Source: Zeimonas sediminis (GTDB taxonomy: Bacteria > Pseudomonadota > Gammaproteobacteria > Burkholderiales > Burkholderiaceae_E). From it: a stretch of DNA of 64,000 nt. The position numbers were made by a program, and so were the translations under genes. The notes beneath the pieces were generated by a model. That model searched no databases, had not been told where the DNA came from, and saw nothing but the letters and a program-made list of their open reading frames with translations. Each line of letters starts with the position of its first letter. The stretch's first letter is position 1. Where the stretch lies: the NCBI RefSeq assembly GCF_023721795.1, contig NZ_JAMQYE010000001.1, positions 744,001-808,000 of the forward strand. Reading direction: 5' to 3'. Below, in pieces: positions 1 through 64,000 of this stretch.

Positions 1-1231
<1,231 letters not shown>

Positions 1232-1261
1232 GGCTGCGGGAAGCGGACGAATCAGGCCGGT

Positions 1262-1291
1262 TTGACCCGGTCGCTGCGCTTTGATTAGAAT
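1262..1291 (+). promoter_or_regulatory. Sigma-70 promoter of tRNA-Val
   Basis: A TTGACC -35 box at 1262-1267 is separated by 18 bases from a TAGAAT -10 box at 1286-1291. Transcription would start near 1298, a few bases before the mature tRNA. The match to the sigma-70 consensus is good and the position fits tRNA expression. It lies just after the stop of the MgtE-like gene. Confidence 0.7.
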
Positions 1292-1305
1292 CTCGCCTCT
1301 CTATC

Positions 1306-1380
1306 GGGCGGCTAGCTCAGCGGTAGAGCACTGCCTTCACACGGCAGGGGTCACAGGTTCGAACCCTGTGCCGCCCACCA
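1306..1380 (+). tRNA. tRNA-Val (anticodon CAC)
   Basis: A 75-base cloverleaf can be folded by eye. The acceptor stem pairs GGGCGGC with GCCGCCC, followed by discriminator A and an encoded CCA end. The anticodon arm is CTGCC/GGCAG around the loop TTCACAC, giving anticodon CAC, which reads the valine codon GTG. The T arm has the usual GGTTCGAACC core. GTG is very common in this high-GC genome. No integrase or repeated 3' end lies nearby, so nothing suggests use as an attachment site. Confidence 0.97.
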
Positions 1381-1396
1381 GAATCCCCCAGCGCGT

Positions 1397-2047
1397 CTAA
1401 TGCGACCGGTCCGCGGCGCTGCCGCGGGTGCGCAGCTCGCGGTGCACCGCATCGGCGGCCTGCTGCATCAGCCCCATCAGGGCACGGTGAGCAGTCTTCG
1501 ATATCTGTTCGCCAGGGCTTCCCGACAGGAAGTAGGTCTCGCCCTGCACGCTGCCGGACTCGAAGTCCCGTTCCCAGATCGTCTTGCCGCTGGCGTCCGA
1601 CAGGCTGACCGACAGGGTCATTTCCACGATCGGTGTGACCGCGAAGCCGAGATTCCGGATCTGGTTGTACTGGTAATCGAACGCCGCGACGCGCGGCCGG
1701 ACGACGGCCGCGTAACCGGCCTGCCCCGCCGCCGATTCCACGAGCGCCACCCCGTCCGCAAACACCTCGCGGAAGGCCGTGGTGGCCGCCTCGCGGGTGA
1801 TCAGGCCGATCGGCATGGTGAGGGTCGTCCCGCCGCCGGTGAAGCTGGTCGGGTTACCGCTGAAGCTTTCTTCCTGCGCGGCCTTCGACATCTCGATGGC
1901 GCCCCTGCCCGGCACCTTGGCGTCGTAGACCCGCGGAGCGTACTGGAAGTAGGCAGGGTTGAGCCCGGACTCGAAGGCGCAGCCCGCCAGGGTGAACGCG
2001 GACACCGCGACAAGCGCCATCCATCGGCGGCCTGGTCTGGCCATCAT
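1397..2047 (-). CDS. Predicted lipoprotein, function unknown
   Basis: This is a predicted exported lipoprotein of 216 residues. The N-terminus has a basic start, a hydrophobic stretch and a lipobox (FTLAGC), so the mature protein should begin at that cysteine. The body is moderately hydrophilic with Gly/Ser-rich and beta-rich segments (for example MTLSVSLSDASGKTIWERDFESG), which suggests an envelope beta-sandwich, but I do not recognise the family. Two ATG codons stand in tandem (2045-2047 and 2042-2044); an AGGAG box four bases upstream of the first supports a start here, while longer readings lack a signal peptide. It is transcribed towards the tRNA and follows the RidA-like gene on the same strand. 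Confidence 0.75.
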   Translation of the reverse strand: MMARPGRRWMALVAVSAFTLAGCAFESGLNPAYFQYAPRVYDAKVPGRGAIEMSKAAQEESFSGNPTSFTGGGTTLTMPIGLITREAATTAFREVFADGVALVESAAGQAGYAAVVRPRVAAFDYQYNQIRNLGFAVTPIVEMTLSVSLSDASGKTIWERDFESGSVQGETYFLSGSPGEQISKTAHRALMGLMQQAADAVHRELRTRGSAADRSH

Positions 2048-2096
2048 CGATCTCCTTTCGTTACGCGAGTCTGGCCGACAAGGCTGCGCGTCGGAA

Positions 2097-2849
2097 TCAC
2101 AGCACAAGCTCCCGCCCCACCCCGCACACGTCCATCTCGAACTCGAGCCCCAGGACCGGGGGCCGCGCGAAATGCCACACCAGGCCGCCCGCCATCGCGC
2201 CGCGCGCGGCCAGTTCCTCGCCGACCAGCGCACCGATGTCGCGGACCGTGTAGGCCTGGCTGAACACCGCGTCGCGCCAGCCGAAGCCCAATGCCGTGAG
2301 GCGGGCCTCCATCGCGTCGAACACGAACCTCACCTTCTCGCGCAGCGCGTCGGGCGAGATCTCGCCATAGCGGACGATCCGTTCTGCGTAGGGCGCCGAG
2401 CCCGGCCTCGCGTCGCCGCCGCCCGCCAGCATGAAGCCCGGTGGCCGCCCCGGCTCGGCCGGCACCGTGTAGCAGAACGCGAACATCGAGGGCTCGGCGG
2501 GCTTGCCGTAGGCGGGGCAGACGTTGGTTCGGGCGACCGGGTTCACGCCGTCCCGGTAAATGCCCCAGCGCTCGAGCGTGGTCACGTATTGCCGGTTGAA
2601 GTCGACGAAGCCCTGGTCGGTGAAGGGCTCGGCCGAGCGCAGTTCGCAGTGCGCGAAGGCGGTGGTCGGGCGGCCGATTGCGGCCAGGTGCGCCTCGACC
2701 GCGGCAAAGGCCTCGGCCATCGGCAGCGGCTCGCGGAAGCGGGCGCGCACCAGTTCGTGGCCGTCCAGCGCGGCCACGCCGCCCGAATACTGGAACAGGC
2801 CCCGGATGTAGCGGTAGCCGCCCGCCGGGAAGTCGGTTGTCTTCGTCAT
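2097..2849 (-). CDS. Tandem RidA-like (YjgF/YER057c/UK114) protein
   Basis: This 250-residue protein looks like two RidA-type domains in tandem. The first half contains YRYIRGLFQYSGGVAAL and FVDFNRQYVTTLERWG, followed by VARTNVCP, which parallel the RidA pattern of a substrate-pocket strand, an F-N-x-x-Y helix and a final ARTxV strand. The second half repeats the theme (ALGFGWRDAVFSQAYTVRDI, then RPPVLGLEFEMD). RidA proteins hydrolyse reactive enamines/imines, and some relatives are 2-aminomuconate-type deaminases. The canonical RidA arginine in ARTxV is present in the first domain only. The ATG at 2849 has a GAGGCG box upstream. Function is inferred from fold resemblance; the substrate is unknown. 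Confidence 0.6.
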   Translation of the reverse strand: MTKTTDFPAGGYRYIRGLFQYSGGVAALDGHELVRARFREPLPMAEAFAAVEAHLAAIGRPTTAFAHCELRSAEPFTDQGFVDFNRQYVTTLERWGIYRDGVNPVARTNVCPAYGKPAEPSMFAFCYTVPAEPGRPPGFMLAGGGDARPGSAPYAERIVRYGEISPDALREKVRFVFDAMEARLTALGFGWRDAVFSQAYTVRDIGALVGEELAARGAMAGGLVWHFARPPVLGLEFEMDVCGVGRELVL

Positions 2850-3019
2850 TCGCTGGCGCCTCGATCCAGGGGTGGACTGGTCGGATTCTGTCCCAAACCG
2901 GCGACCGAACGTAAGCCGGCTTCGGCTTGCCCCGACGGACCGCCCTTGCGGCCGGGTCCTTGCGAGAGAATCGAACGACGCCGCCGCGCATTTCCCGCCA
3001 CCAAGCTTCCGGAGCTTCG

Positions 3020-3616
3020 ATGATGAACCCGACACGCCGTCACTACTCCCCGCCCCTGCTCGCCGCTGCGGTCCTTCTGGCCTCGGCAGGTGCCGCCTCG
3101 GCCGCCCCGCAGGGCTACGTCGTGGAGCCGATGCACACCTTCGTGACCTTCGAGGTGCTGCACTTCGGCACCTCCACCGTGCGCGCCCGCTTCGACCGGA
3201 AGGACGGCCACATCGTCCTCGACCGCGAGGCGCGCACCGGCGAGGCGAAGATCACGATCGACACCGCCTCGGTGAACTCGGGCGTGCCAGACTTCGACAA
3301 GCACCTGAAGAGCAAGGACTTCTTCGACGTGGCGAACACGCCCGAGGCGGTCTTCGCCGGCACCACTTTCAGGTTCGACGGCGAAAGAGTGAGCGCCGTC
3401 GACGGCACGCTGACCCTGCTCGGCAAGACGAACCCGGTCTCGCTGAAGGCCGTGCGCTTCAACTGCTACGACAACCCGATCCTGAAGGCCCGGGTCTGCG
3501 GCGGGGACTTCGAGACCACGATCCGGCGCAGCCAGTGGGGCATGAACTGGGGCATCGACATGGGCATTCCCGACGAGGTCCGCCTGACGATCCAGATCGA
3601 GGCGGTGCGTCAGTAG
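3020..3616 (+). CDS. YceI family periplasmic protein
   Basis: This is a YceI-family protein of 198 residues. The family forms a lipocalin-like beta barrel that binds polyisoprenoid or other lipids in the periplasm. A signal peptide covers about residues 1-29 (hydrophobic core followed by AGAASAAP). The mature part has the family pattern: YVVEPMHTFVTFEVLHFG at the start, DFDKHLKSKDFFDV in the middle and SQWGMNWGI near the end. Two in-frame ATGs stand side by side at 3020 and 3023, and a GGAG box at 3011-3014 fits either. A stable hairpin follows the stop, so the gene is probably monocistronic. Confidence 0.9.
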   Translation: MMNPTRRHYSPPLLAAAVLLASAGAASAAPQGYVVEPMHTFVTFEVLHFGTSTVRARFDRKDGHIVLDREARTGEAKITIDTASVNSGVPDFDKHLKSKDFFDVANTPEAVFAGTTFRFDGERVSAVDGTLTLLGKTNPVSLKAVRFNCYDNPILKARVCGGDFETTIRRSQWGMNWGIDMGIPDEVRLTIQIEAVRQ

Positions 3617-3630
3617 GCCGAAGCTGCGCG

Positions 3631-3652
3631 CCGGGCGGGCGTGGCCGCCCGG
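3631..3652. terminator. GC-rich hairpin after yceI
   Basis: A perfect 8-bp stem (CCGGGCGG / CCGCCCGG) encloses a 6-base loop 15 bases after the YceI stop. There is no T run, so intrinsic termination is uncertain, but the position is right for a 3' end or a transcript-stabilising structure. Confidence 0.4.
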
Positions 3653-3782
3653 ATACGACCGACAAGAGCGTCGACTCAGGTCAAACATCGAATCCGCCCG
3701 GGCGGCTACGCTAGCCGGAAAGTAGGGGTGCCCGCCGGCGCCCACCGGCCGCGAACCGGCCTGCAACCTGGAGCACCGAGCG

Positions 3783-4454
3783 ATGAACGAACCGATCGAC
3801 CTGTCCACCCGTCGCTTCCTGAAGGCCGTCGGCGCCGGCGCCGCCGTGCTGGCCGCGGGCTGCGCGAGCCGGCCGAAGGGGGCGGTGCCCGAGGAGGGCT
3901 TCGAGTACAAGCGCATCTCGCCGGCAGTCCCCACCGTTGCCGCCAAGGGCAAGATCGAGGTGGTCGAGTTCTTCTGGTACTCCTGCCCGTTCTGCAACGC
4001 GATGGAGCCGCTGATTCACGACTGGCTGGGCAGGCAACCCGCCGACGTGGCCTTCCGCGCAGTGCATCCGGGCATCTCGCCGAGCTGGCGCGCGAACCAG
4101 CAGCTGCACTACACGCTCGAGGCGCTCGGCAAGGCCGACGATCTGCGCAAGTCGGTCTTCTCGGCCATCCACGACGGCGGCATGGACCTCGGCCGGCGCG
4201 ACCAGATGGCGAGCTTCGCGGCGGGCCTGGGCGTGGACCGGCAGAAGTTCCTGCAGGCCTTCGATTCGCCGGCGGTCGCCGCGAAGATGCGGGAAGCTAC
4301 CGACCTGGCCAAGGCCTACAGGATCGACGGCGTGCCGATGTTCGGCATCAACGGGAAGTGGCTCACTTCGCCGTCGCTGCTCGGGGGCAGCTACACCGAG
4401 ACCTTCCGGGTCATCGAGTACCTGCTCGCGCTCGAGCGCAAGGGAACGGCTTGA
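3783..4454 (+). CDS. DsbA-like thiol:disulfide oxidoreductase, lipoprotein
   Basis: This 223-residue DsbA-family protein should act on disulfides in the periplasm. The N-terminus combines a twin-arginine-like TRRFLK with a lipobox ending at Cys27, so it is probably a membrane-anchored lipoprotein. The active-site motif is CPFC (residues 68-71) after VVEFFWYS, where classical DsbA has CPHC; the dipeptide between the cysteines tunes redox potential, so it may be less oxidising. GVPMFGING supplies the cis-proline loop. Its stop overlaps the start of the next thioredoxin-like gene, which is followed by a CcdA-like gene, so the three look like one thiol-redox operon. Confidence 0.88.
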   Translation: MNEPIDLSTRRFLKAVGAGAAVLAAGCASRPKGAVPEEGFEYKRISPAVPTVAAKGKIEVVEFFWYSCPFCNAMEPLIHDWLGRQPADVAFRAVHPGISPSWRANQQLHYTLEALGKADDLRKSVFSAIHDGGMDLGRRDQMASFAAGLGVDRQKFLQAFDSPAVAAKMREATDLAKAYRIDGVPMFGINGKWLTSPSLLGGSYTETFRVIEYLLALERKGTA

Positions 4455-4840
4455 TCGTGCCTCCGCTAGCGAAGACGGCGTCGGCGCTCGCGCTGGCGCT
4501 GTGGGCCGCCTGCGCGGCCGCCCTGGACATCGTCCCCTTTTCCGCCGAGGCCCTGCAGCAGGCCCGGCAGGCCGAGGCCCCGATCGCGCTGCACTTCCAC
4601 TCGAAGAGCTGCGCGACCTGCAGGCTGCAGGAGAAGGCCTTCGTCGCGATGCGCGACGATCCGGAACTCGACATGAAACTGCTGGTCGTCGACTTCGACG
4701 AGGACACCGAGACCCCGCGCTCCTTCCGGGTGTTCTCCACGGGCGCCGTGGTCGTGCTGCGCGGCAGCGCCGAGCGCGCCCGCATGATGGGGGTCGTCGA
4801 CCGCAAGCAGTTGAAGGCCGGATTGCTGAAGGCGTTCTGA
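4451..4840 (+). CDS. Small periplasmic thioredoxin-like protein (CATC)
   Basis: This 129-residue exported protein has a thioredoxin fold. A hydrophobic signal segment (ASALALALWAACAAA) precedes a short domain in which LHFHSKSCATC places the redox pair CATC at residues 54-57; the second conserved region is LLVVDFDEDTETPRSFRV. It lacks the WCGPC of cytosolic thioredoxins. The start is uncertain: TTG at 4451 overlaps the preceding stop (TTGA) with an AGGGA box five bases upstream, and GTG at 4457 is also in frame. The CcdA-like gene starts three bases after its stop, so it probably receives electrons from that membrane protein and passes them to periplasmic disulfides. Confidence 0.78.
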   Translation: MIVPPLAKTASALALALWAACAAALDIVPFSAEALQQARQAEAPIALHFHSKSCATCRLQEKAFVAMRDDPELDMKLLVVDFDEDTETPRSFRVFSTGAVVVLRGSAERARMMGVVDRKQLKAGLLKAF

Positions 4841-4843
4841 ACC

Positions 4844-5581
4844 GTGGCGATCACCGTCTCGGTCCTTCAGATGGGCCTCACGCTGGTCGCGGGCGCGCTT
4901 TCCACGCTCTCGCCCTGCGTGTTCCCGCTGCTGCCGGTCGTCGTGGGCTCGGTCGCCCACACCCACCACCGCACCGGCCCGATCGCGATGGCCGCCGGCA
5001 TGGTCGCGGCCTTCGTGTTCCTCGGCGTGGCGCTGGGCGCGGTCGGGCCGGCGCTCGGGATCGGTGCCGGCCACTTTCGCGTCGTTGCCGGGACGCTGCT
5101 GGTGGTGATCGCCGCGATCATGCTGATGCCCGAGGCCCAGGAGCACACACCTGCCTGGCTGTCGGGCCTCGCGTCGATGGCGCAGCGGGCGTCCACCCAT
5201 CTTCACCCGGAAACGATCCCCGGCGCGTTCGTGCTGGGCGGGCTGCTCGGGCTCGTCTGGAGCCCCTGCTCCGGCCCGCTGCTCGGATCCGGCCTGGCGC
5301 TGGTCGCCACCGAGGGCGGGCTGCTGAACGGCGCGCTGATCCTCGGGCTGTTCGGGGTCGGCGCCGCGCTTCCGCTGATGGCGGCGGCCTATGCCTCCCG
5401 TGCGCTGTTCGCGCGCATGCGCGGCTGGGTGCTCGGCCACTCCCAGGACCTGCGGCGCGGCTTCGCCGTGCTGATCGGCCTGATGGGCGTCGCTATCCTG
5501 ACCGGGGCCGACCGCTGGCTCGAGGCGAAGCTGCTCGACATGCTGCCCGACGCCTGGCTCGAGCTGACCACCCGCTTCTAG
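4844..5581 (+). CDS. CcdA/DsbD-type membrane electron transporter
   Basis: This 245-residue integral membrane protein resembles CcdA and the DsbD membrane domain, which carry electrons from cytoplasmic thioredoxin across the inner membrane. Two cysteines sit in matching proline-flanked motifs, LSPCVFPLLP (Cys25) and WSPCSGPLLG (Cys142), as in the inverted repeat of the family. About six hydrophobic segments are visible. It starts at a GTG three bases after the thioredoxin-like gene, so translation is probably coupled. SoxV of sulfur oxidisers belongs to this family, and the sox operon in this window has no soxV of its own; a supporting role there is inference. Confidence 0.88.
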   Translation: MAITVSVLQMGLTLVAGALSTLSPCVFPLLPVVVGSVAHTHHRTGPIAMAAGMVAAFVFLGVALGAVGPALGIGAGHFRVVAGTLLVVIAAIMLMPEAQEHTPAWLSGLASMAQRASTHLHPETIPGAFVLGGLLGLVWSPCSGPLLGSGLALVATEGGLLNGALILGLFGVGAALPLMAAAYASRALFARMRGWVLGHSQDLRRGFAVLIGLMGVAILTGADRWLEAKLLDMLPDAWLELTTRF

Positions 5582-5628
5582 CGCATCGCCGGCGACCCGA
5601 TGCCGGGTCGCGCCGCGCGCGTTGCTGC

Positions 5629-6429
5629 TCAGCCCCGCCTCTCGCCCGCGTGCCGGCGCGCGATGCTGTAGACCGTGGCCGCGACCTCATCGTCGGGCAA
5701 GGGCGGCCGGCAGCGCGCGCGGTTCCAGGCCAGCAGCAGCTCGAGCACGACCTGCGGGTCGACTTCGTGCCACAGCAGGTGGCCCGACAGCGACGCGATC
5801 GTCGCGTTGCGCGAGCCTTCCTCGACGCCTTCGGCGACCAGGCTGCGCCAGTGCGCGAGCGGGTGGCCCTGATGGCCGGGGTTGCCCGCCACGATCCGCC
5901 GCAGCCAGGCGGGCATCGGCGCCGGGCGCAGCGCGTCGGGCCCTTGCCCATCGCGCCAGCGGTACGGCCGTCCGTTCGGGTGGATCGAAGGCGGCGCAAC
6001 CACGACGCCGCCGTCGCCACGCAGATCCAGTCCTTCCCGGAACCCGACCCGGTTCGGCACCGCTTCGCCGAAGTGCCGGAAGTACAGATGGCGACCGCCT
6101 CCGCCGGTCAGGCACTCCAGCGTGGGCTCGATCTCGCCGAACTCGCGCTCGAGTGCCGCCAGGCTCTCCGGACCGCCGTGCCCGGCGTCGACGTCGACCA
6201 CCAGCAGGCCCGAGACCTCACCGGTGACGATGCCGACGTTCGCGTCCGGCCAGCGCCGGAACCACTGCTCGACGTCGGAGGGCTCGGCGCGCCGATGCTG
6301 GAACGGCGTCCAGCGGATCAGCGGGCGCTTCCCGCGCGGCAGCATCGGCACGACCGACCAGCCGATCCGCAGATAGGCGAGCGCGTCGCGCAGCGCGGCC
6401 GGGCCCGATGGCGGATCGCTGGCGTTCAT
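5629..6429 (-). CDS. Stand-alone archaeo-eukaryotic primase/polymerase (Prim-Pol)
   Basis: This 266-residue protein matches the bifunctional DNA primase/polymerase (AEP) domain. An N-terminal WSVVPMLPRGKRPL segment is followed by the catalytic DxD at residues 79-81 (LLVVDVDAG), the TGGGGRHLYF motif with His114, and LDLRGDGGVVVAPPSIH carrying the third acidic position. The C-terminal part (EEGSRNATIASLSGHLLW) resembles the PriCT helical domain. There is no helicase domain and no phage or plasmid gene beside it, although this family is usually found in mobile elements. It shares the minus strand with the BON protein 43 bases upstream. The domain call is confident; the cellular role is unknown. 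Confidence 0.82.
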   Translation of the reverse strand: MNASDPPSGPAALRDALAYLRIGWSVVPMLPRGKRPLIRWTPFQHRRAEPSDVEQWFRRWPDANVGIVTGEVSGLLVVDVDAGHGGPESLAALEREFGEIEPTLECLTGGGGRHLYFRHFGEAVPNRVGFREGLDLRGDGGVVVAPPSIHPNGRPYRWRDGQGPDALRPAPMPAWLRRIVAGNPGHQGHPLAHWRSLVAEGVEEGSRNATIASLSGHLLWHEVDPQVVLELLLAWNRARCRPPLPDDEVAATVYSIARRHAGERRG

Positions 6430-6472
6430 CGCTACGAGGGGGCTCGCGGTCTTCGCGTCGCGGCGCCGGCGC

Positions 6473-7207
6473 TCAGCCCGGCATCCTGACCCGCAGCGCG
6501 TCGACGACCTCGTCGACGCCGAACAGGGCCCAGGCGTCGGCCTCGGCGCGCCGTCTGTCGTGCTCGCTGGTCACGGTGCCGGACAGCGTCACGACCCAGT
6601 TCTCGCAACGGATCGCGATGCCCTCGGCGTCGAGCGACGGGTCGAGCTCGAAGACCAGCGCGAGCGCGTCGACGACCTCGCCGTCGTTGTCCTCCTCGTC
6701 GGGCATCACCGCGAGCGAGTTGACGACGTCGCGACAGCCCGCGGTCCACCATGCCAGAACGCCCGCCAGGCGCTTGTGGGAAAGGCTGGCGACCTGGCCT
6801 TCGAAGGTCACCACGCCTTCGGACACCGCGGCCTCGATCGCACCGGCGGCGTCGGCAGATCCCTCACGGAGCAACTCGAAACGATCCTGCGCCCCGACCC
6901 GGATCGCGCAGTTGCGCAGTTCGGGGGTGCCGAGCAGGAAGTTGCCCAGCGCGTCGCGGATCGCGGGGTCGCCACGACGCTCGGCCGGCGCCACGTGCAG
7001 CCGGTCGACCACGCCGCGAGCGCTCTCGACCGAGGCCGCGATGCGCAAGGCGAGCTTCTTGGCCGCGACGCTGGCGGCCTCGCCGGCCAGCGCGATCGCG
7101 CCGGCCTCGACGCCGACCGAGATCGGGTGCCGGTGCAGCTCGATTCGCGGATCGCGCTCGAGCGCGGCCCGGACCCGCCTGACGATCGCTTCCTCGGTGC
7201 TCGCCAT
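6473..7207 (-). CDS. BON-domain repeat protein
   Basis: This 244-residue protein contains about three BON-type modules, recognisable from repeated patterns of a short helix followed by I-x-V-x-x-G-x-I-x-L-x-G (ISVGVEAGAIALAGEA; VSEGVVTFEGQV; IRCENWVVTLSGTV). BON domains bind phospholipids or act as scaffolds and are common in OsmY-like stress proteins. No signal peptide is visible, so unlike OsmY it may be cytoplasmic. The start at 7207 has a GGGAGG box five bases upstream. The SRAP gene diverges 55 bases away, so the two share a regulatory region. Confidence 0.75.
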   Translation of the reverse strand: MASTEEAIVRRVRAALERDPRIELHRHPISVGVEAGAIALAGEAASVAAKKLALRIAASVESARGVVDRLHVAPAERRGDPAIRDALGNFLLGTPELRNCAIRVGAQDRFELLREGSADAAGAIEAAVSEGVVTFEGQVASLSHKRLAGVLAWWTAGCRDVVNSLAVMPDEEDNDGEVVDALALVFELDPSLDAEGIAIRCENWVVTLSGTVTSEHDRRRAEADAWALFGVDEVVDALRVRMPG

Positions 7208-7262
7208 GAAGCCTCCCGATGTTCTGCCGTTCGCGCCCCCTCGGGGATGATAACTTCCGGGC

Positions 7263-8000
7263 ATGTGCGGCCGCTACGTCCTCTACGGTCCCGACAGCCG
7301 GCTGGTCGAGGCCTTCGACATCGCCGAGATGCCCCCGTTCCGCCCGCGCTACAACGTGGCGCCGCAGACCGAGGTGCTGGTCGTGCGCGCCCGGCCCGAC
7401 GGTTCGCGGATCGCCGAGCTCGTTCGCTGGGGGCTGATCCCCGCCTGGGCGAAGGACCCGGCGATCGGCCTGAAGACGATCAATGCGCGCTCGGAAACCG
7501 CTGCTGCAAAGCCGGCCTTTCGCGCCGCGTTCCGGCGCTCGCGCTGCATCGTGCCGGCCAACGGTTTCTACGAGTGGCAGGCGCAACCGGGCCGCTCGCG
7601 CAAGCAGCCGTTCTACATCCGCCCCGCCCGCGGAGCTTTCTTCGGGTTCGCCGGTCTGCTGGAGCGCTGGCAAGGTCCCGACGGGGCGGTCGCGAGTTGC
7701 GCGATCCTGACCTGCGAAGCCAACGCCGCGATGGCCCCAGTCCACGACCGGATGCCCTGCATCCTGTCGGCGGACGACTATGCGCGCTGGCTCGATCCCG
7801 ACCGCCGCGACGCCGACGCGCTGCAGGCGCTGCTGCGCCCGGCGCCCGACGACACGCTCGCGCTGCACCCGGTGAGCCCGGCGGTCGGCAACGCGCGCAA
7901 CGAGGGGCCGGCGTTGATCGAACCGTTCGCGGCCGGCGAGCCGTCGCCCGCTGCCGCCTTCGACGCCTCCACCCCGCCCCCGACCGACCCGCCCAGATGA
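7263..8000 (+). CDS. SRAP-domain DNA-protein crosslink sensor (YedK/HMCES family)
   Basis: This 245-residue SRAP protein forms a stable covalent link with abasic sites in single-stranded DNA through Cys2, shielding them from error-prone repair. The catalytic set is present: Cys2 exposed after methionine removal (MCGRYVLY), Asn74 and Arg76 in INARSET, Glu104 in FYEW, and His161 in PVHDRMP. The C-terminal tail is proline-rich and probably disordered. Its stop overlaps the start of the GST gene (ATGA), so the two are probably co-translated. The gene is usually annotated as an SOS-associated peptidase, but I saw no LexA box next to it. Confidence 0.93.
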   Translation: MCGRYVLYGPDSRLVEAFDIAEMPPFRPRYNVAPQTEVLVVRARPDGSRIAELVRWGLIPAWAKDPAIGLKTINARSETAAAKPAFRAAFRRSRCIVPANGFYEWQAQPGRSRKQPFYIRPARGAFFGFAGLLERWQGPDGAVASCAILTCEANAAMAPVHDRMPCILSADDYARWLDPDRRDADALQALLRPAPDDTLALHPVSPAVGNARNEGPALIEPFAAGEPSPAAAFDASTPPPTDPPR

Positions 8001-8677
8001 CCGCGATCACCCTGCACCACTGCGTTGCCGCCCGCTCCTTCCGCCCGCTGTGGATGCTCGAGGAGATCGGCCTGCCGTACTCGCTGAAAGTGCTGCCCTT
8101 CCCGCCTCGCCAGCACGATCGCTCGTACCTCGAGGTGAATCCGGCAGGCACGGTGCCGGCCTTCTTCGACGGCACGATGCGGATGACCGAGTCGGCCGCG
8201 ATCTGCCACTACCTGGCCGCCCGCCACTCGCCGGGCGCGCTGAACGTGGAGGTCGACGAGCCGGACTTCGGCCCCTACCTGAACTGGCTGCACTTCGGCG
8301 AGGCCACGCTGACCTTCCCGCAGACGCTGGTGCTGCGCTACGGCCGCTTCGAGGCGTGGGAGCGCCGCCTTCCGCAGGTGGTCGAGGACTACTCGCGATG
8401 GTTCCTCGCGCGGCTGCGCACGCTGGAGCCCCTGCTCGCCGACCGGGAGTTCCTCTGTGCGGGCCGCTTCACCGCGGCCGACGTGTCGGTCGGCTACGCG
8501 CTGCTGGTCGCCGGGCACGTAGGCCTCGACGCCGGGTTCACGCCTTCGGTGCGCGCCTACTGGGAGCGCCTGCGCGTTCGCCCGGCCTTCCTGCGCGCCC
8601 AGGCCGCCGAGCGCGAGGCTGCGCTCGCGCAGGGCGTGTCGCCGCTGCCGGCGCCGGATACACCGGGCCCGGATTGA
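7997..8677 (+). CDS. Glutathione S-transferase family protein
   Basis: This 226-residue protein has the GST layout: an N-terminal thioredoxin-like domain (ITLHHCVAARSFRPLWMLEE) with the glutathione-binding NPAGTVPAF and TESAAICHYL motifs, then an all-helical C-terminal domain containing FTAADVSVGYALL, the N-capping box of the family. The likely catalytic residue is a Ser or Cys in the first loop rather than Tyr. It overlaps the upstream SRAP gene by four bases. The substrate is unknown; GSTs of this kind detoxify electrophiles or act in aromatic catabolism. Confidence 0.9.
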   Translation: MTAITLHHCVAARSFRPLWMLEEIGLPYSLKVLPFPPRQHDRSYLEVNPAGTVPAFFDGTMRMTESAAICHYLAARHSPGALNVEVDEPDFGPYLNWLHFGEATLTFPQTLVLRYGRFEAWERRLPQVVEDYSRWFLARLRTLEPLLADREFLCAGRFTAADVSVGYALLVAGHVGLDAGFTPSVRAYWERLRVRPAFLRAQAAEREAALAQGVSPLPAPDTPGPD

Positions 8678-8690
8678 GCCGCTGCGCCCT

Positions 8691-10661
8691 TCAGATCTGC
8701 CAGACGATCAGCAGCATCGGCAGGCTGACCGCGACGACCAGCAGCTCGAGCGGCAGGCCCAGCCGCCAGTAGTCGCCGAAGCGGAAGCCGCCCGGCCCCA
8801 GGATCAGCGTGTTGTTCTGGTGGCCGATCGGCGTCAGGAAGGCACAGGAGGCGCCGATCGCGACCGCCATCAGGAAGGCGTCGGGATTCACGCCGAGCTG
8901 GCCGGCCGCGCCCAGCGCGATCGGGCACATGACCGCCGCGGTGGCCGCGTTGTTCATCAGGTCGGACAGCGTCATCGTGACGACCAGGATCAGGCCCAGC
9001 GCCAGCACCGCGTGTCCCTGCGCGACGCCTTCGAGCAGGAAGCGCGCGATCAGGTCGGCGGTGCCGGTGGCTTCCATCGCGCCAGCGACCGGGATCAGCG
9101 CGGCGAGCAGCACGATGACCGTCCAGTCCACCGCCTCGTAGACCTGGCGCGGCGGCACGGTCCGCAAGGCCATCGACGCGAGCACGCCGAGCGCGAACGA
9201 CGCAGCGGCCGGCAGCAGGCCGAAGGCGGCCACCGCGATCGACGCGGCCATGATCGCGCTGGCCATGATCGCCTTGCGACGGCTGGGAATGCGCAGCGAG
9301 CGCTCGGCCAGCGGCACGCACCCGGCCCATGCCGCGAACTGCGCAAGCGAGTCGGGCGGCCCCTGCATCAGCAGCACGTCGCCGGGCCGGATCGCCATCG
9401 TTCGCAGCCTCGCGGTCGAGCGCCTGCCCTGGCGCGACAGCGCCAGCAGGTTGATGCCGTAGCGCGTGCGCAGCTCGATGTCGCTGGCCGAGCGGCCGGC
9501 GATCGCCGCGGCTGGCAGCACCGCCAGTTCGACGAGCGCGATCTCGTCGGCACGGCGCTTGTCGCCCGCATCTCCCTCGTCCTGCCCGCGTTGCTCGTTC
9601 CGCTCGCCGTTCTCGCTCCCGCCGGCTTTCTCGCCCTCGCCGGCTTTCTCGCTCTTTCCTGCCTTGTCGCGCTTTCCGGCCTGCTCGCCCTCGTCGCCCT
9701 TCCTGCGCTTCCCGGCCCCTTCGTCCTTCCCGGCCCCTTCGCCTTCCTCGCCTTCCTCTTCTTCCGCGGGCCTCTTCGACTCCTCCAGCTTCAGCCCCAG
9801 GCCCGAGAGCGCCTCGGCCAGCGCCTCCACGTCGGCCTCGATCACCAGGATGTCGCCGGCCCTGACCAGACGATGCGCGCTCGGCGCGGTCACCCTGACC
9901 TCGTTGCGCACGAGGCCCACGACCTGGGCGCCCGCCCGCTCCAGCGCCGTCTCGATCTGGTTCAGCGTCATGCCGTCGGCCTTGCTGTCCTCGGGCACGC
10001 GCGCCTCGGTCAGGTAGGCCGCGGTCTCGAAGCTGTCGGCGCCCGCCCGCTCGCGCGCGGGCACCAGCCGCCATCCGACCAGCGCCACGAAGGCGACCCC
10101 GGCCAGCGCCACCGCGAGGCCGACCGGCGTGAAGTCGAACATCCCGAAGGCGCCGGCGCCCGACTGCTCGCGAAAGCCCGCGACGATCAGGTTCGGCGGC
10201 GTGCCGACCAGCGTGGTCATGCCGCCCAGGATCGAGCCGAAGGCCAGCGGCATCAGCACCTTGCCGGGCGGAAGCGACTGGCGCGACGCGACCTGGATCG
10301 CCACCGGCATCAGCAGCGCCAGCGCCCCCACGTTGTTCATGAAGCCCGACAGCAGGGCCGCGAGCGCGGTCAGCGCGGCGATCGTGACCGTGGGCCCGGC
10401 CGAACCCGGGATCACGGTGCGGGTCAGCGCGTCGACCGCGCCCGAGTTGTAGAGCCCCTGGCTCAGCACCAGCACGCAGGCTACCGTGATCACCGCCGGG
10501 TGCCCGAAGCCGGCGAAGGTCTCGCCGGCCGGCACCAGGCCGGCCAGCACGCAGGCGAGCAGCGCGCCCATCGCGACCATGTCGTGCCTCCAGCGTCCCC
10601 ACAGGAACATCGCGACCGTCACGGTCAGGATCGCGAGGATCAGCATCTGGTCGGTGGTCAA
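8691..10661 (-). CDS. SLC13-family permease with RCK_C domains and a charged insert
   Basis: This 656-residue inner-membrane permease belongs to the SLC13/DASS (ArsB/NhaD-like) family of anion transporters. Its two membrane halves carry the repeated signature (FMNNVGALALLMPV and LMNNAATAAVMCPIAL). Between them lie two TrkA-C (RCK_C) regulatory modules (around residues 215-290 and 374-430). These are separated by an unusual insert at about residues 294-373 made almost entirely of Glu, Lys, Gly, Asp, Ala and Arg. The start is TTG at 10661, supported by a GGAG box six bases upstream; an internal ATG at 10646 is the alternative. Substrates in the family include sulfate and dicarboxylates. It is divergent from the crotonase gene. 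Confidence 0.88.
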   Translation of the reverse strand: MTTDQMLILAILTVTVAMFLWGRWRHDMVAMGALLACVLAGLVPAGETFAGFGHPAVITVACVLVLSQGLYNSGAVDALTRTVIPGSAGPTVTIAALTALAALLSGFMNNVGALALLMPVAIQVASRQSLPPGKVLMPLAFGSILGGMTTLVGTPPNLIVAGFREQSGAGAFGMFDFTPVGLAVALAGVAFVALVGWRLVPARERAGADSFETAAYLTEARVPEDSKADGMTLNQIETALERAGAQVVGLVRNEVRVTAPSAHRLVRAGDILVIEADVEALAEALSGLGLKLEESKRPAEEEEGEEGEGAGKDEGAGKRRKGDEGEQAGKRDKAGKSEKAGEGEKAGGSENGERNEQRGQDEGDAGDKRRADEIALVELAVLPAAAIAGRSASDIELRTRYGINLLALSRQGRRSTARLRTMAIRPGDVLLMQGPPDSLAQFAAWAGCVPLAERSLRIPSRRKAIMASAIMAASIAVAAFGLLPAAASFALGVLASMALRTVPPRQVYEAVDWTVIVLLAALIPVAGAMEATGTADLIARFLLEGVAQGHAVLALGLILVVTMTLSDLMNNAATAAVMCPIALGAAGQLGVNPDAFLMAVAIGASCAFLTPIGHQNNTLILGPGGFRFGDYWRLGLPLELLVVAVSLPMLLIVWQI

Positions 10662-10748
10662 TTCGGTCTCCGGCTCGTCGCGCCGGCGTCATCATAGAGC
10701 GCGCCCGGCCGGCTAACATGTCCGCGACTGCAACCAGGCGAAACCGAG

Positions 10749-11654
10749 ATGACCTACGAAACCCTGCTCTACGACGTCGAGGACGGCATCCTCACGCTGA
10801 CGCTTCACCGTCCCGAGAAGCTCAATGCCTTCACCGACACGATGATGCGCGAGATGGTCGATGCGCTGGACCGCGCCGACGCCGACGACGCGGTGCGCGC
10901 GATCATCGTGACCGGCGCCGGGCGCGCCTTCTGCGCCGGCGCGGACCTCTCCGCCGGGGCGAAGACCTTCGACTACGCGGCGCGGGACGATCGCCCCGAC
11001 AAGCAGGGCACCCCGCTGCTGCCCAGCGGCGAGCCCGACCTCGGCCACGAATCGGTGCGCGACAGCGGCGGCCGGCTCGTGCTGCGGATCTACGAATGCC
11101 TGAAGCCGGTGATCGCGGCGGTCAACGGCGCGGCGGTCGGCATCGGCGTGACGATGCAACTGCCGATGGACATCCGGCTCGCCTCGTCGGACGCGCGCTT
11201 CGGCTTCGTGTTCTCCCGGCGAGGCATCGTGCCCGAGGCCTGCTCGTCCTGGTTCCTGCCGCGCGTGGTGGGCGTCAGCAAGGCGCTGGAGTGGACCTTC
11301 ACCGGCCGGATCCTGTCGGCCCGGGAAGCGCTCGACGGCGGCCTGGTCTCCGCGGTCCACGCCCCCGAGGACCTGCTCCCGGCCGCCCGCGCGCTGGCCC
11401 GCGAGATCGCCGACAACGCCGCGCCGGTCTCGGTGGCGCTCACCCGCCAGATGATCTGGCGGATGGCGGGCGCCGACCATCCGATGGAAGCGCACAAGAT
11501 CGACAGCCGCGCGATCTGGACCCGCGGGCGCGCCGAAGACGCGAAGGAAGGCGTGACCGCCTTCCTGGAGAAGCGCCCGGCGGAATTCCGGAACAGGGTG
11601 TCGACCAACATGCCGTCGTTCTTCCCCTGGTGGGAGCCTCGGCGCTACGAGTGA
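10749..11654 (+). CDS. Enoyl-CoA hydratase/isomerase (crotonase family)
   Basis: This 301-residue crotonase-fold enzyme probably hydrates or isomerises an enoyl-CoA in the cytoplasm. GAGRAFCAGADL forms the first oxyanion-hole loop, AVNGAAVGIGVTMQLPMD the second, and SRRGIVPEACSSWFLPR is the usual catalytic Glu-containing segment. A loop of about 25 residues after ADLSAGAKTF lengthens it slightly compared with 260-residue FadB-like hydratases. It faces the Hfq-like gene tail to tail across a strong hairpin. The specific acyl substrate cannot be told from sequence. Confidence 0.9.
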   Translation: MTYETLLYDVEDGILTLTLHRPEKLNAFTDTMMREMVDALDRADADDAVRAIIVTGAGRAFCAGADLSAGAKTFDYAARDDRPDKQGTPLLPSGEPDLGHESVRDSGGRLVLRIYECLKPVIAAVNGAAVGIGVTMQLPMDIRLASSDARFGFVFSRRGIVPEACSSWFLPRVVGVSKALEWTFTGRILSAREALDGGLVSAVHAPEDLLPAARALAREIADNAAPVSVALTRQMIWRMAGADHPMEAHKIDSRAIWTRGRAEDAKEGVTAFLEKRPAEFRNRVSTNMPSFFPWWEPRRYE

Positions 11655-11673
11655 CGGCGCGGCATCGCGAGCC

Positions 11674-11698
11674 CGGGCCGGCTGCGCGCGCCGGCCCG
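11674..11698. terminator. Hairpin between convergent genes
   Basis: A perfect 9-bp inverted repeat (CGGGCCGGC / GCCGGCCCG) with a 7-base loop lies in the 48 bases between the crotonase stop and the stop of the Hfq-like gene. It could end transcription from both sides, although neither side shows a clear T run. Confidence 0.5.
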
Positions 11699-11702
11699 CG
11701 CG

Positions 11703-12182
11703 TCACTCCTCGTCGGGCTTGACCAGCAGCCGCGAGCGGCGACGCTTGATGACGACCGCCGGCGTGGCCGGCTGGGCTGCGGACCCCGGTTCGGCAGGGC
11801 GGCGCCAGGCCGCCTGCTCGCGCTCGGGCTCGGCGGACCAGTCGCGTTCCTCGGCGGGCTCCGGCGCCCTGGGGCGCAACATGACCTTGCGCGGCCGGTC
11901 TTCCTGGCTGCGCGGCATGCCCCGCTTGGGCCTCGCCAGCGAGCGCTGCACGGTGGCCGTGGCCTGGTGATAGAGGGCGATCACGCCCGTTTCGGTGGCC
12001 AGCAACAGCATGCGGCCGTCGAAGGACTGGATGCGCCCCTGCAAGCGCGTGCCCGAGACGAGATAGATCTCGACGCGGCTGCGCTCGCGGCGCAGGCGGT
12101 TCAGGAACATGAACTGCGCGTTCTCGGTGCGCCCGTCGCTTCGGACCCGGGCGCCCGGATCGCGTTCGGCGGTCTGGGGCAT
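11703..12182 (-). CDS. Divergent Hfq-domain protein with long basic tail
   Basis: This 159-residue protein contains an Sm-like Hfq core at about residues 22-80 inside longer N- and C-terminal extensions. FLNRLRRER matches Hfq helix 1 and the arginine rim, VEIYLVSGTRLQGRIQSFD matches the Sm1 motif, and ALYHQATATV corresponds to the Hfq Sm2 motif YKHAISTV. The rim arginines and the distal-face tyrosine and LQG are kept, but the proximal-face pair Lys-His is replaced by His72-Gln73 and Phe42 by Arg57. The tail of about 75 residues is Pro/Arg/Glu-rich and ends in a KRRRSR cluster. It is probably an RNA-binding paralogue with altered specificity, not the main Hfq; the main hfq is not in the window. 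Confidence 0.75.
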   Translation of the reverse strand: MPQTAERDPGARVRSDGRTENAQFMFLNRLRRERSRVEIYLVSGTRLQGRIQSFDGRMLLLATETGVIALYHQATATVQRSLARPKRGMPRSQEDRPRKVMLRPRAPEPAEERDWSAEPEREQAAWRRPAEPGSAAQPATPAVVIKRRRSRLLVKPDEE

Positions 12183-12305
12183 AGGTTCCCATTCTAAATC
12201 GCAACGGCCGCGGCGGCGACCTCCGCAGGTCCATTGGCGCCGCCCCGAGCGCCTCGTGATAATTTCGCATTCCGTTCAATACAAGACCTAGATACCGAGG
12301 AGAAC

Positions 12306-13292
12306 ATGAAGACACGCCTGCTCGCGGCGACCGCCGCGCTCGTCGCCGCTTCGTCGCTCGTTTCGATTGCGCCGCTCGCCCACGCCGCCGACGCCTGGCC
12401 GAGCAAGACGATCCGGATCATTTCCCCGTTCCCGCCCGGCGGATCGGTCGACCCGCTGGCGCGCCTGTTCGCGCAGCACCTCGCCGAGCCGCTCGGGCAG
12501 AGCGTGGTCGTCGAGAACAAGACCGGCGCGGCCGGCTCGATCGGCACGGCCGAAGCTGCGAAGTCGGCGCCGGACGGCTACACCTGGGTCGTGGTGTTCG
12601 ACACGCACGCGGTCAACCCGAGCGTGATCCCGAACATGTCGTTCGACACCAAGAAGGACCTCGATCCGGTGATGCTGGTCGGCACCTCGCCGATGGCGCT
12701 GGTCGCGCACACCTCGCAGCCGTGGAACAACTTCGCCGAGATGCTCGCCGACGCCAAGAAGAAGCCCGGAGAGGTCGCCTTCGGCTCGGTCGGCACCGGC
12801 AGTCTCGGCCACCTGGCCATGACGCAGGTCGGCAACGCCGCCGGAACCTCCTTCAACCACATCCCCTACCGCGGCGGCGGCCCGCTGATGACCGACGCCA
12901 ACGGCGGCCAGGTGCCGACCGCGATCGGCACCGTGTTCCTGGTGTCGCCGCACGTGAAGGCCGGCAGGCTCAAGCCGCTGGCGGTCACCTCGCTGAAGGA
13001 GTCGCCGGCCCTGCCCGGCACGAAACCGATCGCCGAGCAGGGCGTGCCCGGTTTCGAGGCGCTCGCCTGGTGGGGCGTGCTGGCGCCGGCCGGCACTCCC
13101 AAGCCGATCATCGACCGGATGAACGCCGAACTGGCCAAGATCCTCGCCAAGCCGGACGTGAAGGAGAAGTTGTCGGCGCAAGGCATGGACATCCGCGCCA
13201 GCTCGCCCGCCGAGTTCCGCGACTTCGTGTTCGGCGAGATCGATCGCTGGGCCAAGGTCGTCAAGGACAACAACATCCAGCCAGGCAAGTGA
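12306..13292 (+). CDS. Bug-family (TctC) periplasmic substrate-binding protein
   Basis: This 328-residue receptor has a clear signal peptide ending near LAHAADAWP, so it is periplasmic. The mature protein shows the Bug pattern: IRIISPFPPGGSVDPLAR near the N-terminus, ENKTGAAGSIGT and a later HIPYRGGGP. Bug proteins bind carboxylates or small organic acids for tripartite tricarboxylate transport or for sensing. No TctA/TctB genes are next to it, as is usual for the many orphan Bug genes of Burkholderiales. The start has a GAGGAGA box. The next gene, a hydroxyacid dehydrogenase, begins on the last base of its stop, so its ligand may be a hydroxy acid; this is inference. Confidence 0.92.
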   Translation: MKTRLLAATAALVAASSLVSIAPLAHAADAWPSKTIRIISPFPPGGSVDPLARLFAQHLAEPLGQSVVVENKTGAAGSIGTAEAAKSAPDGYTWVVVFDTHAVNPSVIPNMSFDTKKDLDPVMLVGTSPMALVAHTSQPWNNFAEMLADAKKKPGEVAFGSVGTGSLGHLAMTQVGNAAGTSFNHIPYRGGGPLMTDANGGQVPTAIGTVFLVSPHVKAGRLKPLAVTSLKESPALPGTKPIAEQGVPGFEALAWWGVLAPAGTPKPIIDRMNAELAKILAKPDVKEKLSAQGMDIRASSPAEFRDFVFGEIDRWAKVVKDNNIQPGK

Positions 13293-14290
13293 TGAAGCCC
13301 CGGATCGCGGTCTGCGACGACTACGAGCGCGCGGTCACCGGCGGCGCCGACTGGGAGGCGATCCGGTCGCGCGCCGAGGTCGTCGTGTTCGACGCGCCCT
13401 TCGGCGGCCGCCGGCAGGCGATCGACGCGCTTCGGGACTTCGACGCGGTCTGCCTGATCCGGGAACGCACGCCCTTCCCGGCCGAGGTCTTCGAGGCGCT
13501 GCCCCGGCTCAGGTTCGTGGTGTTCACCGGCGAGCGCAATCTCGCGGTGGACCACCTGGCCGCGGCGCGCCGCGGGATCCCGGTCTCGTGCACGCCCTTC
13601 GGGCCGAGCAAGTCCTCCACCGCCGAGCAGGCCTGGGCGCTGATCCTGGCCGCGGCCAAGCGGGTGACGGTGGCCGACGCCGGCACCCGTCGCGGCCACT
13701 GGCGCGGCGACGCCAGCGGCGAGCGATACGGCCTGCCGGCCAACCTCGAGGGCGAGCGGCTCGGGCTGGTCGGCCTGGGCCAGATCGGCAGCAAGGTCGC
13801 CGCGGTGGGCCGGGCCTTCGGCATGGAGGTCGTGGCATGGAGCCCGAACCTCGACGACGCGCGCGCGCAGGCGGCCGGCGCGGTCCGGGTTTCGAAGGAC
13901 GAACTCTTCGAGACCGCCGGGGTGGTCTCGCTGCACCTGGTCCTGTCGGATCGCACGCGCGGCATCGTCGGCGCCGGCGAACTGGCCCGCATGCGCGACG
14001 ACTCGATCTTCGTCAACACCTCCCGATCCGGGCTGGTGGACGGCGCTGCGCTGCTCGATGCGCTGAAGCGGCGGCGCCCAAGCTGGGCCGCGCTCGACGT
14101 CTTCGACGCCGAGCCGCTGCCGGCCGACGATCCGCTGCTGGCCCTGCCCAACGTGATCGTGTCGCCCCACCTGGGCTACGCGAACGAGCGGGTCTTCGCG
14201 GCCTTCCGCAAGGGGGCGGCGGAGGCCCTGCTCGGCTGGCTCGACGGTGCGCCGGTGCGGGTGGTCAACGCCGAGCAGCTGACGGCATGA
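13292..14290 (+). CDS. D-2-hydroxyacid dehydrogenase (NAD-dependent)
   Basis: This 332-residue enzyme belongs to the D-isomer-specific 2-hydroxyacid dehydrogenases. The nucleotide-binding motif GLVGLGQIGSKVAA is central. The catalytic residues are in the expected order: Arg in NTSRSGLVDG, Glu in LDVFDAEPLP and His in VSPHLGYA. It is cytoplasmic and interconverts a 2-hydroxy acid and a 2-oxo acid. It starts at the TGATG junction with the Bug receptor gene and is followed seven bases later by a DenD-like gene, so the operon probably takes up and oxidises a hydroxy acid. Confidence 0.92.
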   Translation: MKPRIAVCDDYERAVTGGADWEAIRSRAEVVVFDAPFGGRRQAIDALRDFDAVCLIRERTPFPAEVFEALPRLRFVVFTGERNLAVDHLAAARRGIPVSCTPFGPSKSSTAEQAWALILAAAKRVTVADAGTRRGHWRGDASGERYGLPANLEGERLGLVGLGQIGSKVAAVGRAFGMEVVAWSPNLDDARAQAAGAVRVSKDELFETAGVVSLHLVLSDRTRGIVGAGELARMRDDSIFVNTSRSGLVDGAALLDALKRRRPSWAALDVFDAEPLPADDPLLALPNVIVSPHLGYANERVFAAFRKGAAEALLGWLDGAPVRVVNAEQLTA

Positions 14291-14297
14291 AGGGGCG

Positions 14298-15323
14298 ATG
14301 AAGGTCCTGGTCACCGGCGCCGGCGGCTTCCTCGGCACGCGGCTCACGCGCGCGCTGCTGGCGCGGGGCCGCCTGACCGGACCGGACGGCGAGCCGCGCC
14401 CGATCGACGAACTGGTTCTCGTCGACCGGGTGGCGCCGGACGCGCCCGAGCAGCCCACCGGCCGCGCCATCCGGATCCGCGCCCTGTCGGCAGACGCCTC
14501 GGACCCGGCCACGATCGAGTCGCTGGTCGCCGACGGCCCGGACAGCGTGTTCGCGATGGCGGCCACCCTCACCGTGGAGTCGGAAACCGATTTCGCCCGC
14601 GGGCTCGACGTCAACCTGCGCGGGCTGCTCGCGCTGCTCGAGGCGCTGCGGCTGCGCGGCAACGCGCCGCGCTTCGTGTTCACCAGCTCGCTGGCCGCCT
14701 TCGGGGGCCCCTTGCCGGAGAGCGTCGACGATGCGGTGCAACTGACGCCGCAGACCTCCTACGGCACCCAGAAGGCGATCGGCGAATTGCTGGTCGCCGA
14801 CTACTCCCGTCACGGCTTCGTCGACGGCCGCTGCCTGCGGCTGCCGATCGTGATGACCCGCCACCCGGGCGCGGGGGCGCCGCCGGCCGCGGCGACCACC
14901 CCGACCGTCTCCGGCGCGATCGCCGCGATCGTCGGCGACCGGCTGCTGGGCCGCGACGTGAGCTGCCCGCTGGCCCCCGACACGCGGATCGCGGCCGCGT
15001 CGGCCGAGCGCGTCATCGACGCGCTCGTCGCGATCCACGAGCTGCCCGCCGCGAGCTTCGGGCACACGCGCTCGATGAACCTGCCCTCGCTGAGCCTCAC
15101 GCTGGCCGAGCTGGCCGAGGCGAGCGGCCGGGCCGCCGAGCGCGCCGGCGTTCGCGCCGGCGCGATGCGCTGGGCGCCGGATCCGCGATTCCAGGCCGCG
15201 GTCGACCAGTGGCCGAAGCGCTTCGTGTCGGCGCGCGCCTCTCAGGCCGGGATCGGCGCCGACCGCTCGGCCGACGAGATCGTCGCGGCCTACCTGCGCG
15301 ACAACCCCAGGGCGCTCGCGTAG
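14298..15323 (+). CDS. denD: DenD-like SDR dehydrogenase (D-erythronate dehydrogenase family)
   Basis: This 341-residue extended short-chain dehydrogenase resembles DenD, which oxidises D-erythronate at C2 in four-carbon acid-sugar catabolism. The NAD-binding motif is GAGGFLGTRL and the catalytic segment is TSSLAAFGG followed by TSYGTQKAIGE, giving the YxxxK pair. LRLPIVMTRHPGAG is also typical of this subfamily. An AGGGG box precedes the ATG. The usual partners (OtnK kinase, OtnC aldolase, OtnI isomerase) are absent next to it, so the symbol reflects family likeness and the true substrate may differ. Confidence 0.75.
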   Translation: MKVLVTGAGGFLGTRLTRALLARGRLTGPDGEPRPIDELVLVDRVAPDAPEQPTGRAIRIRALSADASDPATIESLVADGPDSVFAMAATLTVESETDFARGLDVNLRGLLALLEALRLRGNAPRFVFTSSLAAFGGPLPESVDDAVQLTPQTSYGTQKAIGELLVADYSRHGFVDGRCLRLPIVMTRHPGAGAPPAAATTPTVSGAIAAIVGDRLLGRDVSCPLAPDTRIAAASAERVIDALVAIHELPAASFGHTRSMNLPSLSLTLAELAEASGRAAERAGVRAGAMRWAPDPRFQAAVDQWPKRFVSARASQAGIGADRSADEIVAAYLRDNPRALA

Positions 15324-15344
15324 CGCCGCCGGAGCACACTTCCC

Positions 15345-17063
15345 ATGACCGAACTCGATCGCTTCCTGGCTGCCCGCGCCCTGCTGGTCGCCCACCGCGA
15401 AGACTACGCCGCAGCCATCGCGAACTTCGAATGGCCGAAGCTCGAAAGCTTCAACTGGGCGCTCGACTACTTCGACGCGATCGCGCGCGGCAACGACGCG
15501 CCGGCGCTTCACATCGTCGAGGAATCGGGCGCCGAGGCCAGGCTGTCGTACGCGCAGCTGTCGGCGCGTTCGAACCAGGTCGCGAACTTCCTGCTGTCGC
15601 TGGGCGCGCGCAAGGGCGACCGCATCCTGCTGATGCTGGGCAACGAGGTTCCGCTGTGGGAAACGATGCTCGCGGCGATCAAGCTGGGCGCGGTCGTGAT
15701 CCCGGCCACCACGCTTCTGTCGGGCGACGACCTGCTCGACCGCTTGGGCCGCGGCAAGGTGCGGCACGTGATCACCAACGGCGCTGGCGCCGCGAAGTTC
15801 GGGGAGCTGCCTGCCGGCGCGCTCGAAGGCCTGAACCTGGTCGCCGTCGCGCCCGCCGCGACGAGCGGCGAGCCCGCGAAGCTCCCTCCGGGCTGGATCG
15901 ACTATTCCCGGTCGGCCGACGCGGCAGCCGATTTCCGGCCGCCCGAGCCGACGCGCGTCACCGATCCGCTGCTCGAGTACTTCACCTCGGGCACGACCGC
16001 CAAGCCGAAGCTGGTCCAGCACACGCAGCAGAGCTATCCGGTCGGCCATCTCTCGACGATGTACTGGCTGGGCCTGAAGCCCGGCGACGTGCACTGGACG
16101 ATCAGCTCGCCGGGCTGGGCCAAGCACGCGTGGAGCTGCTTCTTCGCGCCGTTCAACGCGCAGGCCTGCGTGTTCATCTACAACTACTCGCGCTTCAACG
16201 GCCCGGCCGTGCTCGGGACGCTGGTCGAGCACCGCGTGAACACGCTGTGCGCCCCGCCCACCGTGTGGCGCTTCCTGATCCAGGAAGACCTGAAGCGCTG
16301 GCCGGTGCGGCTGCGCGAGCTGATCTCGGCCGGCGAGCCCCTTAACCCGGAGGTGATCGAGCAGGTGCGGGCGGCCTGGGGCATCACGATCCGCGACGGC
16401 TATGGCCAGACCGAGACCACCGCGCAGATCGGCAACCCGCCGGGCGCGCCGCTCAAGCCCGGCTCGATGGGCAGGCCGATGCCCGGCTACCCGATCGCGC
16501 TGCTCGATGCCGACGGCAGGCCCGGCGACGAGGGCGAGATCTGCATCGACCTGTCGCGCCGCCCGCTCGCGCTGATGAACGGCTACGCCGACGATCCGGA
16601 GAAGACGGCCGAGGTGATGCGCGACGGCCACTACCACACCGGCGACGTCGGCCAGCGCGACGGCGACGGCTACATCACCTACGTGGGCCGGGCCGACGAC
16701 GTGTTCAAGGCATCGGGCTACCGGATCAGCCCCTTCGAGCTCGAGAGCGTGCTGATCGAGCACCCCGCGGTGGCCGAAGCGGCCGTCGTGCCCTCCCCCG
16801 ATCCGGTGCGCGGCTTCGTGCCCAAGGCCTTCGTGATCGTCGCGCCGGGCCACGAGGCCGGCGAAGCCACGGCGGCGAGCATCTTCCGCTTCCTGCGCGA
16901 GCGGCTCGCCGGCTACAAGCTGATCCGGCGAATCGAGTTCAGCGACCTGCCGAAGACGATCTCGGGAAAGATCAGGCGGGTCGAGTTGCGCGGCCAGGAA
17001 ACCGGCCGGCCGGCGGCCGGCCGGCGCAACGCCAGCGAGTTCCTGGAGGAAGAGTTCCGCTGA
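15345..17063 (+). CDS. AMP-forming acyl-CoA/aryl-CoA ligase
   Basis: This 572-residue ANL-superfamily ligase activates a carboxylic acid to its CoA thioester through an acyl-adenylate. The P-loop-like core is YFTSGTTAKPKLVQHT, the A5-type motif is GYGQTETTAQIG, the A7 aspartate lies in HYHTGDVGQRDGDGY, and the C-terminal catalytic lysine is in PKTISGKIRRVELR. The long N-terminal section with FNWALDYFD resembles medium-chain (ACSM-like) or benzoate/2-aminobenzoate-CoA ligases more than acetyl-CoA synthetase. It ends the Bug-dehydrogenase-DenD operon, 21 bases after denD. Substrate specificity is not readable. Confidence 0.9.
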   Translation: MTELDRFLAARALLVAHREDYAAAIANFEWPKLESFNWALDYFDAIARGNDAPALHIVEESGAEARLSYAQLSARSNQVANFLLSLGARKGDRILLMLGNEVPLWETMLAAIKLGAVVIPATTLLSGDDLLDRLGRGKVRHVITNGAGAAKFGELPAGALEGLNLVAVAPAATSGEPAKLPPGWIDYSRSADAAADFRPPEPTRVTDPLLEYFTSGTTAKPKLVQHTQQSYPVGHLSTMYWLGLKPGDVHWTISSPGWAKHAWSCFFAPFNAQACVFIYNYSRFNGPAVLGTLVEHRVNTLCAPPTVWRFLIQEDLKRWPVRLRELISAGEPLNPEVIEQVRAAWGITIRDGYGQTETTAQIGNPPGAPLKPGSMGRPMPGYPIALLDADGRPGDEGEICIDLSRRPLALMNGYADDPEKTAEVMRDGHYHTGDVGQRDGDGYITYVGRADDVFKASGYRISPFELESVLIEHPAVAEAAVVPSPDPVRGFVPKAFVIVAPGHEAGEATAASIFRFLRERLAGYKLIRRIEFSDLPKTISGKIRRVELRGQETGRPAAGRRNASEFLEEEFR

Positions 17064-17118
17064 CTCGCGGGCGCGCTGCCGGCCTGCGCGGGGCGGCGTC
17101 CCCTGCCGGGCCGGTCGC

Positions 17119-17784
17119 TCAGACCCGCCCCCAGCCGATCCAGCCGCTGCCGAAGTTGCGCGATCGCCACTCGAAGCGGCTCAGGCGGCGCTCGAGCAGG
17201 CTCCACGGCCGCTCCAGCCCTTCGAAGGTGGTCATGTAGGGGCGTGCCCGTCGCCTGACCAGCGGGTTCAGCGGCGCGGCCCACCAGGGCCCGAGCTTCA
17301 TGCCGGCGGCGGCGACCCGCGTGCCCGTTCGGGTCGCTGCGAAGATCCGGTCGAGCGCCTCCGGCGATCGCAGCACGTCGTGCGCGCAGTGGAACAGCAC
17401 GGCGTCGAAGGGGCCCTCGAGCGGCGCGGTCTCGATCGCCGACTCGATCAGGGTGACGTTTCCCCAGCCTGCTTGCTCGCAGCGCTCGCGTGCCAGCGCA
17501 AGCATCTCGGGAGACAGTTCCACGCCGACCACGCGCCCCGCCGGACCCACCCCCTCGAGCAGCGCGGCGAAGCTCAGGCCGGTGCCGCAGCCGACGTCGA
17601 GCACGCTGTCGCCCGGGCGCAGCGACAGCTTCGCGATCGTGCGCAGCCGCGCCGGCATGCTGCGCCGCGCGGTCGCGTCGTAGCCGGTGGCGTGCGCCCG
17701 GTAGCGGGCGAGCGCAAGCGCCGGATCGGGCCGATCCGACACCGCCAGATCCGGAAGCTCGCCCTCGACTCGTTTCTCCGCCAT
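17119..17784 (-). CDS. Class I SAM-dependent methyltransferase
   Basis: This 221-residue protein has a Rossmann-type methyltransferase core: motif I is VLDVGCGTGLSF, motif II is VVGVELSPEML, and motif IV region is FDAVLFHCAHDVLRS. The C-terminal part (GPWWAAPLNPLVRRR, then GLERPWSLLE) resembles UbiE-like methyltransferases that act on lipids or quinones. It is divergent from egtD across 76 bases. No substrate can be assigned. Confidence 0.85.
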   Translation of the reverse strand: MAEKRVEGELPDLAVSDRPDPALALARYRAHATGYDATARRSMPARLRTIAKLSLRPGDSVLDVGCGTGLSFAALLEGVGPAGRVVGVELSPEMLALARERCEQAGWGNVTLIESAIETAPLEGPFDAVLFHCAHDVLRSPEALDRIFAATRTGTRVAAAGMKLGPWWAAPLNPLVRRRARPYMTTFEGLERPWSLLERRLSRFEWRSRNFGSGWIGWGRV

Positions 17785-17795
17785 TCGGTCATGTT

Positions 17796-17808
17796 AGGTT
17801 AGAAACCT
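17796..17808. promoter_or_regulatory. Small inverted repeat between methyltransferase and egtD
   Basis: AGGTT-AGA-AACCT is a perfect 5-bp inverted repeat inside the only AT-richer stretch of the divergent intergenic region. It may be an operator for one or both genes, or chance. Confidence 0.25.
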
Positions 17809-17860
17809 TCCGGCGTGGCGCTTCGCGAGAGGGGCTCGCCGGCGTGCCCGAGGAGAATGT

Positions 17861-18832
17861 GTGTCGCAGTCCCAGCCATCGCCAGTCACCGATCCCCGCG
17901 GCGAGTTGCTCGCCGGCCTGCGCGCGCCGCGCCCTTTCGTCTCCCCGAAGTTCTTCTACGACGCGCTCGGCTCTCGCCTGTTCTGCGCGATCACCGAACT
18001 CGACGAGTACTACCCGACACGCACCGAAGCCGCGATCATGGCGGCCGCTTTGGCCGAGATCAGGGCCGCATGGGGCTCGCCCGGATGCACGCTGATCGAC
18101 CTCGGCGCGGGAGACTGCGAGAAGGCCTCCCGGCTGTTCGCGGCGCTGGACCCGGCGCAATACGTGGCGGTGGACATCTCCGAGAGCTTCCTCGAGCAGT
18201 CGCTCGACTGCCTGCGCCAGCGCTTTCCGTCGCTGCCGATGCTGGCGGTCGGCGCCGATTTCTCCCGCGAGCTGGAATTGCCCGCAGAGGTGCGCCGCGA
18301 GGCGCGGCTCTTCTTCTACCCGGGCTCGTCGATCGGCAACTTCACGCCCGGCGAGGCGCGAGCCTTCCTGTCCGGGCTGCGCGGCCATCTCGACGACGAC
18401 GGCGGCCTGCTGATCGGCGTGGACCTGGTGAAGGACCGCGCCACCCTGGAGGCCGCCTACGACGACGCTCTCGGCGTGACCGCGGCCTTCAACCTGAACC
18501 TGCTGCGCAACGTGAACCGGCTTGCCGGCACCGACTTCGACCCCGCCGACTGGCGGCACGTCGCCTTCTTCGACGCAGCGAACAGCCGCATCGAGATGCA
18601 CCTCGAGGCGCGCCGACCGGTCACGGTTCGCGCGCCGGCTTCGGGCGACAGGGCCCAGGGACTGGAGCGCCGATTCGCAACCGGCGAGCGTATCCACACC
18701 GAGAACTCCTGCAAGTACCGGCTCGAGGACTTCCGCGCCCTGCTCGAGTCGGCAGGCTTCGCGGCCCGGCAGAGCTGGACCGACCCGCGCGGCTGGTTCG
18801 CGGTGATCCTCGCGCGGGCGCACCGGAGCTGA
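17861..18832 (+). CDS. egtD: L-histidine N-alpha-methyltransferase (ergothioneine pathway)
   Basis: EgtD makes hercynine (N-alpha-trimethylhistidine) from histidine with three SAM. This 323-residue protein has the family pattern throughout: FFYDALGSRLFCAITELDEYYPTR at the start, the SAM motif LIDLGAGDCEKA, FFYPGSSIGNF and NSRIEMHL, and the C-terminal histidine-binding IHTENSCKY with the conserved Glu-Asn-Ser. It starts at a GTG with an AGGAGA box at 17851-17856. The sulfoxide synthase gene starts four bases after the stop, so the two form an ergothioneine-type operon. Confidence 0.95.
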   Translation: MSQSQPSPVTDPRGELLAGLRAPRPFVSPKFFYDALGSRLFCAITELDEYYPTRTEAAIMAAALAEIRAAWGSPGCTLIDLGAGDCEKASRLFAALDPAQYVAVDISESFLEQSLDCLRQRFPSLPMLAVGADFSRELELPAEVRREARLFFYPGSSIGNFTPGEARAFLSGLRGHLDDDGGLLIGVDLVKDRATLEAAYDDALGVTAAFNLNLLRNVNRLAGTDFDPADWRHVAFFDAANSRIEMHLEARRPVTVRAPASGDRAQGLERRFATGERIHTENSCKYRLEDFRALLESAGFAARQSWTDPRGWFAVILARAHRS

Positions 18833-18836
18833 ATCC

Positions 18837-20081
18837 GTGACCGGGATCGACGCCCGTCGCTGCGGCCCGGCCGAGCTGGCGGTGCTGCTCGCGCGCACCC
18901 GGGCGCGGCTGCTCGCGCTGGTCGACGACCTCGACGACGGCCAGTGGCAGGTGCCGTTCGGCAACGGCCTGAATCCCTTCGCATGGGAGCTCGCCCACGT
19001 CGCGTGGTTCGCCGAGTGGTGGACGCTGCGCGGCCCGCACCGGCCCGACGCGAGCGGGAGGCTGCGGGCCTCGCGCCCGGGCCGGCATGCCGGTGCGGAC
19101 GACCTGCTCGACTCGTCGCGGCTGCCGCACGCGGAGCGCTGGCGCGTCGCCCTTCCGGCGCCGGCAAGGGTGCGCGAGATGCTTGCAGGCCAGCTCGCCG
19201 ACACGCTGGATGCGCTGTCCCGGCTCGCGGCAGACGACGAGGCGCTCTACTTCCATCGCCTGGCGCTGATGCACGAGGCGATGCACTGCGAGGCCATGGC
19301 CTGGATGCGCGCGGCGCTCGCCTATCCGGCGCCGGCGGGCCCTGGGCTCCCCGTGCTGGGCGACGCCCGCGAGCCGGTGCGGGTGAGCGGCGCGGCGCTG
19401 CGAATGGGCGTGCCCGCCGGCGAGCCCGGCTTCGCCTTCGACAACGAGCGCGCCGGCCGGGTCGTGGTGCTCGACGACTTCGACATCGACCCGGCTCCGG
19501 TGAGCGCGGGCCGCTTCCTCGAGTTCGTCGAAGCCGGCGGCTACCGCGATCCGCGCTGGTGGCCCGGCGAGGCGGGCCGCTGGCTCGCCGCCCACGGGCT
19601 GGCCCATCCGGCCCGCTGGCGGCGGCAAGGCGCCGAAGGCTGGCAGGTCCGCTGGTTCGACCGCTGGCTGCCGCTCGACCCGGCGCTGCCGGCGATCCAC
19701 CTGAGCGCCTGGGAGGCCGAGGCCTGGTGCCGCTGGGCGGGCCGGCGCCTGCCGGGCGCGGCGCAGTGGCAGCTGGCGGCTTCGCGCGGGGTCCTGCATT
19801 GGGGCGATTCGGTCTGGGAGTGGAGCGCCGACGCCTTCGAGCCCTACCCCGGCTTCGAGCCCGGCCCCTATCGCGACTACTCGGCGCCCTGGTTCGGCGA
19901 CCACCGCGAGTTGCGCGGCGGCGCATTCGCCACGGAGCCGCCGATTCGCGACCTGCGCTACCGCAACTACTTCACGCCCGGTCGCACCGACGTGTTCGCC
20001 GGCTTCAGGACGGTGAGCGCGACGGTCGACCGGTCCGGCACCACGCAGGGCCAGCCGAGCCGTTCGCAGATGCGCGCGTGA
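18837..20081 (+). CDS. egtB: EgtB/SenA-family iron-dependent sulfoxide (or selenoneine) synthase
   Basis: This 414-residue enzyme joins hercynine to a thiol (EgtB) or a selenosugar (SenA). The N-terminal DinB-like domain supplies the iron-binding histidines: His54 in AWELAHVAW and His146/His150 in LMHEAMHCEA. The C-terminal FGE/sulfatase-modifying domain has WEWSADAFEPYPGFEPGPYR and ends in VFAGFRTVS. The GTG start lies four bases after egtD. In betaproteobacteria this family includes SenA, but senB and senC are not adjacent, and direct coupling to egtD favours ergothioneine. The last 115 bases overlap the convergent ATP-grasp gene. Confidence 0.85.
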   Translation: MTGIDARRCGPAELAVLLARTRARLLALVDDLDDGQWQVPFGNGLNPFAWELAHVAWFAEWWTLRGPHRPDASGRLRASRPGRHAGADDLLDSSRLPHAERWRVALPAPARVREMLAGQLADTLDALSRLAADDEALYFHRLALMHEAMHCEAMAWMRAALAYPAPAGPGLPVLGDAREPVRVSGAALRMGVPAGEPGFAFDNERAGRVVVLDDFDIDPAPVSAGRFLEFVEAGGYRDPRWWPGEAGRWLAAHGLAHPARWRRQGAEGWQVRWFDRWLPLDPALPAIHLSAWEAEAWCRWAGRRLPGAAQWQLAASRGVLHWGDSVWEWSADAFEPYPGFEPGPYRDYSAPWFGDHRELRGGAFATEPPIRDLRYRNYFTPGRTDVFAGFRTVSATVDRSGTTQGQPSRSQMRA

Positions 20082-21376
20082 GCGCGCTCGAGGGCCTCCT
20101 GGTCCTCGGCGCCGAGGTTCATCACCGCGTAGCGATGCGAGCCGAGCCACTTGTACTCGCGCGCCAGGCCGCTGCCGGACTTCGGGTAGAGCGCCAGTTT
20201 CGCGCCCGGGTACTCGCGCGCGAGCCAGCGCAACGCGTCGCCGTCGGGCGGCGCCATCGCGGCGCCGTCGAAACGCCGGAACACGAAGCTCGCCGCGGCG
20301 CCGCAGGAGGCGGCGAGCGTCGGCACCCCGGCCGGGTCGCGGCCGCAGGCGAGCGCGACGAGCATCCGGTACACGTCGAGGCCGTGGACCTCCCGGTACA
20401 GGCTCACCAGTTGCGAGGCCAGCCTCGGGTTGATCTCGATGAAGCGAAGGCTGCCGTCGGGCAGCACGAAGAACTCGCAGTTGAAGAAGCCGTGCCGGAA
20501 GCCGATCGCCTCCAGCAGCTTGCGGGTCAGCGCGACGATCGACGCGCGGACCGCCTCCGGCAGCACCGACGGGTGGCCGAAACGAAGGAAGTGCCGGGCG
20601 CCCGCGTGCTCGCCCGGGTACATCCACTCGTCGACGATCCCGAGGACCCGGACCTCGCCCTCGAAGACGTAGCCGTCCACGTTGACCTGGTGGGCGTCGA
20701 CGGGTCGCTCGACCATCATCCGGGTGGGATCGCAGGGAAGCTCCACGTAGCGGGACGCGAGCTGCGCGAAAGGCGCGACCAGCCGCCTGATCACCAGCCG
20801 CTCGAAGCGGCCGAAGTCGAGGTGGGCCGCCAGCTCCTCCGGCGTGTCCACCTTTCTCGCCAGCACCGAGAAGGTCGCCTTGACCGGCTTGACGAAGGCG
20901 GGCAGCGCCAGCCCGGCGCCGGACAGCACCTGCGCCAGCGCCGCCGGATCGCGGGCGCGCGGGTCGTCCAGCGCGAGCGGCAGCTCGGCGGCCGGGATGC
21001 CTGCCTCGGGCGCCACCTGCTGCTGGCAGCGGCGCGCCAGCAGCTTGTGATGCGCCCGGCAGACCGCGGCCGGATCGTTGCCGGGAAGGCCGAGGCGCTC
21101 GGCCACCACGGCGGCCAGCAAGGTGCCGAACTGCTCGTTGTTCGAGACCACGGCGTCGACCCGGCCCCGGTACTGCCGGCAGATCCGCGCGACGAAGGCC
21201 CAGGCGTCGAAGGACAGCACCCGGGCATTGCCCGGGAAGCGGAACAGGTCGAAGCCCTCGGCGAAGACCTCGATCTCGCCGGCTTCGCGCATCGGGCCGA
21301 AGCCGCCCGCGTCCCACTCCTTCTCGAAGAGCAGCAGGATCCGAAGCGGCCGCCGTGCCGGGACCCGCGGCCGCAC
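19967..21376 (-). CDS. ATP-grasp domain ligase, substrate unknown
   Basis: This 469-residue protein has an ATP-grasp fold. An N-terminal PreATP-grasp-like domain (RILLLFEKEWDAGG) is followed by ATP-binding segments (PAFVKPVKATFSVLA; RLVIRRLVAPF) and the metal-binding strand pair FFNCEFFVLPDGSLRFIEINPR, with the usual Glu and ExNxR. Such enzymes ligate a carboxylate to an amine, thiol or alcohol. It starts at a GTG three bases after the TRAP permease stop, so it ends the TAXI-TRAP operon, and its 3' end overlaps egtB by 115 bases on the opposite strand. A role linked to the transporter's substrate is plausible. Other ATP-grasp enzymes sit in carbamoyl, peptide or glutathione-like synthesis, and none is indicated here. 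Confidence 0.78.
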   Translation of the reverse strand: MRPRVPARRPLRILLLFEKEWDAGGFGPMREAGEIEVFAEGFDLFRFPGNARVLSFDAWAFVARICRQYRGRVDAVVSNNEQFGTLLAAVVAERLGLPGNDPAAVCRAHHKLLARRCQQQVAPEAGIPAAELPLALDDPRARDPAALAQVLSGAGLALPAFVKPVKATFSVLARKVDTPEELAAHLDFGRFERLVIRRLVAPFAQLASRYVELPCDPTRMMVERPVDAHQVNVDGYVFEGEVRVLGIVDEWMYPGEHAGARHFLRFGHPSVLPEAVRASIVALTRKLLEAIGFRHGFFNCEFFVLPDGSLRFIEINPRLASQLVSLYREVHGLDVYRMLVALACGRDPAGVPTLAASCGAAASFVFRRFDGAAMAPPDGDALRWLAREYPGAKLALYPKSGSGLAREYKWLGSHRYAVMNLGAEDQEALERAHARICERLGWPCVVPDRSTVALTVLKPANTSVRPGVK

Positions 21377-21379
21377 GGA

Positions 21380-23350
21380 TCAGGCCCGCGCAGGCGCCCT
21401 TGCGCCGAGCCTGGCGATCGCCACGCCGACCACGGCGATGACGATGCCGACCAGCGAAAGCTGCAGGTGGCTGAGCTCGAGGTCGCCGCCGCCCGGCAGC
21501 GCCAGCGTGATGCCGCCCGCTGCGAGCAGAAGGCGGCCGACCATGCCGGCGAAGCTACCGCGCAGGCTGCCGAAGCCGGTCAGGTAACCCTCGAGCGCCG
21601 CGGCCAGCAGCATGATGCCGACGATCGCCGTGGCCACCACGGTGGCGATCTCCCAGGCCTCGCCGCGCATGATCAGCGCCGGGTTCAGCACGAAGAAGAA
21701 GGGCACGATGTACATGATGCTGCCCAGGCGCATCGACTGCATGCCCACCTTGATCGGCGCCGCGCCCGCGACGCCCGCCGCCACGAAGGCGGCCAGCGAC
21801 ACCGGCGGCGTGATGAACGACACCATGCCCCAGTAGAGCATGAACAGGTGCACCGCCACCGGGTCGAAGCCCGCCGCCACCAGCGGCGGCGCCAGCACGA
21901 TCGCCAGGAAGATGTAGCAGGCGGTGATCGTCATCCCCATGCCGAAGATGAAGCTGGTCAGCGCGCCCATCACCAGCAGCACGTAGACGTTGTTGCCGGC
22001 CATGTAGACCAGGTCGTTGGCCAGCGTGCCGGCCAGGCCGGTGACCGACAGCGCGCCGATGATCATGCCGACGCCCGCCAGCAGCGCCGCGAGCTCGGCG
22101 AGCGCCGCGCCGATGCCGAGCACCAGCTTGCCCAGCCTGGCGCGGTCGAGCCGGTACTGCTTCGAGAACTGGTTGATCACCAGCAGCAGCGCGGTCGCGT
22201 AGAAGGGCGCGAGCGCCTCGCGCTGCAGGACCAGCAGCATCCAGACCAGCAGCACGAAGACGAAGATGTAGTGCCAGCCCTCGGCGAAGGTCTTGCGGAT
22301 CGAGGGCAGTTCCTCGCGCGGCAGGCCCTTCAGGCCGTTGCGCGCCGCGTAGCCGTCGATCTGGATGAACAGCGCGAAGTAGTACAGCAGCGAAGGAATG
22401 GTCGCGGCGATCGCGATCGCCGCGTAGGGCTTGCCGAGGAACGACGCCATGATGAACGCGGTCGCGCCCATCACCGGCGGCATCAGCACGCCGCCGGTCG
22501 AGGCGCAGGCCTCGACGCCGCCGGCGTAGGCCGGCGAGAAGCCGGTGCGCTTCATCGCCGGGATCGTGACCACGCCGGTGGTCAGCACGTTCGACACGAC
22601 GCTGCCGCTGACCGAGCCCATCAGGCCGCTGGCGAAGATCGCGACCTTGGCCGGCCCGCCCCGCACCGCGCCGAACAGCGCCAGCGCCAGGTTGTTGAAG
22701 AAGTGCGCCGCGCCGGTGTACTGCAGCGCCGCGCCGAACATCACGAAGCCGATCACCAGCTCGCCGAAGGCGCGCATGGGAATGCCCATCACGCTCTCGC
22801 TGCTGGCGAAGTGGAAGCCGATCGTGGTGCGCAGGTCCTGTCCGAGGCCCGAGATCGGGCCCGGCATGACCTCGGCGAAGATCGGATAGAAAGAGAACAG
22901 CGCGACGACGATCGCCACCGTCAGGCCGCCCCCGCGCCGCGTGGCCTCGAGCAACAGCAGCCAGCCGACCGCGGCCACCCAGACCGCCGTGTCGGGCGCG
23001 CTGAACTCCCAGGCCTCCTCGACGATGCGCTGCCCGTTCCAGGCGAAATAGGCGAACACCGCCGCGAGCGCCAGGAACATGGCCGCGTCGTACCAGGGCA
23101 CCCGATCGCGCGGGGCCCGCGACGACGCGGGGATGATCAGGAAAACCGTGCCGGTGAGCAGCGCCGCCAGGGCGTAGAGGTAGCTGCTGTCGAGCAGGGT
23201 CTTGCCGACGAAGAAACCCAGGTTCAGCACCTGGTTGAGGGCGAGGAAGATCGCCCCCATCGTGACCAGGATCAGCAGCCCTGCCCAGGCGGCCGGAAGG
23301 CTTCGGTAGCGCGACGCCTCGACCGGCGCCTGGGAGGCTGCGTTGGTCAT
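21380..23350 (-). CDS. TRAP transporter fused permease (DctQM type)
   Basis: This 656-residue inner-membrane protein fuses the small (DctQ) and large (DctM) TRAP permease subunits, the arrangement typical of TAXI-type TRAP systems. The N-terminal third has about four to six helices. The large domain shows GLMGSVSGSVVSNVLTTGVV, then KRTGFSPAYAGGVEACASTGG and GVLMPPVMGATAFIMASF, which are hallmark TRAP motifs. It imports an organic acid using a sodium or proton gradient. The receptor gene lies eight bases upstream and the ATP-grasp gene three bases downstream. Confidence 0.93.
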   Translation of the reverse strand: MTNAASQAPVEASRYRSLPAAWAGLLILVTMGAIFLALNQVLNLGFFVGKTLLDSSYLYALAALLTGTVFLIIPASSRAPRDRVPWYDAAMFLALAAVFAYFAWNGQRIVEEAWEFSAPDTAVWVAAVGWLLLLEATRRGGGLTVAIVVALFSFYPIFAEVMPGPISGLGQDLRTTIGFHFASSESVMGIPMRAFGELVIGFVMFGAALQYTGAAHFFNNLALALFGAVRGGPAKVAIFASGLMGSVSGSVVSNVLTTGVVTIPAMKRTGFSPAYAGGVEACASTGGVLMPPVMGATAFIMASFLGKPYAAIAIAATIPSLLYYFALFIQIDGYAARNGLKGLPREELPSIRKTFAEGWHYIFVFVLLVWMLLVLQREALAPFYATALLLVINQFSKQYRLDRARLGKLVLGIGAALAELAALLAGVGMIIGALSVTGLAGTLANDLVYMAGNNVYVLLVMGALTSFIFGMGMTITACYIFLAIVLAPPLVAAGFDPVAVHLFMLYWGMVSFITPPVSLAAFVAAGVAGAAPIKVGMQSMRLGSIMYIVPFFFVLNPALIMRGEAWEIATVVATAIVGIMLLAAALEGYLTGFGSLRGSFAGMVGRLLLAAGGITLALPGGGDLELSHLQLSLVGIVIAVVGVAIARLGARAPARA

Positions 23351-23357
23351 CGGCAGG

Positions 23358-24527
23358 TCACCAGCTGGTCAGCACCGGGTCGAAGCCCGCCTTGGTGAGC
23401 GCCGCGGCGCGCGCCTTGGCCCACGCGTCCTTGAAGGCGTTGTCGTCGGCGTAGGTGCCCTTGCTGACCTCGGCCCAGGTCGTGGCGAGCACCTTCTGGC
23501 GCTCGATCAGCTTGTCGTTGTGCGCCTGGTGCTCGGGCTTCCAGAGGCCGGCTTCCTTCCAGTACTTGATCGCCCCGTCGTGGTAGGGAACCACCCACGC
23601 GAAGTTCTGGCGCTTGGCGTCCCAGCCGCTGTTGCCCGGCGCGCCGTCCTTGAAGTCGCCGAACGCGTCGACCATGGCCTTGGTCATGTTGTAGACCAGG
23701 TCTACCTCGCGGTCGGCGTAGGTCATCAGCACCGGATACGGATAGGTGGCCGCCTCGGCCGGCTTGTCCTTCGACAGGTTGGCGCCCTCGGTGCCCATGA
23801 ACGGGAAGAAGAACGGCGCGATCGCGTTCATCCGCTTCCAGCCTTCCTTGTCGGCGTGCGAGATGATCGGGTAGACCAGTCCGCGCGGCGACTTGGCGAT
23901 CGCGTAGGCCTTGCCCGAGATCGACGAGCTGAACGCGGCGTCGACCTGGTTGTTGACGATGCCGTCCATCGCGGCGCCGAAGCCGCCGAACTCGACTTTC
24001 TTGACGTCGTCCCAGGTCAGTCCGGCGTGGGCCAGGATCGCGGTGATGTTCTGGTTCAGCGACGGCGCGCCGATCACCCAGGCCACCCGCTTGCCCTTCA
24101 GGTCGGCGACCGTCTTGATGCCCGCGTCGCCCGCGGCGACGACGGTCAGCAGTTGGTCCGAAGTGTTCAGCATCAGCGCGCGCACCGGCTGGGGACCCCA
24201 GCTCTTCGCGCCGAATTCGTACACGCCTTCCTGGGACAGGTAGGTACCGCCCACGCCGTTGGCGGAGAACTGGACCTTGCCCTCGCGGATCGGCAGCGTG
24301 CGGGACACGTCGTTCTTGCCCGGCAGCACGCGCAGGTTCACGCCGTACTTCTGCTTGAGCGCGTTGCCGATCGCGACGGCCTGGTTGTAGCCGCCCGAAC
24401 CGACGTCGTAGGCGCTCCACGACAGCGTGTCGGGCAGCTTGACCTGGGCCGCGACCGGCGCGGCGAGCGCGGCGGAGAGGCCGATGGCGAGCGCGGCGCG
24501 CACGCCGATTCCGGATACTCTGGACAT
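23358..24527 (-). CDS. TAXI-family TRAP solute receptor
   Basis: This 389-residue periplasmic receptor delivers substrate to the fused TRAP permease. A signal peptide (to about residue 28, AAPVAAQ) precedes the TAXI pattern: SWSAYDVGSGGYNQAVAIGNAL near the start and DLKGKRVAWVIGAPSLNQN in the middle. TAXI receptors bind glutamate, glutamine, 2-oxoglutarate or related acids, but the ligand here is unknown. It is the first gene of the TAXI-TRAP-ATP-grasp operon. The lipoprotein gene diverges 95 bases away. Confidence 0.92.
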   Translation of the reverse strand: MSRVSGIGVRAALAIGLSAALAAPVAAQVKLPDTLSWSAYDVGSGGYNQAVAIGNALKQKYGVNLRVLPGKNDVSRTLPIREGKVQFSANGVGGTYLSQEGVYEFGAKSWGPQPVRALMLNTSDQLLTVVAAGDAGIKTVADLKGKRVAWVIGAPSLNQNITAILAHAGLTWDDVKKVEFGGFGAAMDGIVNNQVDAAFSSSISGKAYAIAKSPRGLVYPIISHADKEGWKRMNAIAPFFFPFMGTEGANLSKDKPAEAATYPYPVLMTYADREVDLVYNMTKAMVDAFGDFKDGAPGNSGWDAKRQNFAWVVPYHDGAIKYWKEAGLWKPEHQAHNDKLIERQKVLATTWAEVSKGTYADDNAFKDAWAKARAAALTKAGFDPVLTSW

Positions 24528-24621
24528 GTGTTCGTCTCCATTCGTTTTCGTCGGGGAGCCCGATCCTAGCAGAGCGGGTGGCGGCCGATCCAGTTATCCT
24601 GAGCACCTAAGGAGGGACGAC

Positions 24622-25107
24622 ATGGGACGCTTTCTGCGGTGCTGGAGCGCGCTGGTGCTGGCGATCGGCGTGTCCGCCTGCGCGTCGCTCGGGCTCGGGG
24701 AACCGCCGGCGGTCACGCTGGTCGGCATCGAGCCGATCGCCTCCGAGGGCCTGGAATCTCGCTTCGAGTTGCGGCTCCGGGTGCAGAACCCGAACGACCG
24801 CCCGATCGAATTCGACGGCATCGCAATCGAGTTGCTGGTCGGCGGCTCGACCCTGGCCACCGGCGTCAGCGATCGCCGCGGCACGGTCCCGCGCTTCGGC
24901 GAGACGGTGATCGCGGTGCCGGTCAGCCTGTCGCTGACCGCGGTGATCCGCCAGGCGCTGGGCCTCGCCACCGGCGCGCGGGCAAGCACCGAATACACGA
25001 TGCGCGGCCGGCTCTCGGGGCCGACCTTCGGCGCCACCCGCTTCGAATCGAGCGGCGACCTGATGCTGTCGCAGGCGCTGCGCAGGCAGATCGAGCAGAA
25101 ACCCTGA
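24622..25107 (+). CDS. LEA14/WHy-domain lipoprotein
   Basis: This 161-residue lipoprotein has a lipobox (GVSACAS) after a short hydrophobic segment. The mature part is one LEA type-2 (WHy) beta-sandwich, recognised by ESRFELRLRVQNPNDRPIEFDG with the typical N-P-N and by the alternating hydrophobic strands that follow. Bacterial WHy proteins are thought to stabilise proteins or membranes under stress. The start has an excellent GGAGG box. The acyl-CoA ligase gene follows after 19 bases and may be co-transcribed. Confidence 0.85.
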   Translation: MGRFLRCWSALVLAIGVSACASLGLGEPPAVTLVGIEPIASEGLESRFELRLRVQNPNDRPIEFDGIAIELLVGGSTLATGVSDRRGTVPRFGETVIAVPVSLSLTAVIRQALGLATGARASTEYTMRGRLSGPTFGATRFESSGDLMLSQALRRQIEQKP

Positions 25108-25126
25108 CCAACGAGGAGACCTCGCG

Positions 25127-26740
25127 ATGAACTACTCGGCCCCGCTGCAGGCCACGATAGACCGCGCCCGCAGCCACGGCTACGGCGACCTGCTCTGGCG
25201 AAGCGCCTGCCGCGTGCCAGACAAGACCGCGCTGGTCTGGGGCGAGCTGAGGCAGACCTACGCCGAGCTCGACGAGACGGTGAACCGGACCGCCAACGCC
25301 CTGGCCGAGCGCGGCATCGCCAAGGGCGAGCGCGTCGCCCTGCTCTCGCGCAACAACCACGCCTTCGTCGTGCTGAGCTTCGCGGCGGCCCGGCTCGGCG
25401 CGATCCTGGTGCCGATCAACTTCATGCTCAAGGCGGCCGAGGTCGGCTACATCCTCGGGCACAGCGGCAGCGTGGCGCTGGTGGCCGAGGACACGCTGCA
25501 GCCGGTGGCCGCCGAGGCGCTCGCGCTGGCCCAGGCAGCCGGCGCGTCCGGTCCGGTCAGGCTCCGCGCGGTGATCCCCGGACACGGCGTGCCGGCCCCG
25601 GCCGGCTGGGAGAGCGTCTTCGACTGGATGCGCCACGACGACGCGCGGCGGCCCGAGGTCGACGTCGGCGACGACGAGCCCCTGCAACTGCTCTACACCA
25701 GCGGCACCGAGTCGCGGCCGAAGGGCGCGGCGCTGTCGAGCCGCAACCTGGTCGCGCAGTACGTGAGCTGCATCGTCGACGGCGAGATGTCCGGCGACGA
25801 CATCGAGGTGCACGCGCTGCCGCTGTTCCACTGCGCGCAGCTGCACTGCTTCCTGTCGCCGGGCCTGTACCTCGGCGCGACCAACGTCCTGCTGCCCGGC
25901 GCCGATCCCGCTGCGATGCTTGCCGCGGTCGAGGCCGAGCGAGCGACCAAGCTGTTCTGCCCGCCCACGGTCTGGATCGCGCTGCTGCGCCACCCCGACT
26001 TCGAGCGGCGCGACCTCTCCTCGCTTCGCAAGGGCTACTACGGCGCGTCGATCATGCCGATGGAGATCGTGCGCGAGCTGTCCGAAAGGCTGCCCGCGAT
26101 GCGACTGTTCAACTTCTACGGCCAGACCGAGATGTCGCCGGTCGCCACGGTGCTCGGGCCCGAGGATCAGCTGCGCAAGCTCGGCTCGGCGGGCCGCCCG
26201 GCGATCAACGTCGAGACGCGCATCGTCGACGACGAGGACCGGCCGGTGCCGCCCGGCACCGTCGGCGAGATCGTCCACCGCGGGCCGCACGTGATGCTCG
26301 GCTACTGGAACGACGAGCAGAAGACCGCCGAGGCCTTCCGCGGCGGCTGGTTCCACAGCGGCGACCTGGGCATCATCGACGAGGAAGGCTACCTGCGCGT
26401 GGTCGACCGCAAGAAGGACATGATCAAGACCGGCGGCGAGAACGTGGCGAGCCGCGAGGTCGAGGAAGTGCTCTACCAGCATCCCGCGGTGGCCGAGGCC
26501 GCGGTCTTCGGCACGCCCCACCCGGAGTGGATCGAGGCGGTCACCGCCGCGATCGTGCTGCGCGAAGGCGCACAGGCCGGCGAGGACGAGCTCAAGGCGC
26601 ACTGCCGCCAGCGGCTCGCCGGCTTCAAGACGCCCAAGCGCGTGGTCTTCGTCGACGCGCTGCCGAAGAACGCGAGCGGCAAGATCCTCAAGCGCGAGCT
26701 GCGCGAGCGGATCGGGCAAGAGGCCGCCGCCGGGAACTGA
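25127..26740 (+). CDS. Acyl-CoA synthetase (AMP-forming)
   Basis: This 537-residue ANL ligase resembles FadD-type fatty-acid and related acyl-CoA synthetases. Key motifs are LLYTSGTESRPKGAALSSRN (ATP loop, with Glu in place of the usual Thr of SGTTG), FYGQTEMSPV, GWFHSGDLGIIDEEGYL, and the C-terminal KTGGENVASREVE and PKNASGKILKRELR with the catalytic lysine. A GAGGAG box precedes the ATG. It is followed 28 bases later by an alcohol dehydrogenase gene. Substrate chain length is unknown. Confidence 0.92.
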   Translation: MNYSAPLQATIDRARSHGYGDLLWRSACRVPDKTALVWGELRQTYAELDETVNRTANALAERGIAKGERVALLSRNNHAFVVLSFAAARLGAILVPINFMLKAAEVGYILGHSGSVALVAEDTLQPVAAEALALAQAAGASGPVRLRAVIPGHGVPAPAGWESVFDWMRHDDARRPEVDVGDDEPLQLLYTSGTESRPKGAALSSRNLVAQYVSCIVDGEMSGDDIEVHALPLFHCAQLHCFLSPGLYLGATNVLLPGADPAAMLAAVEAERATKLFCPPTVWIALLRHPDFERRDLSSLRKGYYGASIMPMEIVRELSERLPAMRLFNFYGQTEMSPVATVLGPEDQLRKLGSAGRPAINVETRIVDDEDRPVPPGTVGEIVHRGPHVMLGYWNDEQKTAEAFRGGWFHSGDLGIIDEEGYLRVVDRKKDMIKTGGENVASREVEEVLYQHPAVAEAAVFGTPHPEWIEAVTAAIVLREGAQAGEDELKAHCRQRLAGFKTPKRVVFVDALPKNASGKILKRELRERIGQEAAAGN

Positions 26741-26768
26741 CCGACATTCGACCCAGGGAGATCGACTC

Positions 26769-27839
26769 GTGAACTATCGTTGCGTGCACCGCTGGAGCTT
26801 TTCCGAGTGGGGCGGCTCGCTCGCGCTGCGAGAAGAGCCCCTCGAGCCGCCGTCAGGCCGGGAGGTGACCCTGCGGGTGACCCACTGCGGCATGTGCCAT
26901 TCCGACCTGCACATCCAGGCCGGCGGCTTCGACATGGGCGGCGGCAAGCTGTCCTCGCTCGAGCGCGCCGGAACGCGGCTGCCGGTCACGATGGGCCACG
27001 AGATCGGCGGCGAGGTGGTCGAGGTCGGTCCGGAGGTCACCGGCGTGGCGCCGGGCGATCGCGTGATCGTCTATCCGTGGCTCGGCTGCGGCGACTGCGA
27101 GGTCTGCGCGCGCGGCGACGAGCAGCTCTGCTCGAAGGTCGCGCGCAACCTGGGCATCCAGCTGCCGGGCGGCTACGCCGACATGGTCCGCGTGCCCCAC
27201 GAGCGTTACCTGGTACCGATCGGCGACCTGGACCCGGCGCGGGCGGCCACCTTCGCCTGCGCCGGCATCACCGCCTGGGGCGCGATCCGCAAGCTGTCGC
27301 CGGTCACCTCGGACGACTGGATCGCGGTGGTCGGTTGCGGCGGCGTCGGCATGACCGCGGTCGCCCTGCTGTCGGCCACCTCCCCTGCGAAGATCGCCGC
27401 GATCGATCCGGATCCGGCCAAGCGCGAGGCCGCGCTGGCCAACGGCGCGACGGCCGCCTTCGACCCCGGCGCGCCCGACGCGCTGCGCACGATCGGCAAG
27501 GCCTGCGGGCACGCGATCGCCGGCGCGCTGGATTTCGTCGGCGGCGAGTCCAGCTCGGCGATGGCGGCGAACCTGGTGCGGCGAAGCGGCGAGGTCGTGA
27601 TCGTGGGCCTGTTCGGCGGCGAGTTCCGGCTGCCGGTGCCGATGTTCCCGCTCAAGTCGCTGACCGTGCGCGGCTCCTACGTGGCCGGGCTGCACGACCT
27701 GAGGGAACTGGTCGCGCTCGCGCACCGGGTCGAACTGCCGAAGGTGCCGCTCGACCTGCGGCCGCTCGACTCGGTCAACCAGGCGCTCGCCGACCTGGCC
27801 GCCGGACGGGTCGTCGGCCGGGTCGTGCTGCAGCCCTGA
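26769..27839 (+). CDS. Zinc-dependent alcohol dehydrogenase
   Basis: This 356-residue medium-chain dehydrogenase has both zinc sites: catalytic ligands in THCGMCHSDLH and GHEIGGEV, and four structural cysteines in GCGDCEVCARGDEQLCSK. The NAD(P)-binding motif is VVGCGGVGMTAVAL, followed by AIDPDPAKRE, whose Asp suggests NAD. It starts at GTG 26769 with an AGGGAG box. It probably oxidises an alcohol or reduces an aldehyde in the same pathway as the preceding acyl-CoA ligase; the substrate is not determined. Confidence 0.93.
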   Translation: MNYRCVHRWSFSEWGGSLALREEPLEPPSGREVTLRVTHCGMCHSDLHIQAGGFDMGGGKLSSLERAGTRLPVTMGHEIGGEVVEVGPEVTGVAPGDRVIVYPWLGCGDCEVCARGDEQLCSKVARNLGIQLPGGYADMVRVPHERYLVPIGDLDPARAATFACAGITAWGAIRKLSPVTSDDWIAVVGCGGVGMTAVALLSATSPAKIAAIDPDPAKREAALANGATAAFDPGAPDALRTIGKACGHAIAGALDFVGGESSSAMAANLVRRSGEVVIVGLFGGEFRLPVPMFPLKSLTVRGSYVAGLHDLRELVALAHRVELPKVPLDLRPLDSVNQALADLAAGRVVGRVVLQP

Positions 27840-27908
27840 GGCCGCGGCGCTGGGAGTCGAGGCGCCGGGGAACCGCGGCGGCGGATCCCCGCCCCGCCAG
27901 CCCGCCGC

Positions 27909-28748
27909 TCAATCGACCTGCAGCGTGATCCGGTCGAAGCCCTCGAGCGCGAAGTCGAGCTGCTCGCCGGGGCGCGGAAACTTCGACGTGACCAGGCTGC
28001 CGAGAATCGCCACTTCCCCGGCGCGCATCGTCAGCCCCCGGCGGGACACCTGGCTGGCCAGCCAGGCCAGCGCATCGAGCGGGTGCCCCATCAGGTCGCG
28101 CCCGGAGCCGGCGCCGACCTGCTGGCCGTCGATCGCCACGAAACCGTCGAGTTCGGCCAACTCGAGCCGGCGCCAGTCGGTGCGGCGCTCGCCGAGCACC
28201 GCGCCCTCGTTCCAGGCATTGTCGGCGACCAGCTGCAGGCCATGCGCGTTCAGCGTCCGGTAGTCGGCGCCCCGGTCGTCGGCCAGCTCGAAAGCCGGTC
28301 GCACCGCCGCGACCGCCTCGGCGACGCGACTTCGCGAGTAGCCGCCGGCGCGGGGCGGCAGGTCCTCGCCGAGCTCCACCGCGATCTCGAACTCGACGAG
28401 CAGACGCCCATAGTCGGCGGCGCGGGCCCGCGCCGGCGCGCCCACGAGCTGGCGCTGCAGGATTCGACCCGCGACCGGCTCGTCGAGGCCGACGAAACGC
28501 TGCATCGCTGGGTTGGACAGCGCGATCTTCCAGCCGACCGGCCGTCCGCAAGCGCGGGCCTTCATCGCCACGAAGGCGTCCTGCACCGCGTAGGCCTCGC
28601 CTACGTCGGCGGGCGCGCAATCGGCGGGAAACCCGGCGAAGGGCCTGCGGCCGAGATGCTGGTCGACCAGCCAGCGGGCCGCGCGCTCGACGCGGGACGC
28701 CGCCGGGCTCGATCTGGGGGATGCCGCCGGGGAAGCGGATGTCGTCAT
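27909..28748 (-). CDS. 2-keto-4-pentenoate hydratase (MhpD) family protein
   Basis: This 279-residue protein belongs to the MhpD/FAH-type hydratase-decarboxylase family of meta-cleavage pathways, which adds water to 2-hydroxypentadienoate or a similar product. Characteristic segments are GRPVGWKIALSNPAMQ, the metal-binding LLVEFEIAVELGEDLP (Glu-x-Glu), and the final NPL-like GHPLDALAWL followed by ILGSLVTSKFP. The N-terminus carries an extra Ala/Ser/Pro-rich stretch of about 20 residues. No ring-cleavage dioxygenase is nearby, so its pathway is unclear. A degenerate tandem repeat lies between it and the downstream cytochrome gene on the same DNA. Confidence 0.83.
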   Translation of the reverse strand: MTTSASPAASPRSSPAASRVERAARWLVDQHLGRRPFAGFPADCAPADVGEAYAVQDAFVAMKARACGRPVGWKIALSNPAMQRFVGLDEPVAGRILQRQLVGAPARARAADYGRLLVEFEIAVELGEDLPPRAGGYSRSRVAEAVAAVRPAFELADDRGADYRTLNAHGLQLVADNAWNEGAVLGERRTDWRRLELAELDGFVAIDGQQVGAGSGRDLMGHPLDALAWLASQVSRRGLTMRAGEVAILGSLVTSKFPRPGEQLDFALEGFDRITLQVD

Positions 28749-28777
28749 GTTTCGTTCCGGCAAGGGGGAAGGAATCA

Positions 28778-28843
28778 GGCGCGCTCGCTCAAAGGGGCGC
28801 GCTCGATCAACGGGGCGCGCTCGCTGGGGGAACGCTCGCTCGG
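28778..28843. repeat. Degenerate 15-18 bp tandem repeat
   Basis: About four copies of a unit beginning GCGCGCTCGCTC run head to tail: two 18-base copies ending in GGG, then two 15-base copies. The array straddles the stop codon of the cytochrome c gene (28807), so it makes up the Ser/Ala/Pro tail of that protein and part of the following gap. It is probably a slippage product. Confidence 0.55.
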
Positions 28844-29166
28844 GGCGCGGCGCAGACGGTCGTCGGGCAGGGGAAGCGGTAGTAGCGCTGGTTCAGGTAG
28901 ATCGTGACCGCGTCGACGTCCTCGGCCTGCCAGGCGACGCCGACCTCGCGCTGCCAGCGCACGACCTGCTCGCGCACCTGCTCGAAAGTGCGGGCGGTGC
29001 GAACCGCTCGGCCGTGAACGCTTCGATCGTGGCAAGCCGAGCAATGCGCCTCGTAGAGGGTCTGGCCACGCGAAGCGTCGGCCTGGGCGTGCGCGGCCGG
29101 CAAGCCGACGAAGGCGGCGAGCGCGGCGGCCAGCATCGCACCCGCCGCTGAATGAGGAACGAACAT
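28807..29166 (-). CDS. Small exported cytochrome c
   Basis: This 119-residue protein has a signal peptide (to about residue 28, AAHAQA) and one haem-attachment motif CSACH at residues 42-46 preceded by GQTLYEAH, the normal class I layout. The only methionines lie in the signal region, so a distal Met ligand is missing, and the end (IYLNQRYYRFPCP) contains two extra cysteines. The haem may therefore be bis-histidine or have another ligand. The C-terminal 12 residues come from a tandem DNA repeat. It is a periplasmic electron carrier, partner unknown, upstream of the MhpD-like gene. Confidence 0.8.
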   Translation of the reverse strand: MFVPHSAAGAMLAAALAAFVGLPAAHAQADASRGQTLYEAHCSACHDRSVHGRAVRTARTFEQVREQVVRWQREVGVAWQAEDVDAVTIYLNQRYYRFPCPTTVCAAPRASVPPASAPR

Positions 29167-29317
29167 CGGACTCTCCGGTCACTGACACGGGAAGCTTACG
29201 ACAGCCGGCCGCCGGCCGCCAAAGCCCAGGCACGCTTCGCACCCGCGCTTCGGGCAGAATATGCTCGCGGAGCAGCGCCGGGACCCGGCGCAGCCGCGCC
29301 GCGCCTGCCGAATCGCG

Positions 29318-30094
29318 ATGAAGCCCTCCCCTCCCGTCGTCAAGTCCGCCGACCGCGTGCTCGACCTGCTCGAGTTGCTGGCCCGCAAGGCGCACGGCCT
29401 CACCCATGCCGAACTGTCGTCCGCGCTCGAGATCCCGAAGAGCAGCCTGACCCAGTTGCTGGGCAACCTCGAAGCGCGTCGCTACCTGCGCTTTGCGCCG
29501 GGTCCGAACGTCTACACGTTGGGACCCGCGCTGCTCGATCTCGTCGGGCGCGGCCGGGTCGCGGTCGGACTGGTCGAGCTCGCCCAGCCGATCGCGGAGC
29601 GGATCACGAAGCAGACCGGCGAATCCTCGTCGCTGAACCTGCTGCGCGGCGACCAGGTGCAGCGCGTCTGCGGCGCCAATGCATCGCAGCCGCTGCAGTT
29701 CTCGATGACGATCGGCGAGCTCGCCCCGCTCTACGCGGTGTCGAGCGGCAAGATGCTGCTCGCGACGATGCCCGACGACCAGCGCGAGGCCTACCTGAAG
29801 CGCTTCCGGCCGATGAAGATCACGGCCAGGACGATCGTTTCGCCGACCGCGCTGCGACGCCAGTTGCGCGAGGCCGCAAGCGAGGGCGTCGCCTACTCGT
29901 TCGAGGAGTTCACGCCGGGCATCGTCGGCATCGCGGTCGCCGTGCGCGACGAGGGCGGCGAGGTCGTCGGCGCGCTGAACGTGGCGATGCCCACGGTGCG
30001 CGACAGCCCGGGCCACCGGCGCGCAATCGTCGCCGCGCTGCGCGACGGCGCGCGCAGGCTCGAGGCGGACCTCCATCGGGCCCGCGCCGGCTGA
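29318..30094 (+). CDS. IclR-family transcriptional regulator
   Basis: This 258-residue regulator has an N-terminal winged helix-turn-helix (SADRVLDLLELLARKAHGLTHAEL...IPKSSLTQLL) and a C-terminal GAF-like effector domain (ELAPLYAVSSGKMLLATMP, then GIVGIAVAVRD). IclR proteins usually control nearby catabolic operons in response to small aromatic or organic acids. It is divergent from the cytochrome c/MhpD pair and upstream of the nitroreductase gene, so either could be its target. The ATG at 29318 lacks an obvious Shine-Dalgarno sequence but gives the usual N-terminus. Confidence 0.92.
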   Translation: MKPSPPVVKSADRVLDLLELLARKAHGLTHAELSSALEIPKSSLTQLLGNLEARRYLRFAPGPNVYTLGPALLDLVGRGRVAVGLVELAQPIAERITKQTGESSSLNLLRGDQVQRVCGANASQPLQFSMTIGELAPLYAVSSGKMLLATMPDDQREAYLKRFRPMKITARTIVSPTALRRQLREAASEGVAYSFEEFTPGIVGIAVAVRDEGGEVVGALNVAMPTVRDSPGHRRAIVAALRDGARRLEADLHRARAG

Positions 30095-30203
30095 TCCGGG
30101 CGACACGCCGGCCGAGGAAGGAATCACCCGGCCGGGCGAAGGGGCATGCCCGCGCGGCCTGCTAGCATCTCGCGGCCTCGATCCACCCGACCCTCGAACG
30201 ACG

Positions 30204-30833
30204 ATGAGCAATCCCGACACCCTGCTGAGGGGCGAGCGCGCCAAGCCCGCGCCCGCCGAAGTTCCCGTCCACGAACTGATCCGCCTGCGCTGGAGCCCGC
30301 GCGCCTTCGCCGACGCGCCGATCTCCGACGCGCAGCTGAAGGCGATCTTCGAGGCCGCGCGCTGGGCCCCTTCGGCCTTCAACGAGCAGCCCTGGGCCTT
30401 CGTTATCGCGCGCCGCGCCGATGGCGAGGCCTTCGCGCGGATGCTGGCCTGCCTGAATCCCAACAACCAGGGCTGGGCGCGCAACGCGGCCGTGCTGGTC
30501 TTCGCCGCGGCGCGCCTCGAGATGACGAGCAAGCCCGGTCCCAACAAGACCGCGCTCTACGACCTCGGGCAGGCGGTCGCGCACATCGCGCTGCAGGCGA
30601 CCGCCGAGGGCATCGCGGTGCACCAGATGGTCGGTTTCGACGCCGACAAGGCGACCGAGGTCGCCGGGATCCCGGCCGAGTACCGCTGCCTGACCGCCTT
30701 CGCGCTGGGCTACCCGGGCGACCCCGCGTCGCTGCCGGACGCGCTGCGCGAGCGGGAACTGGCCCCGCGCGTGCGCAAGCCGGTCCCGGAGTTCGTGTTC
30801 GGCGGCGCCTGGCAGAAGCCCGCGGGCCTCTGA
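30204..30833 (+). CDS. Nitroreductase family flavoprotein
   Basis: This 209-residue protein has the FMN-dependent nitroreductase fold: RLRWSPRAFADAPIS at the N-terminus, FEAARWAPSAFNEQPWAFV for FMN binding, DLGQAVAHIALQATAEG in the middle helix, and AFALGYPGD near the end. It probably reduces nitro compounds or quinones with NAD(P)H. It is convergent with the NTF2-like gene, only five bases apart. The physiological substrate is unknown. Confidence 0.9.
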   Translation: MSNPDTLLRGERAKPAPAEVPVHELIRLRWSPRAFADAPISDAQLKAIFEAARWAPSAFNEQPWAFVIARRADGEAFARMLACLNPNNQGWARNAAVLVFAAARLEMTSKPGPNKTALYDLGQAVAHIALQATAEGIAVHQMVGFDADKATEVAGIPAEYRCLTAFALGYPGDPASLPDALRERELAPRVRKPVPEFVFGGAWQKPAGL

Positions 30834-30838
30834 AGGGC

Positions 30839-31483
30839 TCAGAGCCCGCTTTCGACCGGCGGCTCGTCGAACGCAGACGGGTCGCCGGACAGCCACTTCT
30901 CGCCGCGCGCGTAGAGCGCCTCGACCACCGGGCCGCGCAGTCCCGGCATGTCCGGCTTGATCCGGAAGCCCAGCCTGCTCTGCAGATAGGCGAGGTGCCG
31001 GTAGCCGTCCGGAAAGCGGCCGAGCAGATCCGGATCGAGCTTCAGCGCCACCGACGGGTCGAGCGGGTCCATCCGGTCCTTCTCGTAGATCGGCTGGCGG
31101 CGGACGATTCGCCACGAGGGCCGGCCGTCGACCGGCCGCCGCTCGAAGAAGTCGTAGAAGCGCCCGGTGCAGACGACGTCGACCGTGGCGCCGTCGACGA
31201 GCGCGCGCTGGTTGATCGTCATCTTCGTCTGGGCGATCGCGCGGTCGCCGCGCAGGTCGATGCTGCAGCCACCCAGGAAGTGGAGGATCGACACGCCGCG
31301 CTCGAAGCCCGCGCGGCTCACCTCGATGAACTTCGGCGCGGGTCCCTGGAACCAGGTCGCCGACATCCAGCCGTCGTCGTGCCAGACGGTGGCGAAGCGG
31401 TCCCAGAAGCCGGCATCGCGCCAGACCGCCCAGTTCTGCACCGTTTCGGCAATCTCCAGGCGGTCCATGGTTTCCCTGTCCAT
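30839..31483 (-). CDS. NTF2-like (SnoaL-type) protein
   Basis: This 214-residue protein carries an NTF2-like alpha-beta cone fold. The pattern is a helix with QNWAVWRDAGFWDRFATVW, then HDDGWMSATWFQGP, and beta strands QTKMTINQRALVDGATVDVVC and FYDFFERRDG-like RPSWRIVRRQPIYEKD. The layout resembles ring-hydroxylating dioxygenase small subunits or SnoaL cyclases, but no catalytic residues can be assigned. About 70 C-terminal residues go beyond the core. It is divergent from the second Bug receptor gene, with a possible operator between them. Confidence 0.72.
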   Translation of the reverse strand: MDRETMDRLEIAETVQNWAVWRDAGFWDRFATVWHDDGWMSATWFQGPAPKFIEVSRAGFERGVSILHFLGGCSIDLRGDRAIAQTKMTINQRALVDGATVDVVCTGRFYDFFERRPVDGRPSWRIVRRQPIYEKDRMDPLDPSVALKLDPDLLGRFPDGYRHLAYLQSRLGFRIKPDMPGLRGPVVEALYARGEKWLSGDPSAFDEPPVESGL

Positions 31484-31524
31484 CGAGTTCGTCTCCCTAG
31501 GTTTGGCGGTTGCGCCTGCCGTGA

Positions 31525-31571
31525 GTTCTCATATGTGAACTTGTGCACACTGCAGGACAATGGCTTATGAT
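31525..31571 (+). promoter_or_regulatory. Probable promoter/operator of second Bug gene
   Basis: An imperfect inverted repeat centred on CATATG (GTTCTCATATGTGAAC, 31525-31540) is followed by TTGTGC (31541-31546) as a possible -35 box. TATGAT (31566-31571) is a possible -10 after a long 19-base gap. TGTGCACA is also palindromic. The region lies between divergent genes and is AT-richer than its surroundings. Confidence 0.4.
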
Positions 31572-31637
31572 CGCAGCGATTCGACGCCTTGCCAATCGAG
31601 CGGGCCGGAGAGGCGCCCCGCCCACAGAGGAGACACC

Positions 31638-32609
31638 ATGCGCAGAAGCTTCCTGATCGGATCGATCGCGCTCGGCGCCGCGTTCGCGGCCGCCCCGGCG
31701 CTCGCCCAGACCTGGCCCGCGGGGCCGGTGAAGATCGTCGTCCCCCAGCCGCCGGGCGGCGGCTTCGACACGGTCGCCCGCTTGCTCGCCGAGCGCCTGG
31801 GCCCGGCCCTCGGCCAGACCGTGATCGTGGAGAACCGGCCCGGCGCCGGCACGCTGGTGGGCACCGAGTCGGTGGCGAGGGCGCCGGCCGACGGCTACAC
31901 CCTGCTGCTGGGCGCGCTGTCGAACATCGCGCTGAATCCGGGCTTCTATCCGAAGCTCTCGTACGACCCGCTGAAGGACTTCGTGCCGGTCGGCCTGGCG
32001 GTCAGCTACTCGTACACGCTGGTGGCGCGCAACGACCTGCCCTGGGCCACGCTGCCCGATCTGATCGCCCACGCGAAGAAGAACCCCGACTCGATCACCT
32101 ACGCCTCCGCGGGCAACGGCTCGGGCCAGCACATCGCCGCGGCGGTGACCACCACGCTGGCGGGCGCCAAGCTCACCCACGTGCCCTACCGCGGCGCGCA
32201 GGCCGCCTACCAGGACCTGATCGCGGGGCGCGTCGACGTGTTCTTCGACATCTCCACCACCGCGAAGGTCCAGATCGCGGCAGGCCGGGTCAAGCCGCTC
32301 GCCGTGTCGTCGAAGGAGCGCCAACCCTTCCACCCCGACGTGCCGTCGGTCGCGGAAACCGGCGTCGCGCCGCTCGAGATGGAGAGCTGGTTCGGGATCT
32401 TCGCACCGTCGGCGACGCCGCCCGCCGCGCTGGCGAAGCTGCGCGAGGCCTTCGCGGAGGCGATGCGCAACCCCGAGCTGATCGAGCGCTTCCGCAACAA
32501 CGGCGGAAAGCCGCTGGCCATGTCGACCGCCGAGACCGAGGCCTTCGTGAAGAGCGAGGTCGAGCGCTGGACCCGGCTCGTACGGCAGGCGGGCATCCAG
32601 GCGCAGTGA
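31638..32609 (+). CDS. Bug-family (TctC) periplasmic substrate-binding protein
   Basis: This 323-residue receptor has a signal peptide ending near ALAQTWP. The mature protein has the family signatures VKIVVPQPPGGGFDTVAR, ENRPGAGTLVGTESV and HVPYRGAQAAYQDLIAGRVD. It binds a small carboxylate in the periplasm, ligand unknown. An AGAGGAGA box precedes the ATG. It lies 67 bases upstream of the enolase-kinase unit, with no strong terminator between, so it could be part of that transcription unit and supply its substrate; this is inference. Confidence 0.92.
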   Translation: MRRSFLIGSIALGAAFAAAPALAQTWPAGPVKIVVPQPPGGGFDTVARLLAERLGPALGQTVIVENRPGAGTLVGTESVARAPADGYTLLLGALSNIALNPGFYPKLSYDPLKDFVPVGLAVSYSYTLVARNDLPWATLPDLIAHAKKNPDSITYASAGNGSGQHIAAAVTTTLAGAKLTHVPYRGAQAAYQDLIAGRVDVFFDISTTAKVQIAAGRVKPLAVSSKERQPFHPDVPSVAETGVAPLEMESWFGIFAPSATPPAALAKLREAFAEAMRNPELIERFRNNGGKPLAMSTAETEAFVKSEVERWTRLVRQAGIQAQ

Positions 32610-32676
32610 CGCGGCCGGCGCCGGCCCGGGGGGAACCGGCGCTAAACTCGGCAGGTCCGAAGCCCTGCCCTCCCCC

Positions 32677-33975
32677 ATGACCGCCACTTCCATCCGCGCG
32701 CTGCGCGCCCGCCAGGTCCTCGACTCGCGAGGCCGTCCCACCGTAGAAGTCGACGTCGCGCTGCAAGGCGGCGCGATCGGTCGCGCATCGGTGCCTTCCG
32801 GCGCCTCCACCGGCGCGGCCGAGGCGCACGAGCTGCGCGACGGCGATCCGGCCCGCTACGGCGGACTCGGCGTGCGCCGCGCGGTCGCCAACGCCAATGG
32901 CGAGATCGCCGCCGCGCTGCGCGGCTTCGATGCCTGCGACCAGCGCGGCCTCGATGCGCGCCTGCGTGAGCTCGACGGAACCCCGCAACTGGAGAGACTC
33001 GGCGCCAATGCGGTGCTCGGCGTGTCGCTGGCCGCCTGCAGGGCCGCCGCCGCGGCGCTCGGCCAGCCGCTGTACCGCCGGCTCGCCGAACTGTCGGGCA
33101 CCGATCGCCCGACGATGCCGATGCCGATGGTCAACATCCTGTCCGGCGGCCTGCATGCGGGCCGCGGCATGGACGTGCAGGACTTCCTCGCGGTACCGGC
33201 CAGCGCTTCCTCGATCGAGGAAGCGATCGACGTCGTCTCGCGTGTGCGGATGGCCGCCACCGGGGCGATGGCTGCCCGAGGCCTTTCCACGCTGCTGGCC
33301 GACGAAGGGGGCCTCAGCCCCGGCCTGGCCACCGGCCGGGAGGCGCTCGAGCTGATGATCGAGGCGATCGCGCGGGCCGGCCTCGAGCCGGGGCGCGACG
33401 TGGCGATCGCGATCGACGTCGCCGCGACCTCGCTGAAGGGACCGGCGCCGGGCGTCTACCGGCTGGCCCGGGAGGGACGCGACGCGACGAGCGACGAGAT
33501 GATCGAGATGACCACCGGCTGGGTGCGCGACTTCCCGGTCGTGTCGATCGAGGACGCGCTCGACGAGGAGGACTGGGCGGGCTGGCGCAGGCTCACCGAG
33601 CGACTCGGCGGTGCCGTGCAACTGGTCGGCGACGACCTGTTCACGACCAACCCGGCGCGGGTCGATCGCGGCATCGCCGAGGGCGTCGGCAACGGCGTGC
33701 TGGTCAAGCTGAACCAGAACGGCACGCTGAGCGGCACGCTCGACGTGATCGAGCGCGCGCGTCGCGCCGGCTACGCGCCGGTGGTTTCCGCGCGCTCGGG
33801 CGAGACCGAGGACCCGTTCATCGCCGACCTCGCGGTCGGCACCGCCGCCGGCCAGATCAAGATCGGCTCGGTGCGCTGCGGCGAGCGCATGGCCAAGTAC
33901 AACCAGCTGCTGCGGATCGAGGAAGAAAGCGGCGCGCCCTTCGCCGGCATCGCCGCGCTGTCCGGGCGGCGATGA
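32677..33975 (+). CDS. Enolase paralogue
   Basis: This 432-residue protein is enolase-like along its whole length. Enolase dehydrates 2-phosphoglycerate to phosphoenolpyruvate. Conserved features include PSGASTG (40-46), the acid/base pair region ADEGGLSP (Glu210), metal ligands Asp247, Glu292 (SIEDALDEEDW) and Asp319 (LVGDDLF), Lys344 in VKLNQNGTL, and Lys395 in QIKIGS. Two active-site loops differ: SHRSGETED becomes SARSGETED, losing a conserved His, and the loop after His160 is GRG in place of the usual acidic residues. It overlaps the next kinase gene by four bases. It is probably a specialised paralogue acting on a different phosphorylated acid; a normal glycolytic role is the alternative. 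Confidence 0.85.
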   Translation: MTATSIRALRARQVLDSRGRPTVEVDVALQGGAIGRASVPSGASTGAAEAHELRDGDPARYGGLGVRRAVANANGEIAAALRGFDACDQRGLDARLRELDGTPQLERLGANAVLGVSLAACRAAAAALGQPLYRRLAELSGTDRPTMPMPMVNILSGGLHAGRGMDVQDFLAVPASASSIEEAIDVVSRVRMAATGAMAARGLSTLLADEGGLSPGLATGREALELMIEAIARAGLEPGRDVAIAIDVAATSLKGPAPGVYRLAREGRDATSDEMIEMTTGWVRDFPVVSIEDALDEEDWAGWRRLTERLGGAVQLVGDDLFTTNPARVDRGIAEGVGNGVLVKLNQNGTLSGTLDVIERARRAGYAPVVSARSGETEDPFIADLAVGTAAGQIKIGSVRCGERMAKYNQLLRIEEESGAPFAGIAALSGRR

Positions 33976-35066
33976 ACCAGGCCGGGACGCCAGGAAGCGG
34001 CGGCCTTGCCGCGGCCGCGCAGGCAGGAGGCGACGACGTCGCCGCGCGGATCTCGGCCTTCCTCGCCGCGCACGGGCTTGCCGAGGCCGGCGAGACGGTT
34101 CGCTGCACGCCGCTCGAAGGCGGCGTGTCGTCGGACATCTGGCGTGTCGACACGCGGCGCGGCACCGTCTGCGTGAAGCGCGCGCTGCCCCGGCTGAAGG
34201 TCGCCGCCGACTGGCGCGCGCCCACCTCGCGCAACGCCTACGAGTGGGCGTGGATCCGCTTCGCGGCGCGGCACGTGCCGCAGGCGGTGCCCGAGCCGCT
34301 GGCCCACGATCCGCAGGCCGGGCTGTTCGCGATGGCCTACCTCGACCCCGAACGCCACCCGGTCTGGAAACGGCAACTGCTCGACGGCAGGGTCGAGCCG
34401 GCGACCGCCCGCGCGGTCGGCGAAGTGCTCGGCCGCATCCACGCGGCCAGCGCGCACGATCCCGCGCTCGCCGCCGAGTTCCCGACCCTGGCCAACTTCC
34501 ACGCGCTGCGCCTCGAGCCCTACCTTCTCGCGACCGCGAGTCGCCACCCCGACCTGGCCAGCCGGCTGGAGTCGCTCGCCGAGCGCACCGGCGCCGCGCG
34601 GATCGCGTTGGTCCACGGCGACGTCAGCCCCAAGAACATCCTCGTCGGACCCCATGGGCCGGTGCTGCTCGACGCCGAGTGCGCCTGGTACGGCGACCCG
34701 GCCTTCGACGTCGCGTTCTGCCTCAACCACCTGCTGCTCAAGGCGCTGGTGCGCCCGGACTGCCGGTCCGCCCTGCGCGAGGCCTTCTCGGCCTTCGTGG
34801 AGGCCTATTTCGCCGAGGCACGCTTCGAGCCGCGCGCCGACCTCGAGGGCCGCGCGGCCGCGCTGCTGCCGGCGCTGATGCTGGCGCGCGTCGACGGCAA
34901 GTCGCCGGTCGAGTACCTGCGCGACGAGCCGCCGCGCGACACGGTGAGGCGCTTCGCGCGCCCGCGGATCGCGCGCGCGCCGGCCGGCCTGGACGAAGTC
35001 GCTCGCGACTGGGCCGGCGTCGACGGCGCCCTGTTCGACCCGCCCGGGCCGGGCCGCTCGCGATGA
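33972..35066 (+). CDS. APH-fold small-molecule kinase
   Basis: This 364-residue protein has the aminoglycoside phosphotransferase/choline kinase fold. The ATP-binding lysine is Lys69 (TVCVKRALP), the Brenner motif is VHGDVSPKNILV (Asp217, Asn222), and the metal-binding segment is LLDAECAWYGDPAFD (Asp234). The family phosphorylates hydroxyl groups of sugars, choline, homoserine or antibiotics. It overlaps the enolase paralogue upstream and the DUF2868 gene downstream, both by ATGA. Pairing with an enolase suggests it makes the phosphorylated acid that the enolase dehydrates; resistance is unlikely from context. This pairing logic is inference. Confidence 0.82.
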   Translation: MNQAGTPGSGGLAAAAQAGGDDVAARISAFLAAHGLAEAGETVRCTPLEGGVSSDIWRVDTRRGTVCVKRALPRLKVAADWRAPTSRNAYEWAWIRFAARHVPQAVPEPLAHDPQAGLFAMAYLDPERHPVWKRQLLDGRVEPATARAVGEVLGRIHAASAHDPALAAEFPTLANFHALRLEPYLLATASRHPDLASRLESLAERTGAARIALVHGDVSPKNILVGPHGPVLLDAECAWYGDPAFDVAFCLNHLLLKALVRPDCRSALREAFSAFVEAYFAEARFEPRADLEGRAAALLPALMLARVDGKSPVEYLRDEPPRDTVRRFARPRIARAPAGLDEVARDWAGVDGALFDPPGPGRSR

Positions 35067-36544
35067 ACGAATCCGACGCCCGCGCCGCGCTGCTCGTGCG
35101 CGCCTGGGAGACGGCGCCGGCCGGCTCCCTGCCCTGGAGCGACGACGACCGCGCCTGGGCGAGCCGGACCGCCGCCCAGGCCGAGGGCGAGCAGGCCCCG
35201 GTCGATGTCTTCGTTGCTCGCCGCGCGCGGGTCGCGCTGCAGAGAATCGCCGAGCGAGAGCCCGCTGCCGGCCGGCTGGCGCGCGCCCTGGCCTGGCGTC
35301 CGTGGACGGCCTGGGCCGCGGCAGCGGCCGCGCTGGCGCTGGGGGTGGCCGCGGACGCGGCCGGGGCCTCGCAGCGCATCAACCTGCTCGCTCCCCCGCT
35401 GCTGGCGCTGCTGCTCTGGAACCTGGCGGTCTACCTGGCGATCGCGGCGCGCGCCCTCGGCGCGGGCGCCGGCGCGGGGCCGATCGCCCGCGTCTTCGCT
35501 CGTGCAGCGCGATCCGGCCTGGCGCGCCTGCGCCCGCGGCCCGGCGCCGGCGACGCCAGCGAGGCGCTCGCCCGCTTCGCGCGCGACTGGACGGCCGCCA
35601 GCGCCGCACTGAACGCGGCGCGCGTCGCACGCGCGCTCCACGTGGCGGCGATCGCCTTCGCCTGCGGTGCGCTGACAGGCCTGTACCTGCGCGGCCTCGC
35701 CTTCGAATATCGCGCCGGATGGGAGAGCACCTTCCTGGAAGCCGGCAGCGTCGCAGCGATCCTCGGCCTGGTGCTCGGGCCGGCCTCGGCGCTCACCGGC
35801 ATCGCGCTGCCCGACGCGGCGGCGCTGCAGGCGATGCGCTTTCCCGGGCCGGGCGTGGTGGCCGCGCCCTGGATCCATCTCTACGCGGTCACGACCGGGC
35901 TGGTCGTCGTGCTGCCGCGACTGGCGCTGGCGCTTCGCAGCGCCGTCGTCGAGCGCCGGCTGGCCGCCGACTTCCCGATTCCGCTCGACGAGCCCTACTT
36001 CGCCGCGCTGACGCGCTCGCTCAGGGGACAGCCGACCCGAGTTCTCGTGCAGCCGTACAACCTGCAGCCGTCGGATGCGGCCCGGCGCGCGCTGCAGGCG
36101 CTCGCGACGCGCCTGTTCGGCCCTGCCGCGCGCCTGCAGATGCTCGCGCCGGTCCCCTACGGCGACGAGGATGCGACCGGCGACCGGCTGCCCGAAGGCG
36201 AGCCGCCGGCCGCGGCCATCGCGCTGCTGTCGATCACCGCCACGCCCGAGACCGAAACGCACGGCCGCTTCCTCGCGGGCATGGCCGGCGCGCTGGCCCC
36301 CGCCGTGCCGCTGATCGCCCTGGTCGACGAGTCGGCCTTCATTGCGCGCTTCGGCCAGGACGATGCCGCAACCAGGCGACTCGCCGAACGGCGCCAGGCC
36401 TGGACCCGGATGATGGCCTCGGGCGGACATGCGCTGGCCTTCGTCGACCTGGAGCGCGACGACCCGTCCGCGATCGAGCGCGCAGCCGGGGCCGCGCTCG
36501 CCGAGGCAGCGCGCCACCGCCCCGTGGCCGAGGCAGGACGATGA
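35063..36544 (+). CDS. DUF2868 membrane protein
   Basis: This 493-residue protein matches the DUF2868 family, which in proteobacteria is found paired with a DUF3482 GTPase. About five hydrophobic segments lie between residues 75 and 300 (for example INLLAPPLLALLLWNLAVYL and VVAAPWIHLYAVTTGLVVVL), with soluble ends. The C-terminal domain (VPLIALVDESAFIARFGQD) is cytoplasmic-looking with alternating strands and helices. It overlaps its neighbours on both sides by ATGA, so stoichiometric expression with the GTPase is likely. No biochemical function is known to me. Confidence 0.8.
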   Translation: MNESDARAALLVRAWETAPAGSLPWSDDDRAWASRTAAQAEGEQAPVDVFVARRARVALQRIAEREPAAGRLARALAWRPWTAWAAAAAALALGVAADAAGASQRINLLAPPLLALLLWNLAVYLAIAARALGAGAGAGPIARVFARAARSGLARLRPRPGAGDASEALARFARDWTAASAALNAARVARALHVAAIAFACGALTGLYLRGLAFEYRAGWESTFLEAGSVAAILGLVLGPASALTGIALPDAAALQAMRFPGPGVVAAPWIHLYAVTTGLVVVLPRLALALRSAVVERRLAADFPIPLDEPYFAALTRSLRGQPTRVLVQPYNLQPSDAARRALQALATRLFGPAARLQMLAPVPYGDEDATGDRLPEGEPPAAAIALLSITATPETETHGRFLAGMAGALAPAVPLIALVDESAFIARFGQDDAATRRLAERRQAWTRMMASGGHALAFVDLERDDPSAIERAAGAALAEAARHRPVAEAGR

Positions 36545-38001
36545 ACGACGGCGCCATCCGCACGATCTCGCTGAGCCTGATCTCGCACACCAACGTCGGC
36601 AAGACCACGCTCGCGCGCACCCTGCTCGGGCGCGAGGTCGGCGAGGTCCGCGACGAGGCGCACGTGACCGAGTCGACCGACGCGCACGCGCTGGTCGAGA
36701 CCCCCGAGGGCGACCGGCTCCTGCTCTGGGACACCCCGGGCTTCGGCGACAGCGCCCGCCTCGCGAAGCGCCTGGAGTCCTCGGGCGACCCGATCGGCTG
36801 GTTCCTCGGTGCGGTCTGGGACCGCTTCCGCGACCGGGCCCTGTGGTCCAGCCAGCAGGCGGTGCGAAACGTTCGCGACAGCGCCGACATCGTGCTGTAC
36901 CTGGTCAACGCATCCGAGCCGCCCGAGGAGGCCGGCTACGTGGCGCACGAGATGCGGGTGCTCGACTGGATCGGCAAGCCGGTGGTCGTGCTGCTCAACC
37001 AGCTCGGCAGGCCTCGCCCGGCCGCTGACGAGGCCGCGGAGATCGATCGCTGGCGGCGCCACCTCGCGGCCTCGGCCCAGGTGCGCGCGGTGCTGCCGCT
37101 CGACGCCTTCGCGCGCTGCTGGGTCCAGGAGGAGACCCTGCTGCGGGCGCTGTCGCCGCTGGTGCCGCCCGGCGCCGGTCCCGCCTTCGCGCGGATCGTC
37201 GCTGCCTGGAGCGCGGGGCGTCGCGAGACCTTCGACGCGTCGATCGCGGTGCTCGTCGCCCGCCTGGCGCGCGCGGCGAGCGACCGCGAGGTGCTCGCCG
37301 ACGACGGGCTGCTCGGCCTGTTGCGCACATCCCCCTCGCCCGGCCGCCGCGCCGCGATGCGCGCGCTGGCCGACCGGCTCGACGCCGACATCCGGGCCGG
37401 CACCGACCGGCTGATCGCGCTGCACGGGCTGAAGGGCGAGGCCGGCGCCGAGGTGCTGGCCCGGCTCGCCGAGCACTACGTGGTGCGCGAGCCGCTCAGC
37501 GAGCGCAAGGCGGCGGTCGTCGGCGGGGCCGTGTCGGGCGCGCTGGCCGGCCTGAAGGCCGACCTGGCCACCGGCGGGCTGAGCTTCGGCGCGGGCCTGC
37601 TCGCGGGCGGGGTCATCGGCGCACTGGGCGCGTTCGGGCTGGCGCGCGGCTACAACGTGGTGCGGGGGGCCAAGTCCTCGTCGATCGCCTGGTCCGAGGC
37701 GATGCTCCGCGAGCTGACGGTCACCGCGCTGCTCGGCTACCTGGCGGTCGCGCACTACGGGCGCGGGCGCGGGGACTGGTCGCCGTCGGAGCACCCGCCG
37801 CACTGGCGCAGCGTCGTGGAGGCCGGACTGCGCGAGCGACAGGCGGCCTTCGAGCACGCGTGGACGCTGCGCGACGAGCCCGACGCGCGCGACGCGATCG
37901 CCGCCGCGCTCGATCCCCTGCTCGCCGAGACCGCGCTCGCGATCCTCGAGGCCCTGTATCCCGCCCAGGGCCGGCTCCCAGGCCCTAGCCGAGCCACTTG
38001 A
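36541..38001 (+). CDS. DUF3482-containing GTPase
   Basis: This 486-residue protein is a P-loop GTPase with a C-terminal DUF3482 region. The G1 loop is SHTNVGKT (15-22), where the usual first Gly is Ser; G3 is WDTPGFGD (63-70); and the G4 position reads LNQLG instead of NKxD, so guanine specificity is uncertain. The C-terminal half has a glycine-rich amphipathic or membrane-inserting stretch (GGLSFGAGLLAGGVIGALGA). It is the last gene of the four-gene overlapping unit and its stop overlaps the end of the convergent gdx gene by 17 bases. It probably works with the DUF2868 membrane protein, as a membrane-remodelling or trafficking pair; this is inference. Confidence 0.83.
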   Translation: MNDGAIRTISLSLISHTNVGKTTLARTLLGREVGEVRDEAHVTESTDAHALVETPEGDRLLLWDTPGFGDSARLAKRLESSGDPIGWFLGAVWDRFRDRALWSSQQAVRNVRDSADIVLYLVNASEPPEEAGYVAHEMRVLDWIGKPVVVLLNQLGRPRPAADEAAEIDRWRRHLAASAQVRAVLPLDAFARCWVQEETLLRALSPLVPPGAGPAFARIVAAWSAGRRETFDASIAVLVARLARAASDREVLADDGLLGLLRTSPSPGRRAAMRALADRLDADIRAGTDRLIALHGLKGEAGAEVLARLAEHYVVREPLSERKAAVVGGAVSGALAGLKADLATGGLSFGAGLLAGGVIGALGAFGLARGYNVVRGAKSSSIAWSEAMLRELTVTALLGYLAVAHYGRGRGDWSPSEHPPHWRSVVEAGLRERQAAFEHAWTLRDEPDARDAIAAALDPLLAETALAILEALYPAQGRLPGPSRAT

Positions 38002-38299
38002 GCCCCGCGATGCCGGCCACGATCAGGCCGATGAAGAAGAGCCGCGCGGCGGTGACCGGGTCGCCGAACAGGAGGATCCCCAGCGCCGCGGTGCCGATCG
38101 TGCCGATGCCGGTCCACACCGCGTAGGCTGTGCCGAGCGGCAAGGACTTCAGCGACAGCCCGAGCAGCAGCACGCTGAGCACCATGGCCGCCAGCGTCAG
38201 CCCGCTGGCCAGCGGACGCGTGAACCCCTCGGTGTACTTGAGTCCCACCGCCCAGCCGATCTCGAAGAGTCCGGCGACGAAGAGCACGAACCAGGCCAT
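37985..38299 (-). CDS. gdx: SugE/Gdx guanidinium exporter (SMR family)
   Basis: This 104-residue protein is a small multidrug resistance transporter with four helices. Glu13, the proton/substrate-coupling residue, lies in LFVAGLFEIGWAVGLKYTEG, and the SugE/Gdx-type features are GLSLKSLPLGTAYAVWTGIG and GILLFGDPVTAARLFFIGLI. Gdx proteins export guanidinium in exchange for protons as antiparallel dimers. Two ACGA-loop hairpins that look like a guanidine-II riboswitch precede it, which supports guanidinium over quaternary ammonium as the substrate. The 3' end overlaps the GTPase gene by 17 bases. Confidence 0.93.
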   Translation of the reverse strand: MAWFVLFVAGLFEIGWAVGLKYTEGFTRPLASGLTLAAMVLSVLLLGLSLKSLPLGTAYAVWTGIGTIGTAALGILLFGDPVTAARLFFIGLIVAGIAGLKWLG

Positions 38300-38324
38300 T
38301 TGCGGCTTCCCTGCGTTTGCTCGA

Positions 38325-38410
38325 GGCGGGGTCGTCCCTGCCGGATCGCCCACTGCCGGCATGGCCGGCGCCCGGCCGCGGGCCGATGGCGGCGCGAGGT
38401 CGTCCTCGCG
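38325..38410 (-). promoter_or_regulatory. Candidate guanidine-II (mini-ykkC) riboswitch
   Basis: On the transcript of gdx two hairpins have ACGA tetraloops. The first (38393-38410) has a perfect 7-bp stem CGCGAGG/CCTCGCG. The second (38325-38342) has GGG-ACGA-CCC closed by three more pairs below one A-C mismatch. They are 50 bases apart, and the second ends 25 bases before the gdx start codon. Paired ACGR-loop hairpins in front of an SMR gene are the defining layout of the guanidine-II class, in which ligand binding by the two loops frees the ribosome-binding site (AGGGA here). Confidence 0.8.
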
Positions 38411-38432
38411 GGCGGCGTAAGATCGCGCAATT

Positions 38433-38852
38433 ATGGACGATGCGGCCCGCGATCCCCTGCTGACCCCCGACGCCTCGCAGATCGAACTGACCGCGATCCG
38501 CGCCCAGGGCCCCGGCGGCCAGAACGTCAACAAGGTGTCGAACGCGATCCAGCTTCGCTTCGACGTCCGCGCTTCCACCCTGCCCGAGCCGGTCAAGGAA
38601 CGGCTGCTCGCGATGCACGATCACCGGATCAGCAGCGACGGCGTCGTCATCATCAAGGCGCAGCGCTTCCGCAGCCTCGAGAGGAACCGCGAGGACGCGA
38701 TCGCGCGCCTGCTGGCGATGATCGACGCCGCCGCCAACCTGCCCCCGACGCGCACGCCGACCAGGCCGACTCGGGCCTCGCAACGAAGGCGCGTCGACGA
38801 GAAGGTCCAGCGCGGGCGCGTCAAGGCGCTGCGCGGCAGGGTCGAACACTGA
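38433..38852 (+). CDS. arfB: Alternative ribosome-rescue factor ArfB (peptidyl-tRNA hydrolase)
   Basis: ArfB (YaeJ) releases ribosomes stalled at the end of messages without a stop codon. This 139-residue protein has the catalytic GGQ at residues 28-30 in [19 protein letters not shown], and a basic C-terminal tail ([19 protein letters not shown]) that enters the empty mRNA channel. The length matches the family (about 140). It is divergent from gdx, with the riboswitch leader in the gap. The next gene begins 53 bases downstream. Confidence 0.96.
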
Positions 38853-38905
38853 GCGACGCGCGCTACACTGCTCCCGCGAACCACGAAGATCGACGAACCC
38901 TTCCC

Positions 38906-39643
38906 ATGAGCTCCCAAGACCGAATCCGCCAGGGCCGCCTGGACCTCGCCGCCGCGCTGCGCTGGGCCGCCCGCTGCGGCCTGAACGAAGGCGTCTGCAA
39001 CCACTTCAGCCTCGAGATCGACGCCGGCCGCTACCTGATCAACCCGCAGGGCCTGCACTGGAGCGAGGTCTGCGCCGGCGACATCCTGCTGATCGACGGC
39101 GACGGCAATGTCCTCGACGGCAGGCACCCGCTCGAACCGACAGCGTTCTTCATCCACAGCTGGATCCACCGGATGAACCCGCACGCGAAGTGCATCCTGC
39201 ACACGCACATGCCGTACGCGACCGCGCTCACGCTGGTCGAAGGCGGCAGGCTGCTGATGGCCGGACAGAACGCGCTGCGATTCCACGGTCGCGTGGCCTA
39301 CGACGATCGCTACGAAGGGCTTGCGCTCGACGACGACGAAGGCCGGCGCATCGCGTCGCAGCTCGCCGGCAAGACGGTCATGTTCATGGCGAGCCACGGC
39401 GTCACCGTGGTCGGCCCCAGCGTCGCGTGGGCCTTCGACGACCTGTACTACCTGGAGCGGGCCTGCATGCACCAGGTGCTCGCGGTCCAGGCCGCGGCCG
39501 GCAAGCCGCTTCGCCGGATCGACGATGCGCTGGCCGCCCGCGTGGCCGAGCAGGTCGACGGCGAGCGCCAGCAGAGCGACATGCTCTTCGCGTCGATCAA
39601 GCGGATGCTCGACAAGGACAGCCCGGGCTGGTCGACCTTCTAG
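38906..39643 (+). CDS. Class II aldolase/adducin family protein
   Basis: This 245-residue protein has the class II aldolase fold. The zinc-binding histidines are in ILHTHMPYATAL, and a third lies in MASHGVTVVGPS; the acidic position expected in the middle is in GDILLIDGDG or DDRYEGLAL. Family members split or decarboxylate phosphorylated or free sugar acids. It is slightly longer than fuculose-phosphate aldolase (about 215). A link with the DenD-like operon 23 kb away is possible because four-carbon acid-sugar pathways use such an aldolase, but nothing in the local context supports it. Confidence 0.85.
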   Translation: MSSQDRIRQGRLDLAAALRWAARCGLNEGVCNHFSLEIDAGRYLINPQGLHWSEVCAGDILLIDGDGNVLDGRHPLEPTAFFIHSWIHRMNPHAKCILHTHMPYATALTLVEGGRLLMAGQNALRFHGRVAYDDRYEGLALDDDEGRRIASQLAGKTVMFMASHGVTVVGPSVAWAFDDLYYLERACMHQVLAVQAAAGKPLRRIDDALAARVAEQVDGERQQSDMLFASIKRMLDKDSPGWSTF

Positions 39644-39698
39644 CGCCCGTTTGCCCCGCGCTCGCCCCCCACTCGAGCGCCGGGCGGCCCGCCGGGCC

Positions 39699-40796
39699 TC
39701 AGTACCAGTCGTTCAGCATCACGCCGAAGCTGATCCGCTGCAGGCGGACCTGGTAATCGATCAGGCTCTCGGCGTAGCCGTCGAAGTACTGGGCGTGCCA
39801 GCGCAACTGCGGACTGAAGCCGGTCGGCCGGCTCCAGTCCAGCTGGGCGGAGCCCTTGCCGCCGCTGCCCAGCCCGCGGCGCATCGTCAGCGTCCAGCGC
39901 TGCTCGCCGCCGGCGTAGCCGAGCCGGACCTCGCCGTCGCCTGCGTAGCGCGTGATCTCAGGGTTGTCGTCGCCTCGCGGGTCGTCGGGATCCGTCTTCG
40001 GGTCCTCGGGGATGCGCCACCAGGGGCGCAGCGAGAGCCACCAGCCGTCGGGGCGGTCCATCACCAGTTCGGCGAACACGCGGTTCCAGCTTCGCGAGAA
40101 CCCGCCGGTGCTGCGCCCGTTCGACTGGTGCACGAGGCCGAAGGACGCCAGCCGCGGCGTCCAGCCCAGGAAGCTGCCCGACGGGCGCCAGGCCGCGAAG
40201 ATCTCCGGCTCGTGGCTGTATTCGCGGAACGGCGCCGACCGGTCGGTGTCGTAGGCCTGCCACCACGCCTGCCCGGTGTAGCCGAAGAAGAGCGCCGCCC
40301 TGCCGTCGAACAGCGGCGGCGTCAGGGGCAGCTTGAAGCTGATCTGGAACTTGATCTCGTTGCGCTGCGCCTCGCCGCCGGCCGAGGTCGGCTGCGTCAG
40401 CGCGTGGGAGAACGGCAGCAGGTAGTTGGGCCGGTGCGGCAGCAGCGCGAATCGCTCGCCCCAGATGCGCGACTCGCCGACGATCCGCCGCTCGACCGGC
40501 GAGCTCGTCAGGTCGGGCAAGGCGCGCGGCGCGCCCAGCGGCTGGACGATGCTGGGCACGCTGAGCTCGACCGGGGCCGCCTCGCCGCACTCTGCGCGCA
40601 GCGCGCCGACGGTCGTGTCCGGGCCCGCTTCCCGCAGTCGCTCGATCAGGCAACGCTCCTGCGCGGAAGGCTGGCCGCCGGGCTGCGCGCGAACCGACTG
40701 GGCCGCGGACGGCAACACGCAGCCGAGCAACAGGACGAGCCCCGCGCGGGTCGCGGCCGGGAACCCGCCCTCCATACCTGAACCGGAGAATCTCAT
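39699..40796 (-). CDS. pldA: Outer-membrane phospholipase A1
   Basis: PldA is an outer-membrane beta-barrel lipase that removes misplaced phospholipids from the outer leaflet. The catalytic motif is FGLVHQSNGRS (His223, Ser225), followed by the Asn of SRSWNRVF (Asn238), matching the His-Ser-Asn triad of OMPLA. A signal peptide covers about residues 15-38, an N-terminal extension with two cysteines precedes the barrel, and the C-terminus ends in VMLNDWY with an aromatic last residue as expected for barrels. The start used is ATG 40796; an ATG at 40775 is also possible. It is convergent with the aldolase gene. Confidence 0.92.
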   Translation of the reverse strand: MRFSGSGMEGGFPAATRAGLVLLLGCVLPSAAQSVRAQPGGQPSAQERCLIERLREAGPDTTVGALRAECGEAAPVELSVPSIVQPLGAPRALPDLTSSPVERRIVGESRIWGERFALLPHRPNYLLPFSHALTQPTSAGGEAQRNEIKFQISFKLPLTPPLFDGRAALFFGYTGQAWWQAYDTDRSAPFREYSHEPEIFAAWRPSGSFLGWTPRLASFGLVHQSNGRSTGGFSRSWNRVFAELVMDRPDGWWLSLRPWWRIPEDPKTDPDDPRGDDNPEITRYAGDGEVRLGYAGGEQRWTLTMRRGLGSGGKGSAQLDWSRPTGFSPQLRWHAQYFDGYAESLIDYQVRLQRISFGVMLNDWY

Positions 40797-40923
40797 GCCG
40801 CGATTGTGCCGCAGCAGACGGGCCGCGGCGGCGAGGCGCGCCGGGGATCTCCGGAGCGCCGGCGCCCTGCCCCCGGTCCGCCAGAAATCGGCAAACGCGC
40901 GGGCGGGTGCCCGCGCAGACGGA

Positions 40924-41457
40924 TCACATCTCGATGTCGATCAGGATCGCGTCGATGCCGGCCTTCGCGCAGGCGTCGTCGGCATCGCCGCCCGGTGCGC
41001 CGGAGACGCCGATCGCGCCGACGGTCGAGCCGGCAGCCTCGATCGGCAGGCCGCCGCCGATCGCCATGACCCTGGGCGTGCTGCGAATGCCGCTCATCGC
41101 CTTGCCCGGCTGGGTCTCGTTGCCGAGCTCGCCGCTAGGGATCCGGAACGAAGCGGCGGTCCAGGCCTTGTCGACCGCCACGGTCACCGTGTGCGCGCCG
41201 GCGAAGCGATCGCGCAGGAAGACCTGCGGCAGGCCGGCGCGGTCGACCACCGCGACGCCGACCTGGTAGCCCGCCTTGCGGCAGGCCTCGAGCGCGGCCT
41301 GCGCCGCCTTGGTGGCGGTCTCGAGCGTCAGGCTGCGGGTGGTGAACAGGCCCTGGGCCTCGGCCGGACGCGGCAGCGCCGCGGCGGCCAGCGCGAGCGA
41401 GGCGCTCGCCGCGACGGCGACGAGCGAGCGGGAAGCGAGGGAATGCGTGGACTTCAT
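40924..41457 (-). CDS. GlcG/HbpS family periplasmic protein
   Basis: This 177-residue exported protein has a signal peptide (to about residue 35, PRPAEAQG) and a GlcG/HbpS domain: LETATKAAQAALEACRKAGYQVGVAVVDRAG, then GGGLPIEAAGSTVGAIGVSGA and DDACAKAGIDAI. HbpS relatives bind haem or sense redox stress. It sits 80 bases downstream of the TlpA-like gene on the sox strand, and GlcG-type genes are often found at the end of sox or other oxidative clusters. Its role in sulfur oxidation, if any, is not established. Confidence 0.85.
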   Translation of the reverse strand: MKSTHSLASRSLVAVAASASLALAAAALPRPAEAQGLFTTRSLTLETATKAAQAALEACRKAGYQVGVAVVDRAGLPQVFLRDRFAGAHTVTVAVDKAWTAASFRIPSGELGNETQPGKAMSGIRSTPRVMAIGGGLPIEAAGSTVGAIGVSGAPGGDADDACAKAGIDAILIDIEM

Positions 41458-41537
41458 CTGCGACCTCCGTGGAAAGCGTCGGTCCGGGGCCGATGCGCCC
41501 CGGTCCTGGATTGCTGCCGCGACATCGCCGGGCCGCA

Positions 41538-42050
41538 TCAGAGCAGCCCCGCGAAGTCCTGTATGTCCTCGGGAAACAGTTCGCCGATCTCGAGCCGCGC
41601 GAGCCTGCCCTTGCGGTCGACCACCCAGACGATCGGCAGCCCCTTCGGCCGGCCGATCGCGGCCCGCCAGCTGTCGTCGAACATCGCGACGTGGAACTGG
41701 TAGCCGCGCTCGGCAATGTATTTCTTCACCGCGTCGACCTCGCGGTCGATCGACAGCGCGATCACTTCGAGGCCGCGATCGCGGTTCTTGCGATGCAGCG
41801 TGTCGAGATGGGGGTTCTGGCGCGCGCAGAACGGACACCAGGTCGCCCACAGCTCGATCACGACGACCTTGCCCGCCCAGTGCGCGGCGGGCAGCTCGCG
41901 ACCGTCCAGCAGCCTGGCGGCCGGCAGCGCGATCGGGCTGCCGATCGCCGGCGCGCCCGGCGCCGCAAGGGCGTCCGCGGCCGGTAAAGCGCCGGCCAGC
42001 GCGCCGGCGGCCACGCCGCCGAACAGGCCCAGGCAGTCGCGGCGCTTCAT
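41538..42050 (-). CDS. TlpA/SoxW-type periplasmic thioredoxin
   Basis: This 170-residue protein is a TlpA-like thioredoxin. Its N-terminus (MKRRDCLGLFGGVAAGALAG) is a signal sequence, Tat-like or lipoprotein-like. The redox motif is WCPFC (residues 71-75) in VVIELWATWCPFCARQNPH, and GLPIVWVVDRKGRL supplies the cis-Pro loop. It starts four bases after the soxB stop and belongs to the sox operon. In Sox systems such thioredoxins (SoxW, SoxS) keep the SoxYZ cysteine reduced, and this is the likely job here. It would take electrons from a CcdA/SoxV-like protein, and the only one in the window is at 4.8 kb. Confidence 0.88.
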   Translation of the reverse strand: MKRRDCLGLFGGVAAGALAGALPAADALAAPGAPAIGSPIALPAARLLDGRELPAAHWAGKVVVIELWATWCPFCARQNPHLDTLHRKNRDRGLEVIALSIDREVDAVKKYIAERGYQFHVAMFDDSWRAAIGRPKGLPIVWVVDRKGRLARLEIGELFPEDIQDFAGLL

Positions 42051-42054
42051 CGCG

Positions 42055-43788
42055 TCAGGCCATGCCCGGGTTGCCGCCCATGCCGATCAGGCGCGGCAGG
42101 TTGGCCTTGCGCGGCGACACGGTCTTCTTCGCCTTCAGCCAGGTCTCGACCACTTCCCAGATCGGCTCGCCCTTCGCGCCCTCGGCGACCGGCGCCCAGC
42201 CGGCGACCTTGTAGGTCTTCTTCGCGTCGATCGGCTTGCCGTTCAGGCGCATGTCGAGGATGCGCTTGCCCATGTCGGCCATCGGGTCGCAGGTGTACTC
42301 CAGGCCGCCCACCCTGACCATGTCGCCGCCCTGCTGGTAGTAGGGGTCGGGGTTGAACAGGTTGTCGCAGACGTCCTCGAGCACGGTCTTGATCATCTCG
42401 CCCGACATGTCGGTGAGTGTCGTGTACGGATAGGTGATCGCAGTCTGGTCCATCACGTGCTCGCGCGTGATCGCCTGGCCGCCCAGGATCGACGTGCCCC
42501 AGCGGAAGCCGGGCGAGAACGCGATCTCGGCGCCCTTGACCTCCATCATCGCGTCGAGGATCAGCTGGTCGAAGGTGCCGTTGAAGTTGCCGCGGCGATA
42601 GAGCAGCCCCTCGGTGATCGCGAGCGTTTCCTCGAGCTTCGCCTTGAACGGGCTGCGCACCTTGTCGATGTAGGCCTGCATCTGCGCATCGGCCGGCAGC
42701 AGGTTCGAGAACACCGGCAGCAGGCGGTAGCGGAAGTCCGACACCTTGCCGTTCTTCACGTCGAAGTCGAGCACGCCGAGGAACTTGCCGTTGGAGCCCG
42801 CGTTGGTGACCAGCGTGGTGCCCTTCGCGTTCTTGACCATGACCGGCTGCGGCACGCCATCGTGCGTGTGCCCGCCCATGATCGCGTCGACGCCGGTGAC
42901 CCGCGAGGCCATCTTGATGTCGACGTCCATGCCGTTGTGCGACAGCACGACGACCACTTGCGCGCCCTTGGCGCGAACCTCGTCGACGACCTTCTGCAGC
43001 TCCTGGTCGCGGATGCCGAAGCTCCAGTCCGGGACCATGTAGCGCGGGTTGGCGATCGGCGTGTACGGGAAGGCCTGGCCGATGATCGCTACCGGCACGC
43101 CGTTGATCTGCTTGATCACGTGCGACGGGAACACCGGGTCCTCGAAGTCGGTCGTGCGCACGTTCTGCGCGACGAAATCGATGTGGCCCTTCAGGTCCTT
43201 CTCGATGATCTCCTTGACGCGCTTGGCGCCGTAGGTGAACTCCCAGTGCGCGGTCATCACGTCGACACCGAGCAGCTTGCAGGCGTCGACCATGTCCTGC
43301 GCATTGGTCCACAGCGCGGTGGCCGAGCCCTGCCAGGTGTCGCCGCCGTCGAGCAGCAGCGCGCCGGGCCGCGAGGCCTTCATCCGCTTGACCAGCGTGG
43401 ACAGGTGCGCGAAGCCGCCGACCTTGCCGTAGGTGCGGGCGGCCGCCTCGAAGTCCAGGTAGGTGAACGCGTGCGCCTCGGCCGAGCCGGGCTTCACGTC
43501 GAAGGCCTTCAGCAGGTGTTCCCCGACCAGGTGCGGCGCGCGGCCGCGCGCGTCGCCCAGCCCGATGTTGACGCTCGGCTCGCGGAAGTAGATCGGCAGC
43601 AACTGCGCGTGGCAGTCGGTGAAGTGCAGCAGGCTGACGTTGCCGAACTTCGGGATGTCGTACAACGCATCGCCCTTGGCGCCGGCACCGGCGCCGCCGG
43701 TTTCGCCGATCGAGGCGCAGGACGACAGGGACATGCCCGCGGCCGAGGCGGTGGCGAGGATCTGGAGGAATTCTCTGCGGTTCAGCAT
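42055..43788 (-). CDS. soxB: Sulfate thiohydrolase SoxB
   Basis: SoxB is the periplasmic dimanganese enzyme that hydrolyses sulfate from the SoxY-bound sulfonate. This 577-residue protein has the two-metal phosphoesterase motifs: LLHFTDCHAQL, LLLDGGDTWQGS, VVLSHNGMDVD and MGGHTHDG, and a 5'-nucleotidase-type C-terminal domain. The N-terminus (MLNRREFLQILATASAAG) is a Tat signal with a cysteine (SSC) that could be a lipobox. The length is normal for SoxB. A 149-base gap with two strong hairpins separates it from soxX, and the TlpA-like gene follows four bases later. Confidence 0.97.
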   Translation of the reverse strand: MLNRREFLQILATASAAGMSLSSCASIGETGGAGAGAKGDALYDIPKFGNVSLLHFTDCHAQLLPIYFREPSVNIGLGDARGRAPHLVGEHLLKAFDVKPGSAEAHAFTYLDFEAAARTYGKVGGFAHLSTLVKRMKASRPGALLLDGGDTWQGSATALWTNAQDMVDACKLLGVDVMTAHWEFTYGAKRVKEIIEKDLKGHIDFVAQNVRTTDFEDPVFPSHVIKQINGVPVAIIGQAFPYTPIANPRYMVPDWSFGIRDQELQKVVDEVRAKGAQVVVVLSHNGMDVDIKMASRVTGVDAIMGGHTHDGVPQPVMVKNAKGTTLVTNAGSNGKFLGVLDFDVKNGKVSDFRYRLLPVFSNLLPADAQMQAYIDKVRSPFKAKLEETLAITEGLLYRRGNFNGTFDQLILDAMMEVKGAEIAFSPGFRWGTSILGGQAITREHVMDQTAITYPYTTLTDMSGEMIKTVLEDVCDNLFNPDPYYQQGGDMVRVGGLEYTCDPMADMGKRILDMRLNGKPIDAKKTYKVAGWAPVAEGAKGEPIWEVVETWLKAKKTVSPRKANLPRLIGMGGNPGMA

Positions 43789-43869
43789 TTTCGGGTCGGT
43801 CGCGCGAGCGATTCGATGTCGGGGTTCGCGGCGCGGCGTGCGCCAGTGGGTTGCCCGGCTGGCCGGGCC

Positions 43870-43931
43870 CGCCCCGGCGGCAGGCGCCGCCCGGGGCGAC
43901 CTGCCGGGCCCCTTGGCGGGGCGCCGGCAGG
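43870..43931. terminator. Two strong hairpins in the soxX-soxB gap
   Basis: Hairpin A (43870-43898) has an 8-bp stem CGCCCCGG/CCGGGGCG extended by four more pairs. Hairpin B (43900-43931) pairs CCTGCCGG with CCGGCAGG around an inner GCCCC/GGGGC stem. Neither is followed by a T run. They sit just after the soxX stop and could be attenuators, processing sites or mRNA-stability elements that set the level of soxB relative to soxAX. Confidence 0.45.
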
Positions 43932-43937
43932 CAGGCC

Positions 43938-44552
43938 TTACTTGTTGACCGGCGAGGCCGGATCGAGCAGCAGCGCCATCACGTCCTTCAGCTGCTTCTC
44001 GGTCAGGATGCCGGCCGCGCCGAAGCGCGGCATGTGGTTGCAGGCGGAGAACGCGTGCGAGTTCCACAGGCGCGCCCAGGTGTACTTGACGATCGGTTCC
44101 GAGTCGCCGCGCAGCTTGCCGTAGTTGTACAGCGACGGGCCCAGGTTGCCGTAGGAGATCTCCTCCTTCGTCAGCTGGTGGCAGGCGTAGCAGTTGCCGC
44201 CGGCGACCGTGTCGGCCTTGTCGCTGAACTGGAAGCCGCGACCGCTCTGCGCGATCTTCTCGCCTTCCTTCCAGTCGCCCAGGTACTTGCCGTCGGCCGG
44301 GTACTTCACTGCAGCCAGCGCCGCCTTCTCGATGCTCTCCTTCACCGCTGCGGGCAGCTCCTTGCCGGAGTAGGCGCTGCACTGCTTCTGCATCTCGGTC
44401 TGCTCGAGCCGGTCGAGCTTGGCGATCCCGCGCTCGGCGAACGAGGCCTTGATCGTGGCGGTCACCTGCTCGTCGCTGACGCCGCCCGGCGTGGCGGTGC
44501 AGCCGGCGAGCAGCACCGCGCCGCCGACGAGAATCTTCCAGTCTGCTTTCAT
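43938..44552 (-). CDS. soxX: Sulfur-oxidation cytochrome SoxX
   Basis: SoxX is the monohaem cytochrome partner of SoxA in the enzyme that attaches thiosulfate to SoxYZ. This 204-residue protein has an N-terminal lipobox-like LLAGC (Cys18), a haem site CYACH (121-125) and a distal Met174 in CNHMPRFG. The region of about 90 residues before the haem is longer than in short SoxX types, a known feature of lipoprotein-like SoxX. The start at 44552 has a GAGGAGG box; an alternative ATG at 44567 overlaps the soxA stop. Confidence 0.95.
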   Translation of the reverse strand: MKADWKILVGGAVLLAGCTATPGGVSDEQVTATIKASFAERGIAKLDRLEQTEMQKQCSAYSGKELPAAVKESIEKAALAAVKYPADGKYLGDWKEGEKIAQSGRGFQFSDKADTVAGGNCYACHQLTKEEISYGNLGPSLYNYGKLRGDSEPIVKYTWARLWNSHAFSACNHMPRFGAAGILTEKQLKDVMALLLDPASPVNK

Positions 44553-44563
44553 CGTCGGCCTCC

Positions 44564-45382
44564 TCATCGCTTGATCGCCGGGGAATCCATCTTGCCGCCC
44601 TTGGCGGTGACGCCCAGATAGGTGATCAGGTCGATCGAGGTCTGGGAACCGTACTTCAGCTCGGGAAAGCGCTGCTGGCGGAAGCAGTCGTACATGCGCC
44701 ACTGCATCGTGCGAAGCGCGCCCTGAGACACGCGGTACGCCGGCCAGGTCGTGAACGCCTTCTGCGCCGGGCCGGGCTGGGTCAGGTCGGGCAGGTCCTG
44801 CAGGCGGATGCGCTTGCCCTCGCCCTCGTGGCAGGACGCGCACGAGAAGTCGAAGGGGCCGCCGCGGAAGTGGAAGGTCTTCTTGCCGCGCTCGTAGGCG
44901 GCGATTTCCTTCGGATGGTTCTGCGGCACGTTCACCGGCATGCCGCGCGACTCCTCGACCACGTAGCCGGCCAGCGCCTCCAGATCGGTCGCCTTCTGGC
45001 CGGTGCCCGAGAACGGCTTCTTCGTGACCTCGGCCTTGTCGAAGCCCTGCAGCGTGACCATGCAGTGAACGATGCGCGTCTCGGCGTCCATCACCGTGTC
45101 GACGTCGGCGAAGTAGCGCGGCAGCTCGGCGTAGGCGCCCTTGACGACGCCCGGGCCCTTGCCCAGGTCGCACTTCTCCAGGCTCGCGTTCTTGGGGCCG
45201 CGCTTCTCCTTCCACAGCGCCTCGCCCTTCATGACGGTCAAGTCGGCCGGATTGCCGTCCTGCAGCATCTCGCGATAGCGCTCGATCTCGGCCTGGGTGT
45301 CCGTCTGGGCGATCGCGGGCGCCGCCAGGACGGAGAAGCCGATCGCCATCGCGGCGACGGACTTCCGTTGGAGACTTCTCAT
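44564..45382 (-). CDS. soxA: Sulfur-oxidation c-type cytochrome SoxA
   Basis: SoxA is the catalytic subunit of the SoxAX L-cysteine S-thiosulfotransferase. This 272-residue protein has a signal peptide (to about residue 26, APAIAQT) and one haem site CASCH at 181-185. Its N-terminal lobe keeps two cysteines (71 and 107) but lacks a second CxxCH, so it is a monohaem SoxA in which they probably form a disulfide. The active-site Cys233 (MQWRMYDCFRQQRFPE), the haem ligand that becomes a persulfide, is present. A 141-base gap with a hairpin separates it from soxZ; soxX follows 11 bases later. Confidence 0.97.
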   Translation of the reverse strand: MRSLQRKSVAAMAIGFSVLAAPAIAQTDTQAEIERYREMLQDGNPADLTVMKGEALWKEKRGPKNASLEKCDLGKGPGVVKGAYAELPRYFADVDTVMDAETRIVHCMVTLQGFDKAEVTKKPFSGTGQKATDLEALAGYVVEESRGMPVNVPQNHPKEIAAYERGKKTFHFRGGPFDFSCASCHEGEGKRIRLQDLPDLTQPGPAQKAFTTWPAYRVSQGALRTMQWRMYDCFRQQRFPELKYGSQTSIDLITYLGVTAKGGKMDSPAIKR

Positions 45383-45425
45383 CGGATCCTTCCTCCTCGT
45401 GAGTGTTCGTTCGAATTTGAACAAC

Positions 45426-45457
45426 CGGCCGCAGGCCCGCTCACAGACCTGCGGCCG
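45426..45457. terminator. Hairpin in the soxZ-soxA gap
   Basis: A perfect 10-bp stem (CGGCCGCAGG / CCTGCGGCCG) encloses a 12-base loop in the 141-base gap between soxZ and soxA. Without a T run it is more likely a transcript-stability or partial attenuation site than a full terminator. Confidence 0.4.
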
Positions 45458-45523
45458 TCATCGCATCCGCTCCGAACGGCGCGACCCGCGAAACAGCGGC
45501 GCCCTTCGTCGCAGATGCCAGGA

Positions 45524-45835
45524 TCAGCTTACCGTGGCCTCGTCGGTGCGCTTGTCGCCCTTGTTGTCGACCCAGCTTACCGTGACCTTGTCGCCCGCCT
45601 TGCCGTCCTTGATCTTGAACTGCAGGTACGGGTTCTTCGAGATCGCCGGCCCCCAGTGGGCCTTCATGACCGGCTTGCCGTTCAGCGAGGCGACCACCTC
45701 GTTGATGTACCAGGCCGGCACCAGGTTGCCGGACGCGTCCTTGCGCTGGCCGGTTTCCATCTCGTGGGCCATCAGCACGCGGACGTCGACGACGCCGTCC
45801 TTGGCGCTCGCGCGGATCTTCATCGGATCTGCCAT
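45524..45835 (-). CDS. soxZ: Thiosulfate-oxidation carrier subunit SoxZ
   Basis: SoxZ is the small partner of SoxY in the periplasmic sulfur carrier SoxYZ. This 103-residue protein has the family features: MKIRASAKDGVVDVRVLMAHEMETGQRKD-type N-terminus and the immunoglobulin-like strands IKDGKAGDKVTVSWVDNKGD. It lacks a signal peptide, as expected, and crosses the membrane with the Tat-exported SoxY. A CAGGAGAG box precedes the ATG, 45 bases after soxY. Confidence 0.97.
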   Translation of the reverse strand: MADPMKIRASAKDGVVDVRVLMAHEMETGQRKDASGNLVPAWYINEVVASLNGKPVMKAHWGPAISKNPYLQFKIKDGKAGDKVTVSWVDNKGDKRTDEATVS

Positions 45836-45880
45836 GACTTCTCTCCTGTGTTCGCTGTCGATACGGATGCGCGAGGGCGA

Positions 45881-46351
45881 TCAGCCGCCGCAACCGCCGA
45901 GGGTGACCTTGATTTCCTTGCGGGCCATGTAGAACTTGCCGTCGGCCTTGACGACCGCGACCACGTCCGAGCTCTGGCCCATCTTGACCCGCATCGAGAC
46001 CTCGGGCATGCCGCCGTCGAGGAGCTCGTACGCGCCGGCCAGCGCGTTCGGGTTCTTGTCGATCAGGAGCGCCATCATCTGGGTGTTGGCAACCGCGCTG
46101 CGGATGCCGACCGGCACGACCGCGCCGTTCTCGGCGATGTCGGGCGACACGATCGTGACGTCCTTCGATTCGGTGGCGTCGGCCGCGCCGAGCGCCTTCA
46201 GCGTGTCGGCGATGCCCTTGGCCTGGAAGGCCGCGCGGTCGAACGCCTGCGCCGAGGCGATGCCCGGCTTGAGCATGCCGATCGAGACCAGCGCGGCGTA
46301 GAGGCCCGCGCCGCCGGCGACCTGCATAGTCGTGCGACGAGTGTGATTCAT
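45881..46351 (-). CDS. soxY: Thiosulfate-oxidation carrier protein SoxY
   Basis: SoxY carries the sulfur intermediates on its C-terminal cysteine. The 156-residue protein ends in GGCGG with Cys154, the swinging-arm residue. A Tat signal (NHTRRTTMQVAGG...) covers about the first 35 residues. The core (VTIVSPDIAENGAVVPVGI; DGGMPEVSMRVKMG) is a typical SoxY beta sandwich. Export as a complex with SoxZ explains why SoxZ has no signal. An AGGGAGA box precedes the ATG. Confidence 0.97.
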   Translation of the reverse strand: MNHTRRTTMQVAGGAGLYAALVSIGMLKPGIASAQAFDRAAFQAKGIADTLKALGAADATESKDVTIVSPDIAENGAVVPVGIRSAVANTQMMALLIDKNPNALAGAYELLDGGMPEVSMRVKMGQSSDVVAVVKADGKFYMARKEIKVTLGGCGG

Positions 46352-46448
46352 CTGTCGTCTCCCTTAGAGAGCTGCTGGTTGATTGACGCCTGAGCGCCTG
46401 ACGGGTTTGCAACGCCGGCGCCTTCGCGCCGGCCCTTCGGTGGAGCGC

Positions 46449-47663
46449 TCAGGGCGCGCCGTCCAGAATCCAGCCGACGATGCGGCGGATGTCTTCTTCG
46501 GGGATCGTGGCGTTGGCCGGCATCGGAATCTGCCCCCACACGCCCTGTCCGCCGTTCTTCACCCGGCCCGCCAGCAGCGCGGCTGCGCCCGGCGTGCCGT
46601 GATACTTCTCCGCGACCTGCCGGAACGACGGGCCGACCAACTTGTTGTCGACGCCATGGCAGGCCATGCAGTTCCCCTCGACCGCCAGTTGCGCCGGCGC
46701 CTTGCCGCCCTCGCCCTTGGCCGCGGGTTCGTCGGTCGCGAGCTTCGGGGCCACCGCGACCGCGGGCGCGCTCGCGCCGGCGCCGACCACCGTGGCGCGC
46801 GCCGCTTGCACCACCGCACTGGCCTCGGACAGCGACTTCACCGGCGGCTTCGTCGTGTCGGCGCCGCGCACCGGGCCCACGACCCGGTTCTGCGCGGCGA
46901 GGTTGCCGTGCGCGTCGCGCGCGAACTCGGGCAGGATCGACCGGATGTCCATCTGGGTCGCGCAGTCCTTCATGCAGGCGTCGCCCTGCACGTCGGGCTT
47001 GCTCGCCACCTGCCACAGCGGCTCGAAGAATGCCTTGCCGTTGCGGTTCGGCAGAAGCTTCTGCACGTCGGCGATATTCTTATCGGACAGCACGAAGTCG
47101 CCGGGGACGATCTCGCCGAGGTTCAGGATGTAGGCGACGACCGAGTAGACCTCGTCGGTGCTCAGCGACTTCGGCGCGTTCCACGGCATCGCGCGGTTGA
47201 TGTAGTCCCACAGGGTCGAGACCTGCGAGAGCTTCATCAGCGTGGTGCGCTGCGGGAAGTCCCGGCGAGTCAGGTTGGCGACCCGGCCGGTCTTGATGTC
47301 TTCCTTCGTCGTGCCGCCAACGATCGGGGTGAACACCTCGTTCGACTCGCCGAAGGTGCCGTGGCACGAGGCGCACTTGGCCTCCCAGACCTCCATGCCC
47401 TGGTCGACCGAGCCGGAGCCGGGCGGCAGGCCCTTGAAGTCGGCCCGCACGTCGATGTCCCAGGCCTTGACCTCGTTCGGCGTGGCCGGACGCCCGATGT
47501 TCGCCCAGGGCTTGGGCGCCGAGGCGACCTGCGTCTTCTGGGCGCCCTGCGCCTTGGTCTGGGCCTGCGCCTGGCCCTGGGTCTGCGCCCCGGCAAGCGC
47601 GGGGACGAGGCCAATCGCCGCCGCCAGCGTTGCCGACGCGATCGCGCCGCTGATCTTGTTCAT
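46449..47663 (-). CDS. soxD: Diheme cytochrome SoxD of the sulfur dehydrogenase
   Basis: SoxD takes electrons from the molybdoenzyme SoxC in the SoxCD sulfane dehydrogenase. This 404-residue periplasmic protein has a signal peptide and two haem motifs, CASCH (97-101) and CMACH (332-336). A Gln/Ala-rich stretch of about 25 residues follows the signal, and a long Ala/Pro-rich linker joins the domains. The second domain looks like a separate class I cytochrome. An ATG at 47678 is an alternative start five residues longer. It follows soxC by 26 bases. Confidence 0.95.
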   Translation of the reverse strand: MNKISGAIASATLAAAIGLVPALAGAQTQGQAQAQTKAQGAQKTQVASAPKPWANIGRPATPNEVKAWDIDVRADFKGLPPGSGSVDQGMEVWEAKCASCHGTFGESNEVFTPIVGGTTKEDIKTGRVANLTRRDFPQRTTLMKLSQVSTLWDYINRAMPWNAPKSLSTDEVYSVVAYILNLGEIVPGDFVLSDKNIADVQKLLPNRNGKAFFEPLWQVASKPDVQGDACMKDCATQMDIRSILPEFARDAHGNLAAQNRVVGPVRGADTTKPPVKSLSEASAVVQAARATVVGAGASAPAVAVAPKLATDEPAAKGEGGKAPAQLAVEGNCMACHGVDNKLVGPSFRQVAEKYHGTPGAAALLAGRVKNGGQGVWGQIPMPANATIPEEDIRRIVGWILDGAP

Positions 47664-47689
47664 GGCTGTGTTCCGCATCCGTCGCCTGC

Positions 47690-49021
47690 TCAGTAGACCT
47701 GCACGTTGAAGACTTCGCCGGTGTCGGCGACCTTCCACGACTGGATGCCGTTGTTGTGGTAGATCGACCGGGTGCCGCGCACCGCGCGCAGCTGGTTCAG
47801 CTTCGGCTGCACGTGACCGGTCTCGTCGATCGCCCGGCTCTGCAGGACCGCCGGCGAGCCGTCCCAGACCCAGTCGACGTTGAAGCGCGTCAGCGACTTG
47901 GACAGCACCGGGTTCTCGAGGCGAGCGGTGCGCCAGTTGCGCCCGCCGTCGAAGGACACGTCGACCCGCTTGATCTTGCCGCGGCCCGACCATGCCAGGC
48001 CGGTGACGTTGTAGTAGCCCTTGTCGAGCAGGACCTGGCCGCCCGAGGGCGTCGTGATCACCGACTTGACCTCCTGCAGGGAGGTGTACTGGCGGTGCGT
48101 GCCGTCGGGCATCAGGTCCACGTAGTGCAGGACCTCGTCCTTCGCGTCGTACGGCTTGTCCCCGACCTCGAGCCGGCGCAGGTACTTGACCCACGACACG
48201 CCCTGGATGCCGGGAACCACCAGCCGCAGCGGATAGCCGTTCTCGGGACGCAGCATCTCGCCGTTCATCGCCCACGCGACCATCACGTCGTCGAGCGCAT
48301 TGGCCATCGGGATCGTGCGGGTCATCGACGAACCGTCGGCGCCCTCGGCCAGCAGGTAGCGGCCCTTCTTGGTGTCGGCGCCGACCATGTCGAGCAGGGT
48401 CGACAGCAGCACGCCGGTGTACTCGCAGCACGACAGCATGCCGTGCGTGTACTGGACCGTGGGCACCGCGACGTTGCCCCATTCCATGCCGGTATTGGCG
48501 CCGCACTCGATGAAGTGGATGCGCGAGACCTGGGGCAGGCGCATCAGCTCGTCCATCGTGAAGACGCGCGCCTCCTTGACCAGGCCGTTGATCATCAGCC
48601 GATGCTGGCTCGGGTCGATGTCCCACCAGCCCTGGTGGTGGCGCTCGAAGTGAAGGCCGTTCGGCGTGATGATCCCGAACATGCCCTGCAAGGGCGCGAA
48701 GCTGACCGATGCGGCCGACACGCGGGTCAGGCCCGGGCTCTCGCGGCGCTGCAGGTTGCGCTCCCACTGCGAAGGCATGCCGTAGCCGCGCGCGGCCACC
48801 GGCTGGCCCAGGCCGGTCGTGTGCGCGGGCAACTTGACGATCGCCGGGTCGTCGGCGCGCGCGGCGCTCGACACGGTCGCGGCGGTGGCGCCGGCGCCCA
48901 TCGCGAGCGCCTTGCCCATGAACGATCGGCGCGCGCGGCGCGCCTGCTCCATCAGCTCGGGCGAAAGGAAGTTCTCCGGGGCCTTCTGGATACGGCCCGG
49001 CATCGGTTTGCGGTCGGTCAT
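47690..49021 (-). CDS. soxC: Sulfane dehydrogenase SoxC (molybdopterin subunit)
   Basis: SoxC is the molybdenum subunit that removes six electrons from the SoxY-bound sulfane sulfur. This 443-residue protein is a sulfite-oxidase fold enzyme with a molybdenum-ligand Cys173 in IHFIECGANTGMEW. A Tat signal is visible (RRARRSFMGKALAMGAGATAA). The C-terminal dimerisation domain includes WSGRGKIKRVDVSFDGGRNW. Having soxCD means thiosulfate should be oxidised fully to sulfate without sulfur globules. Its start overlaps the soxR stop (ATGA). Confidence 0.97.
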   Translation of the reverse strand: MTDRKPMPGRIQKAPENFLSPELMEQARRARRSFMGKALAMGAGATAATVSSAARADDPAIVKLPAHTTGLGQPVAARGYGMPSQWERNLQRRESPGLTRVSAASVSFAPLQGMFGIITPNGLHFERHHQGWWDIDPSQHRLMINGLVKEARVFTMDELMRLPQVSRIHFIECGANTGMEWGNVAVPTVQYTHGMLSCCEYTGVLLSTLLDMVGADTKKGRYLLAEGADGSSMTRTIPMANALDDVMVAWAMNGEMLRPENGYPLRLVVPGIQGVSWVKYLRRLEVGDKPYDAKDEVLHYVDLMPDGTHRQYTSLQEVKSVITTPSGGQVLLDKGYYNVTGLAWSGRGKIKRVDVSFDGGRNWRTARLENPVLSKSLTRFNVDWVWDGSPAVLQSRAIDETGHVQPKLNQLRAVRGTRSIYHNNGIQSWKVADTGEVFNVQVY

Positions 49022-49431
49022 CGATTGCTCCGGATGCCGCCTCGTGCGGGGCGGCTGGCGGAAGGGGAAGTCTTGCGGCTCGCGGAGTCGAGGTCGCGGG
49101 CCAGCGCCATCAGGCTGGAGCGCCCGGGGTCGCCGGACTCGTCGCGCCCCGCGATGTGTACACAGACCGTGCGGCAGATCTCGGTGAGCGCCGGATCGGA
49201 AACCCCGTAGTAGATGAAGTTCCCCTCCTTGCGCCGCGTGAGGACACCGGATCGGTGCATCGTGCTCAGGTGGCGCGAGACGTTGGTCTGGGTCGCTCCG
49301 GTCTCGGCGACGATTTCCGAGACGGTCTTCTCCTGCTGGCAGATCGCGTGCAGGATTCGGACCCGCATCGGCTCGGACAGCAGCGTGAAGTAGCGAGAGA
49401 CGGCCTCGAAGACGTGGCCGAGTTCGTCCAT
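49018..49431 (-). CDS. soxR: ArsR-family sulfur-responsive repressor SoxR
   Basis: SoxR represses sox genes until sulfur compounds are present. This 137-residue winged-helix regulator has the recognition helix TNVSRHLSTMHRSGVLTRRKEG. Cysteines at 31, 86 and 90 could form the pair that ArsR-type persulfide sensors (SqrR, BigR, SoxR) use for signalling; which two act is inference. The start at 49431 has a GAGGAG box; the longer reading from 49461 lacks one. The C-terminal tail of about 35 residues is Ser/Arg-rich and looks disordered. It heads the operon and overlaps soxC by four bases. A palindrome in its own promoter suggests autoregulation. Confidence 0.9.
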   Translation of the reverse strand: MDELGHVFEAVSRYFTLLSEPMRVRILHAICQQEKTVSEIVAETGATQTNVSRHLSTMHRSGVLTRRKEGNFIYYGVSDPALTEICRTVCVHIAGRDESGDPGRSSLMALARDLDSASRKTSPSASRPARGGIRSNR

Positions 49432-49485
49432 GGGGGATCTCCTCGACGCCGCGTTTGACATGGATCAGCTTGCGCGGCGGGGTGG

Positions 49486-49514
49486 ACTATATGCACATAT
49501 GCGCATATGGTCAA
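49486..49514 (-). promoter_or_regulatory. sox operon promoter
   Basis: On the minus strand a TTGACC -35 box (complement of 49509-49514) is separated by exactly 17 bases from a TATAGT -10 box (complement of 49486-49491). Transcription would start near 49479 and leave a leader of about 48 bases before soxR. The spacer is filled by the palindrome described separately. Confidence 0.7.
49496..49509. promoter_or_regulatory. Probable SoxR operator (palindrome)
   Basis: CATATGCGCATATG is a perfect 14-bp palindrome, overlapped on its left by a near copy (ATATGCACATAT, 49489-49500). It lies between the -35 and -10 boxes of the sox promoter, where a bound repressor would block RNA polymerase. ArsR-family repressors bind AT-rich palindromes of this kind. 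The divergent thioredoxin-like gene begins 42 bases to the right and could share the site. Confidence 0.7.
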
Positions 49515-49551
49515 GCAGCATTACACTCGCCCCGCAGGGTATTGTTTTCAA

Positions 49552-50142
49552 ATGTCAGCTAGACCTTCGACACCCCGGATCCGGATCGCTCCGAACGCGA
49601 CGCTCGGCCTGGCGTTGGCCCTCTTCCTGGCCGGCGCCGGCGGCCCCGTGCACGCGGCGAGCGCGGATGCGGGCGGCGGCGACGCGGCCTCGCGAATCCC
49701 GGGACATCACGACGCGTTGCCGCGCCCCGGATCGTGGTCGGCCCTGCTCGCCGAGAGCCGGGCGAGCGGCCGGCCGGTGGTCGCGCTCTTCTCGACCAGG
49801 GGCTGCGCCTGGTGCGACCTGCTACGCCGCGATCACCTGCGGCATCTCGCGCGCGACGCGAAGGCGGCCGGCGTGATCGTCGTGGAGTTCGACATGTTCG
49901 ACCGCCGACCCTTCGGCGGCGCGGCCGCCGCCGGCTCGGCCTACCTCGAGAGCGGCTCGCCGGCCGAACTGGCCCGAACCCTGGGGATAAGGGTCGCGCC
50001 GACCGTGGCATTCCTCGGCCCTGAAGGCGAGATCGCCGAACGGCTGATCGGCTACCAGTCGGCGGACTTCTACGGGGCCTACCTTTCGGACCGGATCGCG
50101 GACGCGAGCGCCGCGCTGAAGAAGGCCGTGCCGGGCCGCTGA
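49552..50142 (+). CDS. Periplasmic thioredoxin-fold protein (CAWC)
   Basis: This 196-residue exported protein has a signal peptide (LALALFLAGAGGPVHAA) and a thioredoxin-like domain with redox motif CAWC (85-88) in VVALFSTRGCAWCDLLRRDHL and a cis-Pro loop VAPTVAFLGPEG. The layout resembles DsbD-gamma/SoxW-type reductases. It diverges from soxR and shares the operator region, so it is probably a sox-regulated reductant of periplasmic thiols. An ATG at 49507 lies inside the palindrome; the start at 49552 is preferred because it gives a normal signal peptide. The ribosome-binding site is weak in both cases. Confidence 0.78.
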   Translation: MSARPSTPRIRIAPNATLGLALALFLAGAGGPVHAASADAGGGDAASRIPGHHDALPRPGSWSALLAESRASGRPVVALFSTRGCAWCDLLRRDHLRHLARDAKAAGVIVVEFDMFDRRPFGGAAAAGSAYLESGSPAELARTLGIRVAPTVAFLGPEGEIAERLIGYQSADFYGAYLSDRIADASAALKKAVPGR

Positions 50143-50216
50143 CGAAACGGCCGCGCCGGGCGGCTGATCAGAGCGCGGCAACTCCCCGCTGGCGCGCCGC
50201 AGGCTTCTTCAGGCTT

Positions 50217-51422
50217 TCAATGAAAGTGCGTCGATTCGGGCTCGACGTCGCCCGGCATTTCCGCGTGCACGACCTCGCCCTTGGCGTTCGGATACAGCGG
50301 CACGCCGCAGTCCTCGCAGAACTCGGGCTCGGTGAGCTCCGACCAGACCCGCAACTCGGACACCCCGACCTCGCGCAAGACCTCGCGGATCTGCTCGAGC
50401 GGCGACGGCTCGTCTTCCTCGCTCTCGGCGCCCAGCAGCGGCCAGACGATGCCGTGGGCGATGTCCTCGTCGTCGTCGCCGATGCCGAGACCGATCCGGT
50501 ACTCGTCGGCACGCTCGTCGCCGAAGGGCGCGACCGTGGCGTGGATCTGCACCGGCTCGATGTCGAGCGCGTGGGTCAGGTAGTGCACCGCGGCGCGGAT
50601 CGAGTACGGCCGCACCCGGCGATCGGACTCGCGCAGGTTCAGGTGGAAGGCGTCGGGCAGCAGGCACTCGAAGCCGCAGCCCGGCAGCAGCGGCTCGATG
50701 TTCGGCCGGGCCTGCGCGATCCACTGCTCGAGGCACTGCACCCGGCTGGCGTGGTCGCCCGCCTCGGTTTCCTGCCAGCGGAACAGCGCCGTGCCGGCGG
50801 GCACCGCGACGACGCCGAGCAGGTAGCGCGAATCGGCCAGCATCTCGGCGGTTTCCGGCAGCGCGCGCAGGTCGAGCCGGGCGGCCTGCCCGGCCACGGC
50901 GGCCTGGCCCAGCTTGCGCGTGAGCCGGCGCAGCTCGCCGAAATCGCGCGGCAGCTGGTCGATGCTGTACAGGTAGGGCGACAGCTGGAAGCGCGAGCGC
51001 CGCGCCAGCACGTGGGCCTGCCAGTGCGCCGACAGCGCCTGCACGCTGTCGGCCGGCAGCGGCCCCGACGGGATCCGGAAGCGGGTCCAGACGATCAGCG
51101 GCGCGGCGACCAGCAGCATGTCCCAGCGCTGCCCTTCGATGTCCGCGCTGACGGTCTCGGCGGCCTCTTCGACCGCCTCGATCAGCGCGCCGTAGGCCTC
51201 GCTGTCGGTCTGGTGAAGCCGGTCGAGCGAGTCGTAGACCGCCTGGATGTGCCCGCTGTCGAGCAGGCGCTCTATCCGGGCGGCCAACTGGGCTTCCCAG
51301 AAACGATCCTCGACCCGGCTTCCCGAGTTTGCGAGGCCCAGCGCAGCCGCCACCAGCCGCTCGGCATCGGGGGAGAGATGGGTCTTGCGCTCGCGGGCGC
51401 GGGCGTGGCGATGTTCTTTCAT
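50217..51422 (-). CDS. DUF2863 family protein
   Basis: This 401-residue soluble protein matches DUF2863, a family found mainly in Burkholderiales. Recognisable blocks are QRWDMLLVAAPLIVWTRFRIPSG, QLSPYLYSIDQLPRDFGE and PNIEPLLPGCGFECLLPDAFH, and a C-terminal CEDC (with VPLYPNAKGEVVHAEMP), which could be half of a metal site. The N-terminus is strongly basic (KEHRHARARERKTH). No signal peptide or membrane segment is present. The function is unknown. It has 74 bases to the thioredoxin-like gene, convergent. Confidence 0.85.
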   Translation of the reverse strand: MKEHRHARARERKTHLSPDAERLVAAALGLANSGSRVEDRFWEAQLAARIERLLDSGHIQAVYDSLDRLHQTDSEAYGALIEAVEEAAETVSADIEGQRWDMLLVAAPLIVWTRFRIPSGPLPADSVQALSAHWQAHVLARRSRFQLSPYLYSIDQLPRDFGELRRLTRKLGQAAVAGQAARLDLRALPETAEMLADSRYLLGVVAVPAGTALFRWQETEAGDHASRVQCLEQWIAQARPNIEPLLPGCGFECLLPDAFHLNLRESDRRVRPYSIRAAVHYLTHALDIEPVQIHATVAPFGDERADEYRIGLGIGDDDEDIAHGIVWPLLGAESEEDEPSPLEQIREVLREVGVSELRVWSELTEPEFCEDCGVPLYPNAKGEVVHAEMPGDVEPESTHFH

Positions 51423-51545
51423 GCGGTCCTTCGTGTTCGACCACGAAGTTTAGTCGAATTCGCCGGCCCGCCCAGCCCGATCGGGCCACGCCCCGGTTCC
51501 CGGGGCGGTGGCTCGGCCGGGGGCGCGCCTCGGCCGGGTGGCGCG

Positions 51546-52286
51546 TCAGCCGGGCGCCGGCGCCTCGGCCTGCGGCGCGGCGAGCGCGGTCCAGATCGGC
51601 GGCTTCTTCGCCTCGCGCGCGATGTCGGCGAGCAGCGCGTCGTGCGCCGCGCGCTCGGCCTCGTCGGCGTACCGGACCCGCAGGCCGGGAGGCGGCCACT
51701 GCCCGCCGGCCTCGCCGCCCGCCGCCGCGCCTTCCGCCCCGCCGAGCGCGATCTCCAGGCTGTCCTGGCCGCGCGTCATCGCCAGATAGACGTCGGCGAG
51801 CAATTCCGCGTCGAGCAGCGCGCCGTGCAGCGTGCGGTGCGCATTCGACACCTCGTAGCGCTCGCACAGCGCGTCGAGCGAATTGCGCCGCCCCGGGTGC
51901 AGCTCGCGCGCCAGCGCGAGCGTGTCGACGACGCCGCTCGCGAGCGTCTCGAAGGCGGGACGGCCCAGCCGGCGGTACTCGGCGTCGAGAAAGCCGAGAT
52001 CGAAAGGCGCGTTGTGGATCAGCAGTTCGGCGCCCGCGACGAACTCGGCGATCCGGTCGGCCACCTCGGCGAAGCGCGGCTCGCTGCTCAGGCGCTCGAG
52101 CGTGAGCCCGTGCACCTCGAGCGCGCCCTGGTCGATCTCGCGCTCGGGGTTCATGTACAGGTGAAGCCGCCGGCCGCTCAGCCGGCGGTCGACGATCTCG
52201 ACGCAGCCGATCTCGATGACCCGGTGCCCGTCCTCGGGCGACAGCCCGGTGGTCTCGGTGTCGAGGACGATCTGTCGAAGGCTCAT
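51546..52286 (-). CDS. dnaQ: DNA polymerase III epsilon subunit (3'-5' exonuclease)
   Basis: DnaQ proofreads for the replicative polymerase. This 246-residue protein has the DEDDh set: Asp9 and Glu11 in IVLDTETTGLSP, the Asp of IHNAPFDLGFLDAEY, and His and Asp in RTLHGALLDAELLADVYL. The C-terminal tail is Ala/Gly/Pro-rich and links to the polymerase-binding segment. Its start overlaps the stop of the RND pump gene by four bases (ATGA), an unusual neighbour; dnaQ is more often beside rnhA, which here lies 6 kb away. The two may share a transcript. Confidence 0.95.
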   Translation of the reverse strand: MSLRQIVLDTETTGLSPEDGHRVIEIGCVEIVDRRLSGRRLHLYMNPEREIDQGALEVHGLTLERLSSEPRFAEVADRIAEFVAGAELLIHNAPFDLGFLDAEYRRLGRPAFETLASGVVDTLALARELHPGRRNSLDALCERYEVSNAHRTLHGALLDAELLADVYLAMTRGQDSLEIALGGAEGAAAGGEAGGQWPPPGLRVRYADEAERAAHDALLADIAREAKKPPIWTALAAPQAEAPAPG

Positions 52287-55200
52287 CGTGCGGGGTGTCC
52301 GGTCTGGATGGGCGGCGCGCCCGCGGCGGCGCCGGTGTCAGGCGCGCCCCCCTCGGGGGCACCCGCCGCCGGCAGCAGGTGCCGCCGGCGCGCCAGCAGA
52401 GTGTAGACCGTCGGCACGACGAACAGCGTCAGCAGCGTCCCGAAAGTCATGCCGCCGACGATCACCATCCCGATCTGCATCCGGCTCTCGGCGCCGGCAC
52501 CGGTGGCCAGCGCCAGCGGCACCGCGCCCAGCACCATCGCCCCGGTGGTCATCAGGATCGGGCGCAGTCGCAGGCTGGCCGCCTCGATCGTGGCCTCGCG
52601 CAGCTCGCGACCGGCATCGCGCAGCTGGTTCGCGAACTCCACGATCAGGATGCCGTGCTTCGTGATGAGGCCGACCAGCGTGATCAGGCCGATCTGGCTG
52701 TAGACGTTCATCGTGCCGCCGGTCCACTGCAGCAGCGCGAGCGCGCCGGTGATCGACAGCGGCACCGAGAACATGATCGTGAGCGGGTCGACGAAGCTCT
52801 CGAACTGCGCGGCCAGCACCAGGTAAATGAAACACAGCGCGAGCGCGAAGGTGACCAGCAGCGCGGTGGACGACTGCTTGAACTCCCGGGTCTGGCCGTT
52901 GTAGTCGAGGCCGTAGCCCGGCTTCAGGTGCCTTGCCGCGTAGTTCTCGATCGCGTCGACCGCCTCGCCGAGCGAGGCCCCGGGCGCCAGGTTGGCCGTG
53001 ATCGTGACCGCCCGGCGCTGCGCGAAGTGGTTCAGCTCGCGCGCGGTCACGCCCTCGCGGACCGTGACCAGGCTGGACAGCGGCAGCAGCCGGTCGCCGC
53101 GGCCGCGCACGAAGATCCGCGAGATGTCCTGCGGCGTGCTGCGGTCGCCCTGCGCGAACTGCACGATCACGTCGTACTGCTCGCCCTCGCGCTTGAAGCG
53201 GGTGACCTGCCGGCCGCCGAGCGCGGTCTCCAGCGCGCGGCCGATCGCGTCGACCGGCACCCCGGCGTCGGCCGCGCGGTCGCGGTCGACCTCGATCTTC
53301 AGCTCGGGCTTGTTCAGCCGCAGGTCGCTGTCGACGCCCTGCAAGCGCGGGTCGGCCCGCATGTCGGCGAGCAGCGGGTCGATGACCTGCTGGATCGTCT
53401 CGTACGGATCGGAGCTCAGGATCACCACGTTGATCGGCCGCTCGCGCGGCGACTGCCCCAGCGAGGCGGGCGCCACCGCGAAGGCCTGCACGCCAGGGAT
53501 GCCGAGAAGCTTCGGCTGGACCTCGCGGATCATCTCGGGGATCTTGCGCTCCCTGTCCGCCCAGTCGATGGTCCGCGTGAAGCTGATGCCCTGCGCCACC
53601 GTCGGGTTGCCGGTCACGATGAACACCCGATTGACCTCGGGCACCGAGCGCAGGATGTCCTCGACCTGCCGGGCGTAGCGGTCGGTGTAGTCGATCGACG
53701 CGCCGTCGGGGCCGTTGAAGATCGCGACGATCGTCGAGCGGTCCTCGACCGGCGAGAGCTCGCGCTTCATGCCGCTCCAGAGCAGCACGCTGGCCGCTGC
53801 CACCGCGAGCCCGAGCAGCACGACCAGCCAGCGCGCCGACAGCGTGAGGCGCAGCAGCCGTGAATAGCCGCGGGTCATCGCGTCGAGCGTCGCGTCGATC
53901 GCCCGCACCAGCCGGCCGGGCGACGGGTCGTGACGCAGCAGCTTGGCGCACATCATCGGCGTGAGGGTCAGCGCGACGAATCCCGAGACCAGCACCGCAC
54001 CGGCCAGCGTGAGGGCGAACTCGATGAACAGCCGGCCGGTGCGGCCGGTGGTGAAGGCCACCGGCGCGTAGACCGCGGCGAGCGTCAGCGTCATCGCGAC
54101 GATCGCGAAGCCGACCTCCTTCGAGCCGACCAGGGCGGCCTTCACCGGCTCCATGCCGTCCTCGATGTGCCGCCAGACGTTCTCGAGCATGACGATCGCG
54201 TCGTCGACGACCAGGCCGATCGCCAGCACCAGCGAAAGCAGCGTGAGCGTGTTGATCGAGAAGCCCGCCACGAGCATCAGCGCGAAGGCGCCGACCAGGC
54301 ACACCGGGATCGTGACAAGCGGGATGACGCTCGCGCGCAGCGTGCCGAGGAACAGGAAGATGACCGCCGCCACCAGCACGACGGCCTCGGCGATCGTCGT
54401 GTAGACCGAGCGGATCGAGCGCTCGATGAAGACGGTGTTGTCGTTCGCGATGCTGACCTGCAGGCCCTCGGGCAGCTGCTCCTGGATCAGCGGCAGCTCC
54501 TTCTTCAGCGCCTGGGCCAGGTCGAGCGGATTGGCGGTGGCCTGCTTGATCAGGCCCAGCGAGATCGAGTTGCGGCCGTTGAAGCGCACGATGCTGCGCT
54601 CGCTCTCGGGGGCGATGCCCACGCGGGCGACGTCGCGGATGCGCACCGGATATCCGTTGACGGTGCGCACGACGACGTCCTCGAACTGCTGCACCCGCTG
54701 CAGGTCGGTCTGCGAGGACACCGTGAACTCGCGCTGCGCGCTCTCGATCCGGCCCGAGGGCAGCTCCACGTTCTGCCTGCGCAACGCTTCCTCTACGTCG
54801 CCGGGCGTCAGGTTGAAGCCCGCCAGCCGGTCCGGGTCGAGCCAGATCCGCATCGCGTAGCGCCGGTCGCCGAAGATCCGGACGTCGGCAGCGCCCGGCA
54901 GCGTCTGCAGCCTCGGCTTGACGAAGCGGTTCGCGATGTCCGACACCTCGAGCGGCGACAGCGTGTCGCTGGTGAAGGCCATCCAGATGATCGGGTTGGC
55001 GTCGGCCTCGACCTTCGCGATGACCGGCTCGTCGACCGCGTCGGGCAGCCTGGCCCGCACGCGCGCCACCCGGTCGCGCACGTCGGCGGCGGCACCGTCG
55101 GGGTCGCGCTCGAGCCGGAAGCGGACCGTGATCTGGCTCTGCTCCGGCCGCGAGATCGAGGTCAGCACGTCGACGCCCTCGATGCCGGCGATCGAGTCCT

Positions 55201-55402
55201 CGAGCGGCTTGGTCACCTGCGACTCGATGATCTCGGCAGAGGCCCCGGGGTATCGGGTCGAGACCGTGACGGTGGGCTCGTCGATCTTCGGGTACTCGCG
55301 GACCTGCAGCCGGTCGTAGGAAACCAGCCCGATCAGCAGGATCACCAGCGACAGCACGGTCGCGAAGACCGGCCGGCGGATGCAGACTTCGGAAACGACC
55401 AC
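52283..55402 (-). CDS. RND multidrug efflux pump, HAE1 family
   Basis: This 1039-residue inner-membrane transporter exports drugs or other amphiphiles using the proton gradient. It has the RND layout of 12 helices with two large periplasmic loops. The proton-relay Asp-Asp pair is in GLVVDDAIVMLENV of TM4, and TM1 begins VCIRRPVFATVLSLVILL. Together with the adaptor gene four bases upstream it forms a two-component efflux operon, with no outer-membrane channel gene beside it. It starts at a GTG at 55402. Substrates are unknown. dnaQ follows with a four-base overlap. Confidence 0.95.
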   Translation of the reverse strand: MVVSEVCIRRPVFATVLSLVILLIGLVSYDRLQVREYPKIDEPTVTVSTRYPGASAEIIESQVTKPLEDSIAGIEGVDVLTSISRPEQSQITVRFRLERDPDGAAADVRDRVARVRARLPDAVDEPVIAKVEADANPIIWMAFTSDTLSPLEVSDIANRFVKPRLQTLPGAADVRIFGDRRYAMRIWLDPDRLAGFNLTPGDVEEALRRQNVELPSGRIESAQREFTVSSQTDLQRVQQFEDVVVRTVNGYPVRIRDVARVGIAPESERSIVRFNGRNSISLGLIKQATANPLDLAQALKKELPLIQEQLPEGLQVSIANDNTVFIERSIRSVYTTIAEAVVLVAAVIFLFLGTLRASVIPLVTIPVCLVGAFALMLVAGFSINTLTLLSLVLAIGLVVDDAIVMLENVWRHIEDGMEPVKAALVGSKEVGFAIVAMTLTLAAVYAPVAFTTGRTGRLFIEFALTLAGAVLVSGFVALTLTPMMCAKLLRHDPSPGRLVRAIDATLDAMTRGYSRLLRLTLSARWLVVLLGLAVAAASVLLWSGMKRELSPVEDRSTIVAIFNGPDGASIDYTDRYARQVEDILRSVPEVNRVFIVTGNPTVAQGISFTRTIDWADRERKIPEMIREVQPKLLGIPGVQAFAVAPASLGQSPRERPINVVILSSDPYETIQQVIDPLLADMRADPRLQGVDSDLRLNKPELKIEVDRDRAADAGVPVDAIGRALETALGGRQVTRFKREGEQYDVIVQFAQGDRSTPQDISRIFVRGRGDRLLPLSSLVTVREGVTARELNHFAQRRAVTITANLAPGASLGEAVDAIENYAARHLKPGYGLDYNGQTREFKQSSTALLVTFALALCFIYLVLAAQFESFVDPLTIMFSVPLSITGALALLQWTGGTMNVYSQIGLITLVGLITKHGILIVEFANQLRDAGRELREATIEAASLRLRPILMTTGAMVLGAVPLALATGAGAESRMQIGMVIVGGMTFGTLLTLFVVPTVYTLLARRRHLLPAAGAPEGGAPDTGAAAGAPPIQTGHPAR

Positions 55403-55405
55403 GGC

Positions 55406-56689
55406 TCAGTTCCCCGCGGCGCCCGGCCGGCCGGCGCCGTCCGTCGCACCGCCGCCCCCGCTTCCCACGACCCGCACCGGCAGGCCGTCGCGCTGCAGCT
55501 TCAGCTGTCCGGCCGTGACCACCCGCGCGCCGGCCGCCAGCCCGGAAACGATCTCGACCCGCCCTTCCCGCCGCTGGCCGATCTCGACCCGGGTGCGCAG
55601 GGCCTTGCCGTTCTCGACCCGGTAGACGAACAGCTCGGCGCCGGAGGGTACGACCGCCTCTTCCGGCACCATGACCGCGCGCGGATTCTCGGACAGCGTG
55701 AGCGAGGCCTTCGCGAACATGCCGGTGCGCAGCGCGCCGTCGGCGTTCGGCAGCCGGCCGCGCGCGACGACCGACCTGCCGTTGGCGTCGACCTGCACGT
55801 CGATCGCCTCGAGCACCGCCTCGAAGGCCCGGCCCGGCCACGCGTCGAACTCGACGCGCACCCGCTGGCCGCGGCGCAGCTCGCCGACGAAGCGCTCGGG
55901 CAGCCGCAGGTCGACCTGCATCGACGAGACGTCCTCGAGCACCACCAGCTCGGCGCCTTCCTTGACGTAGTCGCCGACGCTGACGTTGCGCAGCCCCAGC
56001 ACCCCGCCGAAGGGCGCACGGATCTCGGTCTTGGAAAGCCGCGCCTGCGCGAGCTTGAGGCGAGCCTCGAGCACGCGCAATGTGGCGGCCGCCTCGTCGC
56101 GGGCGCGCTCGCTGACGAACTGCTTCTGGGCGAGATCCACGGTCCGCTGGTAGTTGGCCTGGGCAAGGCCGAGCTCGGCCCGCGTCTGCTCGGCCTCGGC
56201 CGCCGCGATCGCGGCGTCGAGCGCGATCAGCAGCTCGCCCTTGCGGACCCGGGCGCCGCCCTCGAAGCCGATGCTGGCGATCCGGCCGGCGATCTCGGGC
56301 TTGATGACGACCGATTCGGCCGCGCGCAGGGTGCCGACCGCCGACACGTTCCGGGACAGCGCGACCGTGACCGCCTCGGCGGCCTCGACGGCCACCGGCC
56401 CGCCGCCCGGCCTGCCGCCAGCGCCCGCGCCCGCAGCAGGGCGCGCCGCGCCGCCGGGCGGCGGGTCTGCCGGTGGACGCGCCGGGGCCGAGGACGTGGC
56501 TTGGCCCGAGGACGGGGCCGCGCTGGCGGCGGGGGCAGCGCCGGCCTGCGCGCTTGCCGGCTGCGCCGTACCGGCGGCCGCGACCGCCTCGAAAGCAGGG
56601 CCTGGAGCGCCACGCTGCAGGCTCCAGCCGCCCCACGCGAGGCCGGCGAGCCCGGCTGCGGCCAGTGCCCAGTAGACGGTTCTGTTCAT
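55406..56689 (-). CDS. RND efflux periplasmic adaptor (membrane fusion protein)
   Basis: This 427-residue adaptor links the RND pump to an outer-membrane channel. It has an N-terminal anchor (YWALAAAGLAGLAWGGW), then an unusually long linker of about 100 residues rich in Ala, Gly and Pro. The core is typical: SVVIKPEIAGRIASIGFEGGARVRKG for the lipoyl half, a coiled-coil hairpin (AEAEQTRAELGLAQANYQRT), IRAPFGGVLGLRNVSVGDYV, and beta-barrel strands MQVDLRLPERFVGEL. The longer reading upstream has no ribosome-binding site. It is the first gene of the efflux operon. Confidence 0.93.
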   Translation of the reverse strand: MNRTVYWALAAAGLAGLAWGGWSLQRGAPGPAFEAVAAAGTAQPASAQAGAAPAASAAPSSGQATSSAPARPPADPPPGGAARPAAGAGAGGRPGGGPVAVEAAEAVTVALSRNVSAVGTLRAAESVVIKPEIAGRIASIGFEGGARVRKGELLIALDAAIAAAEAEQTRAELGLAQANYQRTVDLAQKQFVSERARDEAAATLRVLEARLKLAQARLSKTEIRAPFGGVLGLRNVSVGDYVKEGAELVVLEDVSSMQVDLRLPERFVGELRRGQRVRVEFDAWPGRAFEAVLEAIDVQVDANGRSVVARGRLPNADGALRTGMFAKASLTLSENPRAVMVPEEAVVPSGAELFVYRVENGKALRTRVEIGQRREGRVEIVSGLAAGARVVTAGQLKLQRDGLPVRVVGSGGGGATDGAGRPGAAGN

Positions 56690-56880
56690 CGGTCGGAATT
56701 GCCGGAAGATCGGCGGCCCGCGGAGAATCCGGAGCGACGTCGGGTAGCTGGCAAATCTAGCACGGCGGCCGCGTTGCAGGCCCGATGCCTCGGTGCGGCG
56801 CGATACTATCCGCGTCTGGACGTTCCCCCCTTCGGCAGCCCGCCCTGCGCGGGCCGCCTGCCCGCCGCCGCCCTGCAAGC

Positions 56881-58098
56881 ATGTCGACCGCTTCGTTCCC
56901 GCATCGCTCCCTCGCGCCCGCCGCGACCCACGGCGAGCCGCCCCGACCCCGCCCCGCGATCGAATCGCTCGAGGGCTCGCGGATCCGCGAGGTCGCCAAC
57001 GCCGGGCTGGGACTGCCGGACGTGATTCCCTTCTGGTTCGGGGAGCCCGACGCGGTAACGCCGGCCTTCATCCGCGAGGCCGCCAAGGCGGCGCTGGACG
57101 CCGGCGACACCTTCTATCACCACAATCTCGGCATCGGGCCGCTGCGCGACGCGCTGTCGCACTACCTGGGGCGCGCCCACCTGCCGGTCGATCGCGAACG
57201 GGTCGTCGTCACCAGCAGCGGCGTGAACGCGCTGATGCTTGCCGCGCAGACGATCCTTTCGCCGGGCGACCGGGTCGTGGCCGTCGTGCCGCTGTGGCCG
57301 AACGTGACCGAGATCCCGCGCATCCTCGGCGCCGAGGTCACGCGGGTGCCGCTGGCGCTGACTGCCGACCACCGCTGGGTGCTGGACCTCGACCGGCTCA
57401 TCGACGCGATCGGCACCGATGCGCGGGCCGTCATCGTCAATTCGCCGAACAACCCGACCGGTTGGACGATGCCGCGCGACGCGATGCGGGCGCTGCTCGA
57501 GCACTGCCGCCGCCACGGCATCTGGATCGTGTCCGACGAGGCCTACGAGCGCCTGGTCTTCGACGGCAGCTTCCAGGCGCCGTCGATGCTGGACCTCGCC
57601 GCCCCGGACGACCGGCTGATCGTGGCCAACACCTTCTCGAAGGCCTGGCAGATGACCGGCTGGCGGCTCGGCTGGCTCGTGGTGCCCCCTTCGCTGACCG
57701 GCGACCTGGCCAAGCTGATCGAGTTCAACACCTCGTGCGCCCCGGGCTTCGTGCAACAGGCCGCCGTGGCGGCGCTGCGCGATGGCGAACCCTTCGTTCG
57801 CGAGTTCGTTTCCGAGCTCGGCCGGCGCCGCGACGCGCTGCTCTCGGGCCTCGCTCGAATCGACCGGGTCACCGCCGGAATTCCGGACGGCGCCATGTAC
57901 GCCTTCCTGCGCGTCGACGGCGAGCTAGACAGCCTGACGCTGGCCAAGGCCCTGGTGCGCGAGGCGCGAATCGGGCTCGCCCCGGGCGCGGCCTTCGGCC
58001 CCGAGGGCGAGGGCTTCCTCCGGTGGTGCTTCGCCCGGCCGATTCCGGCGCTGGAGGAAGCGGTCGGCCGGCTCGACGCGTACCTTCGCCGCAGCTGA
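56881..58098 (+). CDS. Class I/II PLP-dependent aminotransferase
   Basis: This 405-residue enzyme has the aspartate aminotransferase fold. The PLP lysine is in ANTFSKAWQMTGWRLGW, with the usual Asp-x-Ala-Tyr earlier (WIVSDEAYERLVF), NSPNNPTGWTMPR for the cofactor phosphate, and a C-terminal Arg (LRWCFARPIPALEEAV) that binds the substrate carboxylate. It transfers an amino group in amino-acid metabolism; the substrate cannot be told from the sequence. The initial ATG at 56881 was chosen because earlier codons give a proline/arginine-rich stretch unlike the family. A palindromic element follows downstream. Confidence 0.93.
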   Translation: MSTASFPHRSLAPAATHGEPPRPRPAIESLEGSRIREVANAGLGLPDVIPFWFGEPDAVTPAFIREAAKAALDAGDTFYHHNLGIGPLRDALSHYLGRAHLPVDRERVVVTSSGVNALMLAAQTILSPGDRVVAVVPLWPNVTEIPRILGAEVTRVPLALTADHRWVLDLDRLIDAIGTDARAVIVNSPNNPTGWTMPRDAMRALLEHCRRHGIWIVSDEAYERLVFDGSFQAPSMLDLAAPDDRLIVANTFSKAWQMTGWRLGWLVVPPSLTGDLAKLIEFNTSCAPGFVQQAAVAALRDGEPFVREFVSELGRRRDALLSGLARIDRVTAGIPDGAMYAFLRVDGELDSLTLAKALVREARIGLAPGAAFGPEGEGFLRWCFARPIPALEEAVGRLDAYLRRS

Positions 58099-58191
58099 CG
58101 CGCGAAAACCCTTCGGCGAGGCGCCAGCTGCATCGGCACTGCGCAGTCGCGACGCCCTGGCCGTGCACGTCACCGCACGCCGACACATCCA

Positions 58192-58384
58192 GGGCCGGTG
58201 GGCAGCCCAGCCGCATCCGGGCATCGTGCGAGCCGAGCGCCGCCGAAAGGAATTTCGCGGGACCCGCTCGCCACGGGGCGAAGCCCCCTGCGAGGCGGGT
58301 GCGAAATTCCGAGGTGGGCGAGGGAAGCCCCGCGAAGCGGGGCCGCGGCACTTGCCCGGATGCGGCTGGGCTGCCCGCCGGCCC
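58192..58384. repeat. 193-bp nested palindromic intergenic element
   Basis: This fills most of the 329-base gap between the aminotransferase stop (58098) and the rnhA stop (58427). Outer arms of 32 bases (58192-58223 and 58353-58384) are inverted with one mismatch. Inside are a perfect 10-bp inverted pair (GGAATTTCGC 58249-58258 / GCGAAATTCC 58301-58310), a GGGGC-GAA-GCCCC hairpin (58275-58287) and a 7-bp GCCCCGC-GAA-GCGGGGC hairpin (58327-58343). It could be a MITE-like or REP-type element, or a structured RNA or bidirectional terminator between convergent genes. No target-site duplication was obvious. Confidence 0.7.
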
Positions 58385-58427
58385 GGGCGCACTCAACTAA
58401 CGGGGCACGCGCGCCCCAGAGCCGCCT

Positions 58428-58865
58428 TCAGCGCGCCTTCGGCACGCCGCGATTGGCCAGCGCGTCCGCGCGCTCGTTTTCCGGGTGCCCGGCGTGGCCG
58501 CGCACCCACTTCCAGTGAACGTCGTGGCTGCCGACCAGCTCGTCGAGCTGCTGCCACAGGTCGACGTTCTTGACCGGCTTGCGGTCGGCAGTCTTCCAGC
58601 CGCGCGACTTCCAGTTGCGCAGCCACTCGGTGATCCCCTTCTGCACGTACTGCGAGTCGGTGTGCACCACCACCCGCATCGGTCGCTTGAGCGCCCGCAG
58701 CGCTTCGATGACCGCCTGCAGCTCCATCCGGTTGTTCGTGGTCGACGACTCGCCGCCGAACAGCTCGCGCTCGTGGCCGCCCCATCGCAACAACGCGCCC
58801 CAGCCGCCGGGGCCGGGGTTGCCCTTGCAGGCCCCGTCGGTGTAAATCTCTATCGTTTCGTTCAT
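58428..58865 (-). CDS. rnhA: Ribonuclease HI
   Basis: RNase HI cuts RNA in RNA-DNA hybrids. This 145-residue protein has all catalytic residues: Asp10 in [17 protein letters not shown], Glu48 in [13 protein letters not shown], Asp70 in VHTDSQYV and Asp134 in [12 protein letters not shown], with His124 in WVRGHAGH. The basic handle region ([20 protein letters not shown]) is present. The length is typical. It is divergent from the cyclopropane synthase gene and convergent with the aminotransferase across the palindromic element. Confidence 0.97.
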
Positions 58866-58913
58866 CGGGCGGATTGTAGTGGCGATCGCCCACCTCGATC
58901 ACGGGAAAGGCAG

Positions 58914-60131
58914 ATGCTCGAAAGACAGGTGATGCGCTTCGTGGAGGACCTGCGGCACAAGAAGCCGATGCCGCTCAAGGTGACGCTCTGGGACGGATCC
59001 TCGACCGCCCTGTCCGACGAACCGCGGGTCGAGCTGCGGCTGCGGCAGGCGAGCGCCGCCAGGTACTTCCTGAACCCCACGCTGGACAAGCTCGGCGAGG
59101 CCTTCGTCGAGGGCCTGGTGGATGTCGACGGCGACATCCGCGACGTGATCTCGATCGCAGACGGCCTCGCCCAGGTGGGCGACACCGAGCACGGCCTGGG
59201 CAAGCTCCCCTCCTGGCTGGCCCGCCACACCCGCAAGTCCGATCGCAAGGCGATCGAGTACCACTACGACGTGTCGAACGAGTTCTACTCGCTGTGGCTC
59301 GACTCGCAGATGGTCTACTCCTGCGCCTATTTCCCGAACGGCGACGAGGACCTCGCCACCGCGCAGACGCTCAAGCTCGAGCACGTCTGCCGCAAGCTGA
59401 TGATCGCGCCGGGCCAGACCCTGCTCGACATCGGTTGCGGCTGGGGCGCGCTGGCGCTCCACGCGGCGCGGCACCACGGCGCCCGGGTCGTCGGCGTCAC
59501 GCTGTCGACCAACCAGTACGAGCTGGCGCGCGAGCGGGTGCGGCAGGCCGGCCTCGAAGACCGGATCGAGATCCGCCTGCAGGATTACCGCGACGTGCCC
59601 GGCGAGGCCCAGTTCGACAGGATCTCGTCGATCGGGATGTTCGAGCACGTCGGCCTGAAGAACCTGCGCGCCTATTTCGACGTGGTCCACCGGCTGCTCA
59701 AGCCTGGCGGCATCGCGCTGAACCACGGCATCACCTCGGTCGATCCCGACAGCCGCTCGGTCGGCCTGGGCGCCGGCGACTTCATCGACCGCTACGTGTT
59801 CCCCGACGGGGAACTGCCGCACGTCTCGCTGGCGATCCGCGAGATGTCGGCGGCCGGGCTAGAGCTCACCGACGCCGAGTCGCTGCGCCGGCACTACGCG
59901 CGCACGCTGTGGTTCTGGTCCGACGGATTCGAGAAGAACCTGGCGAAGCTGACCGAGCTCGCCGGAGAGCGCCGCGCCCGGATCTGGCGGGTCTACCTCG
60001 CCGGCTGCGCCCACGGCTTCGCCAACAACTGGATGAACATCTACCAGCTGCAGACGATCCGCCCGCTGCGCGGCCCGGGCGGCGCCGAGAGCCCGCTCCC
60101 GATGTCGCGCGGCTACATGTACCGCGACTGA
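58914..60131 (+). CDS. cfa: Cyclopropane-fatty-acyl-phospholipid synthase
   Basis: Cfa methylenates double bonds of membrane phospholipids using SAM, protecting the membrane under acid or stationary-phase stress. This 405-residue protein has IEYHYDVSNEFYSLWLD, the SAM motif LLDIGCGWGALALHAA, a VTLSTNQYELARER segment, and the active-site DRISSIGMFEHVG with the conserved Glu/His; the Cys of MVYSCAYF is present too. The N-terminal domain is shorter than in E. coli Cfa. An AAAGG box precedes the ATG. Its 3' end overlaps the convergent methyltransferase by 19 bases. Confidence 0.95.
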   Translation: MLERQVMRFVEDLRHKKPMPLKVTLWDGSSTALSDEPRVELRLRQASAARYFLNPTLDKLGEAFVEGLVDVDGDIRDVISIADGLAQVGDTEHGLGKLPSWLARHTRKSDRKAIEYHYDVSNEFYSLWLDSQMVYSCAYFPNGDEDLATAQTLKLEHVCRKLMIAPGQTLLDIGCGWGALALHAARHHGARVVGVTLSTNQYELARERVRQAGLEDRIEIRLQDYRDVPGEAQFDRISSIGMFEHVGLKNLRAYFDVVHRLLKPGGIALNHGITSVDPDSRSVGLGAGDFIDRYVFPDGELPHVSLAIREMSAAGLELTDAESLRRHYARTLWFWSDGFEKNLAKLTELAGERRARIWRVYLAGCAHGFANNWMNIYQLQTIRPLRGPGGAESPLPMSRGYMYRD

Positions 60132-60955
60132 TCGTCGCGACGGATGCCGTCGTGGCGCGGCACGCGCCGCGGAGACACCGCCGCCACGGCCGGCCTGACG
60201 AGCCGCTTGCGGGCCACCGCCGGGCCGACCAGGCGCATCGCCCGCACCCGCTTGACCGCGCAGACCATGTACACCGCCCCGCAGATCGGCCACCACCGGT
60301 CGCCGGCCGATTCGAGGAAACGGGTCCGCTCCAGCCAGCGCTCGGTACGGCACGCGGGCCGGTAGCAGCCGAAGCGGCCCCGCTCCTGCTCGAAGCCGAG
60401 CAGCTTGAGCCAGTCGCGAAGCCGGGGAAGTCCGATCGGCTGGCCGTTTCCCGGCAGCCAGGGGCGGCCGACCGCCCGGCCCGCCAGGTGACGGGCGCCC
60501 CACAGGCTGACCGGATTGAATCCCGACACCACCAGCCTGCCTTCGGGCCGAAGCACCCGGTCGACCTCCCTGAGCACCTGGTGCGGGTCCTCGGCGAACT
60601 CCAGCACGTGGGGCAGCACGACCAGGTCGAGCGACTGCGATGCGAAGGGCAGCGCCTCGTAGTGGTCGAGCCAGAGATCGGCCGGGTCCGGTGCATCGTC
60701 CGGCTGCAGGGCCCGGAAGCGATGCTGGATCCTGTTCTCGCGCAGCGTGTCCAGCTCGGGCAGGCCGCACTGGAGCGCGTGGTAACCGAAGACGTCGGCC
60801 ACCATCGCGTCGAACTGCCCCTGCTGCCAGGCGAGCGCGTAGCGGCCGGCCGGCGACGCGAGCCACTCGCGCCACTCGGCGCGATGATCGCGCGGCTCCG
60901 GACCGGGCGGACCCGACCCGCCGCCTATAATCGGCGGCAAATCGTCCATCTTCAT
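60113..60955 (-). CDS. Class I SAM-dependent methyltransferase
   Basis: This 280-residue protein has a UbiE/COQ5-like methyltransferase domain in its middle (LPFASQSLDLVVLPHVLEFAEDPHQVLREVDRVLRPEGRL-type order, seen as LDLVVLPHVLEFAEDPHQ and VLRPEGRLVVSGFNP). The usual GxGxG motif I is degenerate, so it may be an altered family member. The C-terminal tail is Arg-rich. It diverges from gloB, and in many betaproteobacteria this gene pair flanks rnhA, so synteny is conserved. The start lies among ATG codons at 60955 and 60949, the former used here. The substrate is unknown. Confidence 0.85.
   Translation of the reverse strand: MKMDDLPPIIGGGSGPPGPEPRDHRAEWREWLASPAGRYALAWQQGQFDAMVADVFGYHALQCGLPELDTLRENRIQHRFRALQPDDAPDPADLWLDHYEALPFASQSLDLVVLPHVLEFAEDPHQVLREVDRVLRPEGRLVVSGFNPVSLWGARHLAGRAVGRPWLPGNGQPIGLPRLRDWLKLLGFEQERGRFGCYRPACRTERWLERTRFLESAGDRWWPICGAVYMVCAVKRVRAMRLVGPAVARKRLVRPAVAAVSPRRVPRHDGIRRDDQSRYM
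60926..60931 (+). promoter_or_regulatory. Perfect -10 box upstream of gloB
   Basis: TATAAT lies 28 bases before the gloB ATG and is flanked by CCGCC and CGGCGG. No convincing -35 box is seen at the right distance, so activator help or an extended structure may be needed. Because the divergent methyltransferase starts at 60955, this promoter lies inside its coding sequence. Confidence 0.5.
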
Positions 60956-60958
60956 CAC

Positions 60959-61792
60959 ATGCAGACTCCAGACACTTGGCGCCACGCCGCGGCGCCCCAC
61001 CCGCTGGTCGTTCCGGTCGACGCCTTCTCGGACAACTATCTCTGGCTGCTGCGCGCGCCCGACGGCGACGCCGCGGTGGCAGTCGATCCGGGCGACGCCG
61101 CGCCGATCGAGCGGGCGCTCGCCGAGCACGGCCTGCGCCTCGTGGCGATTCTACTGACTCATCACCATGCCGACCACGTCGGCGGGGTGGAGGCGCTGGT
61201 CGAGCAATGGAGCTGTCCGGTCTACGGCCCGGCCGGCGAGGACATCCCGGCGGTCGACCGCCCGGTCATGGGGGGCGACGACTTCGAGCTTCCGGCGCTG
61301 GGCGTCCGCTTCGAGGTGCTCGACGTGCCTGGGCACACGAGCGGCCACATCGCCTACCGCTGCCAGCGGCTCGGCGACGACCCGCGGCCGCTGCTGTTCT
61401 GCGGCGACACGCTGTTCGCCGCCGGCTGCGGCCGGATCTTCGAGGGCACGCCCGCGCAGATGCTCGCGTCGCTCGACCGGCTGGCGGCGCTCGACGGCGA
61501 CACGCTCGTGTTCTGCGCGCACGAGTACACCGTGTCGAACCTGCGCTTCGCTGCGGCTGCCGAGCCGGATTCGGCGGCGGTCGCGGAGCGGCTCGCCGAG
61601 GCGACGCGGATGCGCGAGCTGGGCCTGCGCACCGTGCCGTCGTCGATCGGGATCGAACGCGACACCAATCCGTTCCTGCGATGCGGCGAGCCCGCGTTGC
61701 AGCGGGCGGCGGCAGCGCGGCTGGGCCGGGAACCCGCCTCGCGGCTCGAGGCCTTCGCCGCGCTGCGCGACTGGAAGAACGTCTACCGCTGA
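60959..61792 (+). CDS. gloB: Hydroxyacylglutathione hydrolase (glyoxalase II)
   Basis: GloB hydrolyses S-lactoylglutathione to lactate and glutathione, the second step of methylglyoxal detoxification. This 277-residue metallo-beta-lactamase-fold enzyme has the dinuclear metal motif LLTHHHADHVGG, a His in VPGHTSGHIAY, the bridging Asp in FCGDTLFAAGCGRIFEGT, and the C-terminal His in FCAHEYTVSNLRF. The final helical domain ends with DTNPFLR, typical of glyoxalase II. Its start overlaps the divergent methyltransferase region by four bases of spacing. Confidence 0.97.
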   Translation: MQTPDTWRHAAAPHPLVVPVDAFSDNYLWLLRAPDGDAAVAVDPGDAAPIERALAEHGLRLVAILLTHHHADHVGGVEALVEQWSCPVYGPAGEDIPAVDRPVMGGDDFELPALGVRFEVLDVPGHTSGHIAYRCQRLGDDPRPLLFCGDTLFAAGCGRIFEGTPAQMLASLDRLAALDGDTLVFCAHEYTVSNLRFAAAAEPDSAAVAERLAEATRMRELGLRTVPSSIGIERDTNPFLRCGEPALQRAAAARLGREPASRLEAFAALRDWKNVYR

Positions 61793-61823
61793 CGGGCCGG
61801 AGCGCCCGCCGGTCGGTCGTGTC

Positions 61824-61852
61824 TTGACCCCGATCGGTGACTTACTTAACAT
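61824..61852 (+). promoter_or_regulatory. Sigma-70 promoter of mltD
   Basis: TTGACC (61824-61829) and TAACAT (61847-61852) are separated by an ideal 17 bases. Transcription would start near 61859 and give a leader of about 38 bases. The stretch around it is AT-rich compared with the rest of the window. Confidence 0.7.
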
Positions 61853-61896
61853 CGCGCAATATTTTGCATTGCCGATCATGCACTTAGGGGATCCCC

Positions 61897-63669
61897 TTGC
61901 AGCGTTTTCTTGAGTCGGCCAGCACCGCCGTCCTCGCCTCCCCCACTCGCCTGCTGATCGGTGCAATTTCGCTGCTGTTGGCTGCAGGCTGCTCGACGAT
62001 CGCGCCGCAGGCCTCGCTCGAGGCGGACTCCGTCGCGGCCGCGGCCCCGGTCCAGTCCTCGGTCGCGGTCGAAGACCAGGCCGTCGACGAGCGCCCGGAT
62101 GCCACGGCCGCACAGGCCTCCGCCCGCGTCGAGGCCGAGCCGAGCCTTCCGAAGTGGACCGGCCGCGACGAAAGCCTGCCCGGCAGCCTTTGGGACAGGA
62201 TCCGCGCCGGCTTCGCGATGCCCGATCTCGACACCTCGCTGGTCGCCGAGAAGGAGCGCTTCTACCTGCAGCGACCGGACTACCTGCAGCGGATGTTCGA
62301 TCGCGGCGGGCGCTACCTGTTCCACATCGTCGAGGAGATCGAGAAGCGCGGCATGCCGACCGAGCTGGCGCTGCTTCCCTTCGTCGAAAGCGCGATGAAC
62401 CCGGTGGCGCTTTCGCACGCCAACGCCGCCGGCCTCTGGCAGTTCATTCCTTCGACCGGCAAGGCGTTCAATCTGGACCAGAACTGGTGGGTCGACAACC
62501 GGCGCGACGTGGTCAAGTCGACCGAGGCAGCGCTCGACTACCTGCAGAAGATCTACGAGATGCACGGCAACGACTGGTTCCTGGCGCTCGCCTCGTACAA
62601 CTGGGGCGAAGGCGCGGTGGGCCGGGCGGTCAAGCGCAACAAGGCACGCGGCCTGCCGGGCGACTACCTGTCGCTGCGGATGCCGGCCGAGACCCGCCAC
62701 TACGTGCCGAAGCTGCTCGCGCTCAAGCGCATCGTCCAGCGAGCCGACGCCCTGGGCGTCAAGCTGCCCGAGCTGCCGAACAGGCCCTACTTCGTCACGA
62801 TCGAGAAGACCCGGCCGATCGACCTGAAGCTGGCCGCGCGCTTCGCCGGCATGTCGGTCGAGGAGTTCGTGGCCCTGAATCCGGCGCACAACCGGCCGGT
62901 CATCTCGGCCAGCCGGAACAACGAGATCAAGCTGCCCGCCGACCGGGTCGACGCCTTCCTGGACGCGGTCGAGAACCACGGCCGCAGCAACCGCGTCTTC
63001 GCCACCTGGCAGCCCTACACGCTGCAGGCCGGCGAAACCCTGGAGTCGCTCGCAATGCGCGCCGGCATCAGCGTGGCCGAGCTGCGCGAGGCCAACGACC
63101 TGCGGCCCGGCTCCCGGCTGCTGCCGGGCACCCGCATCCTGAGCCCGCACCGTCAGGTCGCGGACGAGACCCGGGTCGAGAACTTCGACGGGCCGCGCGT
63201 CTACGAGCTGGTCGAGCGGCCGGCCGTCCATCACGTGGTGCGGCCTCGGGAAACGCTGTCGTCGATCGCCCGCCGCTACGGCACCTCGGTGGCCTCGCTC
63301 AAGCAGTTGAACGGCCTGAAGTCGGCGAGCGCGCCGCGCGGGGCCCGCCTGCTGGTCAGGCCCGCCAGCTCGCAGACGCTGCTGACGACCGAGAGCGGCG
63401 ATCGCCGCGTGCTCGCGCAGGGCGAGCAGCCGAGGATCATCCGGGCGGTGGTGCGCGAGCAGGCGCCGGCGCGAGCGGCCGGCAGCCCGACGCCGGCGGC
63501 CGAACCCGTCGCGGCGACGAAGCTGCCTGCCGGCAAGCCGGCCGCCGCGCGCAAGTCCACGCAACGCGCCGCCCCCAGCCCGGGCGCGGCGCGCGATGCC
63601 GCGGTGCGCAACGTCGGCAGTTCGTCGAAGACGCCGGTGGCCAGGCCGGCTTCGGGCAAGCGGACCTGA
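61897..63669 (+). CDS. mltD: Membrane-bound lytic murein transglycosylase D
   Basis: MltD cleaves peptidoglycan glycan strands to form 1,6-anhydromuramic ends. This 590-residue lipoprotein has a lipobox ending at Cys32 (SLLLAAGC). The lytic transglycosylase domain has catalytic Glu164 in LLPFVESAMNP, followed by AAGLWQFIPSTGKAF and LALASYNWGEGAV. Two LysM peptidoglycan-binding domains follow (about residues 370-415 and 445-490), and the end is an Ala/Pro/Arg-rich tail. It starts at TTG 61897; the ATG at 61878 is in another frame. Promoter elements are listed separately. It meets the ABC gene tail to tail. Confidence 0.95.
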   Translation: MQRFLESASTAVLASPTRLLIGAISLLLAAGCSTIAPQASLEADSVAAAAPVQSSVAVEDQAVDERPDATAAQASARVEAEPSLPKWTGRDESLPGSLWDRIRAGFAMPDLDTSLVAEKERFYLQRPDYLQRMFDRGGRYLFHIVEEIEKRGMPTELALLPFVESAMNPVALSHANAAGLWQFIPSTGKAFNLDQNWWVDNRRDVVKSTEAALDYLQKIYEMHGNDWFLALASYNWGEGAVGRAVKRNKARGLPGDYLSLRMPAETRHYVPKLLALKRIVQRADALGVKLPELPNRPYFVTIEKTRPIDLKLAARFAGMSVEEFVALNPAHNRPVISASRNNEIKLPADRVDAFLDAVENHGRSNRVFATWQPYTLQAGETLESLAMRAGISVAELREANDLRPGSRLLPGTRILSPHRQVADETRVENFDGPRVYELVERPAVHHVVRPRETLSSIARRYGTSVASLKQLNGLKSASAPRGARLLVRPASSQTLLTTESGDRRVLAQGEQPRIIRAVVREQAPARAAGSPTPAAEPVAATKLPAGKPAAARKSTQRAAPSPGAARDAAVRNVGSSSKTPVARPASGKRT

Positions 63670-63687
63670 GCCGCGGCCGAACCGCCG

Positions 63688-64000
63688 TCAGTCCAGCGAG
63701 GCGGCGAGCAACTGCCGGGTGTAGTCGGCCTGCGGGGCGCCGAACACCGCCTCGACCTCGCCGGCCTCGACCACTTCGCCGTCCTTCATCACGATCACCC
63801 GGTGGGCCATTGCCCGCACGACGGCCAGGTCGTGCGTGATGAACAGGTAGGCGAGCCCGTGGCGCTCCTGCAGGCCGGCCAGCAGCCTGAGCACCTGGCG
63901 CTGCACCGAGACGTCCAGCGCCGACGTCGGCTCGTCGAGCACGAGCAGGTCGGGCTGCAGCACGACGGCCCGCGCGATCGCGATCCGCTGGCGCTGGCCG
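63688..64000 (-). CDS. Peptide-type ABC transporter ATP-binding protein, C-terminal part
   Basis: This is the last 104 codons of an ABC ATPase whose 5' part lies beyond the right edge. The end of the signature region ([11 protein letters not shown]), the Walker [17 protein letters not shown] and the switch histidine ([11 protein letters not shown]) are present. DVSVQ and the terminal [10 protein letters not shown] point to the oligopeptide/nickel family (DppD/DppF, OppF or the fused YejF). As the C-terminal cassette it probably energises import of peptides or microcin-like compounds. The exact subfamily cannot be settled without the rest. Confidence 0.92.

Follow-up and report, generated by a model that had tools for sequence, protein, structure and literature searches.

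A divergent hfq gene on the minus strand

On the minus strand of the window, i.e. the whole 64,000-nucleotide stretch of Zeimonas sediminis DNA under analysis, an open reading frame spans exactly positions 11703-12182, and its product carries an Hfq/Sm core between a short N-terminal extension and a long C-terminal part (Table 1). The sequence-only reading of these positions had given no strand, and read forward they give other letters. Its estimate of about 20 N-terminal and 75 C-terminal flanking residues came close, as about 21 aa and 77-79 aa were found.

Table 1. Features of the divergent Hfq gene, in window coordinates, with residue numbers of the window protein
Feature	Position	Strand	Evidence or remark
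Gene for divergent Hfq paralogue	11703..12182	-	159 aa + stop; ORF, Pfam Hfq match, dN and dS
N-terminal extension, residues 1-21	12120..12182	-	first residues MPQTA, also in L022 and L023
Hfq/Sm core, residues 22-80	11943..12119	-	helix 22-32 and five strands
Core, rim: N28, R31, R32, R34 kept	11943..12119	-	residue alignment
Core, proximal: Q41/F42/K56/H57 changed to G56/R57/H72/Q73; Q8 kept	11943..12119	-	residue alignment
Core, distal: Q52 changed to I68, I30 to T45	11943..12119	-	residue alignment
Variable Arg/Pro/Glu-rich linker, residues 81-140	11763..11942	-	pLDDT mostly <60; dN 0.261, dS 0.959 vs Zeimonas arvi L022
Conserved C-terminal tail, residues 141-159 (PAVVIKRRRSRLLVKPDEE), and stop	11703..11762	-	similar ends across the family; weaker resemblance in Burkholderia-type Hfq2

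The Sm and Hfq motifs recognised at first sight were borne out by profile search, the Pfam Hfq domain (PF17209) being matched over residues 23-79 at 7.9e-12 and 45.1 bits against a cut-off of 27, with an Sm-fold match found, and phmmer returned 34 PDB sequences at E <= 0.01, every one named Hfq. With an alignment of eight rows (the window protein, L022, L023 and five ordinary Hfqs), AlphaFold2 gave a block at residues 21-80 with a pLDDT of 90-95, in which one helix and five strands are formed, with values under 60 for most of the tail; all 50 Foldseek matches listed were Hfq entries or Hfq complexes in the PDB, the best at E 2.6e-6 and, among these, with a TM by target of up to 0.91. The model built from the single sequence was poor (mean pLDDT 43). 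Since five of the eight rows are ordinary Hfqs, the alignment steers the prediction towards this fold, which is therefore supported by the sequence match no less than by the prediction. Regarding equivalogs, the window protein fell short of both NCBIfam cut-offs for Hfq, namely NF001602 (49.5 bits for a cut-off of 95) and TIGR02383 (44.3 for 61.7). The canonical hfq, which the earlier reading had suggested looking for elsewhere in the genome, is present on contig C2 (G000:C2:27554-27739) and scores 101.7 bits in a profile search of the genome, vs. 46.9 for the window protein; as it sits on another contig of the same genome, the window gene is a paralogue. Judged from its sequence, the window protein is an Hfq/Sm-core protein and a second Hfq beside the canonical one, not the canonical Hfq itself.

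Comparison with Zeimonas arvi (L022) gave a dN of 0.018 and a dS of 0.683 for the core (dN/dS 0.026), and a dN of 0.120 and a dS of 0.581 for the whole protein (dN/dS 0.21), which indicates that the gene is real and under purifying selection. A chance open reading frame is ruled out by the Pfam match, by these ratios and by homologues in 29 of the 74 genomes of the family. A promoter and terminator scan of positions 11600-12400 found no terminator-like site and a single promoter-like site, which lies on the plus strand. Elsewhere in the window, a tRNA gene (1306-1377, plus strand) is the only Rfam match at gathering scores, and a CitMHS/TrkA-C transporter (8691-10661, minus strand) bears a low-complexity stretch of about 70 residues rich in Glu, Gly and Lys shortly ahead of its TrkA-C part (residues 376-445).

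Rim, proximal and distal residues

Residues were compared, in E. coli numbering, over 90 unique cores, namely 24 from the window family (29 loci), 14 of Hfq2 type (30 loci), 51 others (71 loci) and that of E. coli; the 51 others, mostly canonical, also comprise an alphaproteobacterial Hfq and three second copies of an odd kind, and the second paralogue copy of G028 was left out of the residue counts. That the rim is kept, as had been proposed, holds for all four residues in the alignment, since Asn13, Arg16, Arg17 and Arg19 are present in the window protein. Across the family, the first three are found in 24/24 unique cores and Arg19 in 23/24, while the 51 other cores have His19 in 46 cases and Lys17 in 37; the rim reads RRER in the window protein and RKEH in the canonical Hfq of the same host.

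The proximal pocket is formed by Gln8, Phe42, Lys56 and His57 (PMC5379935). Arg57, His72 and Gln73 of the window protein do align with Phe42, Lys56 and His57 of E. coli, so that the reported loss of the proximal RNA-binding residues is right for these three positions, but it does not extend to Gln8, which had gone unlisted and is kept, here and in all 24 unique cores of the family. The window protein thus retains Gln8 only of the canonical U-pocket (Gln8, Phe/Tyr42, Lys56, His57). Within the family, Gln41 is lost from 22 of the 24 unique cores and kept in two, position 42 is Phe or Tyr in two and otherwise His (9), Asn (7), Arg (5) or Ser (1), and Lys56 is absent throughout, with His (15), Gly (4), Ala (3), Thr (1) or Ser (1) instead. 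His57 persists in 22/24 and is Gln in both of the unique cores that represent the window subclade, which comprises three genomes, i.e. those of the window, of Zeimonas arvi (L004/L022) and of Lautropia sp. SCN 70-15 (L005/L023); the joint loss of the three named residues (42, 56 and 57) is a trait of this subclade. The title of a cited paper links His57 to hexamer organisation, and the His57 to Gln change may bear on the ring stability of the window protein; of note, PDB entries exist for the H57A (12 chains) and H57T (6 chains) variants of Pseudomonas aeruginosa Hfq.

Regarding the distal face, the expectation that it was kept did not survive alignment. The side chain of Gln52 joins the A and R sites (PMC6422490, also for the roles of the other distal residues), and in the window protein Gln52 is replaced by Ile68 and Ile30 by Thr45, with Tyr25, Gly29, Leu32, Gln33 and Thr61 retained; in terms of the canonical A/R pocket, Tyr25 and Gln33 are found without Ile30 and Gln52. 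Both replacements are family-wide, as neither Gln52 nor Ile30 occurs in any of the 24 unique cores (position 30 being Thr in 21, and Val, His and Gln in one each). Besides, Tyr25 is found in 21 cores and Phe in the other three, Gly29 in 24/24, Gln33 in four including the window protein, and position 61 is Thr in 14 and Ser in 10. With the distal face not intact, binding restricted to A-rich RNA, as once suggested, is not predicted by the sequence. The window protein shares with canonical Hfq, be it that of E. coli or its own copy on contig C2, the Sm core, the rim, Gln8, Tyr25, Phe39, Asp40 and Tyr55, but differs from it in having both base-reading pockets changed.

Because Gln8, Tyr25, Gln33 and Thr61 remain, RNA binding by the two faces could be changed rather than absent, each face recognising single-stranded RNA by another motif and the paralogue thereby serving separate client RNAs. 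The invariance of Gln8, Tyr/Phe25, Gly29 and Thr/Ser61 (each 24/24) is in line with such an explanation, and so are the replacements at position 42, where His, Asn and Arg group by kinship when judged by eye and may be selected. Against it stand the loss of both Gln52 and Lys56 from all 24 unique cores and the assortment of His, Gly, Ala, Thr and Ser at position 56, which fits a relaxed reading of bases, and on balance we consider an altered specificity unlikely.

Kinship with Burkholderia-type Hfq2, distribution and genome context

Two Hfqs per genome, one of them long-tailed, are known in Burkholderia (PMC7074383, PMC3474761); the second, Hfq2, is expressed in stationary phase and controlled by the sRNA h2cR (PMC3474761), and the reason for having two Hfqs in the Burkholderia cepacia complex is called still unclear in PMC7074383, which also names relatives of Hfq2 from Gammaproteobacteria. 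Hfq2-like proteins were found in 27 of the 80 genomes of the family of G350, a large-genome relative (E <= 1e-28). This group can be tied to Hfq2 since one locus (L135) carries all 24 bases, and another (L132) 23 of the 24, of the Northern probe for Burkholderia cenocepacia hfq2 published in PMC3474761. The model NF010691/PRK14091 was rejected as a means of recognising Hfq2, as 198 of 200 genomes of the order match it, none above its cut-off, and the alignments of Hfq2-like proteins cover one half of the model.

The C-terminal end is a first point of resemblance. In the window family the linker is variable and the terminal end is conserved, reading PAVVIKRRRSRLLVKPDEE in the window protein and PTVTIVRRRSRLLPRE, AGVVVVRHKRVRTIVKPEDE or PEVKVVRRTRRTIQRDPE in other paralogues; a simple pattern captures this end in 27/29 paralogues, and the two missed (L032 and L036) look alike by eye. 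Among the Hfq2-type proteins, the terminal end reads GPVIVTRRRRIV, GPVVVTRRRRLF, RPVAISHKRRLP, NPVVSTRKRRLT or similar, with 26 of 30 matching the search pattern, three more reading STVITRRRRP by eye and L157 having none; the Hfq2 end GPVVVTRRRRL, for instance, resembles the paralogue end APVVVTRRRSRI in L007. A 12-column matrix was built from 13 Hfq2 tail peptides and scored on 14 distinct paralogue tails, each with 1000 shuffles. Its best site begins 15-28 residues before the C-terminus in 14/14 tails, and in 10 of these at most 14 shuffles in 1000 reach an equal score (2/1000 for the window tail); the match is weaker in the other four, namely L032 (54 of 1000), L050 (72), L052 (106) and L051 (256). 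Conservation of the tail merely through overlap with a neighbouring gene is ruled out, since the immediate neighbours differ between genera.

The second point is the tree of the 90 cores, which unites the paralogues and Hfq2 (38 rows) in one clade at 100/100 and the paralogues alone at 100/99. It was rooted on the alphaproteobacterial Hfq. As it was built from 65 columns and has long stems (1.25 and 1.54) and a long-branch warning, long-branch attraction is possible and the grouping with Hfq2 rests on the tree and the tail together. Hfq2 does not form one clade inside the joint clade, and L157 adjoins the paralogues at 86/80, so that the window family may be either sister to Hfq2 or nested within it. 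L157 itself (in G521) is an Hfq2-like protein devoid of the terminal V/T and Arg motif that branches beside the window family. Some other families of the order hold another kind of second Hfq (L090, L095, L096 and L100), and the unique cores of L090, L095 and L100 fall just outside the joint clade, intermediate between it and canonical Hfq. In the genus g180, two different Hfq2-type proteins per genome occur in the 3/3 genomes sampled (L152, L153 and L155; L158, L159 and L160).

With Hfq2 of Burkholderia cenocepacia and its relatives, the window family shares the status of a second Hfq beside the canonical one and a long basic C-terminal extension. It is not filed as Hfq2 itself because Lys56 and Gln52 are each present in 14/14 unique cores of Hfq2 type and in 0/24 here; in addition, Tyr or Phe is found at position 42 in 13/14 Hfq2-type cores whereas it is mostly lost from the window family, and position 57 is Arg in 10/14 of the former but His in 22/24 of the latter. 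Core phylogeny, tail and residue patterns thus place the window protein in a divergent lineage beside or within Hfq2, with far more divergent pockets. Several Hfqs per genome are also encountered in Bacillus anthracis (Hfq1, Hfq2 and Hfq3), which belongs to another phylum and is likened here by description only; its Hfq1 is monomeric and non-functional in E. coli (PMC7843513).

The paralogue, as detected with a profile (A1, E <= 1e-19), occurs in 29/74 genomes of the GTDB family and in 6 of its 16 genera, that is in 9/9 genomes of g11, 12/12 of g16, 5/18 of the window's own genus and the one genome (1/1) of each of g7, g8 and g10, a copy in G017 that is truncated where its contig ends being left out of the count. 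One genome, G028, has two copies of it (L174 and L182). Over the order, 361/399 genomes match A1 at E <= 1e-15, with only six matches above 130 bits, all of the window family; among the matches listed, the next is the Hfq2 of G321 at 86 bits and the others lie at about 65-75 bits, and the loci inspected, out of 60 loci retrieved, were mostly ordinary Hfq with a few of Hfq2 type and odd second copies. At E <= 1e-21 over the class, A1 matches 1/369 genomes, which is the window's own, and the Hfq2-type profile (A2, E <= 1e-27) matches 3/399 genomes of the order, in one other family. A canonical hfq also exists in 24 of the 29 paralogue holders; it was not found in the assemblies G002, G007, G030, G037 and G067, whose stated completeness is 68-97%.

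No neighbour is common to all of the 17 stretches compared (the window, 15 paralogue loci and one Hfq2 locus), using a crude gene caller, which failed to call even the paralogue at L123 and L128, and loose similarity clusters; some neighbours are common to 3-6 of the 17. Genes for a TctC-type protein and an enoyl-CoA hydratase lie near the locus in 3/17 (window, L116 and L119). An AMP-binding enzyme (window 15345-17063, plus strand) lies within about 8 kb in 5/17 (window, L116, L119, L122 and L126), possibly by chance since such enzymes are common. A phage origin was set aside, as a scan of viral contigs with A1 yielded 11 stretches matching a pattern and none that was a relative.

The basic tail and a putative role in RNA annealing

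The long basic tail noticed at the outset is present and general, the C-terminal net charge being positive in 29/29 paralogues. The part following the core measures 58-116 residues in these 29, with a net charge (R+K-D-E) of +5 to +15 in every one, vs. 10-14 residues and -3 to -2 in 18/18 ordinary Hfqs; in the window protein, the last 77 residues include 19 Arg/Lys and 13 Asp/Glu, while its own canonical Hfq has a short acidic tail. In the window subclade and some other paralogues the tail finishes in acidic residues (PDEE, PEDE), an argument against a tail that is basic throughout; the window protein itself ends in PDEE and may thus retain a short tip capable of competition for the rim. The acidic tip of E. 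coli Hfq is a competitor of RNA for the rim and prevents indiscriminate DNA aggregation, and a basic patch, when exposed, binds DNA as well as RNA without discrimination (PMC5606850, PMC6561178); that such a patch needs a protective tail is hinted at in PMC5606850. In Caulobacter as in E. coli, rim and C-terminal tail form a regulatory pair in which an acidic tip competes with nucleic acid for the basic rim (PMC6561178, PMC5606850), but the net tail charge of the window family is positive.

Since it combines an RRER rim, changed base-reading pockets and a net basic tail, the likeliest explanation is that this paralogue of the Hfq2 lineage acts as an RNA annealer or strand-exchange chaperone of low base specificity working by rim and tail, to which we give a probability of about one half. 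The protein would form a ring; because the proximal and distal pockets are both changed, it would not choose its RNAs by U-tails or ARN repeats, and the RRER rim together with the basic tail would carry out RNA annealing or strand exchange, perhaps on structured or double-stranded RNA. As had been put forward earlier, it is a possible candidate for a specialised riboregulator. More broadly and more tentatively, the family might represent Hfq rings devoid of the usual base-specific selection on both faces, in which rim and conserved basic peptide would serve broad RNA annealing or partner docking beside canonical Hfq, the acidic-tail rule being inverted.

The same basic rim and tail could instead bind DNA, the protein being a DNA-binding or nucleoid protein for which RNA control would be secondary. 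The basic tail itself, the role of the E. coli acidic tip in preventing indiscriminate DNA aggregation (PMC5606850) and the first Foldseek match, E. coli Hfq with double-stranded DNA, lean that way, but this match is one among many near-equal Hfq entries and uninformative on DNA, and the rim residues kept are those of RNA annealing, which makes a primarily DNA-directed function improbable. Least probable of these readings is a modulator of canonical Hfq that would alter RNA access through mixed rings or capping with little RNA activity of its own, as the coexistence with canonical hfq and a possible weakening of homo-rings by the His57 change are set against a rim and tail more basic than in canonical Hfq, which suggests direct contact with nucleic acids.

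The window family amounts to a natural experiment, with both pockets changed, the rim kept and the tail charge inverted, in which one can test whether rim and tail suffice for a useful RNA chaperone. The conserved C-terminal peptide of Hfq2-type proteins also deserves study, as PMC7074383 stresses the variable, glycine-rich and repeat-bearing extension; regarding this shared tail motif and the window family, no description was found in the open-licence literature searched. At the nucleotide level, the last 21 codons (window 11706-11768) have a dN of 0.082 and a dS of 0.154 against Zeimonas arvi (L022), the latter being low compared with the core and the linker though based on only 18 synonymous sites, and a constraint at the RNA level at the 3' end of the gene is possible.
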